A stretch of DNA of 64,000 nt from Flavivirga aquatica (GCF_001747085.1 NZ_MDJD01000014.1:1-64000); one strand, 5' to 3'; shown: positions 1 through 64,000, counted from the stretch's first letter. Made by a program: numbers and translations. The notes: generated from the sequence alone by a model not told the origin.

Positions 1-266
1 TTGGACCAATTAAGTTCAATCCAATATTTCTGACTTTATTGATTATTTTCTTGGCTTTGAATAAAGAACTGCTGAACAAAATGTTTCCTGAAAAAGAATT
101 GGCGGAAAATAATGCGGAAAACATAAAACTGATTAAACATTACGAGCAAAAATTCGAATCGAAAACCGAATCGGAATTGAAAAAAATTGCGGACGAAAAA
201 AGCGGATACGTGAACGAGGCGAAAATAGCTTCGAAAAACATTTTACGGAATAAATACGTGCTGTAA
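1..266 (+). CDS. C-terminal end of an unrecognised protein, cut by the window edge
   Basis: The reading frame is open from the first full codon in the window (position 3) to a TAA at 264-266, so the true start lies to the left. The first visible residues (about 17, with a run of Leu/Ile/Phe) look like the end of a membrane helix. A charged Lys/Glu-rich cytoplasmic-type tail follows and ends in NKYVL. No domain is recognised. The stop codon touches hairpin element A, the same layout as the other small genes in this part of the window, so this is probably the gene of the preceding cassette. A TTG at 39 would give a 75-residue product, but the open frame upstream argues for a partial gene. Confidence 0.6.
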   Translation, partial: GPIKFNPIFLTLLIIFLALNKELLNKMFPEKELAENNAENIKLIKHYEQKFESKTESELKKIADEKSGYVNEAKIASKNILRNKYVL

Positions 267-391
267 CACCGTGTATAATTAATGGCTAGTTCTCGCCTAC
301 TTACGAAAATCCTCGCGGATTTTCTATTCGGTTTTAATTTGCTAAATTAGGTGCGTAAACACGCCACTAATCATACACCATAACGTTGTGG
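265..391. repeat. Hairpin element A (attC-like cassette boundary)
   Basis: The left arm GTGTATAATTAATGGC (271-286) pairs with the right arm GCCACTAATCATACAC (363-378). There are 14 Watson-Crick pairs and two A-C mismatches at arm positions 7 and 12, which become T-G wobbles on the minus strand. The outer borders are AACACC on the left and AACGTTGTG on the right. The interior holds the palindrome AAAATCCTCGCGGATTTTC, shared almost exactly with elements B and E. It lies between two unrelated plus-strand genes. Confidence 0.75.
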
Positions 392-413
392 TGCATTTGA
401 GAAAACCGAAATT

Positions 414-827
414 ATGACAAGAGACGAAGCCCAAGATGCGTGGGAAAGAATAGTTGAAATTGGATTTTCTAATTATGAAAAATTGACTCGTGAACAGCGA
501 GTTTGGTTTAACGTTGAACCTTTGACAACTGGCGGATTATGGGATCATTATATGAATTATGGTGCGGACAAAAACGCAGATACAATTGCGGATTTAGAAT
601 ATCTGAATTTTAATTCGGTAGCGAATCAATTACGTGAATTCAATAAAACCTTTTTGCCAAATGGTATTCCCGAAGGACCAGACGCTCGACAAGAGGAATT
701 TGACAAGTATGATGAAGACGAATTTGAAGATTACATTGAGGAAATGGACAATAAATTTTGGGAAGTATCAGACAAATTGGAAAACGCTCTAATGGAACAT
801 ATAAATAACAGCGGAATTGGAAAATAA
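414..827 (+). CDS. DUF4375/DMP19-like hypothetical protein
   Basis: This is a 137-residue soluble acidic protein with no signal peptide. Residues about 20-70 carry a pattern I associate with DUF4375 (DMP19-like) proteins: REQRVWFNVE, then TTGGLWDHYMNYGAD, then a DLEYLNF segment. The C-terminus is rich in Asp and Glu. The family has no established biochemical role. The gene starts 23 bases after element A and is followed within 7 bases by the next gene, so the two form a small operon in one cassette between elements A and B. The family call rests on memory of the motif pattern. Confidence 0.65.
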   Translation: MTRDEAQDAWERIVEIGFSNYEKLTREQRVWFNVEPLTTGGLWDHYMNYGADKNADTIADLEYLNFNSVANQLREFNKTFLPNGIPEGPDARQEEFDKYDEDEFEDYIEEMDNKFWEVSDKLENALMEHINNSGIGK

Positions 828-833
828 AACGCT

Positions 834-1358
834 GTGAATAAAGTAATAATCATTTTAATAACCTTTTTTGCAGTTAACTGTAGTCAAACCAAACAGAATA
901 AAATGACTGAATCCAAAAGCAAATTTGACACAGAAAAATTGACAGAATTTGCGATTAGTAAAATAACGGAATTTGCTAAAGAACATCCAAATGAAACATT
1001 TTATGGATTCTCAATTGACGCAAGCCTGTTATGCTTGAATTCGGAAGAAGAATTTCAAAAAACATTAAAATACTACCGTGAAAAATTTGGCGGATATGAA
1101 ACAGAAGAACAGATTACGGACTTAAGACAGAATACTGGAGACTGGGAATACCAAGGATTTGCGGAATTTGATAAAAATTCAGGATTTGATATGGAGGAAT
1201 ATAACGAACACTATCACGAAGATGAACAATTTCAACTGACTTCTGATTACGCAAAATCAATGGATTTAGTTGTTGAGAATTTGAAAAAAAGTGGAGTTTT
1301 TGATTTGTTAAAAAAGACCGATGATTTTTATGCAAACCAAGTTGAACATAATTATTAA
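834..1358 (+). CDS. Small lipoprotein, DUF4303-like
   Basis: This 174-residue protein starts at a GTG and begins with a lipoprotein signal (ITFFAVNCSQ, lipobox Cys at residue 16), so it is probably anchored in the cell envelope. The central segment FYGFSIDASLLCLNSEEEF resembles DUF4303 proteins; their function is not known to me. The rest is Glu/Asp/Tyr-rich. It follows the DUF4375-like gene after 6 bases and ends 19 bases before element B, so both genes form one cassette. A frame open on the opposite strand here has no recognisable product and is ignored. Confidence 0.65.
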   Translation: MNKVIIILITFFAVNCSQTKQNKMTESKSKFDTEKLTEFAISKITEFAKEHPNETFYGFSIDASLLCLNSEEEFQKTLKYYREKFGGYETEEQITDLRQNTGDWEYQGFAEFDKNSGFDMEEYNEHYHEDEQFQLTSDYAKSMDLVVENLKKSGVFDLLKKTDDFYANQVEHNY

Positions 1359-1377
1359 CTGAATAAAAAAACGACAC

Positions 1378-1508
1378 CACAACAATGGCTATAAGTAATT
1401 GCTTGGTCTCGCCTACTTCTGAAAATCCTCGCGGATTTTCAGTTTGGTGTGTACTTGCAAAGTTAAGAGCTAAACCACGCAACTACTCATAGCCGAGACC
1501 GTTGTAAG
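1378..1508. repeat. Hairpin element B (attC-like cassette boundary)
   Basis: The arms are GGCTATAAGTAATTGC (1387-1402) and GCAACTACTCATAGCC (1479-1494). They pair perfectly except for A-C at arm positions 7 and 12, the same places as in element A. The outer borders ACAACA and CGTTGTAAG are themselves complementary (ACAAC/GTTGT). The interior again contains GAAAATCC-TCGC-GGATTTTC. The next gene starts 20 bases past the right core. Confidence 0.78.
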
Positions 1509-1520
1509 TAATTGTACTAA

Positions 1521-2099
1521 ATGAAAAAAATCACTCACTTTATATATTTGACTTTAATTGGATTACTTTTATTTGGGTTCATCATAAAAAAAACTGACTG
1601 CCCCAAAATTGAAATCGTAGAAGCTGAAGAAGATTCAGAAATAGTTGTTCATTGGACTTTAGGTGTAGATTATTCTAAATTAACAGAAATAAAAGATAAT
1701 GACTTAAACAAGTTCGTTAAAAAGATTGAACAAATCGTATCTACTAACAACTGGAATGAATTCATTAATAATTGTGCTCCTGACCATTATGAAATCCAAT
1801 TTGAGGAATTAGATTTTTCTAAAAGTAGATATATTTTAAATAACTTAATGGTCTACTCCACATATAAGAAAAATTTAAAAATAATAAACCAACTACCTGA
1901 AATCGATAGCCAAGATGAATTCTATTCATTAAATTCTATTAAAAAAATGAGTATAATCGGAATCAATGAAGATGATAAATATGAAGGAATAATTTCTCTT
2001 TGTGGTTATTTAGAACTTAAAGATAATAACATAAAAGCTGTTAATATTTGGGTTACTAAACGTAATGGAAAATATGAAATTACAGGTGCTGTTGGGTAA
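1521..2099 (+). CDS. Exported hypothetical protein
   Basis: This 192-residue protein has one hydrophobic N-terminal segment (residues about 5-24, LTLIGLLLFGFII). There is no clear lipobox, so it is either membrane-anchored or secreted. The remainder is a mixed alpha/beta-looking domain that ends in a strand pattern (KAVNIWVTKRNGKYEITGAVG); an NTF2-like or immunity-type fold is possible but not shown. It is a lone plus-strand gene between elements B and C, ending 11 bases before element C. I do not recognise the family. Confidence 0.6.
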   Translation: MKKITHFIYLTLIGLLLFGFIIKKTDCPKIEIVEAEEDSEIVVHWTLGVDYSKLTEIKDNDLNKFVKKIEQIVSTNNWNEFINNCAPDHYEIQFEELDFSKSRYILNNLMVYSTYKKNLKIINQLPEIDSQDEFYSLNSIKKMSIIGINEDDKYEGIISLCGYLELKDNNIKAVNIWVTKRNGKYEITGAVG

Positions 2100-2109
2100 A
2101 AAACTACTT

Positions 2110-2299
2110 ACAACACGGTGTATAAAACATAGCTAATAAATGCTTAACCTAAGGTTTCTGTATATTTAGAATGTCCGCCAAATTTTTAATTTAGCTTTAA
2201 AAAAGAGAAAAATTAAAAACAAAATATAAAAATTCGGCTCTGTGTTAATCCGAAAAACTAGTGTCTTTTTACACGCTACATTTCATACACAAGACCGTC
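2110..2299. repeat. Hairpin element C (attC-like cassette boundary)
   Basis: The left arm GTGTATAAAACATAGC (2118-2133) faces GCTACATTTCATACAC (2275-2290). On the plus strand the mismatches are A-C at arm positions 7 and 12 and C-A at 11; all three become G-T wobbles on the minus strand. The left border is ACAACACG and the right border AAGACCGT. The interior differs from A and B: it contains CCGCCAAATTTTTAATTTAG and AAAAAGAGAAAAATTAAAA, shared with elements D and K. An IS1182-type inverted repeat begins directly at the right border. Confidence 0.72.
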
Positions 2300-2566
2300 A
2301 GACTGTCTAATAACTTATCCTATTTTCTTAGGTAAATATTTCGTTTTTTCGTATCTTAATGTTATGAAATTCATCCTAGGAAAAGACCGAAAACAGACCT
2401 GCCTTTTTCCTGTTTCTCTTGAAGATTCCATCGAACAAGAAAATAGCGTGAGGTCAATAGATCAATTTGTAGATTCACTTGACTTGAGCGAACTTGGTTT
2501 TCGTTCAGTTTTTACAGAAAATGGACCGCCTGCTTACAATCCATCTGTCTTACTAAAACTATACAA
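2299..2566 (+). mobile_element. IS1182-type element, left-end remnant with transposase N-terminus
   Basis: The terminal repeat CAGACTGTCTAATAACTTA begins at 2299, directly after the right border of element C. An ATG at 2364 opens a frame whose first ~67 residues (KFILGKDRKQTCLFPVSLED, then IDQFVDSLDLSELGF, then NPSVLLKLY) match the N-terminal region of IS1182-family transposases as I know them. The frame is then cut at about 2566, where group II intron sequence begins, and stops at 2597 in foreign sequence. The element is dead. Other parts of related copies occur at 9337-9628 and 19880-21119. Confidence 0.75.
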
Positions 2567-2839
2567 TAGCATACTACTCATAATACAAGAATGGTAGCGC
2601 CTTTTACCTTATCGCTCAAGACCAACCCGTGAAAAGCAAGCCCCATAAGGCGGTTTGACTGATATGCCTAACATCCCAGTCGAGAGACCAATTCTCATTT
2701 TCTTTTTCTTTGTGTGAGTCCTTCTTGATTTTCTTTATCAAGCTCGTTCCTGAAAAAAAATGAGCCTCTCATCTCAATTACAGTTTGTTGCTCATAATCT
2801 ATTTTACTAAATTGTTTCCCGAAGCAACGCAGGACACAC
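2566..2839 (-). mobile_element. Group II intron, 5' fragment (second copy)
   Basis: These 274 bases are a near-exact direct repeat of 5659-5932, the 5' end of the intact intron downstream, with only a few substitutions. On the minus strand the fragment begins with GTGTGTCCTGCG (at 2839) and contains part of domain I only; the reverse transcriptase and 3' domains are missing. The 5' end lies exactly 9 bases from the CAACA border of element D. The intact copy has the same spacing to element E. Confidence 0.82.
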
Positions 2840-2848
2840 TACGTTGCA

Positions 2849-3037
2849 CAACACTATATATAGCAAATAGGGCAATTAGTGTTTAATCAAAAGGTCTGTG
2901 TCTATTTGCAAAGTCGCCAAATCTTTTGATTTGGTATTAAAAGAGAAAAATTAAAACAAAATAAAAAGATTTGGCTTGTGGTTAAACCGAAAATAATCGC
3001 TTATTTTCTGCCCAACTTGCCATATATTTAACGTTAC
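2849..3037. repeat. Hairpin element D (attC-like cassette boundary)
   Basis: The arms are TATATAGCAAATAGGGCA (2857-2874) and TGCCCAACTTGCCATATA (3009-3026). They pair except for A-C at two positions spaced five apart (as in the other elements) and one A-A. The borders are CACAACACTA on the left and AACGTTACC on the right. The interior (CGCCAAATC, TTTGGTATTAAAAGAGAAAA, GATTTGGC) is of the same type as elements C and K. The next gene starts 15 bases beyond the right core. Confidence 0.74.
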
Positions 3038-3045
3038 CTACAATT

Positions 3046-3930
3046 ATGAAACCTCATTTAATTATTATCGTAATAGCTTCTATTTTTAGCAGTTGCAACA
3101 AATTTGAGCATAAGCTTTATGATAAAATTGATATTGCGCAAAAAAATGCGATCGAAAAAAATTCACCTGTAATATTTGACTTAAATGATGTTACCGATTT
3201 CGAATGGATTAAAATGCTTCATATAACAGGAAATGAAAGTATGCCAATCCATAACTTCGAAATTGAACCAACACTAGGTAGACAAACTAAAGATTTAAAA
3301 ACTTGGAAAAACAGGTTCTACTTTTTAAACTCAAAGAATGAGGTAATAGTAAAAGATATTGACTATCAACACTACCCTTCTTACAGTATTGAATTTTGCC
3401 TAAAAGACTCAATTAAAAATATTGGTTATCAATGGTTGAGTAAAGACGAATGTAAGTTTACATTAGTTCCGAATACCAAAAAAGCAGGAACAGGTATGGT
3501 TTTTTTATTCCCCGTATGCAATACTAAATTTGACAAGGATAATTTTGGCATATTTCGTAAACAAGACATTAAACTATCGATACCTAAAAATGTAGATTCT
3601 GACTTTAAAATATTTCTAAACTTTTTTAATAAAGATTCTACTTTTCAAATAAGTCGAGTAAAATTTCCATTAAAAATAAAAGACCTTAATGAGGATTTTG
3701 AACTCAGAGAAAGAACAATAAATAAAGAAGAGTATTATTTAAAAAAGTTTGATTTTAACGAAATCAATAAATTAGAGGTATTTAATGAGTATAAACAGAG
3801 AATCAGTATAAACGAAAATAATGTGCTGATTGAAATAAATGGAATTGAAAACGGAATCGCTTGTGAATTTTACTTCAAAAAAATAAACAACAAATGGAAA
3901 TTAGTAAGTTGGATAGACCAATCAACATAA
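3046..3930 (+). CDS. Putative lipoprotein of unknown function
   Basis: This 294-residue protein starts with MKPHLIIIVIASIFSSC, a short signal ending in a lipobox Cys at residue 17, so it is probably an envelope lipoprotein. The body is rich in Lys, Asn, Phe and Asp, with several beta-strand-like stretches and no recognised domain. The stop codon is at 3928-3930. The 3' end of an antisense group II intron lies 2 bases later, and element E follows the intron. Gene, intron and hairpin therefore form one cassette-like unit. Confidence 0.65.
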   Translation: MKPHLIIIVIASIFSSCNKFEHKLYDKIDIAQKNAIEKNSPVIFDLNDVTDFEWIKMLHITGNESMPIHNFEIEPTLGRQTKDLKTWKNRFYFLNSKNEVIVKDIDYQHYPSYSIEFCLKDSIKNIGYQWLSKDECKFTLVPNTKKAGTGMVFLFPVCNTKFDKDNFGIFRKQDIKLSIPKNVDSDFKIFLNFFNKDSTFQISRVKFPLKIKDLNEDFELRERTINKEEYYLKKFDFNEINKLEVFNEYKQRISINENNVLIEINGIENGIACEFYFKKINNKWKLVSWIDQST

Positions 3931-3973
3931 AAGTCGAGTAGGTAAAGGGGAATCTCACCCCTAAACCTCTCAC

Positions 3974-4008
3974 AGAACCGTACGTGATAGTCTCCCATCA
4001 TACGGCTC
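3974..4008 (-). other. Group II intron catalytic domain V
   Basis: On the minus strand, GAGCCGTATGATGGGAGAC, a short turn and GTACGGTTCTG fold into the conserved ~34-nt hairpin that forms the ribozyme active site. A domain VI-like hairpin (GGGGTGAGATTCCCC) follows towards 3933. The same signature in altered form marks intron remnants at 19712-19791 and 22079-22155. Confidence 0.85.
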
Positions 4009-4024
4009 TTCTTAACAAGTCAAG

Positions 4025-5284
4025 TCAAGGTGTAAATCCATATTGCCAATGTACAAACATATTTGGGTACTGCTTAGCAGTTTCCTGTAACCATTTGTAA
4101 GCTGCAAACCAATGTTTACGCCTAAATCTCCGATATTTGTTGCGTACCCATTTTGCAAGTCGCTTATTCAGGAAACGGAACACATAATGTAATTCACTCA
4201 TTCTAACTTTACCGTAATAATGAATCCAACCCCGTACTTTATCTGCTACAATGCCTGCCAAATCTAACAGGCGTAAGTGAACCATACGATGGAGTTTCAT
4301 CTTAAACAAGGTTTGATTGATACGTTTCTGACTCGTACGACTAATAGATGGTGTAAAACCCAAATGAAAATTACCAAAGTAACCCTTTACCATTCGTGGC
4401 TTAAATGTAAATCCTAGAAAATCGAATGTTACATAATGAACCTTAAATGGGGGATGCTTCTTTTGGTTGCGTTTGCAATAAACGATATTGCTTTTACCCG
4501 ATTTTATCTCCAATTTACATTGGAATAATCGAGCTTTTACCGCTTCCAAAGTCCGCAGGGCTTGTTTGAAATTATCGCAATGAATAATAATATCATCTGC
4601 ATAACGCTCAAACTTTACTTCGGGATGGTGCGTTTCTATCCAACTATCAAAAACTATATGCAGGAAGATGTTTGCCAGTAATGGACTGATTACTCCTCCC
4701 TGTGGGGTGCCTTTGATTCGTGGATGTATTGTGCCATCTTTCTTCTGGACTGATGCTTCCAACCAACGTTTTACATACAAGTGAATGTGCTTCTTCTTGG
4801 TAAAATGACCTAATGCCTGAAGCATCAATGTGTGGTCTATATCATCAAAAAAACTCTTGATGTCCAAATCAATTGCCCAATCCATCTCCATACAGTTTTT
4901 CCTGCATTGTTTAATGGCATGATGCGATGATTTACCTGGACGATAACCAAAGGAATTTTTACTAAATTGTTTATCCACAATCTGTTCTAATTCCTCTCGA
5001 ATTACCATTTGAGCCGTTCGGTCTTGCACCGTTGGAATACCTAGCTTCCTTATACGACCATCTGTTTTGGGTATCTCTACCTCGCGTACAGGTTTTGGAA
5101 AATAACTACCACTTGCCAATCTATTCCATACAGGATACAAATATTTAATAGGGCGTGATTGCACTTCTCTAATTGATAAATCATCAACTCCTGATCCGCC
5201 TTTGTTACTGCGTACCTTTTTAAAGGCTTCCATTACCTGTCGCTTTGATATCGGTTGCGACTTTTGTTTCTCCTTGAAAATCAT
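4025..5284 (-). CDS. ltrA-like: Group II intron reverse transcriptase/maturase
   Basis: This 419-residue protein would splice its own intron RNA and reverse-transcribe it at a DNA target. The polymerase motifs are in order: KNSFGYRPGKSSHHA (about 110-122), catalytic Asp in LDIKSFFDDID (about 140-150), GTPQGGVISPLLANIF (192-207), and YADD (228-231). A basic maturase (X) domain fills the C-terminus and ends in WQYGFTP. No HNH/En domain follows, as in group IIC enzymes that rely on hairpin targets. The start ATG is in the intron interior, with about 650 bases of structured 5' RNA before it. It appears intact and could be active. Confidence 0.92.
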   Translation of the reverse strand: MIFKEKQKSQPISKRQVMEAFKKVRSNKGGSGVDDLSIREVQSRPIKYLYPVWNRLASGSYFPKPVREVEIPKTDGRIRKLGIPTVQDRTAQMVIREELEQIVDKQFSKNSFGYRPGKSSHHAIKQCRKNCMEMDWAIDLDIKSFFDDIDHTLMLQALGHFTKKKHIHLYVKRWLEASVQKKDGTIHPRIKGTPQGGVISPLLANIFLHIVFDSWIETHHPEVKFERYADDIIIHCDNFKQALRTLEAVKARLFQCKLEIKSGKSNIVYCKRNQKKHPPFKVHYVTFDFLGFTFKPRMVKGYFGNFHLGFTPSISRTSQKRINQTLFKMKLHRMVHLRLLDLAGIVADKVRGWIHYYGKVRMSELHYVFRFLNKRLAKWVRNKYRRFRRKHWFAAYKWLQETAKQYPNMFVHWQYGFTP

Positions 5285-5941
5285 CCTAAAAAAAAAATCT
5301 TAGTTGTAATACAAATTAAAACTGTTAAGTCAGCCCCTTCGCTCCATATCCATTACAAATACTTCTTCACTACTACGGGCTAATCCGCCACTAAATAATA
5401 GTATCGCTACTTTCTTCCTTGCCCTTCGGGGTTATGGAATTTTTGCACTATTATTTAGCTTCTCCTGTTCCGTAATTGAGCCATCTAGTAAACCTCCTGC
5501 CCTCTTTATGCCGATTGCCACTTGACCAATACATAGGTTACTCCCGTCAAGTTCTCTCTCGCAAGACCGCCCATCCCTCGATTTTGACAATACTAAAGTT
5601 GTTTACGACACTTCTACAAGGGTTAAATCTCTTCTCTTTCAGCTTCTTTACTCCCACCATAGCATACTACTCATAATACAAGAATGGTAGCGCCTTTTAC
5701 CTTATCGCTCAAGACCAACCCGTGAAAAGCAAGCCCCATAAGGCCGTTTGACTGATATGCCTAACATCCCAGTCGAGAGACCAATTCTCATTTTCTTTTT
5801 CTTTGCGTGAGTCCTTCTTGATTTTCTTTATCAAGCTCGTTCCTGAAAAAAAATGAGCCTCTCATCTCAATTACAGTTTGTTGCTCATAATCTATTTTAC
5901 TAAATTGTTTCCCGAAGCAACGCAGGACACACAACTATGCC

Positions 5942-6072
5942 CAACAAAGACGTGTATAATTAATGGCTGGTTCTCGCCTACTTACGAAAATCCTCGCGGA
6001 TTTTCTATTCGGTTTTTATTTGCTAACTTTAGTGCTTAAAACACGCAACTAATCATACACAACATCGTTAGC
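5942..6072. repeat. Hairpin element E (attC-like cassette boundary)
   Basis: The arms are GTGTATAATTAATGGC (5952-5967) and GCAACTAATCATACAC (6045-6060). A-C mismatches occur at arm positions 7 and 12, plus one G-A at 14. The left arm is identical to that of element A, and the interior palindrome AAAATCCTCGCGGATTTTC is identical too. The borders are CAACAAAG on the left and CATCGTTAGC on the right. The intact group II intron abuts its left side. Confidence 0.77.
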
Positions 6073-6308
6073 TACAATACCCACTCTGCTGGAAAAAATC
6101 ATACGGATTTCTAAAATCAAAAAAACATCTGACTGACCTTAAATACGGCAAATTAAACTCAAAAAAACTGACCTAAGCAAAACGCAACCAATACGCACAA
6201 CGGATTTTAAAAACGATAAAAGCTTTCTAAAATTTAAGTCGGATTAAAAAGCAACAATCTCAAAACTGAATTTCAGTGCGGATAAAAAATAAAAGTACTG
6301 TAGCTAAT
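6073..6308. other. Stretch without a recognisable gene
   Basis: About 235 bases follow the right core of element E. They contain frequent stops in all frames and no similarity to other parts of the window that I can see. It may be an empty or fully decayed cassette between element E and the small hairpin at 6309-6354. Confidence 0.4.
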
Positions 6309-6354
6309 AACTAAGCATATAGCGTGCCGATAGGCCAATGCTATATGTCTTGTT
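6309..6354. repeat. Short hairpin F, possible mini-boundary or IS91-like terminus
   Basis: The arms GCATATAGC (6315-6323) and GCTATATGT (6340-6348) pair and are framed by AAC (6309-6311) and GTT (6352-6354). It has the border triplets of the larger elements, but the wobble base pair is on the plus strand, opposite to elements A-G. It sits downstream of the IS91-like transposase and could equally be that element's terminal hairpin. Confidence 0.4.
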
Positions 6355-6569
6355 GACTGATCCGTTACTTAAATAAGGGGGAAAACGTTTTCTTGAAAGT
6401 ATTTATTAAAGCAGAAATCACATAAGGAGTACTAAGAGCAACTTAGTTAAGACATTAAAACGTGTATTTTATAAACTATTTTTATTCACAATCTTCTTTA
6501 AGTCAGTATTTTAGTCTAATTATTTGAATTTAGTCCATAGTTATCCTGTATGAGCACATGGTCATAGCC

Positions 6570-7718
6570 TTAATTTTTATATTTCTGTATTTTACGTGTT
6601 GCTATTTTTTTGTAATCAAATGGCGGTCCACGACTATCAAAAGTTAGTAAGGTGATTAAAATCCCTTTTTTACAATGTCTACAACGTCGATGTAACGAGG
6701 TCTCTTGATGAGTTAATACAGCTGTCGTTTCTAGATCTTTATCTAATAATTGGAGTTGTAGTCTTGGTAATTTTTCCTTTTTCCAGCTGCTACTTAAAAA
6801 TCCGTAATGCCGAATTCTTGTAAATCCTTTAGGTAGAATATGATTTTGAAAACGTTTAATAAAGTTCTGTGTAGATAAGGTTTGTGTTGTTTTCTCACCT
6901 TGATTACGGTAATTTTTTAAACTAAATGTTACGGTTCTATTAGTGGTATCTATGTTTAATATTCTATGATTACTAATCGCTATTTTATGTGTGTAGCGTC
7001 CTAAATATTCAATAACATGTTCAGGTTTACCAAAAGGAGCTTTGGCATAAACCACCCATTTCTTAGAAAATAATTTATCATACAATGCCTGCGGAATTCC
7101 AGGGAGTTGCTTTCTTAGTTTAGAGACAAAAAGGCCTCTGAACTTTTTACTTAAAGCCTTCACACTAAAAAGAAAATGGTCTTTGCCTTTTGCCTTTTTC
7201 CAATACCCTGATTTAGTAACACCTCCTTTGGACACAATGCAATGCAGGTGAGGATGTAGACTTAAATTTTGTCCCCAAGTATGTAAGACGGCAATCATAC
7301 CCATTTTTGCTCCTAAGTGCTTGGGATTCTTAGCAAAACAGCAAAGCGTCTGCCAAACAGAATCAAATAAAATATTATAGAGCGTTTTTGCATCTGCAAG
7401 TGCTATGCTATTAAGATGATCTGGTAAGGTAAAAACTACATGAAAATAAGGAACAGGCAATAACTCTTGTCTTCTTGCAGCTATCCATTGCTGTTGTTTA
7501 TGACCTTGACAGGTTGGGCAATGTCTATTTCTACATGAATTAAATTGAAGCTGTAGTTTTCCACAAGTTCTACACCAATCTAAATGTCCGCCAAGGGCTT
7601 GGGTTCTGCATTTTCTAATAGCATGTAGTGCCCTTAAATGCCAACTCGTATTGGCTAAGTCTTTTAGGTCTAATACTTCTAGATTTAGCACCTCTGCAAC
7701 CGTATGTTTAGCAAGCAT
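6570..7718 (-). CDS. IS91-family rolling-circle transposase
   Basis: This 382-residue HUH-type transposase cleaves and rejoins single-stranded DNA. An N-terminal zinc-ribbon region carries Cys pairs (CRTC at 49-52, CRNRHCPTC at 62-70). The HUH metal-binding motif HPHLH is at 155-159. The segment VIEYLGRYTHKIAISNHRI provides the candidate nucleophile tyrosines Y238 and Y242. The start codon overlaps the stop of the upstream recombinase pseudogene (TAATG), so the two were translationally coupled, as in flavobacterial IS91-like units that pair an integrase with this transposase. The frame is intact. About 215 bases with no gene lie between its stop and hairpin F. Confidence 0.9.
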   Translation of the reverse strand: MLAKHTVAEVLNLEVLDLKDLANTSWHLRALHAIRKCRTQALGGHLDWCRTCGKLQLQFNSCRNRHCPTCQGHKQQQWIAARRQELLPVPYFHVVFTLPDHLNSIALADAKTLYNILFDSVWQTLCCFAKNPKHLGAKMGMIAVLHTWGQNLSLHPHLHCIVSKGGVTKSGYWKKAKGKDHFLFSVKALSKKFRGLFVSKLRKQLPGIPQALYDKLFSKKWVVYAKAPFGKPEHVIEYLGRYTHKIAISNHRILNIDTTNRTVTFSLKNYRNQGEKTTQTLSTQNFIKRFQNHILPKGFTRIRHYGFLSSSWKKEKLPRLQLQLLDKDLETTAVLTHQETSLHRRCRHCKKGILITLLTFDSRGPPFDYKKIATRKIQKYKN

Positions 7719-8627
7719 TATTTAGAAAACAAGGTATCTAAAGGACTGAACTTTATAGAGCTCCCAGTATGGGCAACATGCAGATAGATTATCGTGGTTT
7801 CTATATGTGCATGCCCTAAAAGTTCTTTTAAACTCATGATATTCAAACCTGCTTCTAGTAAATGGGTGGCATAACTATGACGTAAGGTATGGGCTGTAAA
7901 CTTCTTTTGGGTATTTACTTTTGAGCGGCTTTCTTTTATAAGCCATTGGATGGCTCTAACCGTAATAGGCTGCGCGGTACCAGCTTTTGTAACTTGGTTG
8001 TTAAAAAGATAGCGTATTGGTTTTTCTGTTTCTAAGTAAAGCTTGAGACCTCTAATAAGATGCTTGCTTAAGGGGAGGTAACGGTCTGTTTTTCCTTTTT
8101 GCTTCTTTATAAATACTGTTTTTCGTTCAAAATCGACATCAGATTGTAATAAATTGCAGAGTTCATAGCTTCGGAGTCCGCAGCCATATAACAGTCCAAG
8201 GATCAAGCGATGTTTTAAGAATTTTGGTGCTTTTAATAACGCTAGGGTTTATTGCTTATTAAGTACTATGGGAAGATCTTTTTGTCTGCGAATTTGGGGG
8301 AGTTGGATCCGTTTTTGTTCCATGCCCATAACCTTGTATCCTGCACGTAAACCAAAAATAGTATGTTTAAAAAAACTTTCTGAGGGTGTTTTATGATGGT
8401 TTTGGCAATGAAAAAGGTAGTCGTTTATAGCTTCTATACCCAATAACTCTGGACTTGTATTACTATGAATGGATAAATGAGATAAGCAGCGTAAATAATT
8501 AGTTAACGTACTTGTTGATTTACCGTTTATGGAGAAACTTAGGGTGAGTTTCTCAACTAATATTGCGAATTTTGGAACACGAACTAAAGCCGTTTCTAGG
8601 ATCGTCTTTTGTTTTTTTTTGATACAT
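7718..8627 (-). pseudogene. Tyrosine recombinase/integrase accompanying the IS91-like transposase, two lesions
   Basis: The catalytic half (7718-8206) has GLRSYELCNL (first catalytic Arg), HTLRHSYATHLLEAG and LGHAHIETTIIYLHV (His-X-X-Arg, His and nucleophile Tyr). The N-terminal SAM-like half is readable upstream to about 8625 in the same frame. The two halves are split by an in-frame TAA at 8249-8251, after PIVLNKQ. A single-base slip in a nine-A tract at 8612-8620 separates the ATG at 8625-8627 from the frame. It lacks the extra domain I would expect in integron integrases, so it is not IntI. It probably belongs to the same mobile unit as the transposase. Confidence 0.82.
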
Positions 8628-8708
8628 AATTTTTAAATTTTTATTTAGTACCTAAATTTAAACTATTTTTATATGCACTGGTTAGCTTCAGAGGCACGAG
8701 GATTAGTT

Positions 8709-8835
8709 CAACACGGTATAAAAATAATTGCTGTTTTAGGCTTAAACAAAGGTAGTTGCTCTTTTGCTACGTCTGATTTTCCTTCGGAAAATCCTCGCTC
8801 ACAAACCCGCAACTATTCTTATACTAACCGTTGTA
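8709..8835. repeat. Hairpin element G (attC-like cassette boundary)
   Basis: The arms are GTATAAAAATAATTGC (8716-8731) and GCAACTATTCTTATAC (8809-8824). They pair perfectly except A-C at arm positions 7 and 12, again G-T wobbles on the minus strand. The borders are CAACACG on the left and AACCGTTGT on the right. The interior carries GATTTTCC-TTC-GGAAAATC in place of the palindrome of A, B and E. Confidence 0.75.
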
Positions 8836-8843
8836 ACACATTT

Positions 8844-8908
8844 TGACCCGTCCTGAATAAAGGCTACATAATTTCAAACATTATGTAGCCTTTATTCAGG
8901 ACGGGTCA
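8844..8908. repeat. 65-bp perfect palindrome (MITE-like pair of IS ends)
   Basis: Two exact 29-bp inverted arms surround the 7-base loop TTCAAAC. Each arm has the outer sequence TGACCCGTCCTGAATAAAGG. The outward TGACCCGTCC end resembles an insertion-sequence terminus, so this may be two IS ends with no interior. No target duplication is obvious. It lies 9 bases after element G and directly before a truncated regulator gene. On transcription it would form a very strong hairpin. Confidence 0.75.
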
Positions 8909-8913
8909 GAATT

Positions 8914-9006
8914 GAGAATAACGCAAGTGATATTCGACTTTCGACTTTGATGAGAATAATCAGAGAAAGATTAGGCGGAAGTCTGAAATTATCGATGGAT
9001 ATTTAA
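8914..9006 (+). pseudogene. C-terminal remnant of an XRE/HigA-like regulator
   Basis: A 30-residue frame reads NASDIRLSTLMRIIRERLGG then SLKLSMDI before TAA at 9004-9006. This looks like the tail of a helix-turn-helix antitoxin-type regulator, in which a last helix is followed by a beta strand. The rest of the gene is missing; the 65-bp palindrome sits where it would continue. Because it is short, the family call is tentative. Confidence 0.4.
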
Positions 9007-9191
9007 GACACTATCCTGTAAAATGTGTAAATAAAATTTATCGAGGGTTTGGCTTTTTTTTAAAGTTGAACCCTTTTTTCAAATATAGTTAAAAACTGAT
9101 TTAAAATAATGCCCCAATTATGAATAGGCTAGTAGTTTCTCTGAGGGCTAAAAAAGTGGATTTCATAACCGCTTGATCTTAACCGACGATT

Positions 9192-9335
9192 TTTAAGCAA
9201 TTTAAAAACGGCTCAGAACTTACAAGTTTTTTAGAACAGCTTAACAAGCGTGGTATCGAGAAGATACTTGAAGGCGAGTTAGATGCCCATTTAGATTATG
9301 AAAAGCATCAAAAAAGTAAAGCCAATAATTTACAA
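9192..9335 (+). pseudogene. IS256-type transposase N-terminal remnant
   Basis: The frame reads FKQFKNGSELTSFLEQLNKR, then GIEKILEGELDAHLDYEKHQ and KSKANN. This is the N-terminal signature of mutator/IS256 transposases (EGELDAHLDYEKH). No in-frame ATG is close upstream. At about 9335 the similarity switches abruptly to an IS1182-type C-terminus, so one dead element was replaced by another or they were joined by deletion. Confidence 0.72.
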
Positions 9336-9336
9336 G

Positions 9337-9628
9337 TGGAGTTTTGACTACATCATCACTAAAAAAACAATGTTAAGAGCCAGTGCAAATGTTGGGTTTA
9401 TATTATAGGGTATAATTTGAAAAGAATATGGAATATTATTAAAGAAAATAATACTATAATTTTTGAAAATTAAAAGACTTTTATTGATTTTATGGAGTCA
9501 CTTTTTAAATCTTTACTCTTAATTATTCGATCTAAATCAAAAAAAACAATAACCAAGTAATATCTTACATAAAAAATTGTAATTTAGCACAAATATTTAA
9601 AATAGCAGTAAGTTATTAGGACAGACTG
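9337..9628 (+). mobile_element. IS1182-type element, right-end remnant
   Basis: The first part encodes WSFDYIITKK then RASANVGFI, the C-terminus of an IS1182-type transposase, interrupted by stops. It matches 20844-20935 of the copy further right. About 190 AT-rich bases follow to the terminal repeat TAAGTTATTAGGACAGACT (9610-9628), the inverse of the left end at 2299. The flank GTTGTGTGCA starts 2 bases later and looks like the right core of a hairpin element whose arms are lost. Confidence 0.68.
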
Positions 9629-9732
9629 CTGTTGTGTGCAATTTGAGAAACTCATTACCTAGTATTGGGTATTTTAGATTGTCAGAAATTTTATTACTTA
9701 TAAAAAACTATTAATCAATAATTTTATTAACA

Positions 9733-11253
9733 ATGAAAAAACTAACCATTCTCTTTACACTTTTAATCTTTTTTGGATGTTCAAAGGATGATTCTAATAC
9801 AAACGAAAACCCTAATAATCAATTAGACCCAGAAGTTGCCGAAAATGTTGTCACCATTTTAGACGATAACTCTAACCTCACAAGTTCTGCATCTGAATTA
9901 AACAATGGCATTTATAATATTGATTTCACAAGTGAAGTACCAGAAATAAATATTAACGACATAATTGTTGGAAATGAAAGAGAAGGATTTTTAAGAAAGG
10001 TTGTTTCAGTAAGTTCTAACGGGAATAGTTTGTCTATGCAAACTACACAAGCAACTATAGATGATTTGTTTAATAATGTTTCAATACAATTTAATACAAA
10101 TATTTCGGAAAGTTCAAGAATGTCAAATCCTGTTAGTAAAAGAACACAAGTTAATTATTTGCGACAAGGCATAAGTTTTAATGAAAATGGTTTAGGCTAT
10201 GATTTTTCAAATACTGTTTTGTATGATGATGGAAATGCAACGTTTACCATAACTAATGGTAATGCAATATTTGACCCTAATTTTAGTTTCAATGCAGACT
10301 ACTCATCTCTTGGTGGTTTAGAGTTTTTAGAGTTCAAAGCTCATAATGCTAACCTAAAAATAAACTGCGATTTTAATGTAACTGTGGCTGATAGTTTAAA
10401 CTTACCTGAATTTTCAGAAATATTGGTTGATTACGATAAATACTTAACTTTTCCTGTGGCGGGTGTTCCTGTTGTAGTAGTTATTAATACGCAATTAGTT
10501 GCAGAACTAAATGCTAGCATTGATACCAATGTGACTTGGATTTCTAGTTGGACAAATACATTTGGTGTTACTACAGGAGTTAAATATGAAAACGATAATT
10601 GGACTAGGAATTTTGATTTAACTTCTGATTTAGAAGTTAATTCTATGGATTTTGGAGGACAGGTTAATATTGCACAAAACCTTAGCATAACACCAAGAGT
10701 AAGTTTAAAATTTTATGGTGTTATTGGACCGTATTGCCAACCAGAACTAACAGAAGATTTTAATTTTAATGTTACTTTACCTTCTTTAGATTGGGATGCT
10801 GAATTAAAAGCAGGATTAAATTTAACAACAGGTGTTGATATCACAGTTTTTGGAAATACACTTGCTGACTTTTCATCAACAGACAGTTATGAAGAGTCTA
10901 TTTGGAATGCACCAACTTCATTGACGATTGAATCGGGTAATAATCAAACTGCAAACCAAAGACAACTTCTAGATAAACCTTTAAAAGTAAAGGTTACAGA
11001 TGCTTTAGATAATCCAATGCCCTTTGTACCTGTTTATTTTTCTGTATCAGCAGGTACTGGAAGTTTAAATAAGGAATCAGCTATTACTGATGAAAATGGC
11101 TTTGCTCAAGTTTTCTGGACACTTGGAGATAATACTGATTCTCAATCAGTCGAGTCTACTGTAAAAAAAGCTGATGGAACAAATATTAAAAGCACAGTAA
11201 TATTTAATGCAAATTCGGAAGAAAATCAGACAGCTCTTATAGGAACTTGGTAA
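9733..11253 (+). CDS. Large lipoprotein with Ig-like domain, truncated by a premature stop
   Basis: This 506-residue protein has a lipoprotein signal (MKKLTILFTLLIFFGC, lipidated Cys 16), then an Asn/Asp-rich linker and a long beta-rich domain. At about residues 395-495 is a bacterial Ig/invasin-like domain (KVKVTDALDNPMPFVPVYFS, then TDENGFAQVFWTLGD). The frame ends at LIGTW-TAA, but the same frame continues as coding-like sequence for about 60 more codons. The TAA at 11251-11253 (one base from AAA) therefore probably truncates it. It lies in a cassette whose left core is at 9631 and right border at 11585. A surface or adhesin-like role is guessed from domain type only. Confidence 0.65.
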   Translation: MKKLTILFTLLIFFGCSKDDSNTNENPNNQLDPEVAENVVTILDDNSNLTSSASELNNGIYNIDFTSEVPEININDIIVGNEREGFLRKVVSVSSNGNSLSMQTTQATIDDLFNNVSIQFNTNISESSRMSNPVSKRTQVNYLRQGISFNENGLGYDFSNTVLYDDGNATFTITNGNAIFDPNFSFNADYSSLGGLEFLEFKAHNANLKINCDFNVTVADSLNLPEFSEILVDYDKYLTFPVAGVPVVVVINTQLVAELNASIDTNVTWISSWTNTFGVTTGVKYENDNWTRNFDLTSDLEVNSMDFGGQVNIAQNLSITPRVSLKFYGVIGPYCQPELTEDFNFNVTLPSLDWDAELKAGLNLTTGVDITVFGNTLADFSSTDSYEESIWNAPTSLTIESGNNQTANQRQLLDKPLKVKVTDALDNPMPFVPVYFSVSAGTGSLNKESAITDENGFAQVFWTLGDNTDSQSVESTVKKADGTNIKSTVIFNANSEENQTALIGTW

Positions 11254-11570
11254 ATCATTTATGATTTTAGTGGAAGTCAATTTCCACCTGCAAGTCCATT
11301 AAATGTTACATTTTTTAATGACTTTACTATGAATATTGAGAATTTAGGGTCAATAGATGGTTGTACTGATAATGGCACTTACTCTTTTGATGGCACAAAT
11401 CCTTTCGTTTACATATACTTATCAATGAGATGAGACATTACCTTTAGGGGTAACAAAATGGCAGTTATGGGTTTTACAGGAACAATGAATTCTGAAAATA
11501 ATTTTCTGGTAATTTAGATCTTTTTTACCACCAGAAGATACTATTAATTGTTACCGCTACAATAAGTAAC
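11254..11570 (+). pseudogene. Orphaned C-terminal domain of the preceding lipoprotein
   Basis: Reading on in the same frame after the TAA gives IIYDFSGSQFPPASPLNVTF, then FNDDF-like and DNGTYSFDGTNPFVYIYL, before a TGA near 11433. Coding-like sequence in shifted frames continues to about 11565. Together with LIGTW before the stop, this resembles the small lipocalin-like C-terminal domain common in flavobacterial lipoproteins. It supports recent decay of the gene. Confidence 0.55.
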
Positions 11571-11584
11571 TAAAAACTACACAC

Positions 11585-11600
11585 AACACCGGTAACCGTT
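11585..11600. repeat. Mini-boundary H (AAC, 10 bases, GTT)
   Basis: ACAACACCGGTAACCGTTGC contains the left-type border CAACACC and the right-type border CCGTTGC with only 10 bases between AAC (11585-11587) and GTT (11598-11600). The arms of the larger elements are absent. The second IS-like unit is preceded by the same spacing (15923-15938). Confidence 0.45.
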
Positions 11601-12345
11601 GCACAACCCTCTAAAAAAGCTCACTAAAACTTATATTTACTTGATTTTAAAAACTTTTATTTTTTGTGAATTTATAATTCCACCTATAATTAAGAGTTAT
11701 TAAAATCAAGTATATGAGGTCTCATTTGGAATTTAGACTACTTTGAATGGCATTGAGAACTCCTGCAACACTTTTAGGACTGCTTTTTATAAATTTTAAG
11801 TATTTCTTTAAATTATAAAGCTGCATGCACTTATTGGCTTGTTTTAAACCCAAGGTATTCACTTTTCTCATCCCTAAAAATTGAGTGAGTGTACCAAAAA
11901 AACAGGCTCTACAGTACTTTGTCGCTTAGCTTTCATGTAACTTCCTTTTTTGCTGTTTACTCTAGCTATATTACGCTCGTACTTAGGACGATAATAGATG
12001 ATATTAAACTTCTTCTCTTGTGCAGATTTCCCTAAACACTTACTACGTATTGGACAAGCCATACAAACCTTTTTTAAAGCCCGGTATTCCTTCTTTTTTG
12101 TATTGTTCTTCTTCTCATAAAATACCTTGGTAAAAGGGATTACTTTTCCCTGTGGGCAAATATAACAATCTTCACCACTCAATCCCAATGTTACCGACTC
12201 TCCATATTAAGTATCTAAGCAATAGCTAACACTGACAATTATAAGCCTTTTAGTTTACTATATTTTGGGTATTTTTAAAACGCATTTTCTTTGTTCCATT
12301 CGATGGATGAGAAAATTTCTTAGATTTGAATAAAGAAACTAAACA
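11598..12345 (-). mobile_element. IS1182-like (second type) insertion sequence remnant, copy 1
   Basis: The minus strand holds a decayed transposase. The frame 12188-11874 reads YICPQGKVIPFTKVFYEKK, then VCMACPIRSKCLGKSAQEKK, KYERNIARVNSKKGSYMKAK and RQSTVEPVF, the C-terminal zinc-finger and catalytic region of IS1182-type transposases. After VEPVF a frameshift occurs. The adjacent frame continues with GTLTQFLGMRKVNTLGLKQA to about 11745. The N-terminal half is missing. Flanking DNA on both sides is shared with a deleted copy at 15936-16237. Confidence 0.75.
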
Positions 12346-12403
12346 TAACACGCAGTATAAATAATAACTCTTATGGGTTTCACTATTTACTGCTATCGTT
12401 AGC
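12346..12403. repeat. Short hairpin element I (attC-like)
   Basis: AACACGCAGTATAAATAATA on the left faces CACTATTTACTGC on the right, ending in TATCGTTAGC. The arm pairs with a two-base bulge on the left and again shows the A-versus-C asymmetry. The left half is nearly identical to element J. Confidence 0.55.
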
Positions 12404-12421
12404 AAACATTAAATACAACTG

Positions 12422-13214
12422 ATGAAACACCTAATTATAATATTTTTTTACATATAGCGTTTGTTTTTCACAAATAGAAAAAACCTACGAATCTCTTGAG
12501 GAAGCTTTAAAAACACCAAATAAAGTGTCTCTATTAAGGTTAAAAGGAATTGATAATCTTTCTGAAAAAATAAGTGAATTCAAAAATTTACGTAAGCTAG
12601 ATTTAAATTTCAATAGCCTGACAGAACCTCCAAGATCAATTGGAAAATTAGACAATTTGACTTCAATACATCTAGCTTATAATAAATTAAAAATATTACC
12701 AGACTCTTTTGGAAATCTTAAAAACTTAAAGCTTCTTGTCATAAACGATAATAAATTAATAAAACTTCCAGATTCATTCGGGAATCTTAATGAATTAGAA
12801 TCTTTACCGGAATCCATCGGAAATCTCAAAAACTTAACTCTTTTTTCTCTAACTAATAATAAGCTTATACAAATCCCTGAGACAATAGGATGACTTGATC
12901 GTTTGGAAAAGCTTCTTTTATTTAATAATCAACTAACCGAATTACCCTATTCTATAGGGAATCTAAAAAAATTAAAAGAGTTACATATAGGCAGAAATTC
13001 AATAGAAAGCCTTCCAGAGTCAATTGGAAAGTTAGAAAATTTAACCGATTTGAATATATATGACAATCCGCAACTAACTGAACTACCTAAATCTATAGTC
13101 AATCTAAAAAACTTAAAATATATCCATATTAATCGTAATCAATTAAAAAAATCCCAAATTGAGATTTTATTATCTAAACTACCAAATTGTGAAATCCTGT
13201 ATTATGGAGAATAA
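12422..13214 (+). pseudogene. Leucine-rich-repeat protein, broken
   Basis: An ATG at 12422 starts a signal-peptide-like segment (MKHLIIIFF) that is out of frame by one base after a run of seven T. The main frame then reads SQIEKTYESLEEALKTPN and about ten ~23-residue leucine-rich repeats with consensus LPxSIGNLKNLxxLxLxxNxL. An in-frame TGA at 12891-12893 (after PETIG) splits it into two open parts, 12525-12893 and 12903-13214. One repeat is also internally shortened near SFGNLNELESLPESIG. The intact ancestor was probably an exported LRR protein for protein-protein contact. It is the cargo between element I and element K. Confidence 0.82.
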
Positions 13215-13948
13215 TGATTTGCTAATCCAAGTAGACGGGAGTTTCCCTTGCCTTTTGGAATACTTACTCCTAAGATTGGTGATAGTATGTAGCTATGGTC
13301 ATGGATTCATTCCTGAGAGTATGGTCACTCGGTGTTCTCTGATATAATCACAGAGTTCCGTGGTTTTCATACCATCGATACCACTTGATCCTTTATTTTT
13401 AAGCACATCTCGTGCTGCTTTATCTAGGCTTCCTGAGGCTAATACTTTTGCAATCATAGGTATTAATAATTTGTAATCTCCTGTTGGTTTAAGAAAAGGC
13501 TTGCTTTGCATCCTAGTCGAATTCCAACCTAATTTAATGTTCGGTCCTTCCCTACTCGTGAGACCTCTATGCTTTTCAAAGCTCATTTCCCATAGGTAAT
13601 ATGACTTCTGCTGACTTCTCTACATAACCAACTCGTGGTTGTAAAGATCTCCCCAGGTAATGGCATCTTCTTTCTCTCAATAACTACCTATCTACATATT
13701 TACCTTTTTTCTTTCTCGTGGGGAGTTACAATGATGTGCTTGCTTACCCAAGTAAATATGCCTCTGTATACGGTTTCTGTTCGTCAGTACCGAGTTTTGT
13801 AGTCTCGCTTCCTTCAAATGTAACCTCACGGTTACCACCCTTGCGACTTACTAATGCTTCAAGACTTTACTCCTGCGTATAAGTGACTTGCACCCTATAG
13901 ATTAATTTTTTACCTTTTAGTAAAAAAGATGTCCCATGCTGGACACAC
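13215..13948 (-). mobile_element. Group II intron remnant, different type, with reverse transcriptase N-terminus
   Basis: On the minus strand the intron starts GTGTGTCCAGCATGGGACATC-like at about 13948, followed by ~360 bases of domain I sequence. A reverse transcriptase frame follows (13586-13312; NKGSSGIDGMKTTELCDYI). After a frameshift, VSIPKGKGNSRLLGL is readable to about 13222, where the remnant stops next to the stop codon of the LRR gene. The catalytic half and 3' end are gone. Its 5' end abuts element K, so gene, antisense intron and hairpin are in the same order as at 3046-6072. Confidence 0.78.
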
Positions 13949-13950
13949 AC

Positions 13951-14138
13951 AAGGAGTAAAAAACATAGGGCATCTCTGCAAACTCGAAAGGTCAATGAAT
14001 AATACTAAGTCCACCAAATATAAAATTTGGCGTTTAAGACAAAAAAGATAAAAGTAAAATATTATATTTGGCTAAGTACCATTACGAAACGAAAGTGGTT
14101 TTTAACTATCCTACGCTTCTTACACTAGGCATTGTAAA
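13951..14138. repeat. Hairpin element K (attC-like cassette boundary)
   Basis: The left arm GAGTAAAAAACATAGG (13954-13969) faces CCTACGCTTCTTACAC (14110-14125). Mismatches are A-C at arm positions 7, 10 and 12 and one A-A. The right border is AGGCATTGTAAAC. The interior (CACCAAATATAAAATTTGG then ATTATATTTGGC) is of the C/D type. A group II intron abuts the left side. Confidence 0.65.
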
Positions 14139-14242
14139 CAATTACTCCGAAATCAAATTCTATTCAAAAGATATGATTAAACAAAATTATTAGTAAAGGT
14201 GTAATAATTTTTAAATTCAACCACTAACCTTAAAAATGTTTT

Positions 14243-14737
14243 TTGAGCAACGATTTTTACACATCATCAATTTTACCTTATTCTGGAATAATTATAAAAA
14301 TTTGCAGAGCTTACACTGATTCTCAAGAAGATTTTGAGGATTATTATCAGGAAGTCTGTCTGCAAATATGGAGAAGCAAAGATAAGTTTCGTGGCGATTC
14401 TAAATGGTCAACTTGGGTTTATAGATTATCGTTAAATATCTGTTTAACTCTAATGAAGAAAAAGAGAAAAACGCATCAATATTATAGTACTGATAATATT
14501 GTACAAAATGAATTTACTGACGACAAAACTATATTTTCAGACGAAAATTTAAATTTATTGTATGAGGCTATAAAACAACTATCTGAAGTTGACAGAGCTG
14601 TTATTTTACTCTATTTAGAAGAAAAACCAAATAAGATAATAGCGGAAATAATCGGAACTACACCTAATAATATTGGTGTAAGAATTAGCAGGATTAAAGA
14701 ACGATTAAAAAAAATATTAAATGAAAAAATCAATTGA
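14243..14737 (+). CDS. ECF-type RNA polymerase sigma factor
   Basis: This 164-residue protein has both conserved regions of group IV sigma factors. Region 2 is at about 20-80 (DFEDYYQEVCLQIWRSKDKF then WSTWVYRLSLNICLTLMKKK). Region 4 is at about 108-160 (LLYEAIKQLSEVDRAVILLY then helix-turn-helix IIAEIIGTTPNNIGVRISRI). It would direct RNA polymerase to a dedicated promoter set. The start is a TTG at 14243. An ATG at 14236 is out of frame, so the ancestral ATG may have mutated. It overlaps the next gene by 17 bases, so the three genes to 15895 form one operon carried as a cassette between element K and mini-boundary H2. Confidence 0.88.
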   Translation: MSNDFYTSSILPYSGIIIKICRAYTDSQEDFEDYYQEVCLQIWRSKDKFRGDSKWSTWVYRLSLNICLTLMKKKRKTHQYYSTDNIVQNEFTDDKTIFSDENLNLLYEAIKQLSEVDRAVILLYLEEKPNKIIAEIIGTTPNNIGVRISRIKERLKKILNEKIN

Positions 14738-15362
14738 ATCCATCTGGAAAAATGGCTTTTTAGACAAAGAAACTATACTATTACCAAAACTAAATAATCT
14801 CTCCAGCCAAAAATCTATTCATATTATAGACAAATTTAAAAGACGATTTAAAATTAACATAAATGCACTTATTGTATTTTCATTTATCATACTTGTAATT
14901 TCATTCATAGTTAAAATTCAAATTATGGGTATACTTATATTTATTCTTTTAAATATCGTTGCAATTATTAACAAAAAACTTCTTAAGAGCTTAAAAAAAA
15001 TTGATAAGAACGTAAGTAGCTATTGGTACCTAAAATCTTTTGATACATGGATGCAAGCACAAATTGCTTTTAACATGAAAATGTCTCGATATATTTATCC
15101 TTATGTTACTATTGCTTTGAGTTCTGGATTTTGGTACTCTAGCTCTTTCCAAAAAGCTTTAGATGACTTATTTGGAGGTTATAACCCTTACATCATATAT
15201 GGAATACCTATTTATTGGGTAATTGTAACACTATGTATTGTAATATTATCAACCATTTTTGGTGCTAGAATTTATAAATGGGATTTGAATTTAGTTTACG
15301 GGAGTACATTAAAAAAATTAGATGAATTAATTAAGGATATGGAAACTTTAAGAACTCAATAA
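14721..15362 (+). CDS. Membrane protein, probable partner/anti-sigma of the ECF factor
   Basis: This 213-residue protein has a charged cytoplasmic N-terminus (~45 residues) and four predicted membrane segments: about 48-65 and 68-83 (ALIVFSFIILVISFIV; MGILIFILLNIVAI), then about 127-145 and 160-182. It is translationally coupled to the sigma factor by a 17-base overlap. That placement and the cytoplasmic N-terminus suggest it regulates the sigma factor, though no classical anti-sigma zinc motif (HXXXCXXC) is seen. The function is inferred from position only. Confidence 0.65.
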   Translation: MKKSIESIWKNGFLDKETILLPKLNNLSSQKSIHIIDKFKRRFKININALIVFSFIILVISFIVKIQIMGILIFILLNIVAIINKKLLKSLKKIDKNVSSYWYLKSFDTWMQAQIAFNMKMSRYIYPYVTIALSSGFWYSSSFQKALDDLFGGYNPYIIYGIPIYWVIVTLCIVILSTIFGARIYKWDLNLVYGSTLKKLDELIKDMETLRTQ

Positions 15363-15388
15363 ATAAAAAAGTGTAATATTATTTCATT

Positions 15389-15895
15389 TTGAACACTAAT
15401 CAAAAAAAAGATAAAATCATGAGCATTAAAGAAACTATAGAATTTTTTAAAAATTTATTAAAAGAGACAAGTACTAAAAATGAAATAAAGGTCTATCAAA
15501 GCTTTATTTCAATTCTACTTGATTTGGGAAATAAAGACTTAACAGAAGGACAAATATCAAGGATAGAGGAAAAAATTAAAACTATGAATCTGAAATCGAG
15601 TCCAAAAAATAAGAGAAAGTATTTTAACAAAAAACTTACCGTTTTTAAACAATTCCTAAAAGATGAGTTTTCATTAATTATAAAAGGCTATTATACTTCA
15701 TTAGGAGTAAGTCTTGGTATGGTACTGGGAATGTGTTTTGGAGTAATAATTGGTGTCATTACTGGTGCATTTGGAAATTCAGTAAGATTAGCTTTATGGT
15801 CCGCATTAGGTATGATAATCGGCCTAACGATAGGATTAATAATTGGTCGTAACAAGGACATAGCATCCGAAAAACTAAATAGAATATTAAAATAG
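15389..15895 (+). CDS. Small membrane protein with glycine-zipper repeats
   Basis: This protein has 168 residues from TTG 15389, or 158 from the ATG at 15419 (MSIKETIEFFKNLL), which is the more ordinary start. The first ~100 residues are basic, helical and coiled-coil-like. The C-terminal ~60 residues form two glycine-zipper membrane segments (GVSLGMVLGMCFGVIIGVIT; ALGMIIGLTIGLIIG). It is the third gene of the sigma operon, 26 bases after its neighbour (or 56 from the ATG). I do not recognise a functional family; an envelope-stress target or regulator is possible. Confidence 0.65.
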   Translation: MNTNQKKDKIMSIKETIEFFKNLLKETSTKNEIKVYQSFISILLDLGNKDLTEGQISRIEEKIKTMNLKSSPKNKRKYFNKKLTVFKQFLKDEFSLIIKGYYTSLGVSLGMVLGMCFGVIIGVITGAFGNSVRLALWSALGMIIGLTIGLIIGRNKDIASEKLNRILK

Positions 15896-15922
15896 AAACA
15901 AATTAATAAAATAACTATTTGC

Positions 15923-15938
15923 AACATTAATAATCGTT
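15923..15938. repeat. Mini-boundary H2 (AAC, 10 bases, GTT)
   Basis: TTTGCAAC and GTTGCAAA are perfect 8-base inverted arms around ten bases ATTAATAATC. The AAC-to-GTT spacing is identical to mini-boundary H at 11585-11600. Both are immediately left of an IS-like unit whose shared sequence begins at this GTT. Confidence 0.5.
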
Positions 15939-16237
15939 GCAAAATCCTCTAAAAAACTCATAAAAACTGGTGTTTACGTGATTTTAAAGGCTTTTTTTTG
16001 TGAATTTATAACTACACCTATAATTAAGAGTTATTAAAATCAAGTATATGGGGTCTCATTTGGAGATTTATACTACTTTGGATGGCATTTAGAACTCCTA
16101 CTACACTTTTAGGGTTGTTCTTTATAAATTATAAGCCTTTTGGTATACTATATTTTGGGTGTTTTTTAAAACACCGTTTCTTTGTTCCATTGGATGGATG
16201 AGAAAATTTCTTAGATTTGAACAAAGAAACTAAACAT
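15936..16237. mobile_element. Internally deleted copy of the IS unit at 11598-12345
   Basis: Bases 15936-16128 match 11598-11797, and 16128-16237 match about 12240-12347, so the transposase coding part is missing and only the two ends remain. Shared landmarks are CCTCTAAAAAA, GTGAATTTATAA, AGAGTTATTAAAATCAAGTA and GATGGATGAGAAAATTTCTT. It may be a non-autonomous derivative or a cassette duplicate that lost its interior. Confidence 0.7.
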
Positions 16238-16294
16238 AATACGCACTATAAATAATATCTCCCTAAGGTAAGATACTATTTACATAACTATTGC
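16238..16294. repeat. Short hairpin element J (attC-like)
   Basis: The left part ACGCACTATAAATAATATCT pairs with AGATACTATTTA on the right, with one A-C pair where others have it. The left half is nearly identical to element I. The right border is degenerate (ATAACTATTGC) without a clear CGTT. Confidence 0.45.
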
Positions 16295-16363
16295 TCTCTG
16301 TAAGAGAAAAAAGAATAAAGTCAAAAAATCTAGCTTCTAAATACACTTAATTTAAAACTAAAA

Positions 16364-17098
16364 ATGATTTACCCAATAAAGAATAACGAAAGGATTATAA
16401 CAGGCTTAAAGAATATTTGTATCATACTAAGCGGAAATATAACAATAGAAAAAGATGGCATTATTACATCTGTCCCTTCAAAAAGTTTTTTCTTTTTTGA
16501 TACCCCTTTTGAGATTATTGCAGCATCACCTTATATTGAAGGATTTGTCACTAAACTTGATGTTAACTTTTTGAATACATTTTCTGATTTAGAGAAAATT
16601 TTAGAGAAAATTGACACTTATTTTGATTTTAAAAAAATCAAAAATTTAGAAAGCAAGAAAAATAAAATAAAATCCATTCTAGATTCAGAAAGTAATCTTC
16701 GTTTAAAAGAGAGTTATTTACATATTTTGTGGAGTGAATTACTTGATGATTATATATTTAGTCAGAAAGAACAATCAACTATTGAGCAATTTTCTGAACT
16801 GATAGAACAAAACATACAACAGAACTATTGCGCAGGAACCTATGCAGAAATGTTAGGAATTCCCCTAAAATCGTTAATTAAAGAGGTTAAAAAAAGTGAG
16901 AATAAAACTCCGTGTAATTTTATTACTGAAAAAGTAATTGAAAAAGCAAAGTATAAGTTACTACATACAACAGATACAAGTCAAATGATAGCTTACCACC
17001 TTGGTTTTGAAGACCCTTATTATTTTATTAAATATTTTAAAAAGAATACAGAACTTACACCAACACAATTCAGAAAACAGTTTAGCTATAAAAATTAA
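16364..17098 (+). CDS. AraC-family transcriptional regulator
   Basis: This 244-residue protein has an N-terminal cupin-like sensory half (residues 1-100) and a C-terminal pair of helix-turn-helix motifs. The first lies near 152-180 (YCAGTYAEMLGIPLKSLIKE). The second, DTSQMIAYHLGFEDPYYFIK then YFKKNTELTPTQFRKQF, is the classical AraC signature. It precedes the peroxiredoxin / SDR / MRJP-type gene set on the same strand by 100 bases and probably controls it. Confidence 0.88.
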   Translation: MIYPIKNNERIITGLKNICIILSGNITIEKDGIITSVPSKSFFFFDTPFEIIAASPYIEGFVTKLDVNFLNTFSDLEKILEKIDTYFDFKKIKNLESKKNKIKSILDSESNLRLKESYLHILWSELLDDYIFSQKEQSTIEQFSELIEQNIQQNYCAGTYAEMLGIPLKSLIKEVKKSENKTPCNFITEKVIEKAKYKLLHTTDTSQMIAYHLGFEDPYYFIKYFKKNTELTPTQFRKQFSYKN

Positions 17099-17198
17099 AC
17101 GGGAATTTTTTCCATCTTTTTATTTTTTTTTCCATTTCTAAAACTAAAAATTTGATACAACTTTGCAGTATTAAAATAAATAATTAGAAATTTAAAAG

Positions 17199-17852
17199 AT
17201 GAATTTATCACAAATACTTTCCGAGAAAAAAGCGGGAGCTGCACAAAATATTCCTGCTGAAAAATGGGCTATTATGGAAAATAGCACGAACATTTTAAAA
17301 GAAGCCAAACTGAGTTTAAATGCCGTAAAAACAGGTGATATATTGCCAGTTTTTAACCTACCTAATGCAAATAATACCAATATTAAACTTGAAGACTTTA
17401 ATAATGAGTATTTAGTAATTTCTTTTTACAGAGGTGGTTGGTGTCCTTATTGTAATATAGAATTAAGAGCACTTCAAAACATACTTCCTGAATTAAAAAA
17501 ACTAAATGCTGAATTAATTGCTATTTCTCCTGAAACACCTGATAATTCATTAACTACTACTGAAAAAAATGAACTATCATTTAATGTGTTAAGTGATATC
17601 GATAACAAGTATGCTAAGTCTTTGGGATTAGTTTTCCAAATGCCAGAAGACTTAAGAGCTTTGTATCATTCTTTCAATCTTAATGTAGATGCTCATAATG
17701 GTAATAAAGATTATGAATTACCGATGCCAGCCACCTATATTATCAATAGACAAAAGGAAATTATTTACAGCTTTGTACCAGAAGACTATACAGAAAGATT
17801 AGAACCAGAGGTTGTTTTAGAAATTATCAAAAAACAATCTATATCTGCATAA
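17199..17852 (+). CDS. AhpC/TSA-type peroxiredoxin-like protein
   Basis: This 217-residue protein has a thioredoxin fold. After an N-terminal extension, the motif FYRGGWCPYCNIELRAL carries the peroxidatic-position Cys82 and Cys85. AISPETPDNS and FNVLSDIDNKYAKSLGLVF are typical of the AhpC/TSA-like subfamily that also includes AhpC-TSA domain oxidoreductases. It would reduce peroxides or act as a thiol oxidoreductase in the cytoplasm, as no signal peptide is present. It leads an operon; the next gene starts 19 bases after its stop. Confidence 0.85.
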   Translation: MNLSQILSEKKAGAAQNIPAEKWAIMENSTNILKEAKLSLNAVKTGDILPVFNLPNANNTNIKLEDFNNEYLVISFYRGGWCPYCNIELRALQNILPELKKLNAELIAISPETPDNSLTTTEKNELSFNVLSDIDNKYAKSLGLVFQMPEDLRALYHSFNLNVDAHNGNKDYELPMPATYIINRQKEIIYSFVPEDYTERLEPEVVLEIIKKQSISA

Positions 17853-17871
17853 TTATCTATTAATAATTAAA

Positions 17872-18591
17872 ATGAAAAACTTAAAAAATAAAAAAGCAAT
17901 AATTACAGGTGGTAGCAAAGGTATAGGTAAAGCCATTGCAATAGCCTTAGCCAAAGAAGGAATAGACATAGCTATAACGGGTAGAAATATAAAAAACCTA
18001 AAAGAAACTGTTTCTGAATTACAAACATATGGTGTAAATGCCATTTATGAAGTTTTTGACATAAGCAACTATGAAGATGTTAAAAAAGGGATGAATGCTA
18101 TTATGAACAGTCTAGGTACTGTAAATATTTTAGTAAACAATGCAGGAATTGCTGCTTTTGGCTCATTTAATGAAATGGATATAAGTGAATGGTCGCAAAT
18201 TATCCAAACAAACCTTATGGGAATGTATTATGCAATTAAAGAAATTTTACCACATCTCATATCTATAAATGAAGGTGACATCATTAATATATCTTCTACA
18301 GCGGGATTAAACGGTAATGCAAATACTTCAGCATATTCTGCATCTAAATTTGCCGTAATAGGCATGTCAGAGTCCTTAATGAAAGAAGTACGTAAAAACA
18401 ATATTAGAGTTAGCACATTAACACCAAGTACAATCGTGTCTGATATGTCAATCGATCTGGGTATAGCAAATAAAGAATCTCACGATAGCGTATTACAACC
18501 AGAGGACTTTGCACAATTGATTGTAGCTGGGTTAAAACTTCCTAGAAGAGCCATGCTTAAAGATGCATCTTTATGGTCTACTAATCCTTAA
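17872..18591 (+). CDS. Short-chain dehydrogenase/reductase (FabG-like)
   Basis: This 239-residue protein has all SDR landmarks. The NAD(P)-binding motif GGSKGIG is at 13-19, NNAG at 89-92, the catalytic Ser near 141-142 in NISSTAG, and YSASK with Tyr155 and Lys159. It ends normally for this family. The substrate is not predictable. The position between a peroxiredoxin-like and an MRJP-type gene suggests a quinone, aldehyde or keto metabolite rather than fatty acid synthesis. Confidence 0.9.
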   Translation: MKNLKNKKAIITGGSKGIGKAIAIALAKEGIDIAITGRNIKNLKETVSELQTYGVNAIYEVFDISNYEDVKKGMNAIMNSLGTVNILVNNAGIAAFGSFNEMDISEWSQIIQTNLMGMYYAIKEILPHLISINEGDIINISSTAGLNGNANTSAYSASKFAVIGMSESLMKEVRKNNIRVSTLTPSTIVSDMSIDLGIANKESHDSVLQPEDFAQLIVAGLKLPRRAMLKDASLWSTNP

Positions 18592-18625
18592 ATTAAAAAA
18601 TAGTTTTATATCTATAAATTAAAAA

Positions 18626-19696
18626 ATGAAAAACCATATCATATTTTCACTTGTATTCACTTTAATTTCTTGTAATACTACAATTAAAAAACAAGCCTTA
18701 AAGAATCTAGAGCAACCAATTGGAACGTTAGAAATAGTAGCAGAGATGGATATCAACCCAGGCAATGTTGCTGTTTCAAATGAAGGCAGAATATTTAGTA
18801 GTATTCATCCTATTAGAGCAAAAAAATTGCAACTTGTTGAAATCACTAGTAAAAATACATATGTTCCTTTTCCTAATAAGCAGATACAGTCTACAGCAGA
18901 AACCAAATCTGATGACAAATTAGACGCTCCTTTAGGAATATTATTCGACAATCAAAATCGTCTTTGGGTTGTTGACGCTGGTTTAAATATTGGTAAAACC
19001 AGGTTATTTGCATACAATATTGATACTAAAAAAGAATTATTCCATTTTGACATCCCTAAGGAATTAGCTCCAAATACAAGTTTTGTGCAAGATGTTGCTG
19101 TAGACGAGAAAAATGGCTTTGCATATTTAGCCGATTTTGGGAATCCAGGAATTATTGTTGTTGATATCAACAACAATAATTTTAGAAAAATCATAGATCT
19201 ACCAAGCATGCAAGCTGAAGATATTGATATGGTAATAGACAATAAAGTTCAATACTTCATGGGAAACCCTGCAAGAATAGGTTTAAACCCAATAACACTT
19301 TCTGCAGATAGAGAAACTTTATACTTTGGCGCCATGAGTGGCACAAAATGGTATCATTTACCAACACAACCAATTCGTAGTGGAAAAGAAGATTCTGAAA
19401 TAACTAAACTAATTTCTGTTCTAGGAAAAAAACCTATTTCTGATGGTGTTGCTACTGATGATGTTGCAAATCATTATTTCACCAATATTCAAAATAACAG
19501 TATTGATATCCTTTCAAAAACTGGAATATTAAGTACATTAAAAAAAGATAAACTTCTGGATTGGCCTGATAATGTTCGTATTTATAAGGATTGGCTATAC
19601 ATAGCAGTCAATCAATTACATAAATCGCCTGCATTTACTGGAGAAAAAGACATATCGGAGGCTCCTTTTCGAATTCTGAGATTAAAATATCGTTAA
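18626..19696 (+). CDS. Major royal jelly protein/yellow-like lipoprotein
   Basis: This 356-residue protein has a lipoprotein signal (MKNHIIFSLVFTLISC, Cys 16) and a beta-propeller body. Typical MRJP/yellow features are APLGILFDNQNRLWVVDAG, then ELAPNTSFVQDVAVDEKNGF with AYLADFG, and SDGVATDDVANHYFT. Bacterial members are predicted to bind small aromatic or sugar-acid ligands; the role is not established here. It closes the AraC-linked operon. An antisense group II intron 3' end lies 15 bases after its stop. Confidence 0.85.
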   Translation: MKNHIIFSLVFTLISCNTTIKKQALKNLEQPIGTLEIVAEMDINPGNVAVSNEGRIFSSIHPIRAKKLQLVEITSKNTYVPFPNKQIQSTAETKSDDKLDAPLGILFDNQNRLWVVDAGLNIGKTRLFAYNIDTKKELFHFDIPKELAPNTSFVQDVAVDEKNGFAYLADFGNPGIIVVDINNNNFRKIIDLPSMQAEDIDMVIDNKVQYFMGNPARIGLNPITLSADRETLYFGAMSGTKWYHLPTQPIRSGKEDSEITKLISVLGKKPISDGVATDDVANHYFTNIQNNSIDILSKTGILSTLKKDKLLDWPDNVRIYKDWLYIAVNQLHKSPAFTGEKDISEAPFRILRLKYR

Positions 19697-19711
19697 AACA
19701 GCCCGTAGAGA

Positions 19712-19791
19712 GTCGAGTGAGCCAGGGAAATTTCACTCTTAACTTTTCACTGAACCGTACGTGAATAACATCTTGATTCATACGGCTCTTA
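19712..19791 (-). mobile_element. Group II intron 3'-end remnant (domains V and VI)
   Basis: On the minus strand GAGCCGTATGAATCAAG, a turn and CACGTACGGTTC form a domain V-like hairpin. It is followed by a domain VI-like segment and CTCACTCGAC at 19712. The rest of the intron has been replaced by IS1182-type sequence. It stands in the usual place, antisense and just past a cassette gene's stop codon. Confidence 0.78.
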
Positions 19792-19879
19792 TTATGTATC
19801 ACTGTCTCCAGATCACAATACCATTAATAATTTTAGAAAGAATAATACAAAAACCATCAAAAAAGTGTGTTATGTAACG

Positions 19880-21119
19880 GTAAAAACAGTACGTAACTTC
19901 AACTTCGGGCTCATTGGTGTTAGTTTGATTGCAGAAGACAGCACTAAGTACTAGAGCACAGAATAGCAAGAAGAATAATTTTAATCAGAAGAAAACACAA
20001 CATGACTTAGATTACATCGATAACAAGCTCAAGTAGTATAATAAGTTGCTTGAACAGAGTGAGAGTAAAAACTAAAAAGAGAACATTAAGGAAAATATTG
20101 ATAAAAACCAAGGTTGAAGAAACCACTATGAAAAACTTAATAAAGAGCTAAAAGAATCTGGAGAACCACAGATATTACCTCAGATCCAGATAGCAAGCAT
20201 TTTATAGTACGCAATAACATTACATAAGTTACTTACTGTGTGTAGTCACCGTAGATAAAAAAACAATATTCCTTTGACTATCTGGTTACCAATAAAAATG
20301 ACTCCAAGGCAATGAGACAAATGCTCTTAAGAGCTAAAACTATTATAGGAACAAGCACTTTTACAGTACTCTACGATAAAGGATATCATATGGGTAGCGA
20401 ATTTAAAAAACCGCTAATCAACTACTAGGTATAGAAACACTAGTTGCTGTTCTAGGCATAGGCAGGGCTTCACAGGCGCCCGATCTAAACTACAACTCAG
20501 AACTTTTTAAATATAATCAAGAAAACGACACTTATACTTGTCCGCAAAAAAACACTCTTAAAAGCAATAATAATAATAATAATAATAACACTCTTAAAAG
20601 CAATGGTAGTACATATAAAGGGCGTAACTATCGATTTAAACAATATAAAACAAACAAATGTAAATCCTGTCCATTTAGAGCATTATGTACAATCTCTAAA
20701 ATAAATGGAAAAGTAATACAACGAAGCGAGTTCCAAAAATATATAGAAGATAATACAAAAAAGTTTTACATAACCCTCAAACTTATAAAAAAAGACAAAC
20801 TATTGTTGAACATCCTTATGGTACTATTAAACGTCAGTGGAGCTTTAACCACCTCATCACTAAAAAACTAAGCAAAGAGCTAGTGCAGATATAGGCTTTA
20901 TATTTATAGCATATAACTTGAAAAGAATACGGAATATTATTAAAAAAATAATATTTTTAAAAATTAAAAAGCTTTATTCATTTTATGGAGTCATTCTTAA
21001 AATTTTTACTCTTATATTATTCGATCAAAATCAAAAAATCATATCTAAGCACTACCTTACATAAAAAAACTGTAGTTTAGTACAAATATTAAAAATTGCA
21101 GTAGATTATTAGACAGACT
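19880..21119 (+). pseudogene. IS1182-type transposase pseudogene and right end
   Basis: Most of a transposase is readable through many stops and frameshifts: LDYIDNKL and ENIDKNQG (about 20010-20115), YLVTNKNDSKAMRQMLLRA (about 20283-20340), VLYDKGYHMGSEFK (about 20370-20410), GRNYRFKQYKTNKCKSCPFR and ALCTISKINGKVIQRSEF (20620-20740), and HPYGTIKRQWSFNHLITKK (about 20808-20870). An 18-base segment AACACTCTTAAAAGCAAT is duplicated around an AAT run at 20553-20605. The right terminal repeat TAGATTATTAGACAGACT ends at 21119. The flank ACGTTGTG follows at once. Confidence 0.78.
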
Positions 21120-21193
21120 GACGTTGTGTTTCATACAGAACAATGAATTGTACTGAAAACAATACTTTTATAAAAAAACATTTGAAATAAATT

Positions 21194-22030
21194 ATGACCT
21201 TAAGGATAACAATAGTTTTCACACTTACATTATTATTTTCTAGTGTTTTCGCTCAAGAAAAAAATAATTATAAAACAGAAACTTCAATTCATTATTACGA
21301 CACAAATATAATGAAGGGTGATAATTATATGCAACAGATGTGTGTAGTTGACTTTTATTATCCAACAGATATTAAGAATTTTCCAACAATAGTGTGGTTT
21401 CATGGAGGTGGTTTAACTGGCGGAAAGCGTGAAATACCAGAATACATTAAAAACAAAGGAGTTGCAATTGTTGGTGTTGAGTATAGGTTGTCACCAAATG
21501 TAAAAAGTTCAGATTGTATTAAGGATGCAGCAGCAGCAACAGCTTGGACATTTAAAAATATTGAAAAATATGGTGGTAACCCTTCCCTGATATTTGTTTC
21601 AGGAATGTCAGCAGGTGGATACCTCACTTATATGATAGGGTTAAATAAAAAATATTTAGGAGTTCATGGTATTGATGCAAATAAAATTGCTGGATTAATT
21701 CCATTTTCTGGACATACCATAACACATTTTACTGTACGTAAAGAAAGAGGAATTCCAAGAAAACAGCCAATTATAGATGAGATGGCTCCATTATTTTATG
21801 TAAGAGCAGATGCACCACCACTATTAATTCTTACAGGAGATAGAGAACTTGAGATGTTAGGTAGATATGAAGAGAATGCATATATGATGAGAATGATGAA
21901 GGTTACTGGTCATAAGCGTGTTCGAATTTATGAATTAAATGGCTCCAATCACGGACAAATGATGTACCCTGCTTTACCTCTTTTACTAAGAGAAGTAAAA
22001 ACTTTAACTAAAGAAATTATGTTAGAATAA
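21194..22030 (+). CDS. Secreted alpha/beta-hydrolase (esterase)
   Basis: This 278-residue protein has a signal peptide cleaved after VFAQ (about residue 20), so it acts in the periplasm or outside. The oxyanion motif HGGG is at 70-73, the nucleophile elbow GMSAGG at 137-142 (Ser139), and likely acid and base are Asp216 (TGDRE) and His253 (NHGQM). This is the hormone-sensitive-lipase/BD-FAE-like arrangement. A carboxylester such as an acetylated sugar is a likely substrate. The left flank carries a hairpin-element core (GTTGTG at 21123), and an antisense intron remnant follows. Confidence 0.87.
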   Translation: MTLRITIVFTLTLLFSSVFAQEKNNYKTETSIHYYDTNIMKGDNYMQQMCVVDFYYPTDIKNFPTIVWFHGGGLTGGKREIPEYIKNKGVAIVGVEYRLSPNVKSSDCIKDAAAATAWTFKNIEKYGGNPSLIFVSGMSAGGYLTYMIGLNKKYLGVHGIDANKIAGLIPFSGHTITHFTVRKERGIPRKQPIIDEMAPLFYVRADAPPLLILTGDRELEMLGRYEENAYMMRMMKVTGHKRVRIYELNGSNHGQMMYPALPLLLREVKTLTKEIMLE

Positions 22031-22078
22031 GTATTTAACACTGTTTGGATTTGATAGTTAGAAAATCAAGAAAACACA

Positions 22079-22155
22079 ATCGAGTAAGTCAGGGGAATTT
22101 CACCACTAGCTTTTCACGAGACCATACGTGAACCTCTCTATTCATACGGCTCTTT
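22079..22155 (-). mobile_element. Group II intron 3'-end remnant (domains V and VI)
   Basis: On the minus strand GAGCCGTATGAATAGAGAGG and CACGTATGGTCTC form a domain V hairpin with one base change in the lower strand, followed by GGTGAAATTCCCC and CTTACTCG. It starts about 48 bases after the esterase stop codon and has no 5' part. Confidence 0.72.
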
Positions 22156-22218
22156 TTGTGGAGTTTCGAGACAGTTGCAAGGCATTATCTAATATCTAAA
22201 ATTTCGTAACTTACTATT

Positions 22219-22530
22219 ATGGAATTACAAAAGCATCCCACTTTAACTGATAGTGTAGATACCGATGCTGCTTGATTAAAAAAGATGGGCAGTATAGGTT
22301 TGGCTATAAAAAACATCATGTTACAGATTAATGAAGGATTAGTTTTATGGGTACTCACCACAAAGGCAAGTACTAATGAAGTAGCTAGGAAAAGATATAG
22401 GGAGCATTAAAAAATGCATATCCAAAACCTTATGGAGGCTATGCCATATAGTTTATATCTAAGTCCATAGAGATTGCGCTCAATTGCAAAAATTAAGAGA
22501 AACTAAGCCTAAAAAACAGGTCTATAAACT
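22219..22530 (+). pseudogene. IS5-type transposase remnant
   Basis: Across shifting frames one reads SVDTDAA, KKDGQYRFGYKKHHVTD, NEGLVLGVLTTKASTNEVA, and a Lys-rich tail. This is the catalytic-core entry of IS5-group DDE transposases. Stops and indels are frequent. A small inverted repeat GGCTGTTTAAAACAGTC lies just after it (22545-22561). Confidence 0.6.
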
Positions 22531-22630
22531 CAAAAAACAATAAAGGCTGTTTAAAACAGTCTCTTTCATAATTCTGATAAGAGCAACATTGATTAATAGC
22601 TCTAGCTCTACAATATACTAAACAGTAAAA

Positions 22631-23131
22631 TTATTCTATCCTGTTCCCTTGAGTAATAAATGAGATACCTTGCGTACCCTGCATTGAACTCATAACCCCT
22701 TCAAATAACGGTTCAGGGCAATCTTTAGGTGTTTTCCATTCAAATAAGAAGTTGGAACCTGTGCCTCCTTCAATATCTGACTGTGCTATTACTATATCAA
22801 GAGTTTCCATGGGAGAAACGTAGATTGGGAAATCAAAATAGGTTCTAATATTTGCCCCCTCAGTATTAAAATAATCTGTTTTTAATAGGTATATGGTATC
22901 TTTTTCACTCATATTCCGCATGCTAATCATACCGGTGAGGTTGTATTTTTGTTTTTGTGTAAAGCTGTATATCTGAGAATAAACAGAAAGATATGTTTTT
23001 CCATGAACCAGCTCTTCTAATTGAGTAATATCAATCTTTCTTTTGGACCAGTTCTCTTCTTGTATTTCAATTTCTGGCTTCTCTTTACATCCTAATAAAA
23101 GTATAACTAAAAGAATAAATATGTATTTCAT
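22631..23131 (-). CDS. DUF3124 lipoprotein
   Basis: This 166-residue protein has a lipoprotein signal MKYIFILLVILLLGC (Cys 15). The domain has the DUF3124 pattern: YLSVYSQIYSF, NLTGMISMRNMSEKDTIYLL, YFNTEGANIRTYFDFPIYV, then GGTGSNFLFEW and EPLFEGVM. No function is established. It is divergent from the ppk2 gene, 238 bases away, and marks the end of the cassette region. Confidence 0.82.
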   Translation of the reverse strand: MKYIFILLVILLLGCKEKPEIEIQEENWSKRKIDITQLEELVHGKTYLSVYSQIYSFTQKQKYNLTGMISMRNMSEKDTIYLLKTDYFNTEGANIRTYFDFPIYVSPMETLDIVIAQSDIEGGTGSNFLFEWKTPKDCPEPLFEGVMSSMQGTQGISFITQGNRIE

Positions 23132-23369
23132 AACTTATTATTATCATCAAGGGTTTGGCTGAGCTTTATTAATATGAAAATTCCATAAAACTTTCAAAGT
23201 GATTACTAAGGTAATAAAAGCAGAATGTATTTTAATACAAAATACAAATTTATAGCTCTAACAACTCTCTTATTTTGCCATTATAAACTTATCCATGTTC
23301 AATTATTTTTACATCAAAATCAGTTATCTTTAAACAAAAAAAATTTAATTATTTATTCAATTCTTATCT

Positions 23370-24107
23370 ATGAACCTTATAAATTCAGAAGAAGACCCAG
23401 AATATATTAGTCTTCAAACAGAAATGGTGTGGTTACAACAACATATAAAAGAAACCAACCAGCGTGTTATCATTCTTTTTGAAGGTAGGGATACAGCTGG
23501 AAAAGGAGGAGCTATAATGCGTTTCATAAGATTTTTGAACCCTCGCCTTTTTAAAGTTGTGGCTCTATCCAAACCTACAGAAATTGAGTCTGAACAGTGG
23601 TATTTTCAGCGTTATATTGAACATTTACCAGGACCGGGTCAAATAGTACTGTTTGATAGAAGCTGGTACAACAGGGCAGTTGTTGAGCCTGTAATGGGCT
23701 TTTGCTCAAAAGAACAACATGAGTTATTCAACAAGCAGGTAATCCAATTAGAATCAATGCTAATTGAAGATGGAATACACATGTTTAAATTCTGGTTTTC
23801 TATAAATGCACAAGAGCAAAAAAAGAGGTTAGATGACCGCATACACAACCCATTAAAGCAATGGAAATTAAGCAGTGTTGATGCAGAAGCACAATCAAAG
23901 TGGGAACAATTTACAAAGTATAAAGAAAAAATGTTTCAAAATACTAGTACTCAAAATTCACCATGGATTATTATCAATGGAAATGAAAGGGAAATAGCTC
24001 GTAAAGAAGCCATGCGTTGTGTAATTGATAAATTAGATTATAATAAAAAAGGAGACACAGGCATAAGGCTATCTCCAAACAAGGATATTGCTAAATATCT
24101 TTTTTAA
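23370..24107 (+). CDS. ppk2: Polyphosphate kinase 2 (PPK2)
   Basis: This 245-residue cytoplasmic enzyme transfers phosphate between polyphosphate and nucleotides. Walker A GRDTAGKGG is at 39-47 and Walker B FDRSWYNR at 95-102. The lid region includes KKRLDDRIHNPLKQWKLSSVD. The length fits single-domain class I or II PPK2; the direction and nucleotide preference cannot be told from sequence. The ATG at 23370 was chosen over upstream open sequence because it places the Walker motif at the usual distance. It heads a plus-strand run of ion-transport genes. Confidence 0.93.
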   Translation: MNLINSEEDPEYISLQTEMVWLQQHIKETNQRVIILFEGRDTAGKGGAIMRFIRFLNPRLFKVVALSKPTEIESEQWYFQRYIEHLPGPGQIVLFDRSWYNRAVVEPVMGFCSKEQHELFNKQVIQLESMLIEDGIHMFKFWFSINAQEQKKRLDDRIHNPLKQWKLSSVDAEAQSKWEQFTKYKEKMFQNTSTQNSPWIIINGNEREIARKEAMRCVIDKLDYNKKGDTGIRLSPNKDIAKYLF

Positions 24108-24166
24108 GATAATACTTCGTCAACTCTACTTATTATAATTTCCCAATTAAATAAAAATTCATAACA

Positions 24167-25348
24167 ATGATTTCAATACTCTTGTTAAGCCCATCAAATC
24201 CAGTAATCTTAAAATTTGCCTTGATAGCTTTAATCATAATAACCATAGGTGTAGTATTGCGTTATTTCCAACAACCATATATCATTGCATATATTATTGC
24301 AGGTATTCTTTTGGGAAAGCATGGGTTTCATGTAATCACAGATGAAGTTCTAATTCATCAGATGGGAGAATATGGGTTAATTCTCCTGTTGTTTTTTATA
24401 GGAATGGAAATCAGTTTACCTAATCTCTTGAAAATATGGAAAATACCTGCCTTTGGAACATTACTCCAAGTGATTCTTAGTATTATTGTTGTAGCTATAC
24501 TTGGGCTATTTTTTAACTGGCAATGGAATAGAATAATAATTATTGGATTTGTAATAAGCTTTAGTAGTTCAGCAGTAGTTATCAAAGTACTGCAAGATAA
24601 TCTAGAAAATCAGACCAAACTAGGGCAAAGTGTTATTAGTATATTGATAATGCAGGATATAATTTTCATTCCCATTTTGCTAATCACGAACTATCTTGGA
24701 GGAAACAGTCCCTCAACTAAAGAAGTTGTTTTGCAATTGATAGGTGGGGCTTTAATAGTATTGTGCATACTTTGGGTGCTAAAGAAAAAGGAATTTACGC
24801 TACCGTACAGTTCACAAATAACAAAAGACCATGAGATACAGGTCTTTCTTGCTTTTATAGCTTGTTTTGGTTTCGCGGCATTAACAACTATTTTTGGTTT
24901 ATCTGCTGCTCTTGGTGCTTTTGTAGGAGGTTTAGTTTTTCATGCAGCAAAATCTTCAAAATGGATTCATGAAAGCCTGCATTCTTTTCGTGTAATTTTT
25001 GTTGCATTATTTTTTATTTCTATTGGTATGATGATTGACATACAATTTCTGGTATCTAATTATAAAATAATCATTACACTTCTTTTAGCAGTATTAATTA
25101 CTAATCATCTTATAAATGCTTCTATTATTCATTATTTTGGTCGTAATTGGAAAGACAGTTTATATGGGGGAGCACTATTAGCTCAAATAGGAGAATTAAG
25201 TTTTGTTGTTTCTTTAAGTGCCTACCAAATAAATGTTATTTCAGAGTTTAGTTATCAACTAACAGTTATAATTATTTCTTTGACCTTATTAATAAGTCCC
25301 TTCTGGATATTGGGAACAAAAAGATTTCTAAAATTGAATAAAAAATAA
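24167..25348 (+). CDS. CPA2-family cation:proton antiporter (Kef-type membrane domain)
   Basis: This 393-residue protein consists of about 11-12 membrane helices with no cytosolic TrkA-N domain. Helix motifs such as LLLFFIGMEISLPNLLKIWK, SFSSSAVVIKVLQDN and LSAALGAFVGGLVF are typical of Kef/NapA-type exchangers. It would exchange K+ or Na+ for protons across the inner membrane. The gene for a universal stress protein follows; USPs often sit beside or are fused to CPA2 transporters. Confidence 0.9.
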   Translation: MISILLLSPSNPVILKFALIALIIITIGVVLRYFQQPYIIAYIIAGILLGKHGFHVITDEVLIHQMGEYGLILLLFFIGMEISLPNLLKIWKIPAFGTLLQVILSIIVVAILGLFFNWQWNRIIIIGFVISFSSSAVVIKVLQDNLENQTKLGQSVISILIMQDIIFIPILLITNYLGGNSPSTKEVVLQLIGGALIVLCILWVLKKKEFTLPYSSQITKDHEIQVFLAFIACFGFAALTTIFGLSAALGAFVGGLVFHAAKSSKWIHESLHSFRVIFVALFFISIGMMIDIQFLVSNYKIIITLLLAVLITNHLINASIIHYFGRNWKDSLYGGALLAQIGELSFVVSLSAYQINVISEFSYQLTVIIISLTLLISPFWILGTKRFLKLNKK

Positions 25349-25420
25349 GTTTAATTTATACTAAATCGGCTGAAATTAAATTATTAAATTAGTGGTTATT
25401 AACCTATAAACTTTTTTACA

Positions 25421-26278
25421 ATAAAACACATACTACTCATAGGGAATATTGATGGAAACTCTATTCCAATATTAAGATACACAGCCAGGTTATGTAAAGA
25501 TTTAGGCTTACAATTTCATGTTTTAAAAATTGAAGAGAAGGACGACCCTATTTTTATTTCATCTCCCAATTACCACAATAGATTGGAACTAGGGCTAAGC
25601 TCGCAAATTATTCCAAATAAAAAAAAACTAGAGTCTTTTGTGTTAAAGAATACTAATGATATCATTGAATCTTCTTGGATTTCTACAAAAATAGTACGTG
25701 GAAAGATCAAACAAAGTTTAGATAATTTTATTAATGATCAGAAAATTGATTTAATCATAACTCGACAGACTATCTTTAAAAGATTTAGTACTTACCGTAA
25801 TGATATTTTTAAACAAATATTGTTAAATATTTCTGACCTCCCTACACTGCTTATACCAGAAAACAATTCTTACGAACCTATTTGTAAATTTGCATATCTA
25901 ACAGATTTTAAACAAGATGATTTCATCAATATAAAATGGTTGAAAAATAGTTTTCCAAATTCCTTAATAGAAGTGCTTCACTTTTCAAGAAATTTTAAAG
26001 AAACCCCAGAGCAAAACCGATGGATTAAATATTTAAACAATGAAATATCAGATACAAATATAAAATTCCGCCATAAGGATTTAACAATTGATGAATTTGT
26101 AGAACAAGAATCTTCTAATACTCAACCAGATTATAACTGTTTGGTTTTAACTACTCATAAAAGAAACTTTTGGCAAAAAATGACAGACCCTAGTACTACT
26201 TTAGGATTTCTAAATGAAGTAGAAACCCCTACTCTAGTATTTAAATATACTTCTAACAAACTAAATATTGTAAAGTAA
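25421..26278 (+). CDS. Universal stress protein with no canonical start codon
   Basis: The frame open from 25403 reads KHILLIGNIDGNSIPILRYT from 25424, the normal N-terminus of a USP, but the codon where Met is expected is ATA (25421-25423). No ATG, GTG or TTG precedes it in frame. The first in-frame TTG is at 25583, which would remove the first beta strand. The rest (to 285 residues) contains the second half with LTTHKRNFWQKMTDPSTTLG. Either ATA is used or the gene has lost its start. It abuts the mscS gene (TAA directly followed by ATG). Confidence 0.7.
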   Translation: MKHILLIGNIDGNSIPILRYTARLCKDLGLQFHVLKIEEKDDPIFISSPNYHNRLELGLSSQIIPNKKKLESFVLKNTNDIIESSWISTKIVRGKIKQSLDNFINDQKIDLIITRQTIFKRFSTYRNDIFKQILLNISDLPTLLIPENNSYEPICKFAYLTDFKQDDFINIKWLKNSFPNSLIEVLHFSRNFKETPEQNRWIKYLNNEISDTNIKFRHKDLTIDEFVEQESSNTQPDYNCLVLTTHKRNFWQKMTDPSTTLGFLNEVETPTLVFKYTSNKLNIVK

Positions 26279-27136
26279 ATGAAAGAAAAACTACTTGATA
26301 ATTTAGAGCATGTATTAACCTTTGTTGGTATATTATTGCTAACTTTTTTAATTTCCTTTTTGGTCAATAAATTTTTTAAGCGCCAAATAAGGAAATCTAC
26401 TGAAGTAATGAATACAGACCCAACAAATTATCAATTTCTAAGACATTTAGTTATTGCTTTAATTTACATAGTTGGTACTAGTATAGCTATATATACCATG
26501 CCAAAACTAAGGCTTTTAGCAACCTCTCTTTTAGCAGGGGCAGGAGTCTTAGCTGTAGCTGTAGGTTTTGCTTCTCAACATGCACTTAGTAATATTATTA
26601 GTGGAATATTTATTGTCATATTCAAACCTTTTAGAATAAATGACCGACTTAATGTTGGAGGCAGAATGGGTATGGTAGAAGATATTAGTCTTAGGCATAC
26701 TGTTATAAGAGATTTTGAAAATAGAAGAATCATAATTCCAAATTCAATTATAAGTCAAGAAATTATAACCAATTCTGATTATGGTGATGATAAAATATGT
26801 AAATGGATTGACATTGGTATTAGTTATGATTCAGATATTGAACTAGCAAAATCTATCATAAAAAGTGAAATTTTAAACCATCCTCTACATATTGATCCCA
26901 GAACTGAAGCTAAAAAAAATAATGGAGAAGAATTAGCTCCTGTGAAAGTAGTACAATTAGCTGAATCCTCTGTTATTTTAAGAGGTTGGGCTTGGGCTAA
27001 AGACTCAGCCGACTCCTTTAAAATGGGTTGTGATTTATTTGAAAGCATTAAATTAAGATTTGACAAAGAAGGTATAGAAATTCCATTTCCTCATAAAACA
27101 ATCGTTCATAAAGAAAGAGTAACGACCAAAAAGTAA
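26279..27136 (+). CDS. MscS-type mechanosensitive channel
   Basis: This 285-residue inner-membrane protein has three N-terminal membrane segments. The pore helix region is SLLAGAGVLAVAVGFASQHA then LSNIISGIFIVIFKPFRIND, with the Gly/Ala packing seen in MscS TM3. A beta domain (VEDISLRHTVIRDFENRRII then IPNSII) follows. It would release solutes on hypo-osmotic shock. It starts on the base after the upstream stop and is followed 6 bases later by the CorA gene, so it is in an operon. Confidence 0.93.
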   Translation: MKEKLLDNLEHVLTFVGILLLTFLISFLVNKFFKRQIRKSTEVMNTDPTNYQFLRHLVIALIYIVGTSIAIYTMPKLRLLATSLLAGAGVLAVAVGFASQHALSNIISGIFIVIFKPFRINDRLNVGGRMGMVEDISLRHTVIRDFENRRIIIPNSIISQEIITNSDYGDDKICKWIDIGISYDSDIELAKSIIKSEILNHPLHIDPRTEAKKNNGEELAPVKVVQLAESSVILRGWAWAKDSADSFKMGCDLFESIKLRFDKEGIEIPFPHKTIVHKERVTTKK

Positions 27137-27142
27137 ATCTGT

Positions 27143-28198
27143 ATGAACAAACAAAAGAAAAAAATAGGTCTCGCCCCTGGTTCAATAGTGTTTACTGGAA
27201 ACAGAAAAGTTGATAAAGTCGTTATCCATCATTTGGAATATGACTCCAATAATTTAACAGAAAGAGTAATAGACAGCCACTCAAAATCAACTTTAACTAA
27301 ATCTGAAGATACCATAGTTGATTGGTATGATGTTAGGGGAATGCATGATACAGAATTAATAGGTCTCTTTGGAAATACATTTGATATTCACCCTTTAATA
27401 TTAGAGGCTGTTGTTGACATTAATCAAAGGCCAAAGTTTGAAGAATACCCAAAAGGGAATTTTATTTTACTTCGCTCTTTAAAGTTTGATTCTGTAAAAT
27501 TAGAGATTAAAAGAGAGCATGTCGCCATTTATTTTAACAAAGGATTCATAGCTACTTTTCAGGAAACAGAAAGTGATTTATTTGAATCTGTTAGAAAACG
27601 TATTAACTCTGATAGGTCTCGTATAAAAATGAGAGGTGCCGATTATCTTGCCTATGCTCTAATGGATGAAACTGTGGATAATTACTATATAGCTCTAGAA
27701 AGTATAGAGTCTCATATTGAAGAGTTAGAAGACAAGATGATGGAGAGTGTTGATAGTGGTAATAAAAATAAAATTCATCATTTGAAAAAAGAATTATTGG
27801 CTTTACGCAAGTCCATATTACCCCTTAGAGAAGCAATAACAAATTTTTATAAAACTGAAAGCCTTTTTGTTGAGGAAGGTAGTCGTGTTTTTATTAGGAA
27901 TTTATATGAAAACACTATTCAAATAATGGATACTGTGGAATCATATAGAGATTTACTAAATGGTTTGCAAGACCTTTTCATTTCAGAGGTTAGTTATAAA
28001 ATGAACAAAGTAATGCAGCTGCTTACCATCATCTCTGTTATATTTATCCCTTTGACATTTCTGGCTGGCATATACGGAATGAATTTTGAAAATATTCCTG
28101 AATTAAAGTATAAATACTCTTATTTCATTCTTTGGGGAGTAATGATTTTAATATTTATTGTTATGATTTATTATTTCAAGAAAAAGAAATGGTTATAA
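27143..28198 (+). CDS. corA: CorA-family Mg2+/Co2+ transporter
   Basis: This 351-residue protein has a large cytoplasmic N-terminal domain, a long helix with IESHIEELEDKMME, and two C-terminal membrane helices. The signature YGMNFENIPE (the GMN motif, at about 315-317) lies between the helices. It forms a pentameric channel for divalent cations. It is the last intact gene of the ion-homeostasis run. Confidence 0.94.
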   Translation: MNKQKKKIGLAPGSIVFTGNRKVDKVVIHHLEYDSNNLTERVIDSHSKSTLTKSEDTIVDWYDVRGMHDTELIGLFGNTFDIHPLILEAVVDINQRPKFEEYPKGNFILLRSLKFDSVKLEIKREHVAIYFNKGFIATFQETESDLFESVRKRINSDRSRIKMRGADYLAYALMDETVDNYYIALESIESHIEELEDKMMESVDSGNKNKIHHLKKELLALRKSILPLREAITNFYKTESLFVEEGSRVFIRNLYENTIQIMDTVESYRDLLNGLQDLFISEVSYKMNKVMQLLTIISVIFIPLTFLAGIYGMNFENIPELKYKYSYFILWGVMILIFIVMIYYFKKKKWL

Positions 28199-28229
28199 CT
28201 TTCTTATGTCGAATGAAAAAAGTAAGCAC

Positions 28230-29070
28230 AATTACCAATACACAACAACCTTATTTTAAACATATTAGAGTCAAATTACTAAAAAAAAAGATATACATAT
28301 AGAGACATCATCGACTTTTGATATTATATAGAGCCTAAAAACAGACAAAAGAAATAATGACACCTATATTATTTGCAATGGTTTTAAAAAAACAATACAT
28401 ATACCAATATTACTAAATTGATTAACAATGGTCCTTAAAACTGTATTCCGATAATAGATAATTATGAAGAAATAAATCTTTTAACTAATGAGATAAATAA
28501 CAAATTCAATATAGATATTTGAATAACTTCAGAAGAAAAACCCAAATTTGAATTTTATACATCTCGTTTAAAAATAGGGTAAAAGAATATTATGCCATTC
28601 TATAACAAGTTAAAAATTGTCCTTCTTTAGACAGTTTAAATATTGGCGGCTGATTCCCAATAAAAAAGTTCATTGACTTTTGATTTTGATTATCAATACA
28701 TGGTCGATAAAATCATAAATTGAACTAACCTGTGATGAAGAAGGTATCGATATGCCTAATATATTTATTGAATTTGGAAGTTTACTGTTGGTGAAAGCAG
28801 TAAGGCCATTTTACGAAGTATTATATCAAAAACAACAAAACGACAGAGAAAAATGGAACATGATAAATTCATAATTCATTACTATACTTCCTGATACATG
28901 GTAATAAATAAATGTTTTGTAATGCTGCCAATATACGAAGGAATAGTTCTTATGTACGTGTGTTATTAGGTGGTTTAACTTGAGATAGTGATGATTACTA
29001 AATAGTGAACAACAAAAAGATTAACAAACTATCCATCTTTTTAATATCCAAGTATTAGATAAAAAATATA
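28230..29070 (+). pseudogene. speA: Arginine decarboxylase (speA) pseudogene
   Basis: Although this stretch has no long open frame, fragments in order across several frames match biosynthetic arginine decarboxylase: DIHIETSSTFDII (about 28290), NDTYIICNGFKK, IDNYEEINLLTNEI, PKFEFYTSRLKIG, CPSLDSLNIGG, CDEEGIDMPNIFIEFGS (about 28735-28785), YEVLYQKQQNDREKWNMINS, ITILPDTW, VLLGGLT-DSDDY and NKLSIFLISKY (to about 29060). Start, N-terminus, C-terminus and many internal bases are lost. The functional enzyme uses PLP to make agmatine for polyamine synthesis. An intact copy may exist elsewhere in the genome. Confidence 0.82.
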
Positions 29071-29301
29071 ATCTAATAGTAAATGCTCTCCTTAAAAAGT
29101 GTAGATAGTACTTGGTTTAAATTGCATCCCTCTAAATCTATATCACTCAACAAATTATTGAAATTATAGATACCTAAGATTCATCAATTTGTTTATTTTA
29201 CCAATCAAACGTTTTAATAATCAGACATAAATGTTTAAGAAATTTTTAAGAAATGAGAAATAGGGGTACAACGTAATTTTTGAGTCAACGTAAATAAATC
29301 A

Positions 29302-32112
29302 ATGAGTAACATAATGAAAAAAATTATAGTTTTATTTACTTTTCTAAGTATAAACATGTATGGTCAGGATTTAACCTCCCCTATCCCAGTTGACCAAAGC
29401 ATTAAAAAAGGAGTATTACCTAACGGACTTACGTATTATATAAAGAGTACAGATGTTGTTAAAGACGCGGCTAGCTATTATATTATTCAAAACGTGGGTT
29501 CTATTTTAGAAAATGATGACCAACAAGGATTAGCTCATTTTTTGGAACATATGGCTTTTAATGGAACGGAGAATTTTAAAGGCAAAGGTATTTTAAATAC
29601 ATTCCAGGAAAAAGGGCTAGTATTTGGAAGAGATATCAATGCATATACTAACTTTGATGAAACTGTTTATAACATTGATAATGTTCCAACAACTCCTGAA
29701 CTCATAGATAAAGGTCTTTTGGTTCTTCATGATTGGTGTAATTATTTGTTATTGACCGATGAAGAAATAGATGCCGAAAGAGGTGTGATTAAAGAAGAAT
29801 GGAGAACGCGTCAAAACGGACAAGTGCGTTTGTTTCAAACTTCGTTTCCTATTATATTCAATCATTCAAAATATTCTAAAAGATCACCTATTGGATTAAT
29901 GGATATTGTAGAGAATTTTGAGTATAAGGCACTACGTGATTTCTATCATGATTGGTATAGAACTGACTTACAAGCAATAGCCATAGTAGGTGATGTTGAT
30001 GTCAATAAAATTGAAGAAAAAATAAAAGCATTATTCTCCAAAATACCAGCTGTCGAGAACCCAAGAGAGCGTTTTATTGTAGAAATTCCAGAAAGTGAAG
30101 AAATGCTATATAGTTTAGGAATGGATAAAGAAATTTCTACGGCTAGTATAAGCTTTGGTATTCGCCATAAAAAATCATTAAAAAATGAAACCATATCAGA
30201 TTTAAAAACAGCTTTGTTAGAATATATGTCCATTGGTATGTTATCAAATAGAATAAACGAGGAATCTCGTAAGCCAAATACTTTATTTTTAAATGCAAGG
30301 ATTGGATATCAATCATATTCTAGAGTAAATAACATTTTTAATGTAACTATTTCCCCTAAGCCAAATCAACAAGAAGAAGCTTTTAGAGCTGTTTTAACCG
30401 AAATATTTAGAGCTGTAAAGTTTGGGTTTACACCCTCGGAAATTGAGAGAACCAAAAAGATTTATTCTAATAGTTATGAAACACAAATAGCTAAAAAGGG
30501 TGATAAAAAACATGGAGCTATTATTAACACTATTAAAGATAATTATCTATCTAATAAGACGATTGCTGATATAGAAAAAGAATATGAAATAGCAAAACAA
30601 CTATTTGCTTCATTTACATCACAAGATTTTCATAATACTATAAAAAGATTATACTCAAAAAATAACAGATTCGTAAATGTTACAGGAGTTGAAGGAAAAA
30701 ACAATCTTACTGAAGAAGCGGCTAAAAGTATTTTGAATACTATTGAAAATGATGATAACCTTGTAGCGTATACCGAGGCTTTTGATGGTAAAACACTAAT
30801 TTCTGGTTTAACCATTAAAGAGGGGAGTATTGTTAAAACTGAAAAAAATACTGATTTAGGTTCAACAACTTATATTCTAAGCAATGGCATTAAAGTACAT
30901 TACAAATTTGTTGATAAGCAGAAAAATACGGTAACGTTTAATGCTATTAGTTATGGAGGAAATTCGTTAGTGAGTGATGAAGACTTACCATCTGCTAACT
31001 TATTAGGTAACATCGTACAAATGTCTGGTTTAGGACATTATTCTGCAACAGAATTACCAAAAGTTTTAGCTGGTAAAACAGCTTCTATGTCTCCAAAATT
31101 GGGAGAAACTACAGAAAGTTTAAATGGATCTTCTACAACCAAAGATGTAGAAACCATGTTGCAATTAGCACATTTGTACTTTGAAAAACCACGCTTTGAC
31201 GAAGAAGCATATCAAGTACTTCAAGGTGGTATCAATAATTATATCATTAGAAGAAGTAAAGATATTAGTGAGCAAATAAAGGATGGTATTACTACTACTT
31301 TATTTGGAAATGATAATTCTAGAAAGCGCATTTTTAATCAAGATTTTGCTAATGATATTTCTTTTGATAAAATGAAATCTGTGTATTTAAGCAGATTTGC
31401 TAATCCTGCAGATTTCGAATATTATATTATAGGAGATGTTAAAGCAAAACAATTAGAGCCATTATTATCTAAATATATTGCAAGCTTACCAACAACTTCA
31501 GATAAAGAAACATTTAAAGATGTTTCCCAGGAGTGGGTTAGTAATAAGATAGATAAAGATGTTTTTCTTAAAATGGAAGACCCTACAACCAATATAAATA
31601 TAGCTTTCAAGGTTAAAAACAATTATTCTGTTAAAAATCAATTTGTAACCAGTGCTACAGGAGCTATTATGCAATTAAGGCTAACCGAAACGCTTAGAGA
31701 AGAAGAAGGTGGTGTATATAGCCCAAGTGCCAAAGCATATTTATATAAGGAACCAAAAACATTATCATACCTATCGGTAAAATTTGACTGCAACCCAGAT
31801 TTGGCAGAAAAACTAATTAATATAGTACATAGCGAATTATCGAAACTAGCAAAAGGAGAAATAAATCAAGAAGATTTAAATAAAACGCTAAATAGCTATA
31901 AAAAATCTAGAGAACAGTCTAAAAGTAATAATAGTTATGATATGACACTGTTAACAACATTTTATAGAGACGGCTATAATATGAATGACCCAAAAAACTT
32001 TGAAGATATTGTAAATAGTATTACTACAAAAGATATTCAAGTTCTAGCAAAAAAGTTACAACAAAAAGGTAAAGCTTTTGAAATTGTTTTTAAACCTGCA
32101 AAAATTGAATAA
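29302..32112 (+). CDS. M16-family zinc metalloprotease, two-domain
   Basis: This 936-residue protein (932 from the better start ATG at 29314, MKKIIVLFTFLSIN) has a signal peptide cleaved near GQD, so it is periplasmic or outer-membrane-associated. The inverted zinc motif HFLEH is at 79-83, with a downstream Glu in DEEIDAERGVIKEEW. A second, inactive-type M16 domain fills residues about 500-930 (NTVTFNAISYGGNSL; RLTETLREEEGGVYSPSA). M16 proteases degrade peptides. It is on the same strand and next to a SusC/SusD/thioredoxin locus, consistent with peptide or siderophore-peptide processing. Confidence 0.92.
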   Translation: MSNIMKKIIVLFTFLSINMYGQDLTSPIPVDQSIKKGVLPNGLTYYIKSTDVVKDAASYYIIQNVGSILENDDQQGLAHFLEHMAFNGTENFKGKGILNTFQEKGLVFGRDINAYTNFDETVYNIDNVPTTPELIDKGLLVLHDWCNYLLLTDEEIDAERGVIKEEWRTRQNGQVRLFQTSFPIIFNHSKYSKRSPIGLMDIVENFEYKALRDFYHDWYRTDLQAIAIVGDVDVNKIEEKIKALFSKIPAVENPRERFIVEIPESEEMLYSLGMDKEISTASISFGIRHKKSLKNETISDLKTALLEYMSIGMLSNRINEESRKPNTLFLNARIGYQSYSRVNNIFNVTISPKPNQQEEAFRAVLTEIFRAVKFGFTPSEIERTKKIYSNSYETQIAKKGDKKHGAIINTIKDNYLSNKTIADIEKEYEIAKQLFASFTSQDFHNTIKRLYSKNNRFVNVTGVEGKNNLTEEAAKSILNTIENDDNLVAYTEAFDGKTLISGLTIKEGSIVKTEKNTDLGSTTYILSNGIKVHYKFVDKQKNTVTFNAISYGGNSLVSDEDLPSANLLGNIVQMSGLGHYSATELPKVLAGKTASMSPKLGETTESLNGSSTTKDVETMLQLAHLYFEKPRFDEEAYQVLQGGINNYIIRRSKDISEQIKDGITTTLFGNDNSRKRIFNQDFANDISFDKMKSVYLSRFANPADFEYYIIGDVKAKQLEPLLSKYIASLPTTSDKETFKDVSQEWVSNKIDKDVFLKMEDPTTNINIAFKVKNNYSVKNQFVTSATGAIMQLRLTETLREEEGGVYSPSAKAYLYKEPKTLSYLSVKFDCNPDLAEKLINIVHSELSKLAKGEINQEDLNKTLNSYKKSREQSKSNNSYDMTLLTTFYRDGYNMNDPKNFEDIVNSITTKDIQVLAKKLQQKGKAFEIVFKPAKIE

Positions 32113-32200
32113 TAATTAAAAACGCCTTTTTTTTCTACATTTTGTTTTTGTGCAAAATAATTTGAGTTAGTCAGTCAATATTTTATTAAAAAAAGGCAGA

Positions 32201-32229
32201 AAAGGGTTATATAACAATAACCCTTTTTT
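32201..32229 (+). terminator. Rho-independent terminator after the M16 protease gene
   Basis: AAAGGGTTAT and ATAACCCTTT form a 10-bp stem around ATAACA, and a T run follows. It is about 90 bases downstream of the stop codon. Confidence 0.75.
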
Positions 32230-32299
32230 AAAATAAAAATCTATTCTTACTTTTAGTAACTTCAACACACACGTTTGTACAAATATTAACCCCTGCAAA

Positions 32300-32425
32300 A
32301 TGATCTGCTTCTACAAAAAACTTTCAGATACTGAATATGAATTAATTGCCTCTGCTACAATAAAAAACAACTGGCATCTTTATTCGCAATCAATTCCTGA
32401 AGGAGGTCATATCACTTTTGAGTAA
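32300..32425 (+). pseudogene. DsbD-like N-terminal domain fragment
   Basis: A 41-codon frame reads KKLSDTEYELIASATIKNNW, HLYSQSIPEGG and HITFE before TAA. This is the start of the DsbD/protein-disulfide reductase alpha domain (DTEYEL...ATI...WHLYSQ...EGG). No further domain follows. It may be a leftover of a gene that once accompanied the two thioredoxin-like genes of this locus. Confidence 0.6.
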
Positions 32426-32615
32426 AAAATTAAGACCTTATACTATTTACGGATTTAAACCACGCATAAAAGCTTCTAAATAATAATGATTACCTACAAT
32501 TGATTTAATTATACACAAGACAAACGCTACATCAACTGAAACATTAATAATTAAAGATTGGTTTAAAATATAATCTTATACAAGAATTTAAAGCCCTTAA
32601 AATAAATTAATCATA

Positions 32616-33203
32616 CTAAAATATTTTTTTTGACCTTATAAGGAGCAAAATTAATGGGTTTTTATCAAATGCTTTTCTAATTTTTTTATAAGCCAACCCC
32701 ATTTGATTTTCCACTGTTTTAATAGAAATACCTAAGATTTGTGCAATCTCTTTATACTTATAACCTTGCATCTTATTCATTTTAAGTATTTTTTTACATT
32801 TTGGCGGCAAGGTCTCAATGGCAACATTCATTTTTTTAATTCTTAAATCAATTATACGATTGTCTTCCTTTATTCTTTCTCTAAGGGCATTCTCATAAAT
32901 AGTATCTAAGAGTTTGTTAGCTTTTTTTTCATGTTTTCTACTATCTATAAAAAGGTTATACACCATTGAATACAAATAGCCTTTTGGATTTTTAATGTCA
33001 TTAAGTTTAGCCCTTCCATTCCATAAATTCACAAATACCTGTTGCACAATATCTTCAGCTAACATTTTATCATTAGTATAGGTAATTATATAAGCAACAA
33101 GCCTTTCATAAAACAATTCGAACAAATACTTAAATGCCGTCTTATCCCCTTTCCTTAAAAAATTAATGGCATCTTTTTCATTCATAAAAACTAGAAGTTT
33201 CAC
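32616..33203 (-). CDS. FecI-like ECF sigma factor
   Basis: This 195-residue protein belongs to the Bacteroidota sigma-70 family 1. Region 2 is DKTAFKYLFELFYERLVAYI then LAEDIVQQVFVNLWNGRAKL. Region 4 is METLPPKCKKILKMNKMQG-like (IETLPPKCKKILKMNKMQGY) with the helix-turn-helix YKEIAQILGISIKTVENQMG. It should drive the SusC/SusD operon under FecR control. It is unusual in being divergent from fecR rather than upstream on the same strand; 108 bases separate the two starts. Confidence 0.92.
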   Translation of the reverse strand: MKLLVFMNEKDAINFLRKGDKTAFKYLFELFYERLVAYIITYTNDKMLAEDIVQQVFVNLWNGRAKLNDIKNPKGYLYSMVYNLFIDSRKHEKKANKLLDTIYENALRERIKEDNRIIDLRIKKMNVAIETLPPKCKKILKMNKMQGYKYKEIAQILGISIKTVENQMGLAYKKIRKAFDKNPLILLLIRSKKIF

Positions 33204-33311
33204 AAAGGTTAAAAAAATATTATTTTTTTTTGGGGGTTTTTTTTAAAAAAAAAGTCATTTTATTAAAATATTAGAGAAAAAACATAAAATTACCTGCTTA
33301 CTATATAGATT

Positions 33312-34466
33312 ATGAAATATTTAATACCAAAAATTTTAAATCATACAATCACTGATAACGAGGTCAAGGAACTTCAAAAGTGGCTAGAAGATTCTCAAAA
33401 TAAAATAACTCTAGAAAACTACATTAGAGATAACTATGATATAAATCTAAGTCAGTCTAAAACCAATATTAATGAAGCTTTTGAGCTTGTAATTGAAAGA
33501 ATAGAAGCAGCTAATACTCCTATAAAAAGAATACCTATTTACAAAAGAAGCGTATATAAATATGCTGCAGCCATACTAATTTTTCTATGCTGTAGTATTT
33601 ATTTTTTGACTACTAATAACCAAAAAAATATTGAAACCCCTTCAGTGGTTAAAACAAATATTATAGAGACAGGGACTAGCAGAGCTATACTTACCTTAGA
33701 CAATGGAATAGATATAGCATTGGAAAGTGGAAAAAATTACATTAATGGTAATGCCACAAGTAATGGTGAATCACTTGTATATTTAAATGGTAATGATTCT
33801 AAAACAGAAATAACTTATAACTATATAACAATTCCAAGAGGAGGAGAATATTATGTACAATTGTCTGACGGCACTAAAGTGTGGTTAAATTCAGAATCTA
33901 AACTAAAATACCCAACCAATTTTGTTAAGGGAAAAGTAAGACAAGTTGAGCTGTTGCATGGAGAAGCCTATTTTGAAGTGTCTCCCAGTATAAAAAATAA
34001 TGGCGACAAGTTTAGTGTTCTGCACAACTTGCAAGAAATTGAGGTACTAGGTACAAAGTTTAACATAAGAGCTTATAATGATGAGACTAACATTTTAACC
34101 ACGCTTGTAGAAGGAAAAGTAAAAGTATCCACCAAAGTGAATTCTAAAATTTTAAAACCGAATGAACAATCAATTGTTCACTCAAAAACAAAAGATATTT
34201 CAATTTTAGAAGCAAATGTTAAACAAGAAATAGCTTGGGTTAAGGGTGATTTTATCTTTAACAAATTACCATTAAAAACCATCATGAAGACTTTAGAAAG
34301 ATGGTATGATGTAAATGTAGTGTTTGAAAATAAAAAGTTAGAAAATGAAAAATTTATTGGAGAATTAAGTAAATACCAAAGTTTAGAAGAAATTTTAAAT
34401 CTAATAAAACAAACCGAAATAATAAAAGATTATGAAATTACAGATAAAACGATAATAATAAATTAA
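33312..34466 (+). CDS. FecR-type anti-sigma factor
   Basis: This 384-residue inner-membrane protein has a cytoplasmic N-terminus (about 1-85), one membrane helix (YAAAILIFLCCSIYFL, about 90-105), and a periplasmic FecR domain (PRGGEYYVQLSDGTKVWLNS and ELLHGEAYFEVSPS). A DUF4974 domain (NKLPLKTIMKTLERWYDVNV) completes the C-terminus. It receives a signal from the TonB-linked transporter and controls the divergent sigma factor. A degenerate intron-like segment follows the stop codon. Confidence 0.93.
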   Translation: MKYLIPKILNHTITDNEVKELQKWLEDSQNKITLENYIRDNYDINLSQSKTNINEAFELVIERIEAANTPIKRIPIYKRSVYKYAAAILIFLCCSIYFLTTNNQKNIETPSVVKTNIIETGTSRAILTLDNGIDIALESGKNYINGNATSNGESLVYLNGNDSKTEITYNYITIPRGGEYYVQLSDGTKVWLNSESKLKYPTNFVKGKVRQVELLHGEAYFEVSPSIKNNGDKFSVLHNLQEIEVLGTKFNIRAYNDETNILTTLVEGKVKVSTKVNSKILKPNEQSIVHSKTKDISILEANVKQEIAWVKGDFIFNKLPLKTIMKTLERWYDVNVVFENKKLENEKFIGELSKYQSLEEILNLIKQTEIIKDYEITDKTIIIN

Positions 34467-34521
34467 GAAGGGCCAAAGGAAAAGCAACATCTCACCGCTA
34501 ACTTTTCCAGTAAACCCTCTT
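34467..34521 (-). mobile_element. Possible degraded group II intron 3' remnant
   Basis: ATCTCACCGCTAACTTTTCC and AGTAAACC align with the domain VI/V border of the remnants at 19712 and 22079 (ATTTCACTCTTAACTTTTC then ACTGAACC; ATTTCACCACTAGCTTTTC). The domain V hairpin itself is not preserved. It directly follows a stop codon, as do the better-preserved remnants. Confidence 0.4.
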
Positions 34522-34571
34522 TTGATAATTATTAATCAATTAACAATTAATTAACTAATACATGCAAATTT

Positions 34572-37500
34572 ATGGAACTAAAATTAACTATTTGTTCTTT
34601 TTTATTAAGAAGAAAGAAAATTTTATCAATAATGATGAGAACATTTGTATTTCTATTTTGTACATCAATGCTAGGTTTATCTCCCAGCCACGTATTGTCG
34701 CAAAATTCAAAAATTACGATAGAAGAAGATAAGGTTGTATCTGCAGATGATGTTTTTAATATTATCAGTAACCAAACCGATTACCGGTTTATTTACCATG
34801 AAGATATGTTTAAAAACTACCCAATGGTAAACCTTAGTAAAGGTACTTTTAGAACAAAAACACTATTAAAAAAAACGTTATCTTTAGGTGGCTATCACTT
34901 TTCTTTGGTTGGAAAAGAAACTATTCAACTCTCTGATCCTAATAGATCGATGCGTTCTGAAGATCAGCAAATGATACAAGGAATAATAACCGATAAAGAT
35001 GGTTTACCTCTTGCTGGAGCCAGTGTAACTATTAATAACAGTGATGGCGTTGTTATAAAAGGGGCATCTACAGACTTTGATGGAAAGTACCAAATTCAAG
35101 CGGGTACATTTGAGCTATTAATTATCTCTTACATAGGCTACAAAACAAAGAATGTTCCTGTAGAAGGTAGCACAACCATTAATATTGTACTAGAAGAAGA
35201 CACAAATATTTTAGATGAAATAGTGCTTAATACTGGATATGAAAAAATATCGAAAGAAAGAGCTACTGGGTCTTTTGAAAATATAAATGAAAAGACACTA
35301 GGAATAAAAACTGCTCAAAATGTTTTTAGCAAAATAGAAGGTGAGGTAGCTGGTGTGCTTTTCGATGAGGCACCAGATGGAACACAAAGCGCAGTTGTTC
35401 GAGGTATAAGTACAATAAATTCTGATACCGAACCACTAATCGTAATAGATGGTTTTCCTGTAGAACAGGGCTTGCAAACTATTAATCCAAATGATGTGGA
35501 AAGTATTACCATTCTCAAAGATGCAGCCGCAGCTTCAATTTGGGGTATTAGAGCAGCTAATGGAGTTATAGTAGTTGTGACTAAGAAAGGTACTAAGAAT
35601 ACAAAAACAAATGTAACTTATTCTTCTAATTTCTCAATAACTTCTCAACTAGACCTTCATGAGCAGCGTTATGCTTCTACTTCAAGTTTTTTAGAGTTTG
35701 AAAAGCATATTGCAGACAACGCATGGGAAACCTTGCCCAATGCATTTAATTCCTCTAATATAAGTAAAGGGTTAAATACATACCTTCAACTAAATGCTGG
35801 TTTAATTTCTGAAGATGATGCTAATACTATTATTAATGGATTAAGAAATATTGATAGTAGACAACAATTTGAAGATTTGTTCATCTCTAATGAAACATGG
35901 ATGCAACATAACTTAGGTCTTAGCGGTGGTGGACAAAGTAGTAGTTATCAAGTTTCTTTAGCCTATAACCAAAATAGAAATATAGGTTCGTTTAATAATG
36001 CTAACAGAGATCAAATTATCGCGAATATTAGAAATCAAATTGACCTTTCGCCTAAGCTTAGTTTTACAGGTGGTATTAATTATTCGCATACAAGAAATAA
36101 ACCAAATGGATTAAATTTAAATGATGCTCAAAGCTTAGATCAATACCAAAATATAATTGATGAGAATGGAAATTACTTAGCACAACCTAGAGAGTTTTAT
36201 GAAGAGTTTAAAGAAGATCGCAGTGTAGAAAATGGATATCCTTATAATTGGGACTATAATTTATTACAAGAATTAGAAAATAAAAATAATAGAGACACAA
36301 ATTCGCAAATAAGACTACAAGGTGTACTTAATTATGCTATAACAGATTATTTAGCCATAGAAGGAAGATACCAGTATGAAAGAGGACATATAAAAACAAA
36401 AAATTTGTTTAACGAAAATACATTTATCGTTAGAAACCTTGTAAACACTTTTACTACAAGAAATGTTACTGGCGATATAGTAAGTGCTATTCCAGCTGGT
36501 AATATAGTTGATTTTAATAATGAAACAAGTCAATCTCAATCGGGAAGATTACAATTAAATTACAACCAGTCCTTTACAGATAACTTACATAATATTAACG
36601 CTATAGCTGGTTACGAGGCAAGGAAAGTACAATCTAATTCGCAAGGAAATAGATTATACGCTTATGACGACCAATCTTTAGATTTTGCTACAAATATAAA
36701 TTATGCCGATTTATTTCCAACCGTACTCTTTTTTGGTCAAAGGAGCATACCAAATAATCAAAACATTACTGATGTAGAAAATAGATTTATCTCTTATTAT
36801 GGAAATTTCTCTTACGACTATGATAAAAGATATGCTTTAACAGGAAGTATTCGTTTAGATGATGCTAACCTTTTTGGAGCAAGTGATGAGTATAAAAATA
36901 CTCCATTATTCTCTGTTGGAGGTAAATGGTCTATACATAACGAAAACTTCTTTAACAGTAACGTTATAAATAACCTAGCATTAAGAGCTACTTATGGTAG
37001 TAACGGAAACGTTAATAACGAGACCAGTCCTAATGTACAATTAACAGTAGATAGTGATTTCAATACAGGTAACCCATTTGCCTATATATCTAATGTAAAA
37101 AATCCTGAGCTAAGACTTGAAAGAGTCTTCGTTACAAATGTAGGTTTAGATTTTGGGCTATTTGATAACCGTATTTCTGGAAGCATTGAATATTATGAAA
37201 GAAAAAGTCAAGAGTTACTATCTAACGTTATTTTTCCTTCAATACTTGGTTTTAATTCGGCATTAATTAACGCAGGTGAAATGGTAAATAAAGGTCTAGA
37301 TATATCAATTAGAGGAGACGTAGTAAAAACTAAATCGTTTAATTACAGCACTACACTAAACTTAAGCTTTAATGAAAATGAAGTTACTAAAGTTGATATA
37401 CCAGACGATAGACCTTTTACATATACTGTAAGTAGAACTCCATTAATAAATACGCCACTTCGTTATTTGTATAGTTATCAATACCAAGGGTTAAATAATG

Positions 37501-38117
37501 AAGGAGATCCTTTATTCTTAAACGAAAATGGAGATTTAGAGAATGATGTTATTGATAATGTTGACGCACTTAAATATGAGGGTACCACATTGCCAAAATT
37601 TTATGGTAGCTGGATTAATCAATTTACATACAAAGACTTTAGCTTAAGAGTACTAACAACTTTTAAATTTGGTCATGTGTTTAGAAACCCAGATTTCTTA
37701 GATTATTCTCAGTTACCATCTAGATTTGGTGGAAATCATTTTATCCATGATGAATTTGAGAACAGATGGCAAAACCCAGGGGATGAAACCAGCACAAATA
37801 TCCCAAGAATTCCTACATCTAGAGCTGATGCCTCTCAAGATATGTATTTCAATTATTATAGATATGGCAGTCAAAATATTGATGATGCTTCTCATATTAG
37901 ATTAAGAGAGGTAATTTTATCTTATCAGTTGAATCAAAAAATAGCAAACAAGATTGGGCTAAACGGGTTAAGCATAAATCTACAAGGTAGAAACCTAGGC
38001 CTAATTAATTTCAATAAGTGGGGTGTAGATCCTGAGGGTTTAATTGATACACAAAACGGACCTACATTTTTTACACAGAGACCTACGTTCACCATTGGAG
38101 TAAATGCTAACTTTTAA
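34572..38117 (+). CDS. SusC/RagA-type TonB-linked outer-membrane transporter
   Basis: This 1181-residue protein has a long signal region (FVFLFCTSMLGLSPSHVLSQ to about residue 45), an STN signalling domain (about 50-105), and a carboxypeptidase-like domain (IQGIITDKDGLPLAGASVTI, about 137-212). A TonB plug with VVRGISTINSDTEPLIVIDG and the SusC motif ILKDAAAASIWGIRAANGVI follows, then a beta barrel ending in TFTIGVNANF. The STN domain means it can signal to FecR and the sigma factor. The substrate is unknown; linked protease and thioredoxin genes suggest peptides rather than glycans. The susD-like gene starts 12 bases later. Confidence 0.95.
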   Translation: MELKLTICSFLLRRKKILSIMMRTFVFLFCTSMLGLSPSHVLSQNSKITIEEDKVVSADDVFNIISNQTDYRFIYHEDMFKNYPMVNLSKGTFRTKTLLKKTLSLGGYHFSLVGKETIQLSDPNRSMRSEDQQMIQGIITDKDGLPLAGASVTINNSDGVVIKGASTDFDGKYQIQAGTFELLIISYIGYKTKNVPVEGSTTINIVLEEDTNILDEIVLNTGYEKISKERATGSFENINEKTLGIKTAQNVFSKIEGEVAGVLFDEAPDGTQSAVVRGISTINSDTEPLIVIDGFPVEQGLQTINPNDVESITILKDAAAASIWGIRAANGVIVVVTKKGTKNTKTNVTYSSNFSITSQLDLHEQRYASTSSFLEFEKHIADNAWETLPNAFNSSNISKGLNTYLQLNAGLISEDDANTIINGLRNIDSRQQFEDLFISNETWMQHNLGLSGGGQSSSYQVSLAYNQNRNIGSFNNANRDQIIANIRNQIDLSPKLSFTGGINYSHTRNKPNGLNLNDAQSLDQYQNIIDENGNYLAQPREFYEEFKEDRSVENGYPYNWDYNLLQELENKNNRDTNSQIRLQGVLNYAITDYLAIEGRYQYERGHIKTKNLFNENTFIVRNLVNTFTTRNVTGDIVSAIPAGNIVDFNNETSQSQSGRLQLNYNQSFTDNLHNINAIAGYEARKVQSNSQGNRLYAYDDQSLDFATNINYADLFPTVLFFGQRSIPNNQNITDVENRFISYYGNFSYDYDKRYALTGSIRLDDANLFGASDEYKNTPLFSVGGKWSIHNENFFNSNVINNLALRATYGSNGNVNNETSPNVQLTVDSDFNTGNPFAYISNVKNPELRLERVFVTNVGLDFGLFDNRISGSIEYYERKSQELLSNVIFPSILGFNSALINAGEMVNKGLDISIRGDVVKTKSFNYSTTLNLSFNENEVTKVDIPDDRPFTYTVSRTPLINTPLRYLYSYQYQGLNNEGDPLFLNENGDLENDVIDNVDALKYEGTTLPKFYGSWINQFTYKDFSLRVLTTFKFGHVFRNPDFLDYSQLPSRFGGNHFIHDEFENRWQNPGDETSTNIPRIPTSRADASQDMYFNYYRYGSQNIDDASHIRLREVILSYQLNQKIANKIGLNGLSINLQGRNLGLINFNKWGVDPEGLIDTQNGPTFFTQRPTFTIGVNANF

Positions 38118-38128
38118 AAAAAATTAAA

Positions 38129-39526
38129 ATGAAAAATTATTTATATATACTATGCCTTGCATTTTTAGTGTTCGCTTGTGATAGAGAAGAATACTTAGAC
38201 CTACAACCAAAAGGTCAAATAATTCCTAGTAAAATAAGTGATTACAGACTTTTATTAGATCAAACATTGGATTTAGGAGGTGTTTCTTCTGGATTAATAG
38301 AAACATTTTCTAATACCGAAATGGCCAGTGATGATGTAATGATTACTGATAATCTATCTAATTCTTACTCAGAAGGGACTCCTGATACAAATATTTATAC
38401 TTGGAATGATAATATTTTTACACCAGACCAAGAAGATGGCGATTGGCAATCGTTATATAGTCAAATATATACAGCCAATATTGTTCTAGAGGAAATTCTA
38501 AACGCCACAAATGGAACACTAGAAGAAAAACTAGCTTTAAAAGCAGAAGCACATGCGCATAGAGCGTTTTCGTATTTTATTTTGGTAAATTTATATGGTA
38601 TTCATTACAACTCCACATCTGCTTCAACTGATTTAGGTGTACCATTAAGACTAGGAACAGAATTAGCAGGTATTGAATTTTCCCGAGCTACAATTGAAGA
38701 AGTTTATAATCTAATACTTGACGATTTAAATGAGGCTCTAGACAATTTACCAGATACTCCTGAATTGGTACATCGCCCATCCAAGGCTGGTACATACAGC
38801 TTATTAGCCAGGGTTTACCTTTATATGGGCAATTTCCAGAAAGCTTGGGAAGCTTCAAATAACGCATTACTGTTATCAAATACATTAGCAGATTATAATA
38901 CATATCCTGATTGGTTCTTTCCTGATATTATGAACCCAGGTAATTTACCTCAAACAGATCCTGAGATTATTTGGCATAAGGCAAGTAATTCTACATATGC
39001 ATTTAGAATAGCTTCTGATGATTATTTAAGTTTGCTAGAGCCAAACGATCAACGAAGAAGACGATTTGCGAACCCATTTCTTTTCGGACTTGGAGGATCA
39101 GAGAGTATTTATACTCTAGGTTCTGTGAGAAATTTTAAAGAGCTTGGTCCTTCTGTTCCAGAGATGCTCCTTACAAGAGCAGAGTGTAATGCAAGATTAG
39201 GCAATTTACCTGAAGCATTAAACGATGTAAATACATTGCTAAAAATGAGAATGGATACAGGTACTTTTATACCCATTACAGGTACAGATCAAGATGAAGT
39301 ATTGAATTTGGTCAAAAAAGAACGAAGGTTAGAATTAATAATGAAGGGACACCGTTTCTTTGACTTAAAGAGATATAATGTATATGATACTCCTAAAGTA
39401 AATCTTACTCACGTATATAATGGAACAACATATACCTTAAATGCAAATAGCCCAAATTGGGCATTACCAATTGCTGCAAAATACATATTGCAAAACCCTG
39501 AGATTGGGGAAAATATTCGAGAATAG
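38129..39526 (+). CDS. SusD/RagB-family surface lipoprotein
   Basis: This 465-residue protein has a lipoprotein signal (YLYILCLAFLVFAC, Cys 17) and typical SusD segments: LDLQPKGQIIPSKISDYRLL near the N-terminus, ALKAEAHAHRAFSYFILVNL with TPR-like helices, ARVYLYMGNFQKAWEASNNA, and EMLLTRAECNARLGNLPEAL then LVKKERRLELIMKGHRFFDL near the end. It caps the SusC barrel and binds substrate. A terminator-like hairpin lies 23 bases after its stop. Confidence 0.95.
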   Translation: MKNYLYILCLAFLVFACDREEYLDLQPKGQIIPSKISDYRLLLDQTLDLGGVSSGLIETFSNTEMASDDVMITDNLSNSYSEGTPDTNIYTWNDNIFTPDQEDGDWQSLYSQIYTANIVLEEILNATNGTLEEKLALKAEAHAHRAFSYFILVNLYGIHYNSTSASTDLGVPLRLGTELAGIEFSRATIEEVYNLILDDLNEALDNLPDTPELVHRPSKAGTYSLLARVYLYMGNFQKAWEASNNALLLSNTLADYNTYPDWFFPDIMNPGNLPQTDPEIIWHKASNSTYAFRIASDDYLSLLEPNDQRRRRFANPFLFGLGGSESIYTLGSVRNFKELGPSVPEMLLTRAECNARLGNLPEALNDVNTLLKMRMDTGTFIPITGTDQDEVLNLVKKERRLELIMKGHRFFDLKRYNVYDTPKVNLTHVYNGTTYTLNANSPNWALPIAAKYILQNPEIGENIRE

Positions 39527-39548
39527 AAAACTCTTTTGAGCAAAAAAA

Positions 39549-39578
39549 TAGAAAGCTAAATGTACATTTAGCTTTCTA
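39549..39578 (+). terminator. Terminator/attenuator hairpin between susD-like and TlpA-like genes
   Basis: GAAAGCTAAATG and CATTTAGCTTTC form a perfect 12-bp stem with a TA turn, followed by a short AT-rich tail. It may lower transcription of the downstream thioredoxin genes relative to susCD. Confidence 0.65.
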
Positions 39579-39608
39579 TAAATATTATAATTTATACATT
39601 CAAAATTT

Positions 39609-40688
39609 ATGAAAAAGTTATTTTTTTTAGTACTTGGACTTGTAATGTCGGTAAGTGCTTGCAAAAAAAAAGAAGAAAGTAAACCTTTAAATACGTGCCA
39701 AATTGAAATCCATACAGATGGTAAAGAAAATGGAGTCTTGACCATTCTCCCATATCAACGCGTTCAAAATAAGGAAGAGCATAATAAGCTAACCATTAAA
39801 GATTCTATAAAAGAAAACATTACTAAAATTGAAATTGATACTGTACAAGCCTTAAGAAAAGTTATATTAAAAATTGGAAATAACAGCTATAATACTGAGT
39901 TGTTTACAGGTGTTGGAAAATTTAAGTTATCTATAAAAAATAATAGTCTTAAAGTTGAAGGTCCTGCTAGTCACAACGAGTTTATGGCAATAAAAGAAGA
40001 ATTGAGAGTCCCAGAAATTGAAAAATTAAGATATAAAAAAGAGCGTTCTGCCGAAGAAAAAAACCTTATCGCAAACTTTCCTGATAAACTAATTAAGACC
40101 ATTAAAAAATATCCCACTAATTCTGGTCTAGCGCAAATAGCCTATAGTCAATTTTGGAATGCCGATGCGAGTAAGTTGGATGAAGTAATCTCTAGTTTTA
40201 AGAATAGTTTAAAAAATAATTATTTCATACAACCTTTGGTTGAAAGAAGAAAAAACATAGATTTAGTAGCTGTTGGTAAAACAGCACCTCTATTTACACT
40301 TAAAACTCCTGAAGGGAAAAATATATCAATAACAGACTTCAGAGGAAAATATGTATTAATTGATTTTTGGGCGTATTGGTGTATTCCCTGTATTGCTGGT
40401 TTTCCAGAGCTAAAAGAAATTAGAGCATCTTATAGTGAAGAAAAACTAAAAATGATAAGTATTAGCACAGATAAAAATTATGATAAGTGGATTGAGGCCG
40501 TTGAGAAACACAAATTACCATGGGAACAGGTAATAGACGATGCTAGTTTAAAAGTAGACATTAGCACTAAATATTCAGTGATAGCTATTCCTCATTTAGT
40601 ATTAATATCTCCAGAAGGTAAAATTATTTACAAGCATAAATACAAAGATAACTTAACAGAAGAACTTAAAAAATACTTAAATAAATGA
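39609..40688 (+). CDS. TlpA-like thiol-disulfide oxidoreductase lipoprotein
   Basis: This 359-residue protein has a lipoprotein signal (LVLGLVMSVSAC, Cys 18), a DUF4369-like N-terminal half, and a C-terminal thioredoxin/TlpA domain from about residue 215. The active site is WCIPC at 257-261, and HLVLISPEGKIIY precedes the end. It probably handles thiols in the periplasm or on the surface. Bacteroidota often place such genes after a SusC/SusD pair with M16 proteases. A 22-codon stub overlaps its stop (ATGA). Confidence 0.9.
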   Translation: MKKLFFLVLGLVMSVSACKKKEESKPLNTCQIEIHTDGKENGVLTILPYQRVQNKEEHNKLTIKDSIKENITKIEIDTVQALRKVILKIGNNSYNTELFTGVGKFKLSIKNNSLKVEGPASHNEFMAIKEELRVPEIEKLRYKKERSAEEKNLIANFPDKLIKTIKKYPTNSGLAQIAYSQFWNADASKLDEVISSFKNSLKNNYFIQPLVERRKNIDLVAVGKTAPLFTLKTPEGKNISITDFRGKYVLIDFWAYWCIPCIAGFPELKEIRASYSEEKLKMISISTDKNYDKWIEAVEKHKLPWEQVIDDASLKVDISTKYSVIAIPHLVLISPEGKIIYKHKYKDNLTEELKKYLNK

Positions 40689-40753
40689 AAAAAACATTAA
40701 TTCTAGCTGTAAGTCTAGATACATGTTGGATAAGAAATAGTATTAATTTATAG
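40685..40753 (+). pseudogene. Translationally coupled 22-codon stub
   Basis: The ATG at 40685-40687 overlaps the TGA of the TlpA-like gene. It opens MKKTLILAVSL, a signal-peptide start, then runs as DTCWIRNSINL to a TAG. No homologous continuation is seen. It looks like the residue of a deleted exported-protein gene in the operon. Confidence 0.45.
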
Positions 40754-40863
40754 AAGAAAAAAATATAATAACCCAAGGTAAGATGTAACAATGCTTTTAA
40801 CATTTTATTAATAGTGGTAATTCTATGTTTAAAAGTCATACAACTAAATCAAATAATTATTAT

Positions 40864-42069
40864 ATGAAAAAAATATTTACATTATTGGCTATAGGCGTGT
40901 TAAACCTATCATTTTGTCAAGGTGTTTCCTTCGAAAAAACCTCATTTAAAGAAGCTCTACAAAAGGCAAAAAAAGAAAACAAAATATTATTCATGGATTG
41001 TTATACAACCTGGTGTGGACCTTGTAAATGGATGACCAAAGAAATTTTTCCGCTAAAAGAAGTTGGTGATTTTTTTAATGAAAATTTCATTAATATAAAA
41101 ATTGATATGGAAAAAGGTGAAGGGATTGCCCTGAATAGTAAATATGAAATAACTGCCTATCCTTCTTTACTCTTTATAGATAGTGAAGGTAAAGAAATTC
41201 ATAAACTTGTTGGAGGTAAATATGCTCCAGATTTAATTGAAGGTGCGAAGGCCGCCATAAACCCAAACACAAGAATAGATAGACTTAAAGAAGAATACAA
41301 CAACGGAAACAAAAACTATGATTTCTTGGTGATTTATTTAAAAGCTTTAAAAGCAGAAAATAATACTAAAAACATGGCTATTGTGGCAAAAGAGATAATT
41401 GAGCAGTCGTCCATCGAAAAATTTATGACTAAAGATTTATTCTTTATAATAGACGCAGCCAATTTTTCTTATGGTACTGAGGAATTCAACTATTTGCTAA
41501 ATAATAAAGAAAAAGTAAAGACTCTTACTAAAGAATATGATTATGGTATGGTTTATTTTAGACCAATTTCTGCTCATTTAAAGAAGTACGCAAAAGAATG
41601 CAAAAGCATAGAAGCTCTTCACCTAGAAATTGAAAATAGTAATGTCTTATTTGATATGAGCAAGTTTGGAAATATTAAGAAGAGCTTGAATTATGAATTT
41701 TATATTGCTAATAATCAATTACAAACATGGTACGACAATAAGTTAAAAGATGCAGAAGCTTTAAAAGGTGAAAAACAATACATATATATGTATAATGGCA
41801 TTTGTGATGAAATTTTAAGAACACCAAAGTTAGCTACATCAAATGAAATTGTAGATGATTTTATTACAATTGCTCAAAATTTAGCTGCAAATAGAGAATA
41901 CGGAATTATTATGGGTAATCTAATGCTAGCTAAACTTTATTTATACAAAAAGGATAAGAAAAAAGCACAGACAGGCTTTGATATTTTCTTCGAAGAAAAC
42001 AAAAAAGCTGGAGGTAATAATGACTATCTTTTATTGAGAAATCTTAGAAAAGCAATAGAAAACCTATAA
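40864..42069 (+). CDS. Exported thioredoxin-family protein
   Basis: From ATG 40864 this protein has 401 residues and a signal peptide (FTLLAIGVLNLSFCQG). An upstream ATG at 40825 adds 13 polar residues that would mask the signal, so 40864 is preferred. The thioredoxin domain follows at once (KKENKILFMDCYTTWCGPCK, active site WCGPC at 50-54) with a cis-Pro segment YPSLLFID. The C-terminal ~270 residues are helical and resemble tetratrico-type repeats without a firm family. It may serve protein or peptide disulfide reduction in the locus. Confidence 0.88.
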   Translation: MKKIFTLLAIGVLNLSFCQGVSFEKTSFKEALQKAKKENKILFMDCYTTWCGPCKWMTKEIFPLKEVGDFFNENFINIKIDMEKGEGIALNSKYEITAYPSLLFIDSEGKEIHKLVGGKYAPDLIEGAKAAINPNTRIDRLKEEYNNGNKNYDFLVIYLKALKAENNTKNMAIVAKEIIEQSSIEKFMTKDLFFIIDAANFSYGTEEFNYLLNNKEKVKTLTKEYDYGMVYFRPISAHLKKYAKECKSIEALHLEIENSNVLFDMSKFGNIKKSLNYEFYIANNQLQTWYDNKLKDAEALKGEKQYIYMYNGICDEILRTPKLATSNEIVDDFITIAQNLAANREYGIIMGNLMLAKLYLYKKDKKKAQTGFDIFFEENKKAGGNNDYLLLRNLRKAIENL

Positions 42070-42122
42070 TATAAAGTAGTGCTTTTGAAATAATAAAAGC
42101 TAAAATAGCATGTTTATAAGTT

Positions 42123-42149
42123 AAGGGCAAGCATAAAGCTTGCCCTTTT
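42123..42149 (+). terminator. Terminator after the thioredoxin gene
   Basis: AAGGGCAAGC, loop ATAAA, GCTTGCCCTT and TTC form a 10-bp GC-rich stem followed by T residues, 54 bases after the stop codon. Confidence 0.85.
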
Positions 42150-42406
42150 CTATACTCTGCTAGATAGCTAAAATTAAATTTATAAAAACTTGACCGTACA
42201 GATGCTTACTTTAAGATGATTCGTCTTAGATCTCTATTAATTATATGAGACCAAACCAGTTTAGCAAAACATAATACACAAAGAGTAGTCAGTGCCTAGT
42301 ATACTTTAATCGTCAAGAATATATGCTGTCCAAAAAATTAAAAGCTCTAACTTAAGCAAATATTTCTCGTAATTTTCCTTTGGAAACATCCCAATTATTT
42401 ACCAGA

Positions 42407-42559
42407 ATGTTTCTTTTAAGGCTAATTTCCGAACGCTTTCCTTATACTGTTATTCTACTCAATAAACATTTAAAAAAATTTGAATTGCTACAAGATTTTC
42501 TTGAAAAGAAAATAACCGAAAATGTGCTGTTTGACTACATGTTTGACGTCTTTAATTAA
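42407..42559 (+). CDS. Possible small hypothetical protein
   Basis: A 50-codon frame from ATG 42407 reads FLLRLISERFPYTVILLNKH, then KKFELLQDFLEKKITENVLF and DYMFDVFN. It could be a real small basic/hydrophobic protein or a relic; no family is recognised. The surrounding ~600 bases between the terminator at 42123 and tRNA-Pro contain nothing else I can identify. Confidence 0.25.
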   Translation: MFLLRLISERFPYTVILLNKHLKKFELLQDFLEKKITENVLFDYMFDVFN

Positions 42560-42755
42560 ATAATAATTTTTTGCAATGACGAAAGTCAAATCGTTTTTAA
42601 AGTTCTCTAAAAGTTTGAACAAAAAAGTGTTCACCTAATTGCATACCTATTTAATGATTTTAATTGCTTTTATTTGGAATCAAATAAAATGCACAAAAAA
42701 AACACTGATAATCAAACAATTAACAGTGTTTTAATTTTACCTAAATTAGGTTTGT

Positions 42756-42829
42756 CGGGATGACAGGATTTGAACCTGCGACCACACGCCCCCCAGCCGT
42801 GTACGCTAACCGGACTGCGCCACATCCCG
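42756..42829 (-). tRNA. tRNA-Pro (anticodon GGG)
   Basis: This 74-nt tRNA reads on the minus strand: acceptor CGGGATG pairs with CATCCCG, D-stem GCGC/GCGT, anticodon arm CACGG-CTGGGGG-GCGTG, T-arm GCAGG-TTCAAAT-CCTGT. The anticodon is GGG. The last anticodon-stem pair (31-39) is G-G. No CCA is encoded. Confidence 0.93.
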
Positions 42830-42896
42830 AATTAACATTATTATTTTTAGCAAATAAAAATAATAACAATTATTAAATATAAAAGCTATTTTTAAT

Positions 42897-42925
42897 AAAA
42901 AAGCCCAGTCCTAATAGAACCGAGC
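42897..42925 (-). terminator. Terminator of trxB
   Basis: On the minus strand GCTCGGTTC, loop TATTAG and GACTGGGC followed by TTTTTT form a stem with G-T pairs, about 22 bases after the trxB stop codon. Confidence 0.7.
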
Positions 42926-42947
42926 TCATTAATTGTTTATAGCTTTT

Positions 42948-43898
42948 TTAAGCTTCTTTAGCCGCTAAATAACGTTCAGCATCTAAAGCTGCCATACATC
43001 CAGTTCCTGCTGCTGTAACAGCTTGCCTATAAACATGATCTGCTGCATCACCAGATACAAATACACCATCTATATTTGTTTTAGATGTTCCAGGTACATT
43101 AATTATATATCCTGTTTCATCTAAATCTAAAAATCCTTTAAATAAATCTGTATTAGGTTTATGTCCAATAGCTGCAAAAAATCCAGTTACGGGAATTTCT
43201 TGTTTTTCATTTGTTTTATTATTAAAAACACGAACGCCTGTTACTACTTGTCCATCACCTAAAACTTCATCAGTTTCAGTATTAAAAAGTATTTCAATAT
43301 TCTCAGTTTTTTGAACTCTAGCTGCCATGATTTTTGATGCTCTAAACTCATCACGTCTTACTAACATCGTTACTTTTTTACAAAGTTTAGAAAGGTAATG
43401 TGCTTCTTCACAAGCAGAATCCCCAGCTCCTACAATAACAACATCTTGATTTCTATAAAAGAAACCATCGCATACTGCACATGCAGAAACACCACCTCCT
43501 AGCTTTAAATATTTTTGCTCGGACTCTAATCCTAAATATTTGGCTGATGCTCCTGTAGATATTATTACAGTATCACAATGAATTTCTTTGGTATCATTAA
43601 CCCATACTTTATGAATATCTCCAGAGAAATCTACCTTAGTAACCCATCCATCACGTACATCTGTTTCAAAACGTTCTGCTTGTTTTTGTAATTCTATCAT
43701 CATTTCTGGTCCCGTGATACCATCTGGATAACCAGGAAAATTCTCAACTTCATTAGTTGTTGTTAATTGCCCTCCAGGTTGTGTTCCTTGATATAATACT
43801 GGATTCATATTTGCTCTGGCTGCATATATCGCTGCAGTATAGCCTGCAGGTCCAGAACCTATTATTAAACATTTTACTTTTTCTATTGTATCGGACAT
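42948..43898 (-). CDS. trxB: Thioredoxin-disulfide reductase
   Basis: This 316-residue FAD- and NADPH-dependent enzyme reduces thioredoxin in the cytoplasm. FAD motif GSGPAG is at 14-19, redox pair CAVC at 140-143, NADPH motif GAGDSACEEA near 168-177, and the C-terminal FAD motif GVFVSGDAADHVYRQAVTAAG. The length is normal. It is a single-gene unit with its own terminator. It may supply electrons to the exported thioredoxins upstream through a membrane carrier, but no such carrier is intact here. Confidence 0.96.
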   Translation of the reverse strand: MSDTIEKVKCLIIGSGPAGYTAAIYAARANMNPVLYQGTQPGGQLTTTNEVENFPGYPDGITGPEMMIELQKQAERFETDVRDGWVTKVDFSGDIHKVWVNDTKEIHCDTVIISTGASAKYLGLESEQKYLKLGGGVSACAVCDGFFYRNQDVVIVGAGDSACEEAHYLSKLCKKVTMLVRRDEFRASKIMAARVQKTENIEILFNTETDEVLGDGQVVTGVRVFNNKTNEKQEIPVTGFFAAIGHKPNTDLFKGFLDLDETGYIINVPGTSKTNIDGVFVSGDAADHVYRQAVTAAGTGCMAALDAERYLAAKEA

Positions 43899-44102
43899 AA
43901 TTTATTATCTTTTTATCAAAGCAAAAGTAGAATTTTTACTGTAAAACTTACATATAAGTTATCAACAGTTTTTATGAATTCATAAGCATAAGCTATAACT
44001 TTTTAAATATAAAGAGTAATCTTATTTACCTATTGAATTTACTGCAATAAAAAGCTGTTTTTTTCCTCTATATTTAAAAAATATAATTCTAAAAATAATC
44101 AT

Positions 44103-44134
44103 AAAAAAACCTGCAAAGATAACTTAGCAGGTTT
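44103..44134 (-). terminator. Terminator of the PpiD-like gene
   Basis: On the minus strand AAACCTGC and GCAGGTTT flank TAAGTTATCTTT, then TTTT follows. It is 59 bases after the stop codon. Confidence 0.8.
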
Positions 44135-44192
44135 AATACTTTTAATCAAAACTGTCTACCAATTATTTTAGGAAGACTTGTAACTTTAGTTC

Positions 44193-46322
44193 TTATTGAA
44201 CTTGTGTTTTTGCTCTATTATCTTCAATTTCTGCAGCTTCTTTTAGTGCATTATATAGCTTAGTATTTACTGCACTTGATTTTTGTTGCTCTACTCTATT
44301 TGCTGCTGCTTGGTAATTATCTAATTTTACAGCTGGTGTAATTTTAGTTACTTGTATCATATAAACACCATTAGCTCCATCTATCAGTTTAGAAGTTTCA
44401 TTTTCACTTAATCCAAATGCAGCTCCAACAACTAGTGGCTCTCTTCCTGCTCCAGAAATAGTTGGACTCTTCATGTTAATTGCACTTGCAGCTCTTACAG
44501 TTGTATTTTCTGCTGCTGCTAAATCTTCTAATGTTGTTGCTGAAACTCTTTTTCTAATTATTTCTGCCTTCTTTTCCTTTCTAAGAATAGGAAGTACTTT
44601 AGCCGTAGCATCTTCAACAGACTGAAGCCCTGCTTCATGTTTTGCTACTAATTGTGCTATAACATAACCTCCAGGTATATTAAAACGTTTAACATCTCCT
44701 ATTTCAGCGTCTTCTTCAAAAGCCCAACGTACTATTGGTCTTTGATTACCTACTCCAGGTATATTTTCATCTAAAACTTTTATACCGTTTACAGGTCTTA
44801 CAACATAATTACTTTCTTTTGAAACAGCTTCAAAATCGCCTTTACCTGCATTAATTTCAAAGTTAGAAGCATCTCTAAACACTTTATCACTTGTAGCTTC
44901 CGATGGTTCAATTTTTCTTGCAATAGTTCCAACTTGAACAGCTTTCTTTTTGTCTTTTTGCCCCTCTATTTCAATAATATGAAACCCGAAAATTGTTTTT
45001 ACAACTCCTAAGTCTCCTACTTGTCCTTCAAATTCAAAATCATTGAATTCAGGTACCATTGTATTGTATCCGTGCCAATCATAACGACCTTCTTTTTCAA
45101 CACTTCCTTTATCTGAAGAAAATTCTTTTACTAACTCAGAGAATTTTGTACGATCAGATTTAATTACAGTTAAGATACTATCCGCTGTAATTTTTGCTTC
45201 TGCCTCTGTTTGCGTTACTTCTTGATCTGCACTTTGGGCTCCTTTGAATGGTAATAATATGTGTCTTACTTTTGCCGAATCAGGAATTTGCTTAACAGCA
45301 ACTATTTTTGATATTTTGAAAAAACCATTATCCTTATAAGGTCCGTAAACGTCACCTTCATTTAAATTATAAATGGTATCTGCTGCTACTGCAGGTAAGC
45401 TAGACTTAAAAACAAAACGCTCATCAAATTTAACACTAGATGAAGCTATTAAATTAATATACTCTTCATTATTCTTAACTTTTGAAAAAGCTTCTATAGG
45501 ATCTTTTCTTCCATTCTCATCAACTTGTCTTCCATTTATGTATCCTTGAAGTTCTGCTTTAATAGCATTTTCATCTTCTACAGATGCAACTTCTTTAAAT
45601 TCTATAAATTTAATATCTCTAGAAGCATCAACTTTGTATTGATTTTTGTTTTCTTTAATATAGTTTGAAATATCAGATTTAGACACTTCAACTAAACTAT
45701 CTGCTATAGATGAATATGATACTTGTACAAATTTAATATCAACTTTATTTCCTTCTAATTTATGCTCTAATTCTCCTTCAGATAAAGTACCCGTTAAACC
45801 AGCTTTTACTAAATTAAAATAATTTTGATTTAAAGCATTTGAAGCTACTTGTTTTTCATAATTCACCCAACTCTCAAAACCTGCAGGAGATGTTTCTTTT
45901 AAGTTTGCGATATATTCGTTTAGTTTATTTTCATCAAAAATTCCAGCTTCATTTAAAAACTCAGGACTTGTTGCTAAAGAGGTTTTCAATAAATCTCTCA
46001 TCTGGTCTTTTTCTACAGAAATACCCAACTTTTCATATTGCGATTCCATAACAGCTTGTCTTACTTCTTGCTCCCAAACACTATTCATTACTTGTGTATT
46101 AGTAGCATTAGATCCTGCTTGTCTTTGAGCTGCCTCTACCTTTAATAAAAAGTCTTCACGAGTGATATCTTTACCATTAATAGTAGCAACAATATTTTGC
46201 GATTTTGAAGTAAGTGCATCACTATTTTTAAATAAGTCTGCTAATACAAAAGCAAATAATGCCAATGCTATAATTAATATCAAGAATAGTGAACGTTGCC
46301 TTATCTTATTTAAAACTGCCAT
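44193..46322 (-). CDS. ppiD: PpiD/SurA-like periplasmic peptidyl-prolyl isomerase
   Basis: This 709-residue protein has an N-terminal membrane anchor (LFLILIIALALFAFVLADLF, about 12-31) and a SurA_N-type chaperone domain. A parvulin rotamase domain lies near 345-455 (KVRHILLPFKG, EFSSDKGSVEKEGRYDWHGY, FGFHIIEIEGQ), and a long C-terminal chaperone region follows. It should help fold proteins leaving the Sec translocon. It is the last gene of the minus-strand core run that begins at coaX. Confidence 0.92.
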   Translation of the reverse strand: MAVLNKIRQRSLFLILIIALALFAFVLADLFKNSDALTSKSQNIVATINGKDITREDFLLKVEAAQRQAGSNATNTQVMNSVWEQEVRQAVMESQYEKLGISVEKDQMRDLLKTSLATSPEFLNEAGIFDENKLNEYIANLKETSPAGFESWVNYEKQVASNALNQNYFNLVKAGLTGTLSEGELEHKLEGNKVDIKFVQVSYSSIADSLVEVSKSDISNYIKENKNQYKVDASRDIKFIEFKEVASVEDENAIKAELQGYINGRQVDENGRKDPIEAFSKVKNNEEYINLIASSSVKFDERFVFKSSLPAVAADTIYNLNEGDVYGPYKDNGFFKISKIVAVKQIPDSAKVRHILLPFKGAQSADQEVTQTEAEAKITADSILTVIKSDRTKFSELVKEFSSDKGSVEKEGRYDWHGYNTMVPEFNDFEFEGQVGDLGVVKTIFGFHIIEIEGQKDKKKAVQVGTIARKIEPSEATSDKVFRDASNFEINAGKGDFEAVSKESNYVVRPVNGIKVLDENIPGVGNQRPIVRWAFEEDAEIGDVKRFNIPGGYVIAQLVAKHEAGLQSVEDATAKVLPILRKEKKAEIIRKRVSATTLEDLAAAENTTVRAASAINMKSPTISGAGREPLVVGAAFGLSENETSKLIDGANGVYMIQVTKITPAVKLDNYQAAANRVEQQKSSAVNTKLYNALKEAAEIEDNRAKTQVQ

Positions 46323-46458
46323 TGTAAAATTAAATTTTTTAGTATCCCTTTATTGAGATTTACTTGTTATATTGTTTATTAAATGTAATCTATTTCATAG
46401 AAATATCGTGCGCGAAAATACCATTTTCTATTTAATAATAAAAGTAGAACTATGTATT

Positions 46459-47748
46459 TTAATCTTCTTCTAATACTTTCAGTTCGACCAAATCAATTTT
46501 AGTATTTGATACTTCTAAAATAGTAAACTGAAAGGTATCTATTTGCACAACATCATTTTGCATTGGAATCTCTTCTGTATAATTCACAATTAACCCTCCT
46601 AATGTTTCATAATTCTCATTCTCCGGAAGGTTTATTTTATAAGTTTCATTAATATAATCTACTTCCAATCGGGCTGAAAATCTATAAGTTATATCGCTCA
46701 ATTTTTCCTCAGTCAAATCTACAGAATCATGCTCATCTTCAATCTCTCCAAATAACTCTTCAACGATATCTTCGACAGTCATAATTCCTGATGTTCCTCC
46801 ATATTCATCTAACACTACTGCTATACTTTTTCTTTTTTTAGTAAGTACGTTAAGTACATCTTTAATAAGTACTGTTTCTGGAACAAATTCAACAGGAAGC
46901 ATCATAGACTTTATGCTTTTAGGTTTTTTAAATAGCTCAAATGAGTGTACATAACCCAAAATATCATCAATACTTTCTTTGTATACTAATATTTTAGTAC
47001 ATCCTGTTTCTGTAAAACGTGTATTTAATAATTTTATTGAGTCATTAATTTCTACTGCTATAATTTCTGTACGAGGTACCATAACTTCTCGTGCTTTTAC
47101 TTCAGAAAATTCTAAAGCATTTTGAAAAATTTGTATTTCTGTATCTACCTCATCGCTTTCTTCAACAGATTCCATTTGTTCACTTATATAGTTACCTAAT
47201 TCGACTTTAGTAAATGCTAGTTGAATTTGATCTCCTTCAGTTTTAAAAAATATTTTGAGTACAAAATCTGAAATCCAAATTACAAAATTTGAAATATAAG
47301 TAAATAATATATAGAATATATACGCAGGAATTGCCAATGCTTTAATTAAGGTATTGGAATATATTTGAAAAAACACTTTGGGTAAAAACTCTGCAGTAAT
47401 TAAAATTATAAATGTAGATATTGCCGTTTGGGATAGTAGGCTTAAATCTGTAAGCATATAATTTAAAAAACTGTTTGCCGTTGGTAATAGTGTTTGAAAC
47501 CAATTCATCAACAAATCTCCCATAAAAAAACCATAAATAACCAAAGCTATATTATTACCTATAAGCATAGTTGTTATAAACTTTGATGGTTTAGATGTTA
47601 ACTTTCTTAATGCTTTAGCTACAATACTATCTTGTTTTTTTTCAATTTCTATATGAATTTTATTTGAAGATATATAAGCGATCTCCATTCCTGAAAAAAA
47701 AGCTGAAAGCATTAAAGATGCAATTATAATAATTACATATATGCTCAT
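46459..47748 (-). CDS. CNNM/CBS-domain membrane protein (hemolysin C/GldE-like)
   Basis: This 429-residue protein has an N-terminal CNNM domain with four membrane segments (about 1-170, starting IIIIASLMLSAFFSGMEIAY), then two CBS domains (about 205-320, REVMVPRTEIIAVE and SIAVVLDEYGGTSGIMTVED), and a CorC/HlyC C-terminal domain (about 340-429). Relatives affect Mg2+/Co2+ transport. GldE of gliding flavobacteria shares this architecture, and I cannot decide between them. It is 3 bases from the small upstream membrane gene. Confidence 0.9.
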   Translation of the reverse strand: MSIYVIIIIASLMLSAFFSGMEIAYISSNKIHIEIEKKQDSIVAKALRKLTSKPSKFITTMLIGNNIALVIYGFFMGDLLMNWFQTLLPTANSFLNYMLTDLSLLSQTAISTFIILITAEFLPKVFFQIYSNTLIKALAIPAYIFYILFTYISNFVIWISDFVLKIFFKTEGDQIQLAFTKVELGNYISEQMESVEESDEVDTEIQIFQNALEFSEVKAREVMVPRTEIIAVEINDSIKLLNTRFTETGCTKILVYKESIDDILGYVHSFELFKKPKSIKSMMLPVEFVPETVLIKDVLNVLTKKRKSIAVVLDEYGGTSGIMTVEDIVEELFGEIEDEHDSVDLTEEKLSDITYRFSARLEVDYINETYKINLPENENYETLGGLIVNYTEEIPMQNDVVQIDTFQFTILEVSNTKIDLVELKVLEED

Positions 47749-47751
47749 CTT

Positions 47752-47946
47752 TTAATTCGAATTATTTTTATTCTGGAACTTTTTACTAAATTTTCTTCTA
47801 AAGAAAAACATGAAAATAGCTGTAGCAGCAAGCAATATTGAAGGATAAGCAATAATTCCTTCATTTGTATATCTAGCAATTGCATCGTATATAAACAAAG
47901 CTGCAAATACTAAATAAGCATATTGAAAAATCTTAGAATATTTCAT
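47752..47946 (-). CDS. Small two-helix membrane protein
   Basis: This 64-residue protein has two hydrophobic segments (AYLVFAALFIYDAI and YPSILLAATAIFMFFF) and a basic tail FRRKFSKKFQNKN. It sits 3 bases before the CNNM/CBS gene, so it is co-transcribed. The function is unknown; similar small proteins accompany this gene in flavobacteria. Confidence 0.7.
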   Translation of the reverse strand: MKYSKIFQYAYLVFAALFIYDAIARYTNEGIIAYPSILLAATAIFMFFFRRKFSKKFQNKNNSN

Positions 47947-48136
47947 CTTTTATATTTGTTGTTTTTGAAATACAACATACTAATTAATCTTTAGCCCCTC
48001 TTTTCTTAGGTTAAATTGAAGTAACGAATATTTCAAAAAATTATTTCCTAGTAGGTAAAGATACTTAAAATTGCTAAAGAAATATATTATAGAATCTCGT
48101 TTTATATAAATGTGAATTTAAAAGAAACCTTTTGAA

Positions 48137-48691
48137 TTACTCTTCAAGTGTTATAATCCCTGTAACTTCTAATACTTCTGCATTTGTGAATTTAGAATTG
48201 GAATCAAAACCATTACCTTTTATAAGGTCTTGTTCTGTTTTGAATTCCACTGGTTTATTAGTATATAACCATTCTTTTTTTTGATCATAGAATAATTGAT
48301 CTGTTTTTAACACTCTACCATCATGTGTTGTAATAACTACATTATCTTGTAAATCTATTAAATCTGTATTGCTATAAACTATACCATAATCTGCAACTAC
48401 TGTACTTTTTTTATTTTCATCATCAAACACGTATAATGTTACACCATCTACAAATTCCATAAATGGAAAATCTCTGTTAGAATAATCAAGCCTTTTAGCA
48501 CTTAACAAATTAGCTTTTACTCTACCAGAATCTGTATATTTTAAATTTATATTATAGTCTACTCCTATAGGTTCATTTTCAGATATACCTATTTTTTGAA
48601 CCTGTTTAAAACTATCATTACATGAAAAAAACATAGTCACAGTAATTACTGTGACTATGTTTAATATATTATATACTCTTCTTTTTTTCAT
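48137..48691 (-). CDS. lptC: LptC-type LPS export protein
   Basis: From the ATG at 48691 (MKKRRVYNILNIV) this protein has 184 residues; an upstream start at 48730 would add 13 residues inside the previous gene. An N-terminal hydrophobic segment ends in FFSC, giving a likely lipoprotein in this group. The beta-jellyroll pattern fits LptC: YTDSGRVKANLLSAKRLDYS, VVADYGIVYSNTDLIDLQDN, VVITTHDGRVLKTDQLFYD. It passes LPS from LptBFG to the periplasmic bridge. Start and upstream stop overlap (TAATG). Confidence 0.88.
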   Translation of the reverse strand: MKKRRVYNILNIVTVITVTMFFSCNDSFKQVQKIGISENEPIGVDYNINLKYTDSGRVKANLLSAKRLDYSNRDFPFMEFVDGVTLYVFDDENKKSTVVADYGIVYSNTDLIDLQDNVVITTHDGRVLKTDQLFYDQKKEWLYTNKPVEFKTEQDLIKGNGFDSNSKFTNAEVLEVTGIITLEE

Positions 48692-50073
48692 TAAATACTT
48701 GGCACTTTTACAGATGACCCTATCCAACAACCAATTGTTATGGTCTGTCCTGAATTACCTGAACTGAATATTTCAGATTTTTGTGGAGCTTTTGCCGTAT
48801 AATTAGCAACCGATTGGGCTGCAGCTTTCTTTAATGTAGGATCTACACGTGCTGCTTTTCTTGCCTCACTCGCTGCCAACCAATATACTGCTCTCTTATT
48901 AAAGTTTGTATCACCACATTTGTTAGCACTTGCTGCATACATTGCTGCAATAGACAAGTGAGGTCTCCCACTTGATGGATTAAGTCTTAGGGCTTGCTTA
49001 AAGAAACCTCTTGCTTGACCATAACTTCCTCTAGCTTTTAATTTTAATCCAATTCTATTATTAAGCTTTGCTTTTTTAAAGTTATCTGTTTCTAAGCTAA
49101 TTGCTTGTTTATAAAATTTAATAGCTTCGTTAGATTTTCCTTCTTTATCTTTTAAGATACCTAAATAGTATGCTGAATTAGCCGAAGGACTTAATTTATG
49201 ATATGCATTTACTAACTTAAAGAATAAAGGATCTCCTGTACAATCTTTCTCAGACATTTTACCTGCTGCTCTTTGTAACCAAACTGCATTTTCTTTATTA
49301 GCTTCAAAATCTTTTTGGTATAAAGGAATTAAGTTTTCACAGTTTGCTCTATCACCTAATTTTTGATCTATACTTCCTGAGATTTGATCGTAAGCTTTTA
49401 AATAGCTTTCATAAAACTTCTTGTACTTACCTTCTTTTTTAGTTAAAGCTGTGCCTGCATCTTCTTTCTCAATAAGTTTATTAAGTTTTTCTGAGTAATT
49501 TTTTACTTCTTCTTCTACTTTTTCAACAACATCATCATATTTATTAAACAAATCTTTAGCTGGTTTTTTCTTAGCATCATACAAATCTACCATTAAAGAA
49601 AAGTATGTATATAAACTTTTAGGGTTTGTAAAAGTAGCTTTATCTAATTTATATGCAGCATCATAACATTCAAATAATTCTTCACTAGTTTTATTCAATA
49701 TTTTTCTATTGTCATATATTAACTGACAAGATTTAGCGGCATATTCCCCTTTAGGAGTTTTAACAGCAAAGTTTACACCTCTTTGCTCCCATAACTTTAA
49801 AAGATCATTTATAAAAGGAACTTTATCTGCTCCTGAAGCTGCTTTTATTTTACCCTTTAAAATTTTCTCGCCATCTGAATATATTGCTATATTAAATTTT
49901 GGACATTTATTTCTTACTGCCATCCAAGGCTCATAAGCTGCCTCGTAATTTTTTGCTCTTGCATATTCGTGAAATATGGAAAGTTTAGTCATGCACTCTT
50001 CATCTTGTTGTGCAAAACCAAAATTCAATCCAACAAATAATAATGTAAATAATAATGTAATGTTCTTCTTCAT
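48691..50073 (-). CDS. Exported TPR-repeat protein
   Basis: This 460-residue protein has a signal peptide (ITLLFTLLFVGLNFGFAQ). The N-terminal part is helical, and TPR-like repeats lie near 290-390 (ANSAYYLGILKDKEGKSNEA then FYKQAIS; FFKQALRLNPSSGRPHLSIA). It ends in IGCWIGSSVKVPSI. It is translationally coupled to lptC and 19 bases downstream of the barrel gene, an arrangement usual in flavobacteria. It is a probable periplasmic or outer-membrane scaffold; the exact role is not known. Confidence 0.85.
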   Translation of the reverse strand: MKKNITLLFTLLFVGLNFGFAQQDEECMTKLSIFHEYARAKNYEAAYEPWMAVRNKCPKFNIAIYSDGEKILKGKIKAASGADKVPFINDLLKLWEQRGVNFAVKTPKGEYAAKSCQLIYDNRKILNKTSEELFECYDAAYKLDKATFTNPKSLYTYFSLMVDLYDAKKKPAKDLFNKYDDVVEKVEEEVKNYSEKLNKLIEKEDAGTALTKKEGKYKKFYESYLKAYDQISGSIDQKLGDRANCENLIPLYQKDFEANKENAVWLQRAAGKMSEKDCTGDPLFFKLVNAYHKLSPSANSAYYLGILKDKEGKSNEAIKFYKQAISLETDNFKKAKLNNRIGLKLKARGSYGQARGFFKQALRLNPSSGRPHLSIAAMYAASANKCGDTNFNKRAVYWLAASEARKAARVDPTLKKAAAQSVANYTAKAPQKSEIFSSGNSGQTITIGCWIGSSVKVPSI

Positions 50074-50091
50074 GATAATAATTTTAAGCTG

Positions 50092-51408
50092 TTAATCATA
50101 CTTTCTTTTCTGAAACCATCTATCGTTCAAAGATAGACTTAATTGGAAACTTAGAAAATTCTCTTGTATTAATTTACTCTTTGTTGTTCCTCTTTGGCCC
50201 ATTTCGAAACCTAAATTAGCATTTGATAGCAATCTAGATTCTCCAACTGGTAATCCTACTCCAAAAGATATGCCAAACTCTTTTATTGATTCATTATTTA
50301 TATTTAACCCTGTTTCTTCTGTTCTAAATCCTGCACGATAAACAATACGTTTCCAGTAGCCTTTAAACGAATTATAATTAGGAATATAAAAGCCTCCTAA
50401 TGAAAAAGAATATGCGTTTTCATAAACAGTAGAACTATTACTATATAAAACATTAGAAAACTCTTTAGTATTTTGAAAACTAGTTTCTGCACCTATAAAC
50501 CATTTCCTTGGTCTTCCTATACCTGCTCCAAAAGACAACTTAGATGGTAATGTTAAATCTGTTTCTTTCAAGCCTGAAAGTTCTAAATCGGCTTCAATTC
50601 TATTTCTTTCAAATTCTTCTCCAGAAGCTTGACTTATAGTTATCGCTGAAAATGATCTTTCATTTTTTGATGTTAAATTACTTTCTGGTGTATATGTTAG
50701 AGCGGTAACCAATTCTAACTTTTCATTTAATACCTTTTTATAAGACATCCCAAAATTTAAATTTATTCCACTTAAATCTGATCTATTATTTTCACGAGAT
50801 TGGTTTAGAATAGGAGTACCATTATCATATACAAATTCAATAGCACTGTTTTGAATATTACCAAAATTATAGTGAGCATCTACACCAACTGTTAATCCAT
50901 CAGCTATTTTATACCCTAATCCAAGAAACACTTTATTAAGTCCTCCTTCTCCTTGAAACCTATTTCCAAGGTTACCTTCTTCATTTAAAGATTCTTGTCT
51001 ATAACCTACTGATGTATATGGCAATAAACCAAAACCAAAACCAAACCTTCCCATAGGAATAGATAATGCTATATAATCAAAAGTTGAAGATGAAGTATTG
51101 CCATTCCCTGAGTCACTTTTTAAATTTATACTTGAATAACTTCCAGCTATAGCAAACTTAACAGGTCTACTTTGGCCATTAAATGGGGATATTCCAACAT
51201 TGTCTCCTGCATAAGAAGCTGGATTACGTAGGTTAACATGAATACTATCTGTATAAATACTCAAGCCCCCCATACTTCTGTTTTCTACTGTTCCCTTAAA
51301 CTTAAGGCTTCCTATGCCATAAAAAGAATAAGGTGAAGCTGTTCCTTCTTGACCGTAACTGTGAATTGCAAATACTGCAATAAAAACTAATACAAGTTTT
51401 TTTATCAT
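50092..51408 (-). CDS. Outer-membrane beta-barrel protein
   Basis: This 438-residue protein has a signal peptide (KLVLVFIAVFAIHSYGQ), then SPYSFYGIGSLKFKGTVENR, many alternating beta strands and a terminal segment SFQLSLSLNDRWFQKRKYD. The overall pattern is like FadL/OmpP1-type barrels. The substrate is unknown. It overlaps coaX by 4 bases (ATGA), so both are in one operon. Confidence 0.85.
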   Translation of the reverse strand: MIKKLVLVFIAVFAIHSYGQEGTASPYSFYGIGSLKFKGTVENRSMGGLSIYTDSIHVNLRNPASYAGDNVGISPFNGQSRPVKFAIAGSYSSINLKSDSGNGNTSSSTFDYIALSIPMGRFGFGFGLLPYTSVGYRQESLNEEGNLGNRFQGEGGLNKVFLGLGYKIADGLTVGVDAHYNFGNIQNSAIEFVYDNGTPILNQSRENNRSDLSGINLNFGMSYKKVLNEKLELVTALTYTPESNLTSKNERSFSAITISQASGEEFERNRIEADLELSGLKETDLTLPSKLSFGAGIGRPRKWFIGAETSFQNTKEFSNVLYSNSSTVYENAYSFSLGGFYIPNYNSFKGYWKRIVYRAGFRTEETGLNINNESIKEFGISFGVGLPVGESRLLSNANLGFEMGQRGTTKSKLIQENFLSFQLSLSLNDRWFQKRKYD

Positions 51409-52136
51409 TCGTTTGAGTTAAATTGTAAAATATAGTTTAATCCTTCTAAAAGAAAATTAGAATTCGCAAATATGCTACTTTTTAATTGGTTAGACAAAAT
51501 TTTAGTGTCTCCTCCTGTTAAAATAACTGTTAAATCTAAATATTTAAGTTTATACGTTTCTATAACACCATCTATTTCCTTCAAAACACCATAAACAACT
51601 CCAGAGTGTATTGATTCTTTTGTAGAGCCTCCAACAATACTTTTTGGAATTTCTAATTCTAATAACGGAAGATTTGCTGTTAAATTATTTAATGATTTAT
51701 AACGCATACTTAATCCAAGTGAAATAGCGCCTCCTAAATATTCATTATTAGACGTTACAAAATCGTATGTTATACATGTTCCTGCATCAATAATTAAAGT
51801 ATCATTATTAGGGAACTGTTGTACAGCAGCACAAACTAAAGCTATCCTATCTACTCCTAAAGTCTTAGGCGTTTTATAAGAGTTTTTAAAAGGCAAGCTA
51901 GTTTCATCACTTAAGACTAACAAGTCAAAATATTCTTTTATCTTATTAATTTCTGTTTGTTTTAGCTTACCTACAGATGAAATGATTGCTCTTTTTATAG
52001 AAGCATATTCTTTTTTTAAAAACTTTATATGTTCTATAATATTGTCAAGATCTACAACCTCTTTATGTTTAAGTTTATCCTCATGAAAAACGGCTAGTTT
52101 TACAAAAGAATTACCTACATCTATTATTAAATTCAT
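51405..52136 (-). CDS. coaX: Type III pantothenate kinase
   Basis: This 243-residue enzyme catalyses the first committed step of coenzyme A synthesis. The phosphate-binding motif DVGNS is at 6-10, GVDRIALV and DAGTCITYD follow, and GGAISLGLSMRYKSL closes the family pattern. The length is normal for CoaX. It heads the minus-strand run coaX-barrel-TPR-lptC. Confidence 0.95.
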   Translation of the reverse strand: MNLIIDVGNSFVKLAVFHEDKLKHKEVVDLDNIIEHIKFLKKEYASIKRAIISSVGKLKQTEINKIKEYFDLLVLSDETSLPFKNSYKTPKTLGVDRIALVCAAVQQFPNNDTLIIDAGTCITYDFVTSNNEYLGGAISLGLSMRYKSLNNLTANLPLLELEIPKSIVGGSTKESIHSGVVYGVLKEIDGVIETYKLKYLDLTVILTGGDTKILSNQLKSSIFANSNFLLEGLNYILQFNSNE

Positions 52137-52259
52137 GTTTTATTTGAAAAGTTCAAATTTACAAAATGATTACAACAAATATTCTCATCACTTATAATAT
52201 TAATAACAAATAAGTTAGGTTTTATTATAAGAAAAAGTTCAAATTTTTTCATTTTTTCC

Positions 52260-52290
52260 TTGGCAGGAATGAAAATCGGTTATATATTTG
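52260..52290 (+). promoter_or_regulatory. Promoter of first tRNA-Phe
   Basis: TTG at 52260-52262, 20 bases, then TATATTTG at 52283-52290. This matches the Bacteroidota -33/-7 consensus TTTG and TAnnTTTG, 14 bases before the mature tRNA. Confidence 0.7.
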
Positions 52291-52304
52291 CAACCGCTTA
52301 ACGA

Positions 52305-52377
52305 GGTACCTTAGCTCAGTTGGTAGAGCAAAGGACTGAAAATCCTTGTGTCCCTGGTTCGATTCCTGGAGGTACCA
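52305..52377 (+). tRNA. tRNA-Phe (anticodon GAA), copy 1
   Basis: This 73-nt tRNA has acceptor GGTACCT with AGGTACC, D-arm GCTC-AGTTGGTA-GAGC, anticodon arm AAGGA-CTGAAAA-TCCTT (GAA), T-arm CCTGG-TTCGATT-CCTGG and discriminator A. All stems are perfect. No CCA is encoded. Confidence 0.96.
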
Positions 52378-52390
52378 CAAAAGTTTTCAA

Positions 52391-52427
52391 AACCCTTAAC
52401 AATTATTATTGTTAAGGGTTATTTTTT
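52391..52427 (+). terminator. Terminator of tRNA-Phe copy 1
   Basis: AACCCTTAACAAT and ATTGTTAAGGGTT form a 13-bp stem around TATT, followed by ATTTTTT. Confidence 0.85.
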
Positions 52428-52502
52428 ATAAAAATTTTAAGTTCATTTAAAATTTAAAAAACCACTTATTTTACTTTTTAATCAATCTCTTGTAAAATTT
52501 AC

Positions 52503-52533
52503 TTTGACAGATGTCAAAATTGACATATATTCG
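52503..52533 (+). promoter_or_regulatory. Promoter of second tRNA-Phe
   Basis: TTTG at 52503-52506, 19 bases, then TATATTCG at 52526-52533, one base off TAnnTTTG. The -33 to -7 spacer also holds the palindrome TGACAGATGTCA. Confidence 0.65.
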
Positions 52534-52547
52534 CAACCGTTTAGCGA

Positions 52548-52620
52548 GGTACCTTAGCTCAGTTGGTAGAGCAAAGGACTGAAAATCCTTGTGTCCCTGG
52601 TTCGATTCCTGGAGGTACCA
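52548..52620 (+). tRNA. tRNA-Phe (anticodon GAA), copy 2
   Basis: The sequence is identical to copy 1, located 243 bases downstream in the same orientation, with its own promoter and terminator. Confidence 0.96.
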
Positions 52621-52633
52621 CAAAAGTTTTCAA

Positions 52634-52671
52634 ACCCCTTAACAATTATCATTGTTAAGGGTTATTTTTTT
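52634..52671 (+). terminator. Terminator of tRNA-Phe copy 2
   Basis: CCCTTAACAAT and ATTGTTAAGGG form a stem around TATC, and a T run follows. It is nearly identical to the terminator of copy 1. Confidence 0.83.
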
Positions 52672-52695
52672 ACAGCATTAAATTTATTGAAAATA

Positions 52696-52732
52696 AAAAA
52701 GATCGTCTAAACATATATTTTAGACGACCTTT
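52696..52732 (-). terminator. Terminator of the type IX-secreted protein gene
   Basis: On the minus strand GGTCGTCTAAA and TTTAGACGATC enclose ATATATG, followed by TTTTTT. It lies about 65 bases past the stop codon at 52797. Confidence 0.78.
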
Positions 52733-52796
52733 AATAAAACTTCATTTTTCTAATTAATTCTAAAGGGTATATTATTTTAAATTATAAAAATTAAGT

Positions 52797-54392
52797 CTAA
52801 TTTTTAATTAACTTTAGACTAGTAATTCCTTGTTCTGTTTTTACTTGCGCAAAATATAATCCTGCTTTTAATGAAGATGCGTCAATTTCTGCTTCGCTAT
52901 CGTTATATTTTAATGACAATACATTTTTACCTAGTACGTCGTATACATTAACAGATTCTATATTTTGATTTTTAGTTCTAATTGTCCATTTATTTTGAGT
53001 TGGATTTGGGTATGCTTCAAAAGCTATTTGCTCAAAACTATTTGTACCTAAAGTCGTTCCTTGATTAGCTGAAAAATAAATATTATCGAAATACACTACT
53101 TTAGATACCAAATCTGATGTAGTCCCTAGCTTAAATTGAAGATAATTTGTTTTATCCCAGCCTTTCCCAACAAAAACAGACAATGGTATATCTACACTTG
53201 TCCAAGCTCCCGTAACTAATGTTCCATCTGAACCTCCTGGTGTTAACTCATAAAAAAACTCTCCTATACCTTCCCCTATAAGTATCATTCTAATTTCTGT
53301 AGCGTCTGAATCGGCAAAATAATCGAAATGTAACCAATTATATGAAGACACATCTGTTTTAGCATTAGTACCTTCTCCATAACCAGCTACAGAAAAATCC
53401 ATTTTTATAACTTCATTAACTGCTCCAGATTGATCTAAATCTGGTTTTCCTGCAAAACTTCCAAATTGATAATCTGACGTCCAAACATTTGTAAAACCTC
53501 CCGTATCTCCATATATGCTTAAAACCTCTGCATTAGGTGTTGATGGTATTGGCGGTGTATTAGGTAGAGTAGCCGTAAAAGATACCGTATAAGTTTCTGT
53601 TGTTGATGCATCTGCCGAAGTAACCAAAACAGTTGCGTCTCCTGGTATTCCTACAGCTTGAGTGATTAAATTTATTGCACTTCCATTAGTTGTTGTTACA
53701 GAAGTAATTTGTGGAACTACAGTAGTACCAATAGGCACTTCATATACATAATCTATGGTTCCAGCCCCAAAAGCATTAATCGTTTCTCCATCTACTTTTA
53801 AATCACTTAAAGTAGCATCTTTTAATGGGTCTGCCGCTGTTTTCCAAAAATAAATATTATCTACATATATATCTATAGGTACTGCACTCCCAGGTCCATT
53901 AGCTGCAAATTTCATTTGTATAACATTATCCCAAGTCATACCTGTAAAACTCGCCTTAGGTATATCTACACTTGTCCAACCTCCCATAGCATGGTTAATT
54001 GTTACAAGCACTTCCCCTACACCTCCTCCATTTATTGGGCTTACTTGTATAATAGATCCCGAAGGATCTGCGTCTGTCCAGATGTCTACATGAAGAAACT
54101 CCATACTTGAAGCATTTTGAGCCTCTAACTCGGTTCCTTGGTAATTGAAATTAGGATAAGCCAAAACAAGGTTTCCTGAACCAGTATCGAATGCACTATT
54201 TATTTGCATATGTCCAGATTGTCCCCAATTAGGATCAAAATTAGTTACATTAACATTTGTATACGCTCCACTAAAAATAGAGATTACATCTCCAGCATCT
54301 CTTGATGGTGGTGCGGTTGGATCTGTAGTTGGTTGAGAATATCCAAAATACGCTATTAATAGAGCTAGTAATAAAGTAATTTTTTTCATCAT
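52797..54392 (-). CDS. Type IX-secreted protein with two similar putative glycan-binding domains
   Basis: This 531-residue protein has a Sec signal (KKITLLLALLIAYFGYSQ). Two related beta-rich domains lie at about 35-187 (DVISIFSGAYTNVNV ... VDNIYFW) and 285-440 (EVLSIYGDTGGFTNV ... YFDNIYFSA), each ending in a DNIYF strand. An Ig/cadherin-like linker (LKDATLSDLKVDGETINAFG) separates them. A Por secretion tail follows (AYPNPTQNKWTIRTKNQNIE ... GLYFAQVKTEQGITSLKLIK). Enzymatic residues are not obvious. It is probably surface-attached or secreted and binds a polysaccharide; the neighbouring glucan locus suggests laminarin. Confidence 0.85.
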   Translation of the reverse strand: MMKKITLLLALLIAYFGYSQPTTDPTAPPSRDAGDVISIFSGAYTNVNVTNFDPNWGQSGHMQINSAFDTGSGNLVLAYPNFNYQGTELEAQNASSMEFLHVDIWTDADPSGSIIQVSPINGGGVGEVLVTINHAMGGWTSVDIPKASFTGMTWDNVIQMKFAANGPGSAVPIDIYVDNIYFWKTAADPLKDATLSDLKVDGETINAFGAGTIDYVYEVPIGTTVVPQITSVTTTNGSAINLITQAVGIPGDATVLVTSADASTTETYTVSFTATLPNTPPIPSTPNAEVLSIYGDTGGFTNVWTSDYQFGSFAGKPDLDQSGAVNEVIKMDFSVAGYGEGTNAKTDVSSYNWLHFDYFADSDATEIRMILIGEGIGEFFYELTPGGSDGTLVTGAWTSVDIPLSVFVGKGWDKTNYLQFKLGTTSDLVSKVVYFDNIYFSANQGTTLGTNSFEQIAFEAYPNPTQNKWTIRTKNQNIESVNVYDVLGKNVLSLKYNDSEAEIDASSLKAGLYFAQVKTEQGITSLKLIKN

Positions 54393-55308
54393 TATTTAGT
54401 TTAAGAGTTATTTAGTTTTTCAATATTCTAAATTTAAATAATGATACTTGATAAGCATGTAAAACAAACCCCTACAAAAAGTATACAACACTAAAAGAAA
54501 ACAAACTTTCTTAGCCCAACCGTTTTAACAGCCTGAAAACACTAATATTTCAAAGGATTAAACCAGAATAAAACACTAGTTGCTTTTACAAGAATATATA
54601 CCATGTTGTGGTCATGTTGTGGTAATCTTTCATAATGTAGTAAACCGTGAATTCTTATAATTTGTATACTACACAAGAAAGTCTATTTTACAATATAAAA
54701 AACACATAAATACAATATAAATTACTGATTTTAAACAAGGCAAACTTATTTTATTTATAAATATTTATAGGTAAATTCATTGAAGTATTTGTCCTACTAA
54801 CTATGTTATACACAATTACTAAACTTCTTAAAAAAAGAAATTGTTATAGGTATTTCTTTTGTAAATTCTACTTAAATTAACGCTTACATGAATAATAAAA
54901 GATTTAAATGTATAACTACCTATAGAGAAATATGCTATTAATTGGTTCTATAGTTTTAAATTCATATTATTATAATAGTGAAGAATAATTTATTATTGTT
55001 TGGGTTAATATGAATGATATGGCACCTTTATAAAAGATGGTTCTTAAAGAAAATATTAAAATGCTTATATACTGAAAAAGAAGTCTTTTATTGGCATTAA
55101 CAGCAATATTATGTGATTGGAGGTTGTATTATTAATGAGTATTAAGATGTATTAGTGCTACTAAAAAAATTATGTATAGGAACAATAAATGACCAGTTAA
55201 AACATAGTTCAGGGTTTAGTACCTAATAATAATTAATCTCATCAATTAACTCAATCTTGATAAATCTATACACCTGATTCAGGTTTACATTGTGGTCTAA
55301 ATATTTTT
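54393..55308. other. 916-bp intergenic stretch, upstream region of the type IX-secreted gene
   Basis: It contains no recognisable gene; stops are frequent in all frames. An 11-base direct tandem repeat, CATGTTGTGGT twice, is at 54602-54623, about 210 bases upstream of the type IX-secreted gene start. It may be a regulator site. The large size suggests a separate promoter region for that gene and end of the glucan operon. Confidence 0.4.
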
Positions 55309-56235
55309 TTAATTACTTTTTTTATAATTAATAAAGAATGAATTGTTAGAAAACTTTAGTTTTTCATTTTTATCCCACAACCCCCAATATGCACCAACAC
55401 TACCTTCATCTCCAACTTTCCATGACTCATCGAAAGATGAAAAATAAAAGATATCAATATTATCTTCTGCAGACCAGTGTTGTGTGTTGATAAAATATTT
55501 TATTGCATTTTCAAAAGAAGGAAGAGCGCCATGTAAACCTTCTCCTTGACTAGGCCACCCAGTTTCGGATATAATTATTTTTTTTCCGTTAGCGACTTTT
55601 ATAACCTGATTAAACATATCTTTCATATAAAGCAAAGCATATTCTACACTACAGCCTTCCCAAAACGGATAACAATTTGCCAATATAAGGTCGCATGCTT
55701 CTGTTATTTTTGGACGTTGAACAAATTCATAATAGGCATCAACATAACCAATAGGAATAGTATGAGGAATCGCATCTTTAACCTGATATATAAAACTTAA
55801 CAATTCTCTTTCATTTAAATCTCCTCGATACATCACCTCATTCCCTACAGCAGCAATATCGACATAACCTTCATGAGCTAACTTAATAAGTCCAGCAATC
55901 TCTTTTTGGTTTATTTCTGGATTATCTCCCAACCAAGCTCCTACTAAAGTTTTAATACCAAACTCTCTGGCTATACGCGGAATTGCTTCATTTCCATCTG
56001 CACAAGAAAAAGAACGAATCCATTTAGTATAAGGCTTTATAATTTTCATACGTTGCCTAATTTGTTTTTCGCTTATTATATCGCTAGGTTTTTGTCCTTC
56101 TTCATATGGACTAAAACATAACCCATGCATACCACCTTTTAAGACTCTTTTAAATACATTTTGTAAGCCTTTTGTAGTTTTATTATCAAGGTCTACCCCT
56201 GCTAATGCCATTACTTTATCTTTTCTAACTGACAT
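55309..56235 (-). CDS. GH17-family beta-1,3-glucanase/transferase, cytoplasmic type
   Basis: This 308-residue protein has no signal peptide, so it should work inside the cell. GH17 motifs are clear: AVGNEVMYRGDL with acid/base Glu133 and ISETGWPSQGEG with nucleophile Glu224; FYFSSFDESWKVGDEGSVGA closes the barrel. It would cleave or transfer beta-1,3-gluco-oligosaccharides. The start may be the Met at residue 9 (MALAGVDLDN). It is the last gene of the locus, 29 bases after the transporter. Confidence 0.9.
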   Translation of the reverse strand: MSVRKDKVMALAGVDLDNKTTKGLQNVFKRVLKGGMHGLCFSPYEEGQKPSDIISEKQIRQRMKIIKPYTKWIRSFSCADGNEAIPRIAREFGIKTLVGAWLGDNPEINQKEIAGLIKLAHEGYVDIAAVGNEVMYRGDLNERELLSFIYQVKDAIPHTIPIGYVDAYYEFVQRPKITEACDLILANCYPFWEGCSVEYALLYMKDMFNQVIKVANGKKIIISETGWPSQGEGLHGALPSFENAIKYFINTQHWSAEDNIDIFYFSSFDESWKVGDEGSVGAYWGLWDKNEKLKFSNNSFFINYKKSN

Positions 56236-56264
56236 ATTTATTTTTTTTATTCATTAACTACATT

Positions 56265-57695
56265 TTACAATTCTCCTCTTCGTTTTACTAATTCTTCTTT
56301 TATTTCACGAGCTCTCTTTTCATCAAGACTATATGTCCACATTACCCAAATAGCCAATGCAGCTGTTATAGCTGGTATAACAATATCTGCTATTCGCAAT
56401 TGAGTCATTGTTTTAGCAGTTTGAATTGCTTCATTTTGATCAAACCCTACTAATTTTAACACTAAACCACCTAGCACTAGCGCTAAAGCCTGTCCTAATT
56501 TTACCATCCACCAATAGATAGCTCCAAATGTGCCTTCTTTACGAGGCATACCATTTTCTAATTCATCTAAATCGCACACATCTGCAGTCATACTCATCAT
56601 TAATGTAAATAAACCACCTAAACCAAATGCCATAAAAGGAATTGGCATAAAAATTAACCACGGGTTTTCTGGACTAAACCCCCACCATTTTAATAAATAT
56701 CCTACTATAGATATAACAGTCGAAATAACAAATGCCTTTCGTTTGCCCCACTTATTTGCTATCCAAGAAACAACTGGAATAACAGCAAAAGCGGTAACCA
56801 TAGCAGTCATTGTAGAGAACCATGCTGGCCAGTTTCCTGCCGCCGCGTAATCTCCATTAAACATATAAAATACGATTATAAAAAAACTAAAAGAAGCAAC
56901 AAGTTGAAAGCCATTAAATACTAAAAATGTAGCGCCGCAAAGCTTCATAAAAGGCTTACTTTTAGAAACCTGCTTAATTCCTTGAAAAAGTTCTTTCATA
57001 TTAGATGATAAGGTTTTTAATGTAATTTCTTTTCTATTTTCCATATTTGCCGAATCTATTCCTCGACAAAATATAGCAGGTAACAACCCCAAAAGAAGAC
57101 AAATTGCTCCCACTATTATAGATAGATTACGCACACCTATAGCTTGGGTAGCAAACAAATTTTCATCTGCAATAAACACCCAAAACCAAGGTACAATCAT
57201 CCATGCAATTTGACCTATTATTTGTGAAAATGCCATTAAACGTGTACGCTCATTATAATCGGATGTCATTTCATAACCCAAACCAATTAAAGGCGTAGCA
57301 AACATCGTATTACCAATTAAAAACAACATTGACAGCGTAAGAAAATACCAAAAATTATAAGTTTGCGAATTATCTGGATTTAGTTGCCATAGTACTGCAA
57401 ATAAAACACCACTTAAAATTGCTCCTACAAAAATATAAGGTCGTCTTCTCCCCCATTTTGAGTTAGTATTGTCCGAAATAAACCCCATAATAGGATCTGT
57501 AATGGCATCAAATATTCTTGGAAGTCCTCCTAATAAACCTGCCAAGAATGGATCCATTCCAAAAGCAGTTAGTAAAAAAAACATAAAAATGCCGAGCGAT
57601 CCAGGTAATAAGTTAAGTACTAAATGTCCTGCTCCAAAGGCTAATTTTTGCCCCATTGGTACTTTTTCTCTTGCCTTTGTTTTATGATTCGACAT
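56265..57695 (-). CDS. GPH/MelB-type sugar transporter (MFS)
   Basis: This 476-residue inner-membrane symporter has about 12 helices. The signature GGLPRIFDAITDPIMGFISD and NSKWGRRRPYIFVGAILSG identifies the glycoside-pentoside-hexuronide family. It is likely to import beta-1,3-gluco-oligosaccharides or laminaribiose released in the periplasm. Its position between GH30 and GH17 genes supports that. Spacing to GH30 is 37 bases. Confidence 0.93.
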   Translation of the reverse strand: MSNHKTKAREKVPMGQKLAFGAGHLVLNLLPGSLGIFMFFLLTAFGMDPFLAGLLGGLPRIFDAITDPIMGFISDNTNSKWGRRRPYIFVGAILSGVLFAVLWQLNPDNSQTYNFWYFLTLSMLFLIGNTMFATPLIGLGYEMTSDYNERTRLMAFSQIIGQIAWMIVPWFWVFIADENLFATQAIGVRNLSIIVGAICLLLGLLPAIFCRGIDSANMENRKEITLKTLSSNMKELFQGIKQVSKSKPFMKLCGATFLVFNGFQLVASFSFFIIVFYMFNGDYAAAGNWPAWFSTMTAMVTAFAVIPVVSWIANKWGKRKAFVISTVISIVGYLLKWWGFSPENPWLIFMPIPFMAFGLGGLFTLMMSMTADVCDLDELENGMPRKEGTFGAIYWWMVKLGQALALVLGGLVLKLVGFDQNEAIQTAKTMTQLRIADIVIPAITAALAIWVMWTYSLDEKRAREIKEELVKRRGEL

Positions 57696-57732
57696 CTTAT
57701 TTAAGTTTTAGTTTATTAATTAGTTTCTTATC

Positions 57733-59229
57733 TCATTTATTTTCTACAAGGGTAATAGTCTGTATTGCCTGAGCACTTATTTTAATATTAATTTTATTTT
57801 CTCCCAATGAAAGCTTTACGTGCTTCTCTTTTATATCTTCATTAAATACGATAACCACAATAGAATCGTCTATATTTTTTGCTGCGGTCACCATCAAATT
57901 ATCATTCGAATTTTTAAACCCAATACGTTTTGCTCCTGGTCTTATATATTTACTAAAATGGGCTAGTGTATAATAGATGGGTGTAAAATAAACCTCATCT
58001 TTTTCTGGATCTACAATGATAGGAGCGACACACCAATTTTTAAACCAATTGGGACCTCCTTGTGTATCTAAAACCATATTCCAATCTACCCAACCATCTA
58101 CCCAGTTATTTAGGCATCCTATTATATCTCTAGCATAACGATATACTGGAACATATTTTGGGTGTAAATATTTTTGGTCTTCTGAAGCCCAATCCCAACC
58201 CCAATCTGTTGCTTCTTTACTCCAATACCATGCATCATCTTTCCATTTTGGAATTTCGGAATCTACACAGGCTTCTGTTTGTATTAAATATTTATTTGGA
58301 GCTTTATTATGCGCATATTGTAAATCATCAGGAAAATAATCGTAGGTACTTTCATACCAATGTACTGCTGTTCCATCATAATATTTAGAGGATGCTTCGT
58401 CTTTATACATAACATCTACCCATTCTTTTAATCCTTCTCTATTTTGGTCGTACCCTAAAATTTTCACTTCTCCTTTTCCATCCGCTTCTAATTTTGGTCC
58501 TAAATGATGCTGCACAAAATCTGTCATTTCTTGTGGCGTAAAATGCATACTCTCCCAGTTATTTCCATTTCCATGTGGTTCATTTTCTACAGTAAGTCCC
58601 CAAATATTTATCCCTTCTTTTTTATAAGCATCTATATATTTTGAAAAAAACAATGCCCAAGTATCATAATATTCAGGAAGTAATTTTCCGCCTACCCAAC
58701 TTTTATTATCTTTCATCCAAGGTGGCGCTGTCCATGGTGAAGCAAATATTTTAAAACCATCTTTTGATGTAAGCATAGCATCTTTAATCATGGGAATAAG
58801 ATCATTACGATCTTCATCAATAGAAAAATTTTCTAAAGACATATCTCCTTCAACAGATGCATAAGAATAATTAGTTAATGAAAAATCGCATGAATTCATA
58901 TGCGTTCTGGTAAGTGAATATCTTGCGCCTTCTTTTCCAAAATAAGCCTCTAAAATTTTATTACGATTTTCTTTACTCAACTCGTTTAACAAATAAGCTG
59001 AAGACTCTGTAAATGCACCTCCAAAACCTATAATAGTTTGAAACTCTTGATTAGGAAAAAGCTGTACATTTATACTATTGTTAGTTGCTTCAAATTTATC
59101 TAGTTTTTGAAGTTTATTACCGCTAGCTGAAGTTTCATAAACTTCAACCTTTAAATGCGCTTGCTTATCAATACAACTAAACATTATTAAAGCAAAAAGT
59201 GAGTACATAGAGTATTTTATTGTTTTCAT
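57733..59229 (-). CDS. GH30-family beta-glucosidase/glucanase lipoprotein
   Basis: This 498-residue protein has a lipoprotein signal (YSLFALIMFSC, Cys 19), so it is periplasmic or on the outer membrane. The catalytic acid/base is Glu217 in TVENEPHG, and the nucleophile Glu319 in LIQTEAC. FQTIIGFGGAFTESSAYLLN is the typical entry. The C-terminal beta domain ends in ITLVENK. Family GH30 subgroups act on beta-1,3- and beta-1,6-glucans; beta-1,6 branches of laminarin are a plausible target. It is 52 bases after the GH17 lipoprotein gene. Confidence 0.93.
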   Translation of the reverse strand: MKTIKYSMYSLFALIMFSCIDKQAHLKVEVYETSASGNKLQKLDKFEATNNSINVQLFPNQEFQTIIGFGGAFTESSAYLLNELSKENRNKILEAYFGKEGARYSLTRTHMNSCDFSLTNYSYASVEGDMSLENFSIDEDRNDLIPMIKDAMLTSKDGFKIFASPWTAPPWMKDNKSWVGGKLLPEYYDTWALFFSKYIDAYKKEGINIWGLTVENEPHGNGNNWESMHFTPQEMTDFVQHHLGPKLEADGKGEVKILGYDQNREGLKEWVDVMYKDEASSKYYDGTAVHWYESTYDYFPDDLQYAHNKAPNKYLIQTEACVDSEIPKWKDDAWYWSKEATDWGWDWASEDQKYLHPKYVPVYRYARDIIGCLNNWVDGWVDWNMVLDTQGGPNWFKNWCVAPIIVDPEKDEVYFTPIYYTLAHFSKYIRPGAKRIGFKNSNDNLMVTAAKNIDDSIVVIVFNEDIKEKHVKLSLGENKINIKISAQAIQTITLVENK

Positions 59230-59281
59230 ATTTTAGAGCTTTAAAACACATTTTTTTTATCATTACAACTAATATTATTTA

Positions 59282-60571
59282 TTAATTAGGAGCTACTATT
59301 TCTTCCATTATTGGTGGCACCAATACATCTTTCATCAACGCTTTTTTGTTACCGTTATATGTTTTTGTTATTTGTTTTCCATTCCTTGTTAATCCATCAA
59401 AAACACCTTTATCTACCTTATCCCATAAAGCATATTTTGCTTGACCTTTTAGGTTTATTAACCCAAAATGATTTTCTGATCCTAACTTATTTGCAGCATC
59501 TTTCCATTGCTCATCAAAAGCTTCAAAATAAAAACATGAGATCTTTTCTTTATTAGACCATTCTCTTATGAATTTATGATAAAGCCCTGCCTTATATTCA
59601 TCTGCTGCTTTCGATCCATTAACACCATAATGTCCATTTGAAACTGTTGTCCAACCTGTTTCACCAATATGCACTGGTTTATTAACTCCTAAACTTTTCA
59701 TATAATCGCATACGGCATTGTATTGTTCTATAGCAAATGTTTTGGCTCGAAACATAGCTGCTTCGATTTTTTCTTCGTCTGAAAGTATAATATCCTCTTC
59801 TGGAACTAACCAAAAGGCAGGATTATAGTGAGAGTTATGCATAGGATAAGTATGCATAGAGATATAATCTACTGCCTTTATGAGGTTAGCCAAATCTTCT
59901 GTATGATAACTTTTATCTCCGCCTCCCCAAGAGGAAAAATCGTCTGAACTGGTTATCCATAAATCTTTAGACAACTTGCCTTCTTTTTTTAAATTCTGCA
60001 AATGGTTTACCCACTTTAAAATAACATTAGGGCGTACAAAATAGCTCGTTGCCCAGTTTACCATAGCTTCATTACCTACAGCTATTATTTTTACTATATC
60101 TGGATATTGCTTAGCTAAAGCTACAGCTCTACCTATTTCGCCTGCATTGGCTTCACTTTCTTTTTCATGGTTTGGGGTTTGTCCTGTCCACGCATTTTTG
60201 CAATCTATCCAGGCTCCCAACATGATATACATTTCGAATTCTGAATTTTCCTTTTTTAATTGACTTATGGCTTTTAATAAATTAGAAGCTTGTTGTAATT
60301 GCACGTTATAGGTTCTTAAAATCTTAATACCCATTGCTGCTAAAATTCTCATATCTTCTTTTAACTCAGCAATAGTGGGTTGCACATCTCGTGACTTGTG
60401 GCGATAACCGCCATAAGAGATTGCCAAATAGTTTGGATTTCCTAAAATATCTGAGGCTGTAATATTTTTTTGTTTTGTCACTGGTACGGTTTCTTTTTTT
60501 GAATTATTTCCACATCCAAACATATAAGTGCACAGGAATAGGATAAATATTTTTTTAAAATTAGTTTTCAT
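59282..60571 (-). CDS. GH17-family beta-1,3-glucanase lipoprotein
   Basis: This 429-residue protein has a lipoprotein signal (IFILFLCTYMFGC, Cys 20). The GH17 barrel shows AVGNEAMVNWA with acid/base Glu168 and IGETGWTTVSNG with nucleophile Glu304. FYFEAFDEQWK is the usual closing motif. It should cut laminarin chains in the periplasm or on the surface. Its start overlaps the stop of the phosphorylase gene (TAATG), so the two are co-translated. Confidence 0.92.
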   Translation of the reverse strand: MKTNFKKIFILFLCTYMFGCGNNSKKETVPVTKQKNITASDILGNPNYLAISYGGYRHKSRDVQPTIAELKEDMRILAAMGIKILRTYNVQLQQASNLLKAISQLKKENSEFEMYIMLGAWIDCKNAWTGQTPNHEKESEANAGEIGRAVALAKQYPDIVKIIAVGNEAMVNWATSYFVRPNVILKWVNHLQNLKKEGKLSKDLWITSSDDFSSWGGGDKSYHTEDLANLIKAVDYISMHTYPMHNSHYNPAFWLVPEEDIILSDEEKIEAAMFRAKTFAIEQYNAVCDYMKSLGVNKPVHIGETGWTTVSNGHYGVNGSKAADEYKAGLYHKFIREWSNKEKISCFYFEAFDEQWKDAANKLGSENHFGLINLKGQAKYALWDKVDKGVFDGLTRNGKQITKTYNGNKKALMKDVLVPPIMEEIVAPN

Positions 60572-63500
60572 TAAAACAAGTTTTTTTTAATTGAAACTTC
60601 TATACGGTCTACAATCCCTGTGCGTTCAAAAATATGTCTTGTCATATTAGTATTAAGACTTAAACTTTCGAACTCTAAAACAGACTCATCATCTAAAACA
60701 ACTTTTAAACTTTCTTTTTCAGATAACTTATAAATTATAGGTATTTGACAATAGGTAAAGCATAAAGAACCTTTACTCAACTCAATTTCTTTTTCTTGCT
60801 TTTTAATACTCCTATATTTAAACGTTTTTTGCGTTTTAATAAATTCATTTTCTCGTAATAAACGGGGGTTAAAACATAGTTCTCCTGCATTTACAAAAAC
60901 ACCTAATTCTCCAAGCCTGCATAACACATCTTCTTTAACTTGTCCTGTCATACCTGGTTGCTGTGCTCCTTTTGTTGCTGGTGTATGCGAATATGGATCG
61001 GTTGGAAAAGCGCCATATAACTCCGGAGATTTATTAACTCCTATTCCTGCTTGTATTTCGTAATAATGCTCCAATAATTTACCTATTACAACATCGCTTT
61101 GATTGGTATTGATAGCTAATAAGCAATTTTCCTGAACTGCCAACAATAGTTTTGATACCATATGCCAATAAATAGACCCTAAACCTTCATATCCATAAAA
61201 GGTTCCTGATCGTCCTGTAAATGCTTTATGATTGAATACGTCTTCAAACATTTCAAGTACCAATTTAGTGTCTTGATCTACTAAATTTTTATATTTTTTT
61301 GGAAGTTTTGCCAATGCTTCTTTTAAGCTATTTGCATTGTTGAAATTACCATTAAAATGGAATTGACCTAAAATATCTTTTTCTATAATTTGGGTATTAC
61401 CATCATTAGTTAATTGGGTAAATAATTGTGATTTTGTTACATATTCATTTGGAATATTATTTTTCTCATCAAAACATGGTAATTCTTTATCTGGGTATAA
61501 AATATAACTGTATTGATCTGGCCTAAATAAAGCACTACTTTTTAAGCTATCTAATAAATTTAGGGCTTCTTGAGGTGATAAATATCCTGAACTTAAAACT
61601 GCTACCTGACCTTCTAACATTTCGGGTAGATATGAAATTGATACTTCTTTATCGTTTTCAATAGTCATTAAATTATAGGCATGATATAAATTATCTTCAC
61701 GCTTATTTGCTTTAATTGTATGTTCTAAATACAGCTTAACTAGCTTAAAGAAACCTAAAAGGTCTTGCTTGTTAATTTTTGATTTTTTATTTGTAAATCC
61801 ATTTTCATAAATACAAGATCTATAATCACTTCCTGCTTTACCTAAACCGTCTAGAACTATTTTTCTATCTTCATTAGATATTACTCCATTAAGAATATGT
61901 TTGTTTACTTCAAGTACACTGGTTAATGTTGAAAAAAACAATTCTAATGCTTCGGATACCTCAACTTCATCTATTTTAGACTTGAATACTATTTTTTCGA
62001 AAAAATTTAAAAACCGTTGCAGATAAAATAACGTTACCATGGACACGCCATTTCCTACTAAAGCGTTATTTGCATCATTCCATTCTGGTCGTTGTGTATT
62101 AAGCCATATACCTGCTTCTGGAATAAAATTTGAAAGTTTAGCAAGTACGGTTACTAGTAATTTTTCTATTAAATTTACTTTGTAAATATTAGCGTTTTTA
62201 TCTTCTAATAAGGCACCATCTGCTCCTATTTGATTCTTTTTTTCGTTAATTTTATCGTTTAATTCATAGTCAAAATCAATAGTATCTTTTGGATTAGTTA
62301 AAATCTCTTCATAGCTTTTAATTTTATATGGTACGTTAGCATATACAAATATATCTTGTATAAACTGCTTTTCTATGGCTCCGGGATAATGATCTTCTGT
62401 AAATTCTAAAAACTTAAGTAAGTAAATAATTTGATGATCGCCCCAGTACCCGATATAAGACCAAGGGTCATTTTCTTCAATAATTTCCCAATCGAATCCA
62501 TCTTTGGTTACACGATATGGATTATAACCATCGAAAGTTGATGCATTAAGAAACTTATAAATCATACTTTCTATAAATTCTGGATATGCATGTGCTAAGG
62601 CTTCCCAATTCTGAAAAATGTCTCGCCAATTCCCTTCATAATCTAATATTTTGGAACCATCTATTTCACTTCTTGTGTTTATAGAAAATTTATTCCATGG
62701 TCTACTTGGATCGCCATGTCTTCGGCTAAATTTTAACGGTAGATATTCTAAACAAAGACGTTTAAAATCTTCGTTATAATTGTTTCTTGCTAAGTTTTTA
62801 ATTTGATTCTGAGTGAAGGTACTAGGCAAATCATTTAGTAAATCTTCTTTAGATTTAAAAACATTTGCATTAGCCTTTTTTATGTACTTTATAAAATCAT
62901 TCTTCTCGATATTATAGTTATTATCGAAAATACCACCTCTCATAATATTAAATAAGGTATTTGAAAAATGTCTGATATTAATTAAAGTATCTGCCGTGAG
63001 CTGTAAACCATCTGAAGCTGTTGCAAGGGCTATTAAGTTTTTAGTACCTATATTAATATCTTCTTGTACATACTTAAGATCTAATTCGCTTTTAATTCGT
63101 TTTGAAATAATCTTAATTTGTGAAATTGTCTGATTAACATTTGCTACAAAACACCATGTTTTAGCCTCTTCAGGTTGTAAATTTAAGGTTGTACTAACAA
63201 AGTATGCTCCTTTCTCTGCTTTTACATCTTCTTCTTGTTGTACTGTTTTACCTGCTCTAAAATTATCTAGTTGTAATGAAGACAATAAGTAAATTGGATT
63301 TTCTAAGCCTAAAGACCAAACTATGCTTGCTTTAAGTGCTTCGCTTGGTTCTGCCTTATCTACAATTATAGCACTTAGAGTATAAATGCCTAATCCTGAT
63401 GTTTTTTGTAATTCGCATCTTTTATAAGCATCTACTAGATTACTTCTGGAGTTTTGTAAATCGGCTCCAACACCGTATGGCACAATATTTTGTAACCCAT

Positions 63501-64000
63501 CTAATAAGGTTACTTCAATTTTTGAGTTTGAATTGTTTATAAATTTAGATTTTTTAACAAATCCAAATTCATTACTAGAGTTCCATTGATACCTATAGGT
63601 TACCCCTAAATCTTCATTAATTTCTTCGAAAACAACCTTGTTTCCATAGCTGTTTTTATAGAGATTCTGCTGAATTTTATAAAGCCCCATTTGTCTAATA
63701 GAAAAGGGTTCCCATAAATATGTTTTTCCATGTAACTTAATTTGAAAAATAGACTTGCTCCCCGTAATTTCAGCTGACTCTGTTATTTTATCATCTGTAT
63801 AATATGGAAATAACGATGAATCGGCATTCTTTCTGCCAGCAGTAAGTCCGCCATTACTAGAAATAAACATCCAATGATTAGAGTCTGAAACTATACTCAT
63901 AAAAAATGGTCTCATAGCATGGCTATTAGAAATTTTATAATAAGTTTCGTTCTCGAAATTTATAAGTGTTCCTTTAATGATTTCTTCATTATTAGAACAT
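60571..64000 (-). CDS. Probable GH149 beta-1,3-glucan phosphorylase, 5' end outside the window
   Basis: The frame is open to the last base of the window. Before the first Met (63915) it reads NFENETYYKISNSHA, so the true start lies beyond 64000 and the protein exceeds 1142 residues. Early segment MSIVSDSNHWMFISSNGGLT, then RRHGDPSRPWNKFSI, LDYEGNWRDIFQNWEALAHA and DPWSYIGYWGDHQIIYLL are of the GH94/GH149/GH161 phosphorylase type. The size and the GH17/GH30/MFS context favour GH149. It would phosphorolyse beta-1,3-glucans to glucose 1-phosphate in the cytoplasm. Confidence 0.8.
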   Translation of the reverse strand, partial: CSNNEEIIKGTLINFENETYYKISNSHAMRPFFMSIVSDSNHWMFISSNGGLTAGRKNADSSLFPYYTDDKITESAEITGSKSIFQIKLHGKTYLWEPFSIRQMGLYKIQQNLYKNSYGNKVVFEEINEDLGVTYRYQWNSSNEFGFVKKSKFINNSNSKIEVTLLDGLQNIVPYGVGADLQNSRSNLVDAYKRCELQKTSGLGIYTLSAIIVDKAEPSEALKASIVWSLGLENPIYLLSSLQLDNFRAGKTVQQEEDVKAEKGAYFVSTTLNLQPEEAKTWCFVANVNQTISQIKIISKRIKSELDLKYVQEDINIGTKNLIALATASDGLQLTADTLINIRHFSNTLFNIMRGGIFDNNYNIEKNDFIKYIKKANANVFKSKEDLLNDLPSTFTQNQIKNLARNNYNEDFKRLCLEYLPLKFSRRHGDPSRPWNKFSINTRSEIDGSKILDYEGNWRDIFQNWEALAHAYPEFIESMIYKFLNASTFDGYNPYRVTKDGFDWEIIEENDPWSYIGYWGDHQIIYLLKFLEFTEDHYPGAIEKQFIQDIFVYANVPYKIKSYEEILTNPKDTIDFDYELNDKINEKKNQIGADGALLEDKNANIYKVNLIEKLLVTVLAKLSNFIPEAGIWLNTQRPEWNDANNALVGNGVSMVTLFYLQRFLNFFEKIVFKSKIDEVEVSEALELFFSTLTSVLEVNKHILNGVISNEDRKIVLDGLGKAGSDYRSCIYENGFTNKKSKINKQDLLGFFKLVKLYLEHTIKANKREDNLYHAYNLMTIENDKEVSISYLPEMLEGQVAVLSSGYLSPQEALNLLDSLKSSALFRPDQYSYILYPDKELPCFDEKNNIPNEYVTKSQLFTQLTNDGNTQIIEKDILGQFHFNGNFNNANSLKEALAKLPKKYKNLVDQDTKLVLEMFEDVFNHKAFTGRSGTFYGYEGLGSIYWHMVSKLLLAVQENCLLAINTNQSDVVIGKLLEHYYEIQAGIGVNKSPELYGAFPTDPYSHTPATKGAQQPGMTGQVKEDVLCRLGELGVFVNAGELCFNPRLLRENEFIKTQKTFKYRSIKKQEKEIELSKGSLCFTYCQIPIIYKLSEKESLKVVLDDESVLEFESLSLNTNMTRHIFERTGIVDRIEVSIKKNLF

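Follow-up and report, generated by a model that had tools for sequence, protein, structure and literature searches.

The group II intron present in two copies next to hairpin elements of Flavivirga aquatica is very probably a class D-like intron (IIB, RmInt1-related) without an endonuclease, that became specialised for the attC-like sites of an integron-like system of gene cassettes in Bacteroidota, as judged by sequence comparison. The folded element appears to confer a preference and is not essential; since the conserved TGTTR-N6-GYT arm of the elements fits the IBS2 and IBS1 sequences of such an intron, predicted base pairing would set the position of insertion.

Intron copies and attC-like elements in the window

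The window (the whole 64,000-nt stretch of DNA analysed) contained six attC-like elements on the plus strand, all oriented as the small genes between them. They were located at positions 264..387 (stem 16/16; model E=1e-22), 1380..1503 (stem 16/16; covariance model), 2111..2299 (sequence and model match C14:2102-2298, with the right end CGTC replacing CGTT), 2849..3035 (element D; stem 15/16; model match C14:2840-3038), 5942..6069 (element E; stem 15/16; model match C14:5933-6072) and 8709..8832 (stem 16/16; covariance model). The stem score of 15/16 obtained for elements D and E was reached by 0–1 matches per Markov-shuffled window. In element E, the bottom (minus) strand is the one that folds and the one targeted by the intron. 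The covariance model detected 26 elements in the genome, mainly clustered on contigs C14, C50 and C54. The cassette genes of the window, all on the plus strand, coded for a DMP19-like protein (414..827; PF14300), a DUF4303 protein (834..1358; PF14136), an unknown protein (1521..2099; ORF) and a DUF4348 protein (3046..3930; PF14254). An IS91-type transposon end (GGATTAGTTC) adjoins the CAAC of the element at 8709-8832.

The full-length intron copy 1 occupies 3933..5932 on the minus strand, with the 5′ end GTGTGTCC at 5932 and the 3′ end CTACTCGAC at 3933. This complete 2000-nt copy, which matched RF00029 (D5/D6) at 3933-4010 and RF01999 (D1), encodes a 419-aa reverse transcriptase/maturase (RT; 4025..5284, minus strand) and leaves ~740 nt outside the ORF. 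The protein contains RVT_1 and GIIM, scoring over the cut-off with both Pfam and TIGR04416, and no endonuclease domain was found in it with the Pfam and TIGR04416 profiles. Copy 2 retains the 5′ part only (2566..2839, minus strand) and is joined at 2566 to IS1182 debris, an abutting N-terminal transposase fragment on the plus strand (2364..2582; NF033551, E=9e-13). The ends of copy 1 were set by homologous copies and by an empty IS1595 site: a third copy (C34:146052) sits in an IS1595 gene, and the ends are certain because its joined flanks occur uninterrupted 16 times, at 99–100% identity, among the IS1595 copies that the genome contains. Altogether the genome contained five long, near-identical copies (99.6–100% over the 1.77 kb compared) and one truncated copy, which points to recent activity of the intron.

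Both copies start, on the minus strand, with GTGTGTCCTG, at 5932 and at 2839, preceded by TGTTG-GGCATAGTT in the 5932 copy and by TGTTG-TGCAACGTA in the 2839 copy. In plus-strand direction, GGACACAC, which is the 5′ end of the minus-strand intron, stops at 5932 and 2839 and is followed by nine bases, AACTATGCC at the 5932 copy and TACGTTGCA at the 2839 copy, and then by CAACA at 5942 and 2849, respectively. Direct reading thus bore out the initial annotation, which had placed both copies nine bases from the CAACA of two different elements. The outer arm of element E, nine bases at 5933..5941 (minus strand) with the IBS1 end, serves as 5′ exon for copy 1.

Insertion sites of the intron and its relatives

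We gathered 32 intron 5′ ends, six from Flavivirga aquatica and the rest from Aquimarina, Nonlabens, Polaribacter, Cellulophaga, Psychroflexus, Salinimicrobium, Alkaliflexus, Saprospiraceae and Chlorobiota MAGs and further genomes of the class, and inspected the 220 bases upstream of each; wider pattern and RT scans of the class and the phylum yielded few extra copies. An attC-like element was present at 28 of the 32 sites and a damaged or minimal element at two, and two insertions lay elsewhere. Insertion was always antisense to the cassette genes and on the same side of the element. At the 28 sites the intron strand reads YAACG, 3–6 unpaired bases, a stem with a variable loop, 0–4 bases, TGTTR, 9–11 bases and the intron; the exceptions were TGTCA in one site, TCTTA in another and a spacing of 12 in L014. 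An IS110-type transposase end replaces the hairpin in L010, with TTTGTTGG kept, and the outer arms alone remain in L020. The two insertions away from elements, one within an IS1595 transposase gene (L006) and one where cas2 starts (L037), both retain TGTTA and have GCT or GTT at their end, and for this reason TGTTR was rejected as a pure hairpin signature. Four Alkaliflexus copies have a common flank, GAACTAAATCC, corresponding to the end of an IS91-type element; they are therefore not independent, and counting every Alkaliflexus copy as an independent insertion was rejected. Few loci allowed a direct demonstration that the intron lies within an intact cassette: a downstream match was seen at 6 of 25 loci, compared with a chance rate of 14%, and of these L003, L012 and L017 run on into an element arm.

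The resulting target rule is TGTTR-N6-GYT|T, with the insertion falling where the element's R arm ends on its outer side. In unoccupied elements (n=49) the sequence is TGTT-R-N6-G-T-T followed by a T-tract, with the G present in 41, the first T in 36 and the second T in 28, so that empty elements already have the target consensus of the intron. Since the intron enters exactly after the GYT of this consensus, the nine differing bases of the window copies can be identified as the outer arm TGTTR-N6-GYT. Although the annotation described these bases as different, the two copies have -AC--TGC- in common, and the arm has a cassette-specific middle and conserved ends. The annotation had also suggested testing the 5′ exons of relatives for an element at constant distance; the element was there in 28 of 32 cases, with the spacing varying between 9, 10 and 11 bases, and a strict or general 9-base rule was rejected. 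The antisense orientation that it described for the window copies extended to the relatives, and the outcome that it had named as contrary to its reading, relatives residing mostly at ordinary terminators, did not materialise, as 28 of 32 were at elements.

Intron class and predicted target pairing

Comparison of the RT with a Sinorhizobium protein of the RmInt1-like class D gave 41% identity over 403 residues and 333 bits, versus about 29–33% identity and 164–178 bits with plasmid homologues taken as class C, and 160 bits with GsI-IIC. The Sinorhizobium protein (L105) was identified as RmInt1 because it is located in an IS630-like gene: RmInt1 of Sinorhizobium meliloti is a class D, IIB3 intron homing to an IS630-type element (PMC5894124). 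The RT thus appears to be closer to class D/IIB (RmInt1) than to group IIC, an assignment made by bit scores and one alignment, and it is an endonuclease-less protein related to RmInt1. A group IIC assignment suggested by a PDB search, in which GsI-IIC was the best match, was overturned by this wider comparison including the RmInt1-like protein. The present intron and RmInt1 share the endonuclease-less protein and an alignable D1 in which the EBS1 and EBS2 segments occupy corresponding places; they differ in that RmInt1 targets an IS630-type element and the present intron attC-like elements.

The candidate EBS1, GGCGGU (intron positions 362-367; 5566..5571, minus strand), was the 6-mer with the best pairing to IBS1 across 26 sites, with offset 0 the best of 25. 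Its advantage over position-permuted controls was modest, as 2 of 60 reached its score. The candidate EBS2, AAACAAC (intron positions 329-335; 5598..5604, minus strand), faces the element GTTG. In the D1 alignment GGCGGU, which the pairing search had identified independently, falls on the IBS1-pairing segment of RmInt1, and AACAAC on the segment pairing with IBS2 at −13 to −9, the RmInt1 EBS/IBS pairings being our own reading of its sequence. The element's GTTR occupies positions −13 to −10. The putative EBS2 pairing, derived from the alignment, is short (3–4 bp) and fails at the C34:227736 copy, which has TCTTA in place of TGTTR. A search for D1 segments complementary to the target further upstream (offsets 6–10) gave scores below IBS1 and no clear candidate. 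The position of GTTR at the inferred IBS2 of RmInt1, and its retention at hairpin-less sites in a set where 28 of 32 sites carry the hairpin, suggests that GTTR may act as IBS2 and GYT as the end of IBS1. Because both EBS candidates align with those of RmInt1, the spacing can be understood as the ordinary IIB IBS2-IBS1 geometry fitting the arm. This interpretation departs from the initial annotation, in which the hairpin and not a common sequence fixed the position: the nine bases are an element arm whose conserved ends fit IBS2/IBS1, and the two hairpin-less sites keep TGTTA...GYT.

We propose that EBS2 (AACAAC) of the intron RNP would base-pair to GTTR and EBS1 (GGCGGU) to the GYT end, and that the RNP would reverse-splice into the bottom strand, probably while this strand is single-stranded or folded. 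A host primer would be used by the intron, as the endonuclease domain is absent.

Two other accounts of the insertion pattern were weighed against this one. A true group IIC-attC intron, with no IBS2 and with the folded hairpin alone positioning the insertion, would agree with the location of nearly all insertions at hairpins, with an RT lacking an endonuclease domain and with the fact that IIC-attC introns are the published integron-associated kind. Like the present intron, those introns are endonuclease-less and enter the bottom strand of attC antisense to the cassettes (PMC7923331), the strand preference being the parallel drawn by the initial annotation. The parallel does not extend further: the insertion point of published IIC-attC introns is TTGT/T within R″ (PMC7923331), whereas the present intron enters at the outer edge of the R arm, outside R″, the RT is class D-like by the bit scores given above, and an EBS2/IBS2 geometry is inferred. 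The approximately 740 nt outside the ORF, the alignment of D1 with RmInt1 including both EBS segments and the two hairpin-less insertions also speak against a IIC-attC intron, which we regard as improbable. It is somewhat less doubtful, although still unlikely, that sequence alone decides, the intron seeking TGTTR-N6-GYT anywhere and the elements being neutral carriers, as the retention of the motif at hairpin-less sites and the EBS alignment to RmInt1 would allow. However, in 186 kb of Flavivirga aquatica, made up of loci chosen around arrays and thus array-enriched, the motif occurred 51 times, nine times at elements and 15 times elsewhere outside ORFs, yet five of the six intron copies of this genome were at elements, and only 1 of 17 IS1595 targets with the matching sequence was occupied. 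Under the favoured account of a class D-like intron, the additional preference for elements probably comes from folding, single-strandedness or the T-tract. IIB introns have also been described near integrons and CALINs of halophiles, where an upstream fold was suggested to play a role (PMC7923331). They similarly reside among attC arrays; they are few or truncated, the complete one having no reported exon conservation, whereas the 32 5′ ends collected here follow one rule.

A probable recombinase-linked cassette system

On C50, an array lies behind the gene of a 380-aa tyrosine recombinase (C50:40729-41868) that is co-oriented with it. Homologues of full or near-full length were found in 13 of the 15 intron-bearing genomes searched, Flavivirga aquatica included; where sufficient sequence followed the recombinase, most of them had a co-oriented array directly behind it. 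In a sample of the class drawn irrespective of introns, 61 of 119 genomes had a recombinase match at E<=1e-55, some without the N-terminal extension; 8 of 20 such loci retrieved had elements downstream, and many others stopped at a contig edge. The recombinase gene thus stands beside the cassette array, as in integrons. In ten loci an attI-like start, consisting of GTT and the first cassette's own arm sequence, was located 44–190 nt after the recombinase gene, which by its sequence marks the site where the first cassette begins. Conservation of the catalytic R-K-H-R-H-Y residues, with Y364 as the catalytic tyrosine, was at least 93% among 30 homologues. TIGR02249 matched the recombinase in pieces of 128 and 88 bits, below the cut-off of 265, and the segment corresponding to the alpha-I2 insertion of IntI measured about 12 residues versus about 52 in IntI4. 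The protein resembles XerA, lacks the IntI-specific insertion and has an N-terminal extension of about 110 aa. No relatives of the integrase were found in IMG/VR.

In integrons a cassette starts with the first T of one R′ and finishes with the G of the next R′, and only circularisation completes its attC (PMC2674596); the opening bases of a cassette are therefore expected to match its own far-end arm and not that of its neighbour. For each cassette, the bases that follow CGTT at one end were compared with those that follow TGTT on the bottom strand at the opposite end. A match of five or more contiguous cassette-specific bases was seen in 28 of 41 consecutive pairs, with a mean matching run of 4.95 versus 1.25 for shuffled partners (2000 shuffles, maximum 2.12); between the two sides of one element, the mean run was 1.14. 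The match mostly continued through a pattern with A at its start and G at its end and then through two further identical bases, so that the arm measures about 13 nt. In the window, cassette 388-1379 has the matching ends GTTGTGGTGC / GTTGTGGTGT (six contiguous matches) and cassette 1504-2110 the matching ends GTAAGTAATT / GTAAGTAGTT; the match was seen in further arrays as well. The complementarity expected of attC R′ and R″ is thus present within one cassette, with a predicted cut at G^TT. The predicted activity of the recombinase is to fold the element's bottom strand and thereby excise and insert cassettes at G^TT, in the manner of IntI on attC, and cassette recombination is itself a deduction from these sequences.

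These results strongly support the attC-like nature that the initial annotation ascribed to the elements, namely through the recombinase-linked co-oriented arrays, the attI-like start and the matching cassette ends. The same three observations argue against ordinary intergenic repeats (REP-like sequences or terminators) with intron targeting unrelated to cassettes, since the end match is cassette-specific and not common to the two sides of one element. The elements are indeed intergenic hairpins, and recombination is deduced from sequence, as such repeats would permit, and yet we consider that explanation highly improbable.

The system shares with classical integrons the recombinase, the attI-like start, the cassette array, the cassette-end match and the AAC/GTT core, and its elements share with classical attC sites a bottom-strand hairpin with an R arm, an asymmetric unpaired spacer and an L arm. 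In contrast to classical integrons, the recombinase is XerA-like, lacks the IntI insertion, carries the ~110-aa extension and is encoded in the same orientation as the array. The R arm, at about 13 nt, is not GTTRRRY, and the stems are mostly gapless with 15–16 of 16 positions paired, giving an L stem of 15–16 bp without extrahelical bases in the stretch scored, whereas IntI reads the extrahelical bases of attC (PMC3053210). These features would work like an integron, and membership in the classical family fails on the IntI cut-off and insertion and on the extrahelical bases.

On balance, we favour the view that roughly half of Bacteroidota genomes carry a second kind of integron, with a XerA-like recombinase and longer attC-like sites without extrahelical bases, and that a class D intron and IS91-type and IS110-type transposons have adapted to these sites. 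Integrons have been reported as rare in Bacteroidetes: IntegronFinder 2.0 complements the earlier In0 elements with a single complete integron, from Salinibacter ruber (PMC9024848). Our literature search, whose scope excluded preprints and most subscription papers, found no earlier description of such a system. If this view is correct, a widespread platform with a different recombinase would explain the shuffling of many small unknown genes in Bacteroidota, and folded-strand cassette capture would not need the IntI-specific insertion. TGTTR-N6-GYT|T could serve as a ready marker for such sites, and the insertion rule would provide a natural test of a class D intron guided by both sequence and fold.

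Finally, the flanks of copy 1 in the window (GTTACCTAC vs GTTGGGCAT) carry no matching cassette ends, which are found in the intron-bearing cassette of Salinimicrobium. The copy 1 locus was therefore probably rearranged after insertion, perhaps via recombination between intron copies, for example with the truncated one 3 kb away.

Transposon ends at attC-like elements

An IS91-type transposon, together with a tyrosine recombinase associated with it, lay at positions 6570-8640 of the window on the minus strand, and at 8700-8712 the TGTTG of an attC-like element was directly adjoined by the transposon end (GGATTAGTTC). Such elements were likewise adjoined by IS91-type ends in the second copy of this transposon in the same genome (locus L054; G000:C14, about 169490-170300) and in an Alkaliflexus copy (L028). 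In both copies from this genome, the reading frame of the IS91-associated tyrosine recombinase was interrupted by an in-frame TAA. At another locus (L010:1-834), the attC-like element beside the intron was broken by an IS110-type transposase end, an arrangement that recalls the IS1111-attC elements.

Minimal sites and further intron locations

Minimal sites that consisted of the outer arms only, lacked the long stem and had the form GTGCAACGGTTAC...TGTTG held the intron at locus L020 (near 2330-2356) and an IS91 end at L054 (near 5300). At L037 (G047:C18:156174), the intron had inserted in antisense orientation right at the beginning of a cas2-like gene. The window also contained a different, second group II intron region (13544-13835, minus strand; RF02001 and RF01998) and a D5-like sequence near 19830-19871, also on the minus strand.

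The attI-like start and the recombinase N-terminus

A short palindrome (e.g. ATAAACTCCC-TATG-GGGAGTTTAT) was found upstream of the attI-like start in the recombinase loci L081, L085, L086 and L108, being present at several attI-like sites and missing from others. The N-terminal extension of the recombinase (~110 residues; L052:10730-11060), which had no match in Pfam, was common to many homologues.
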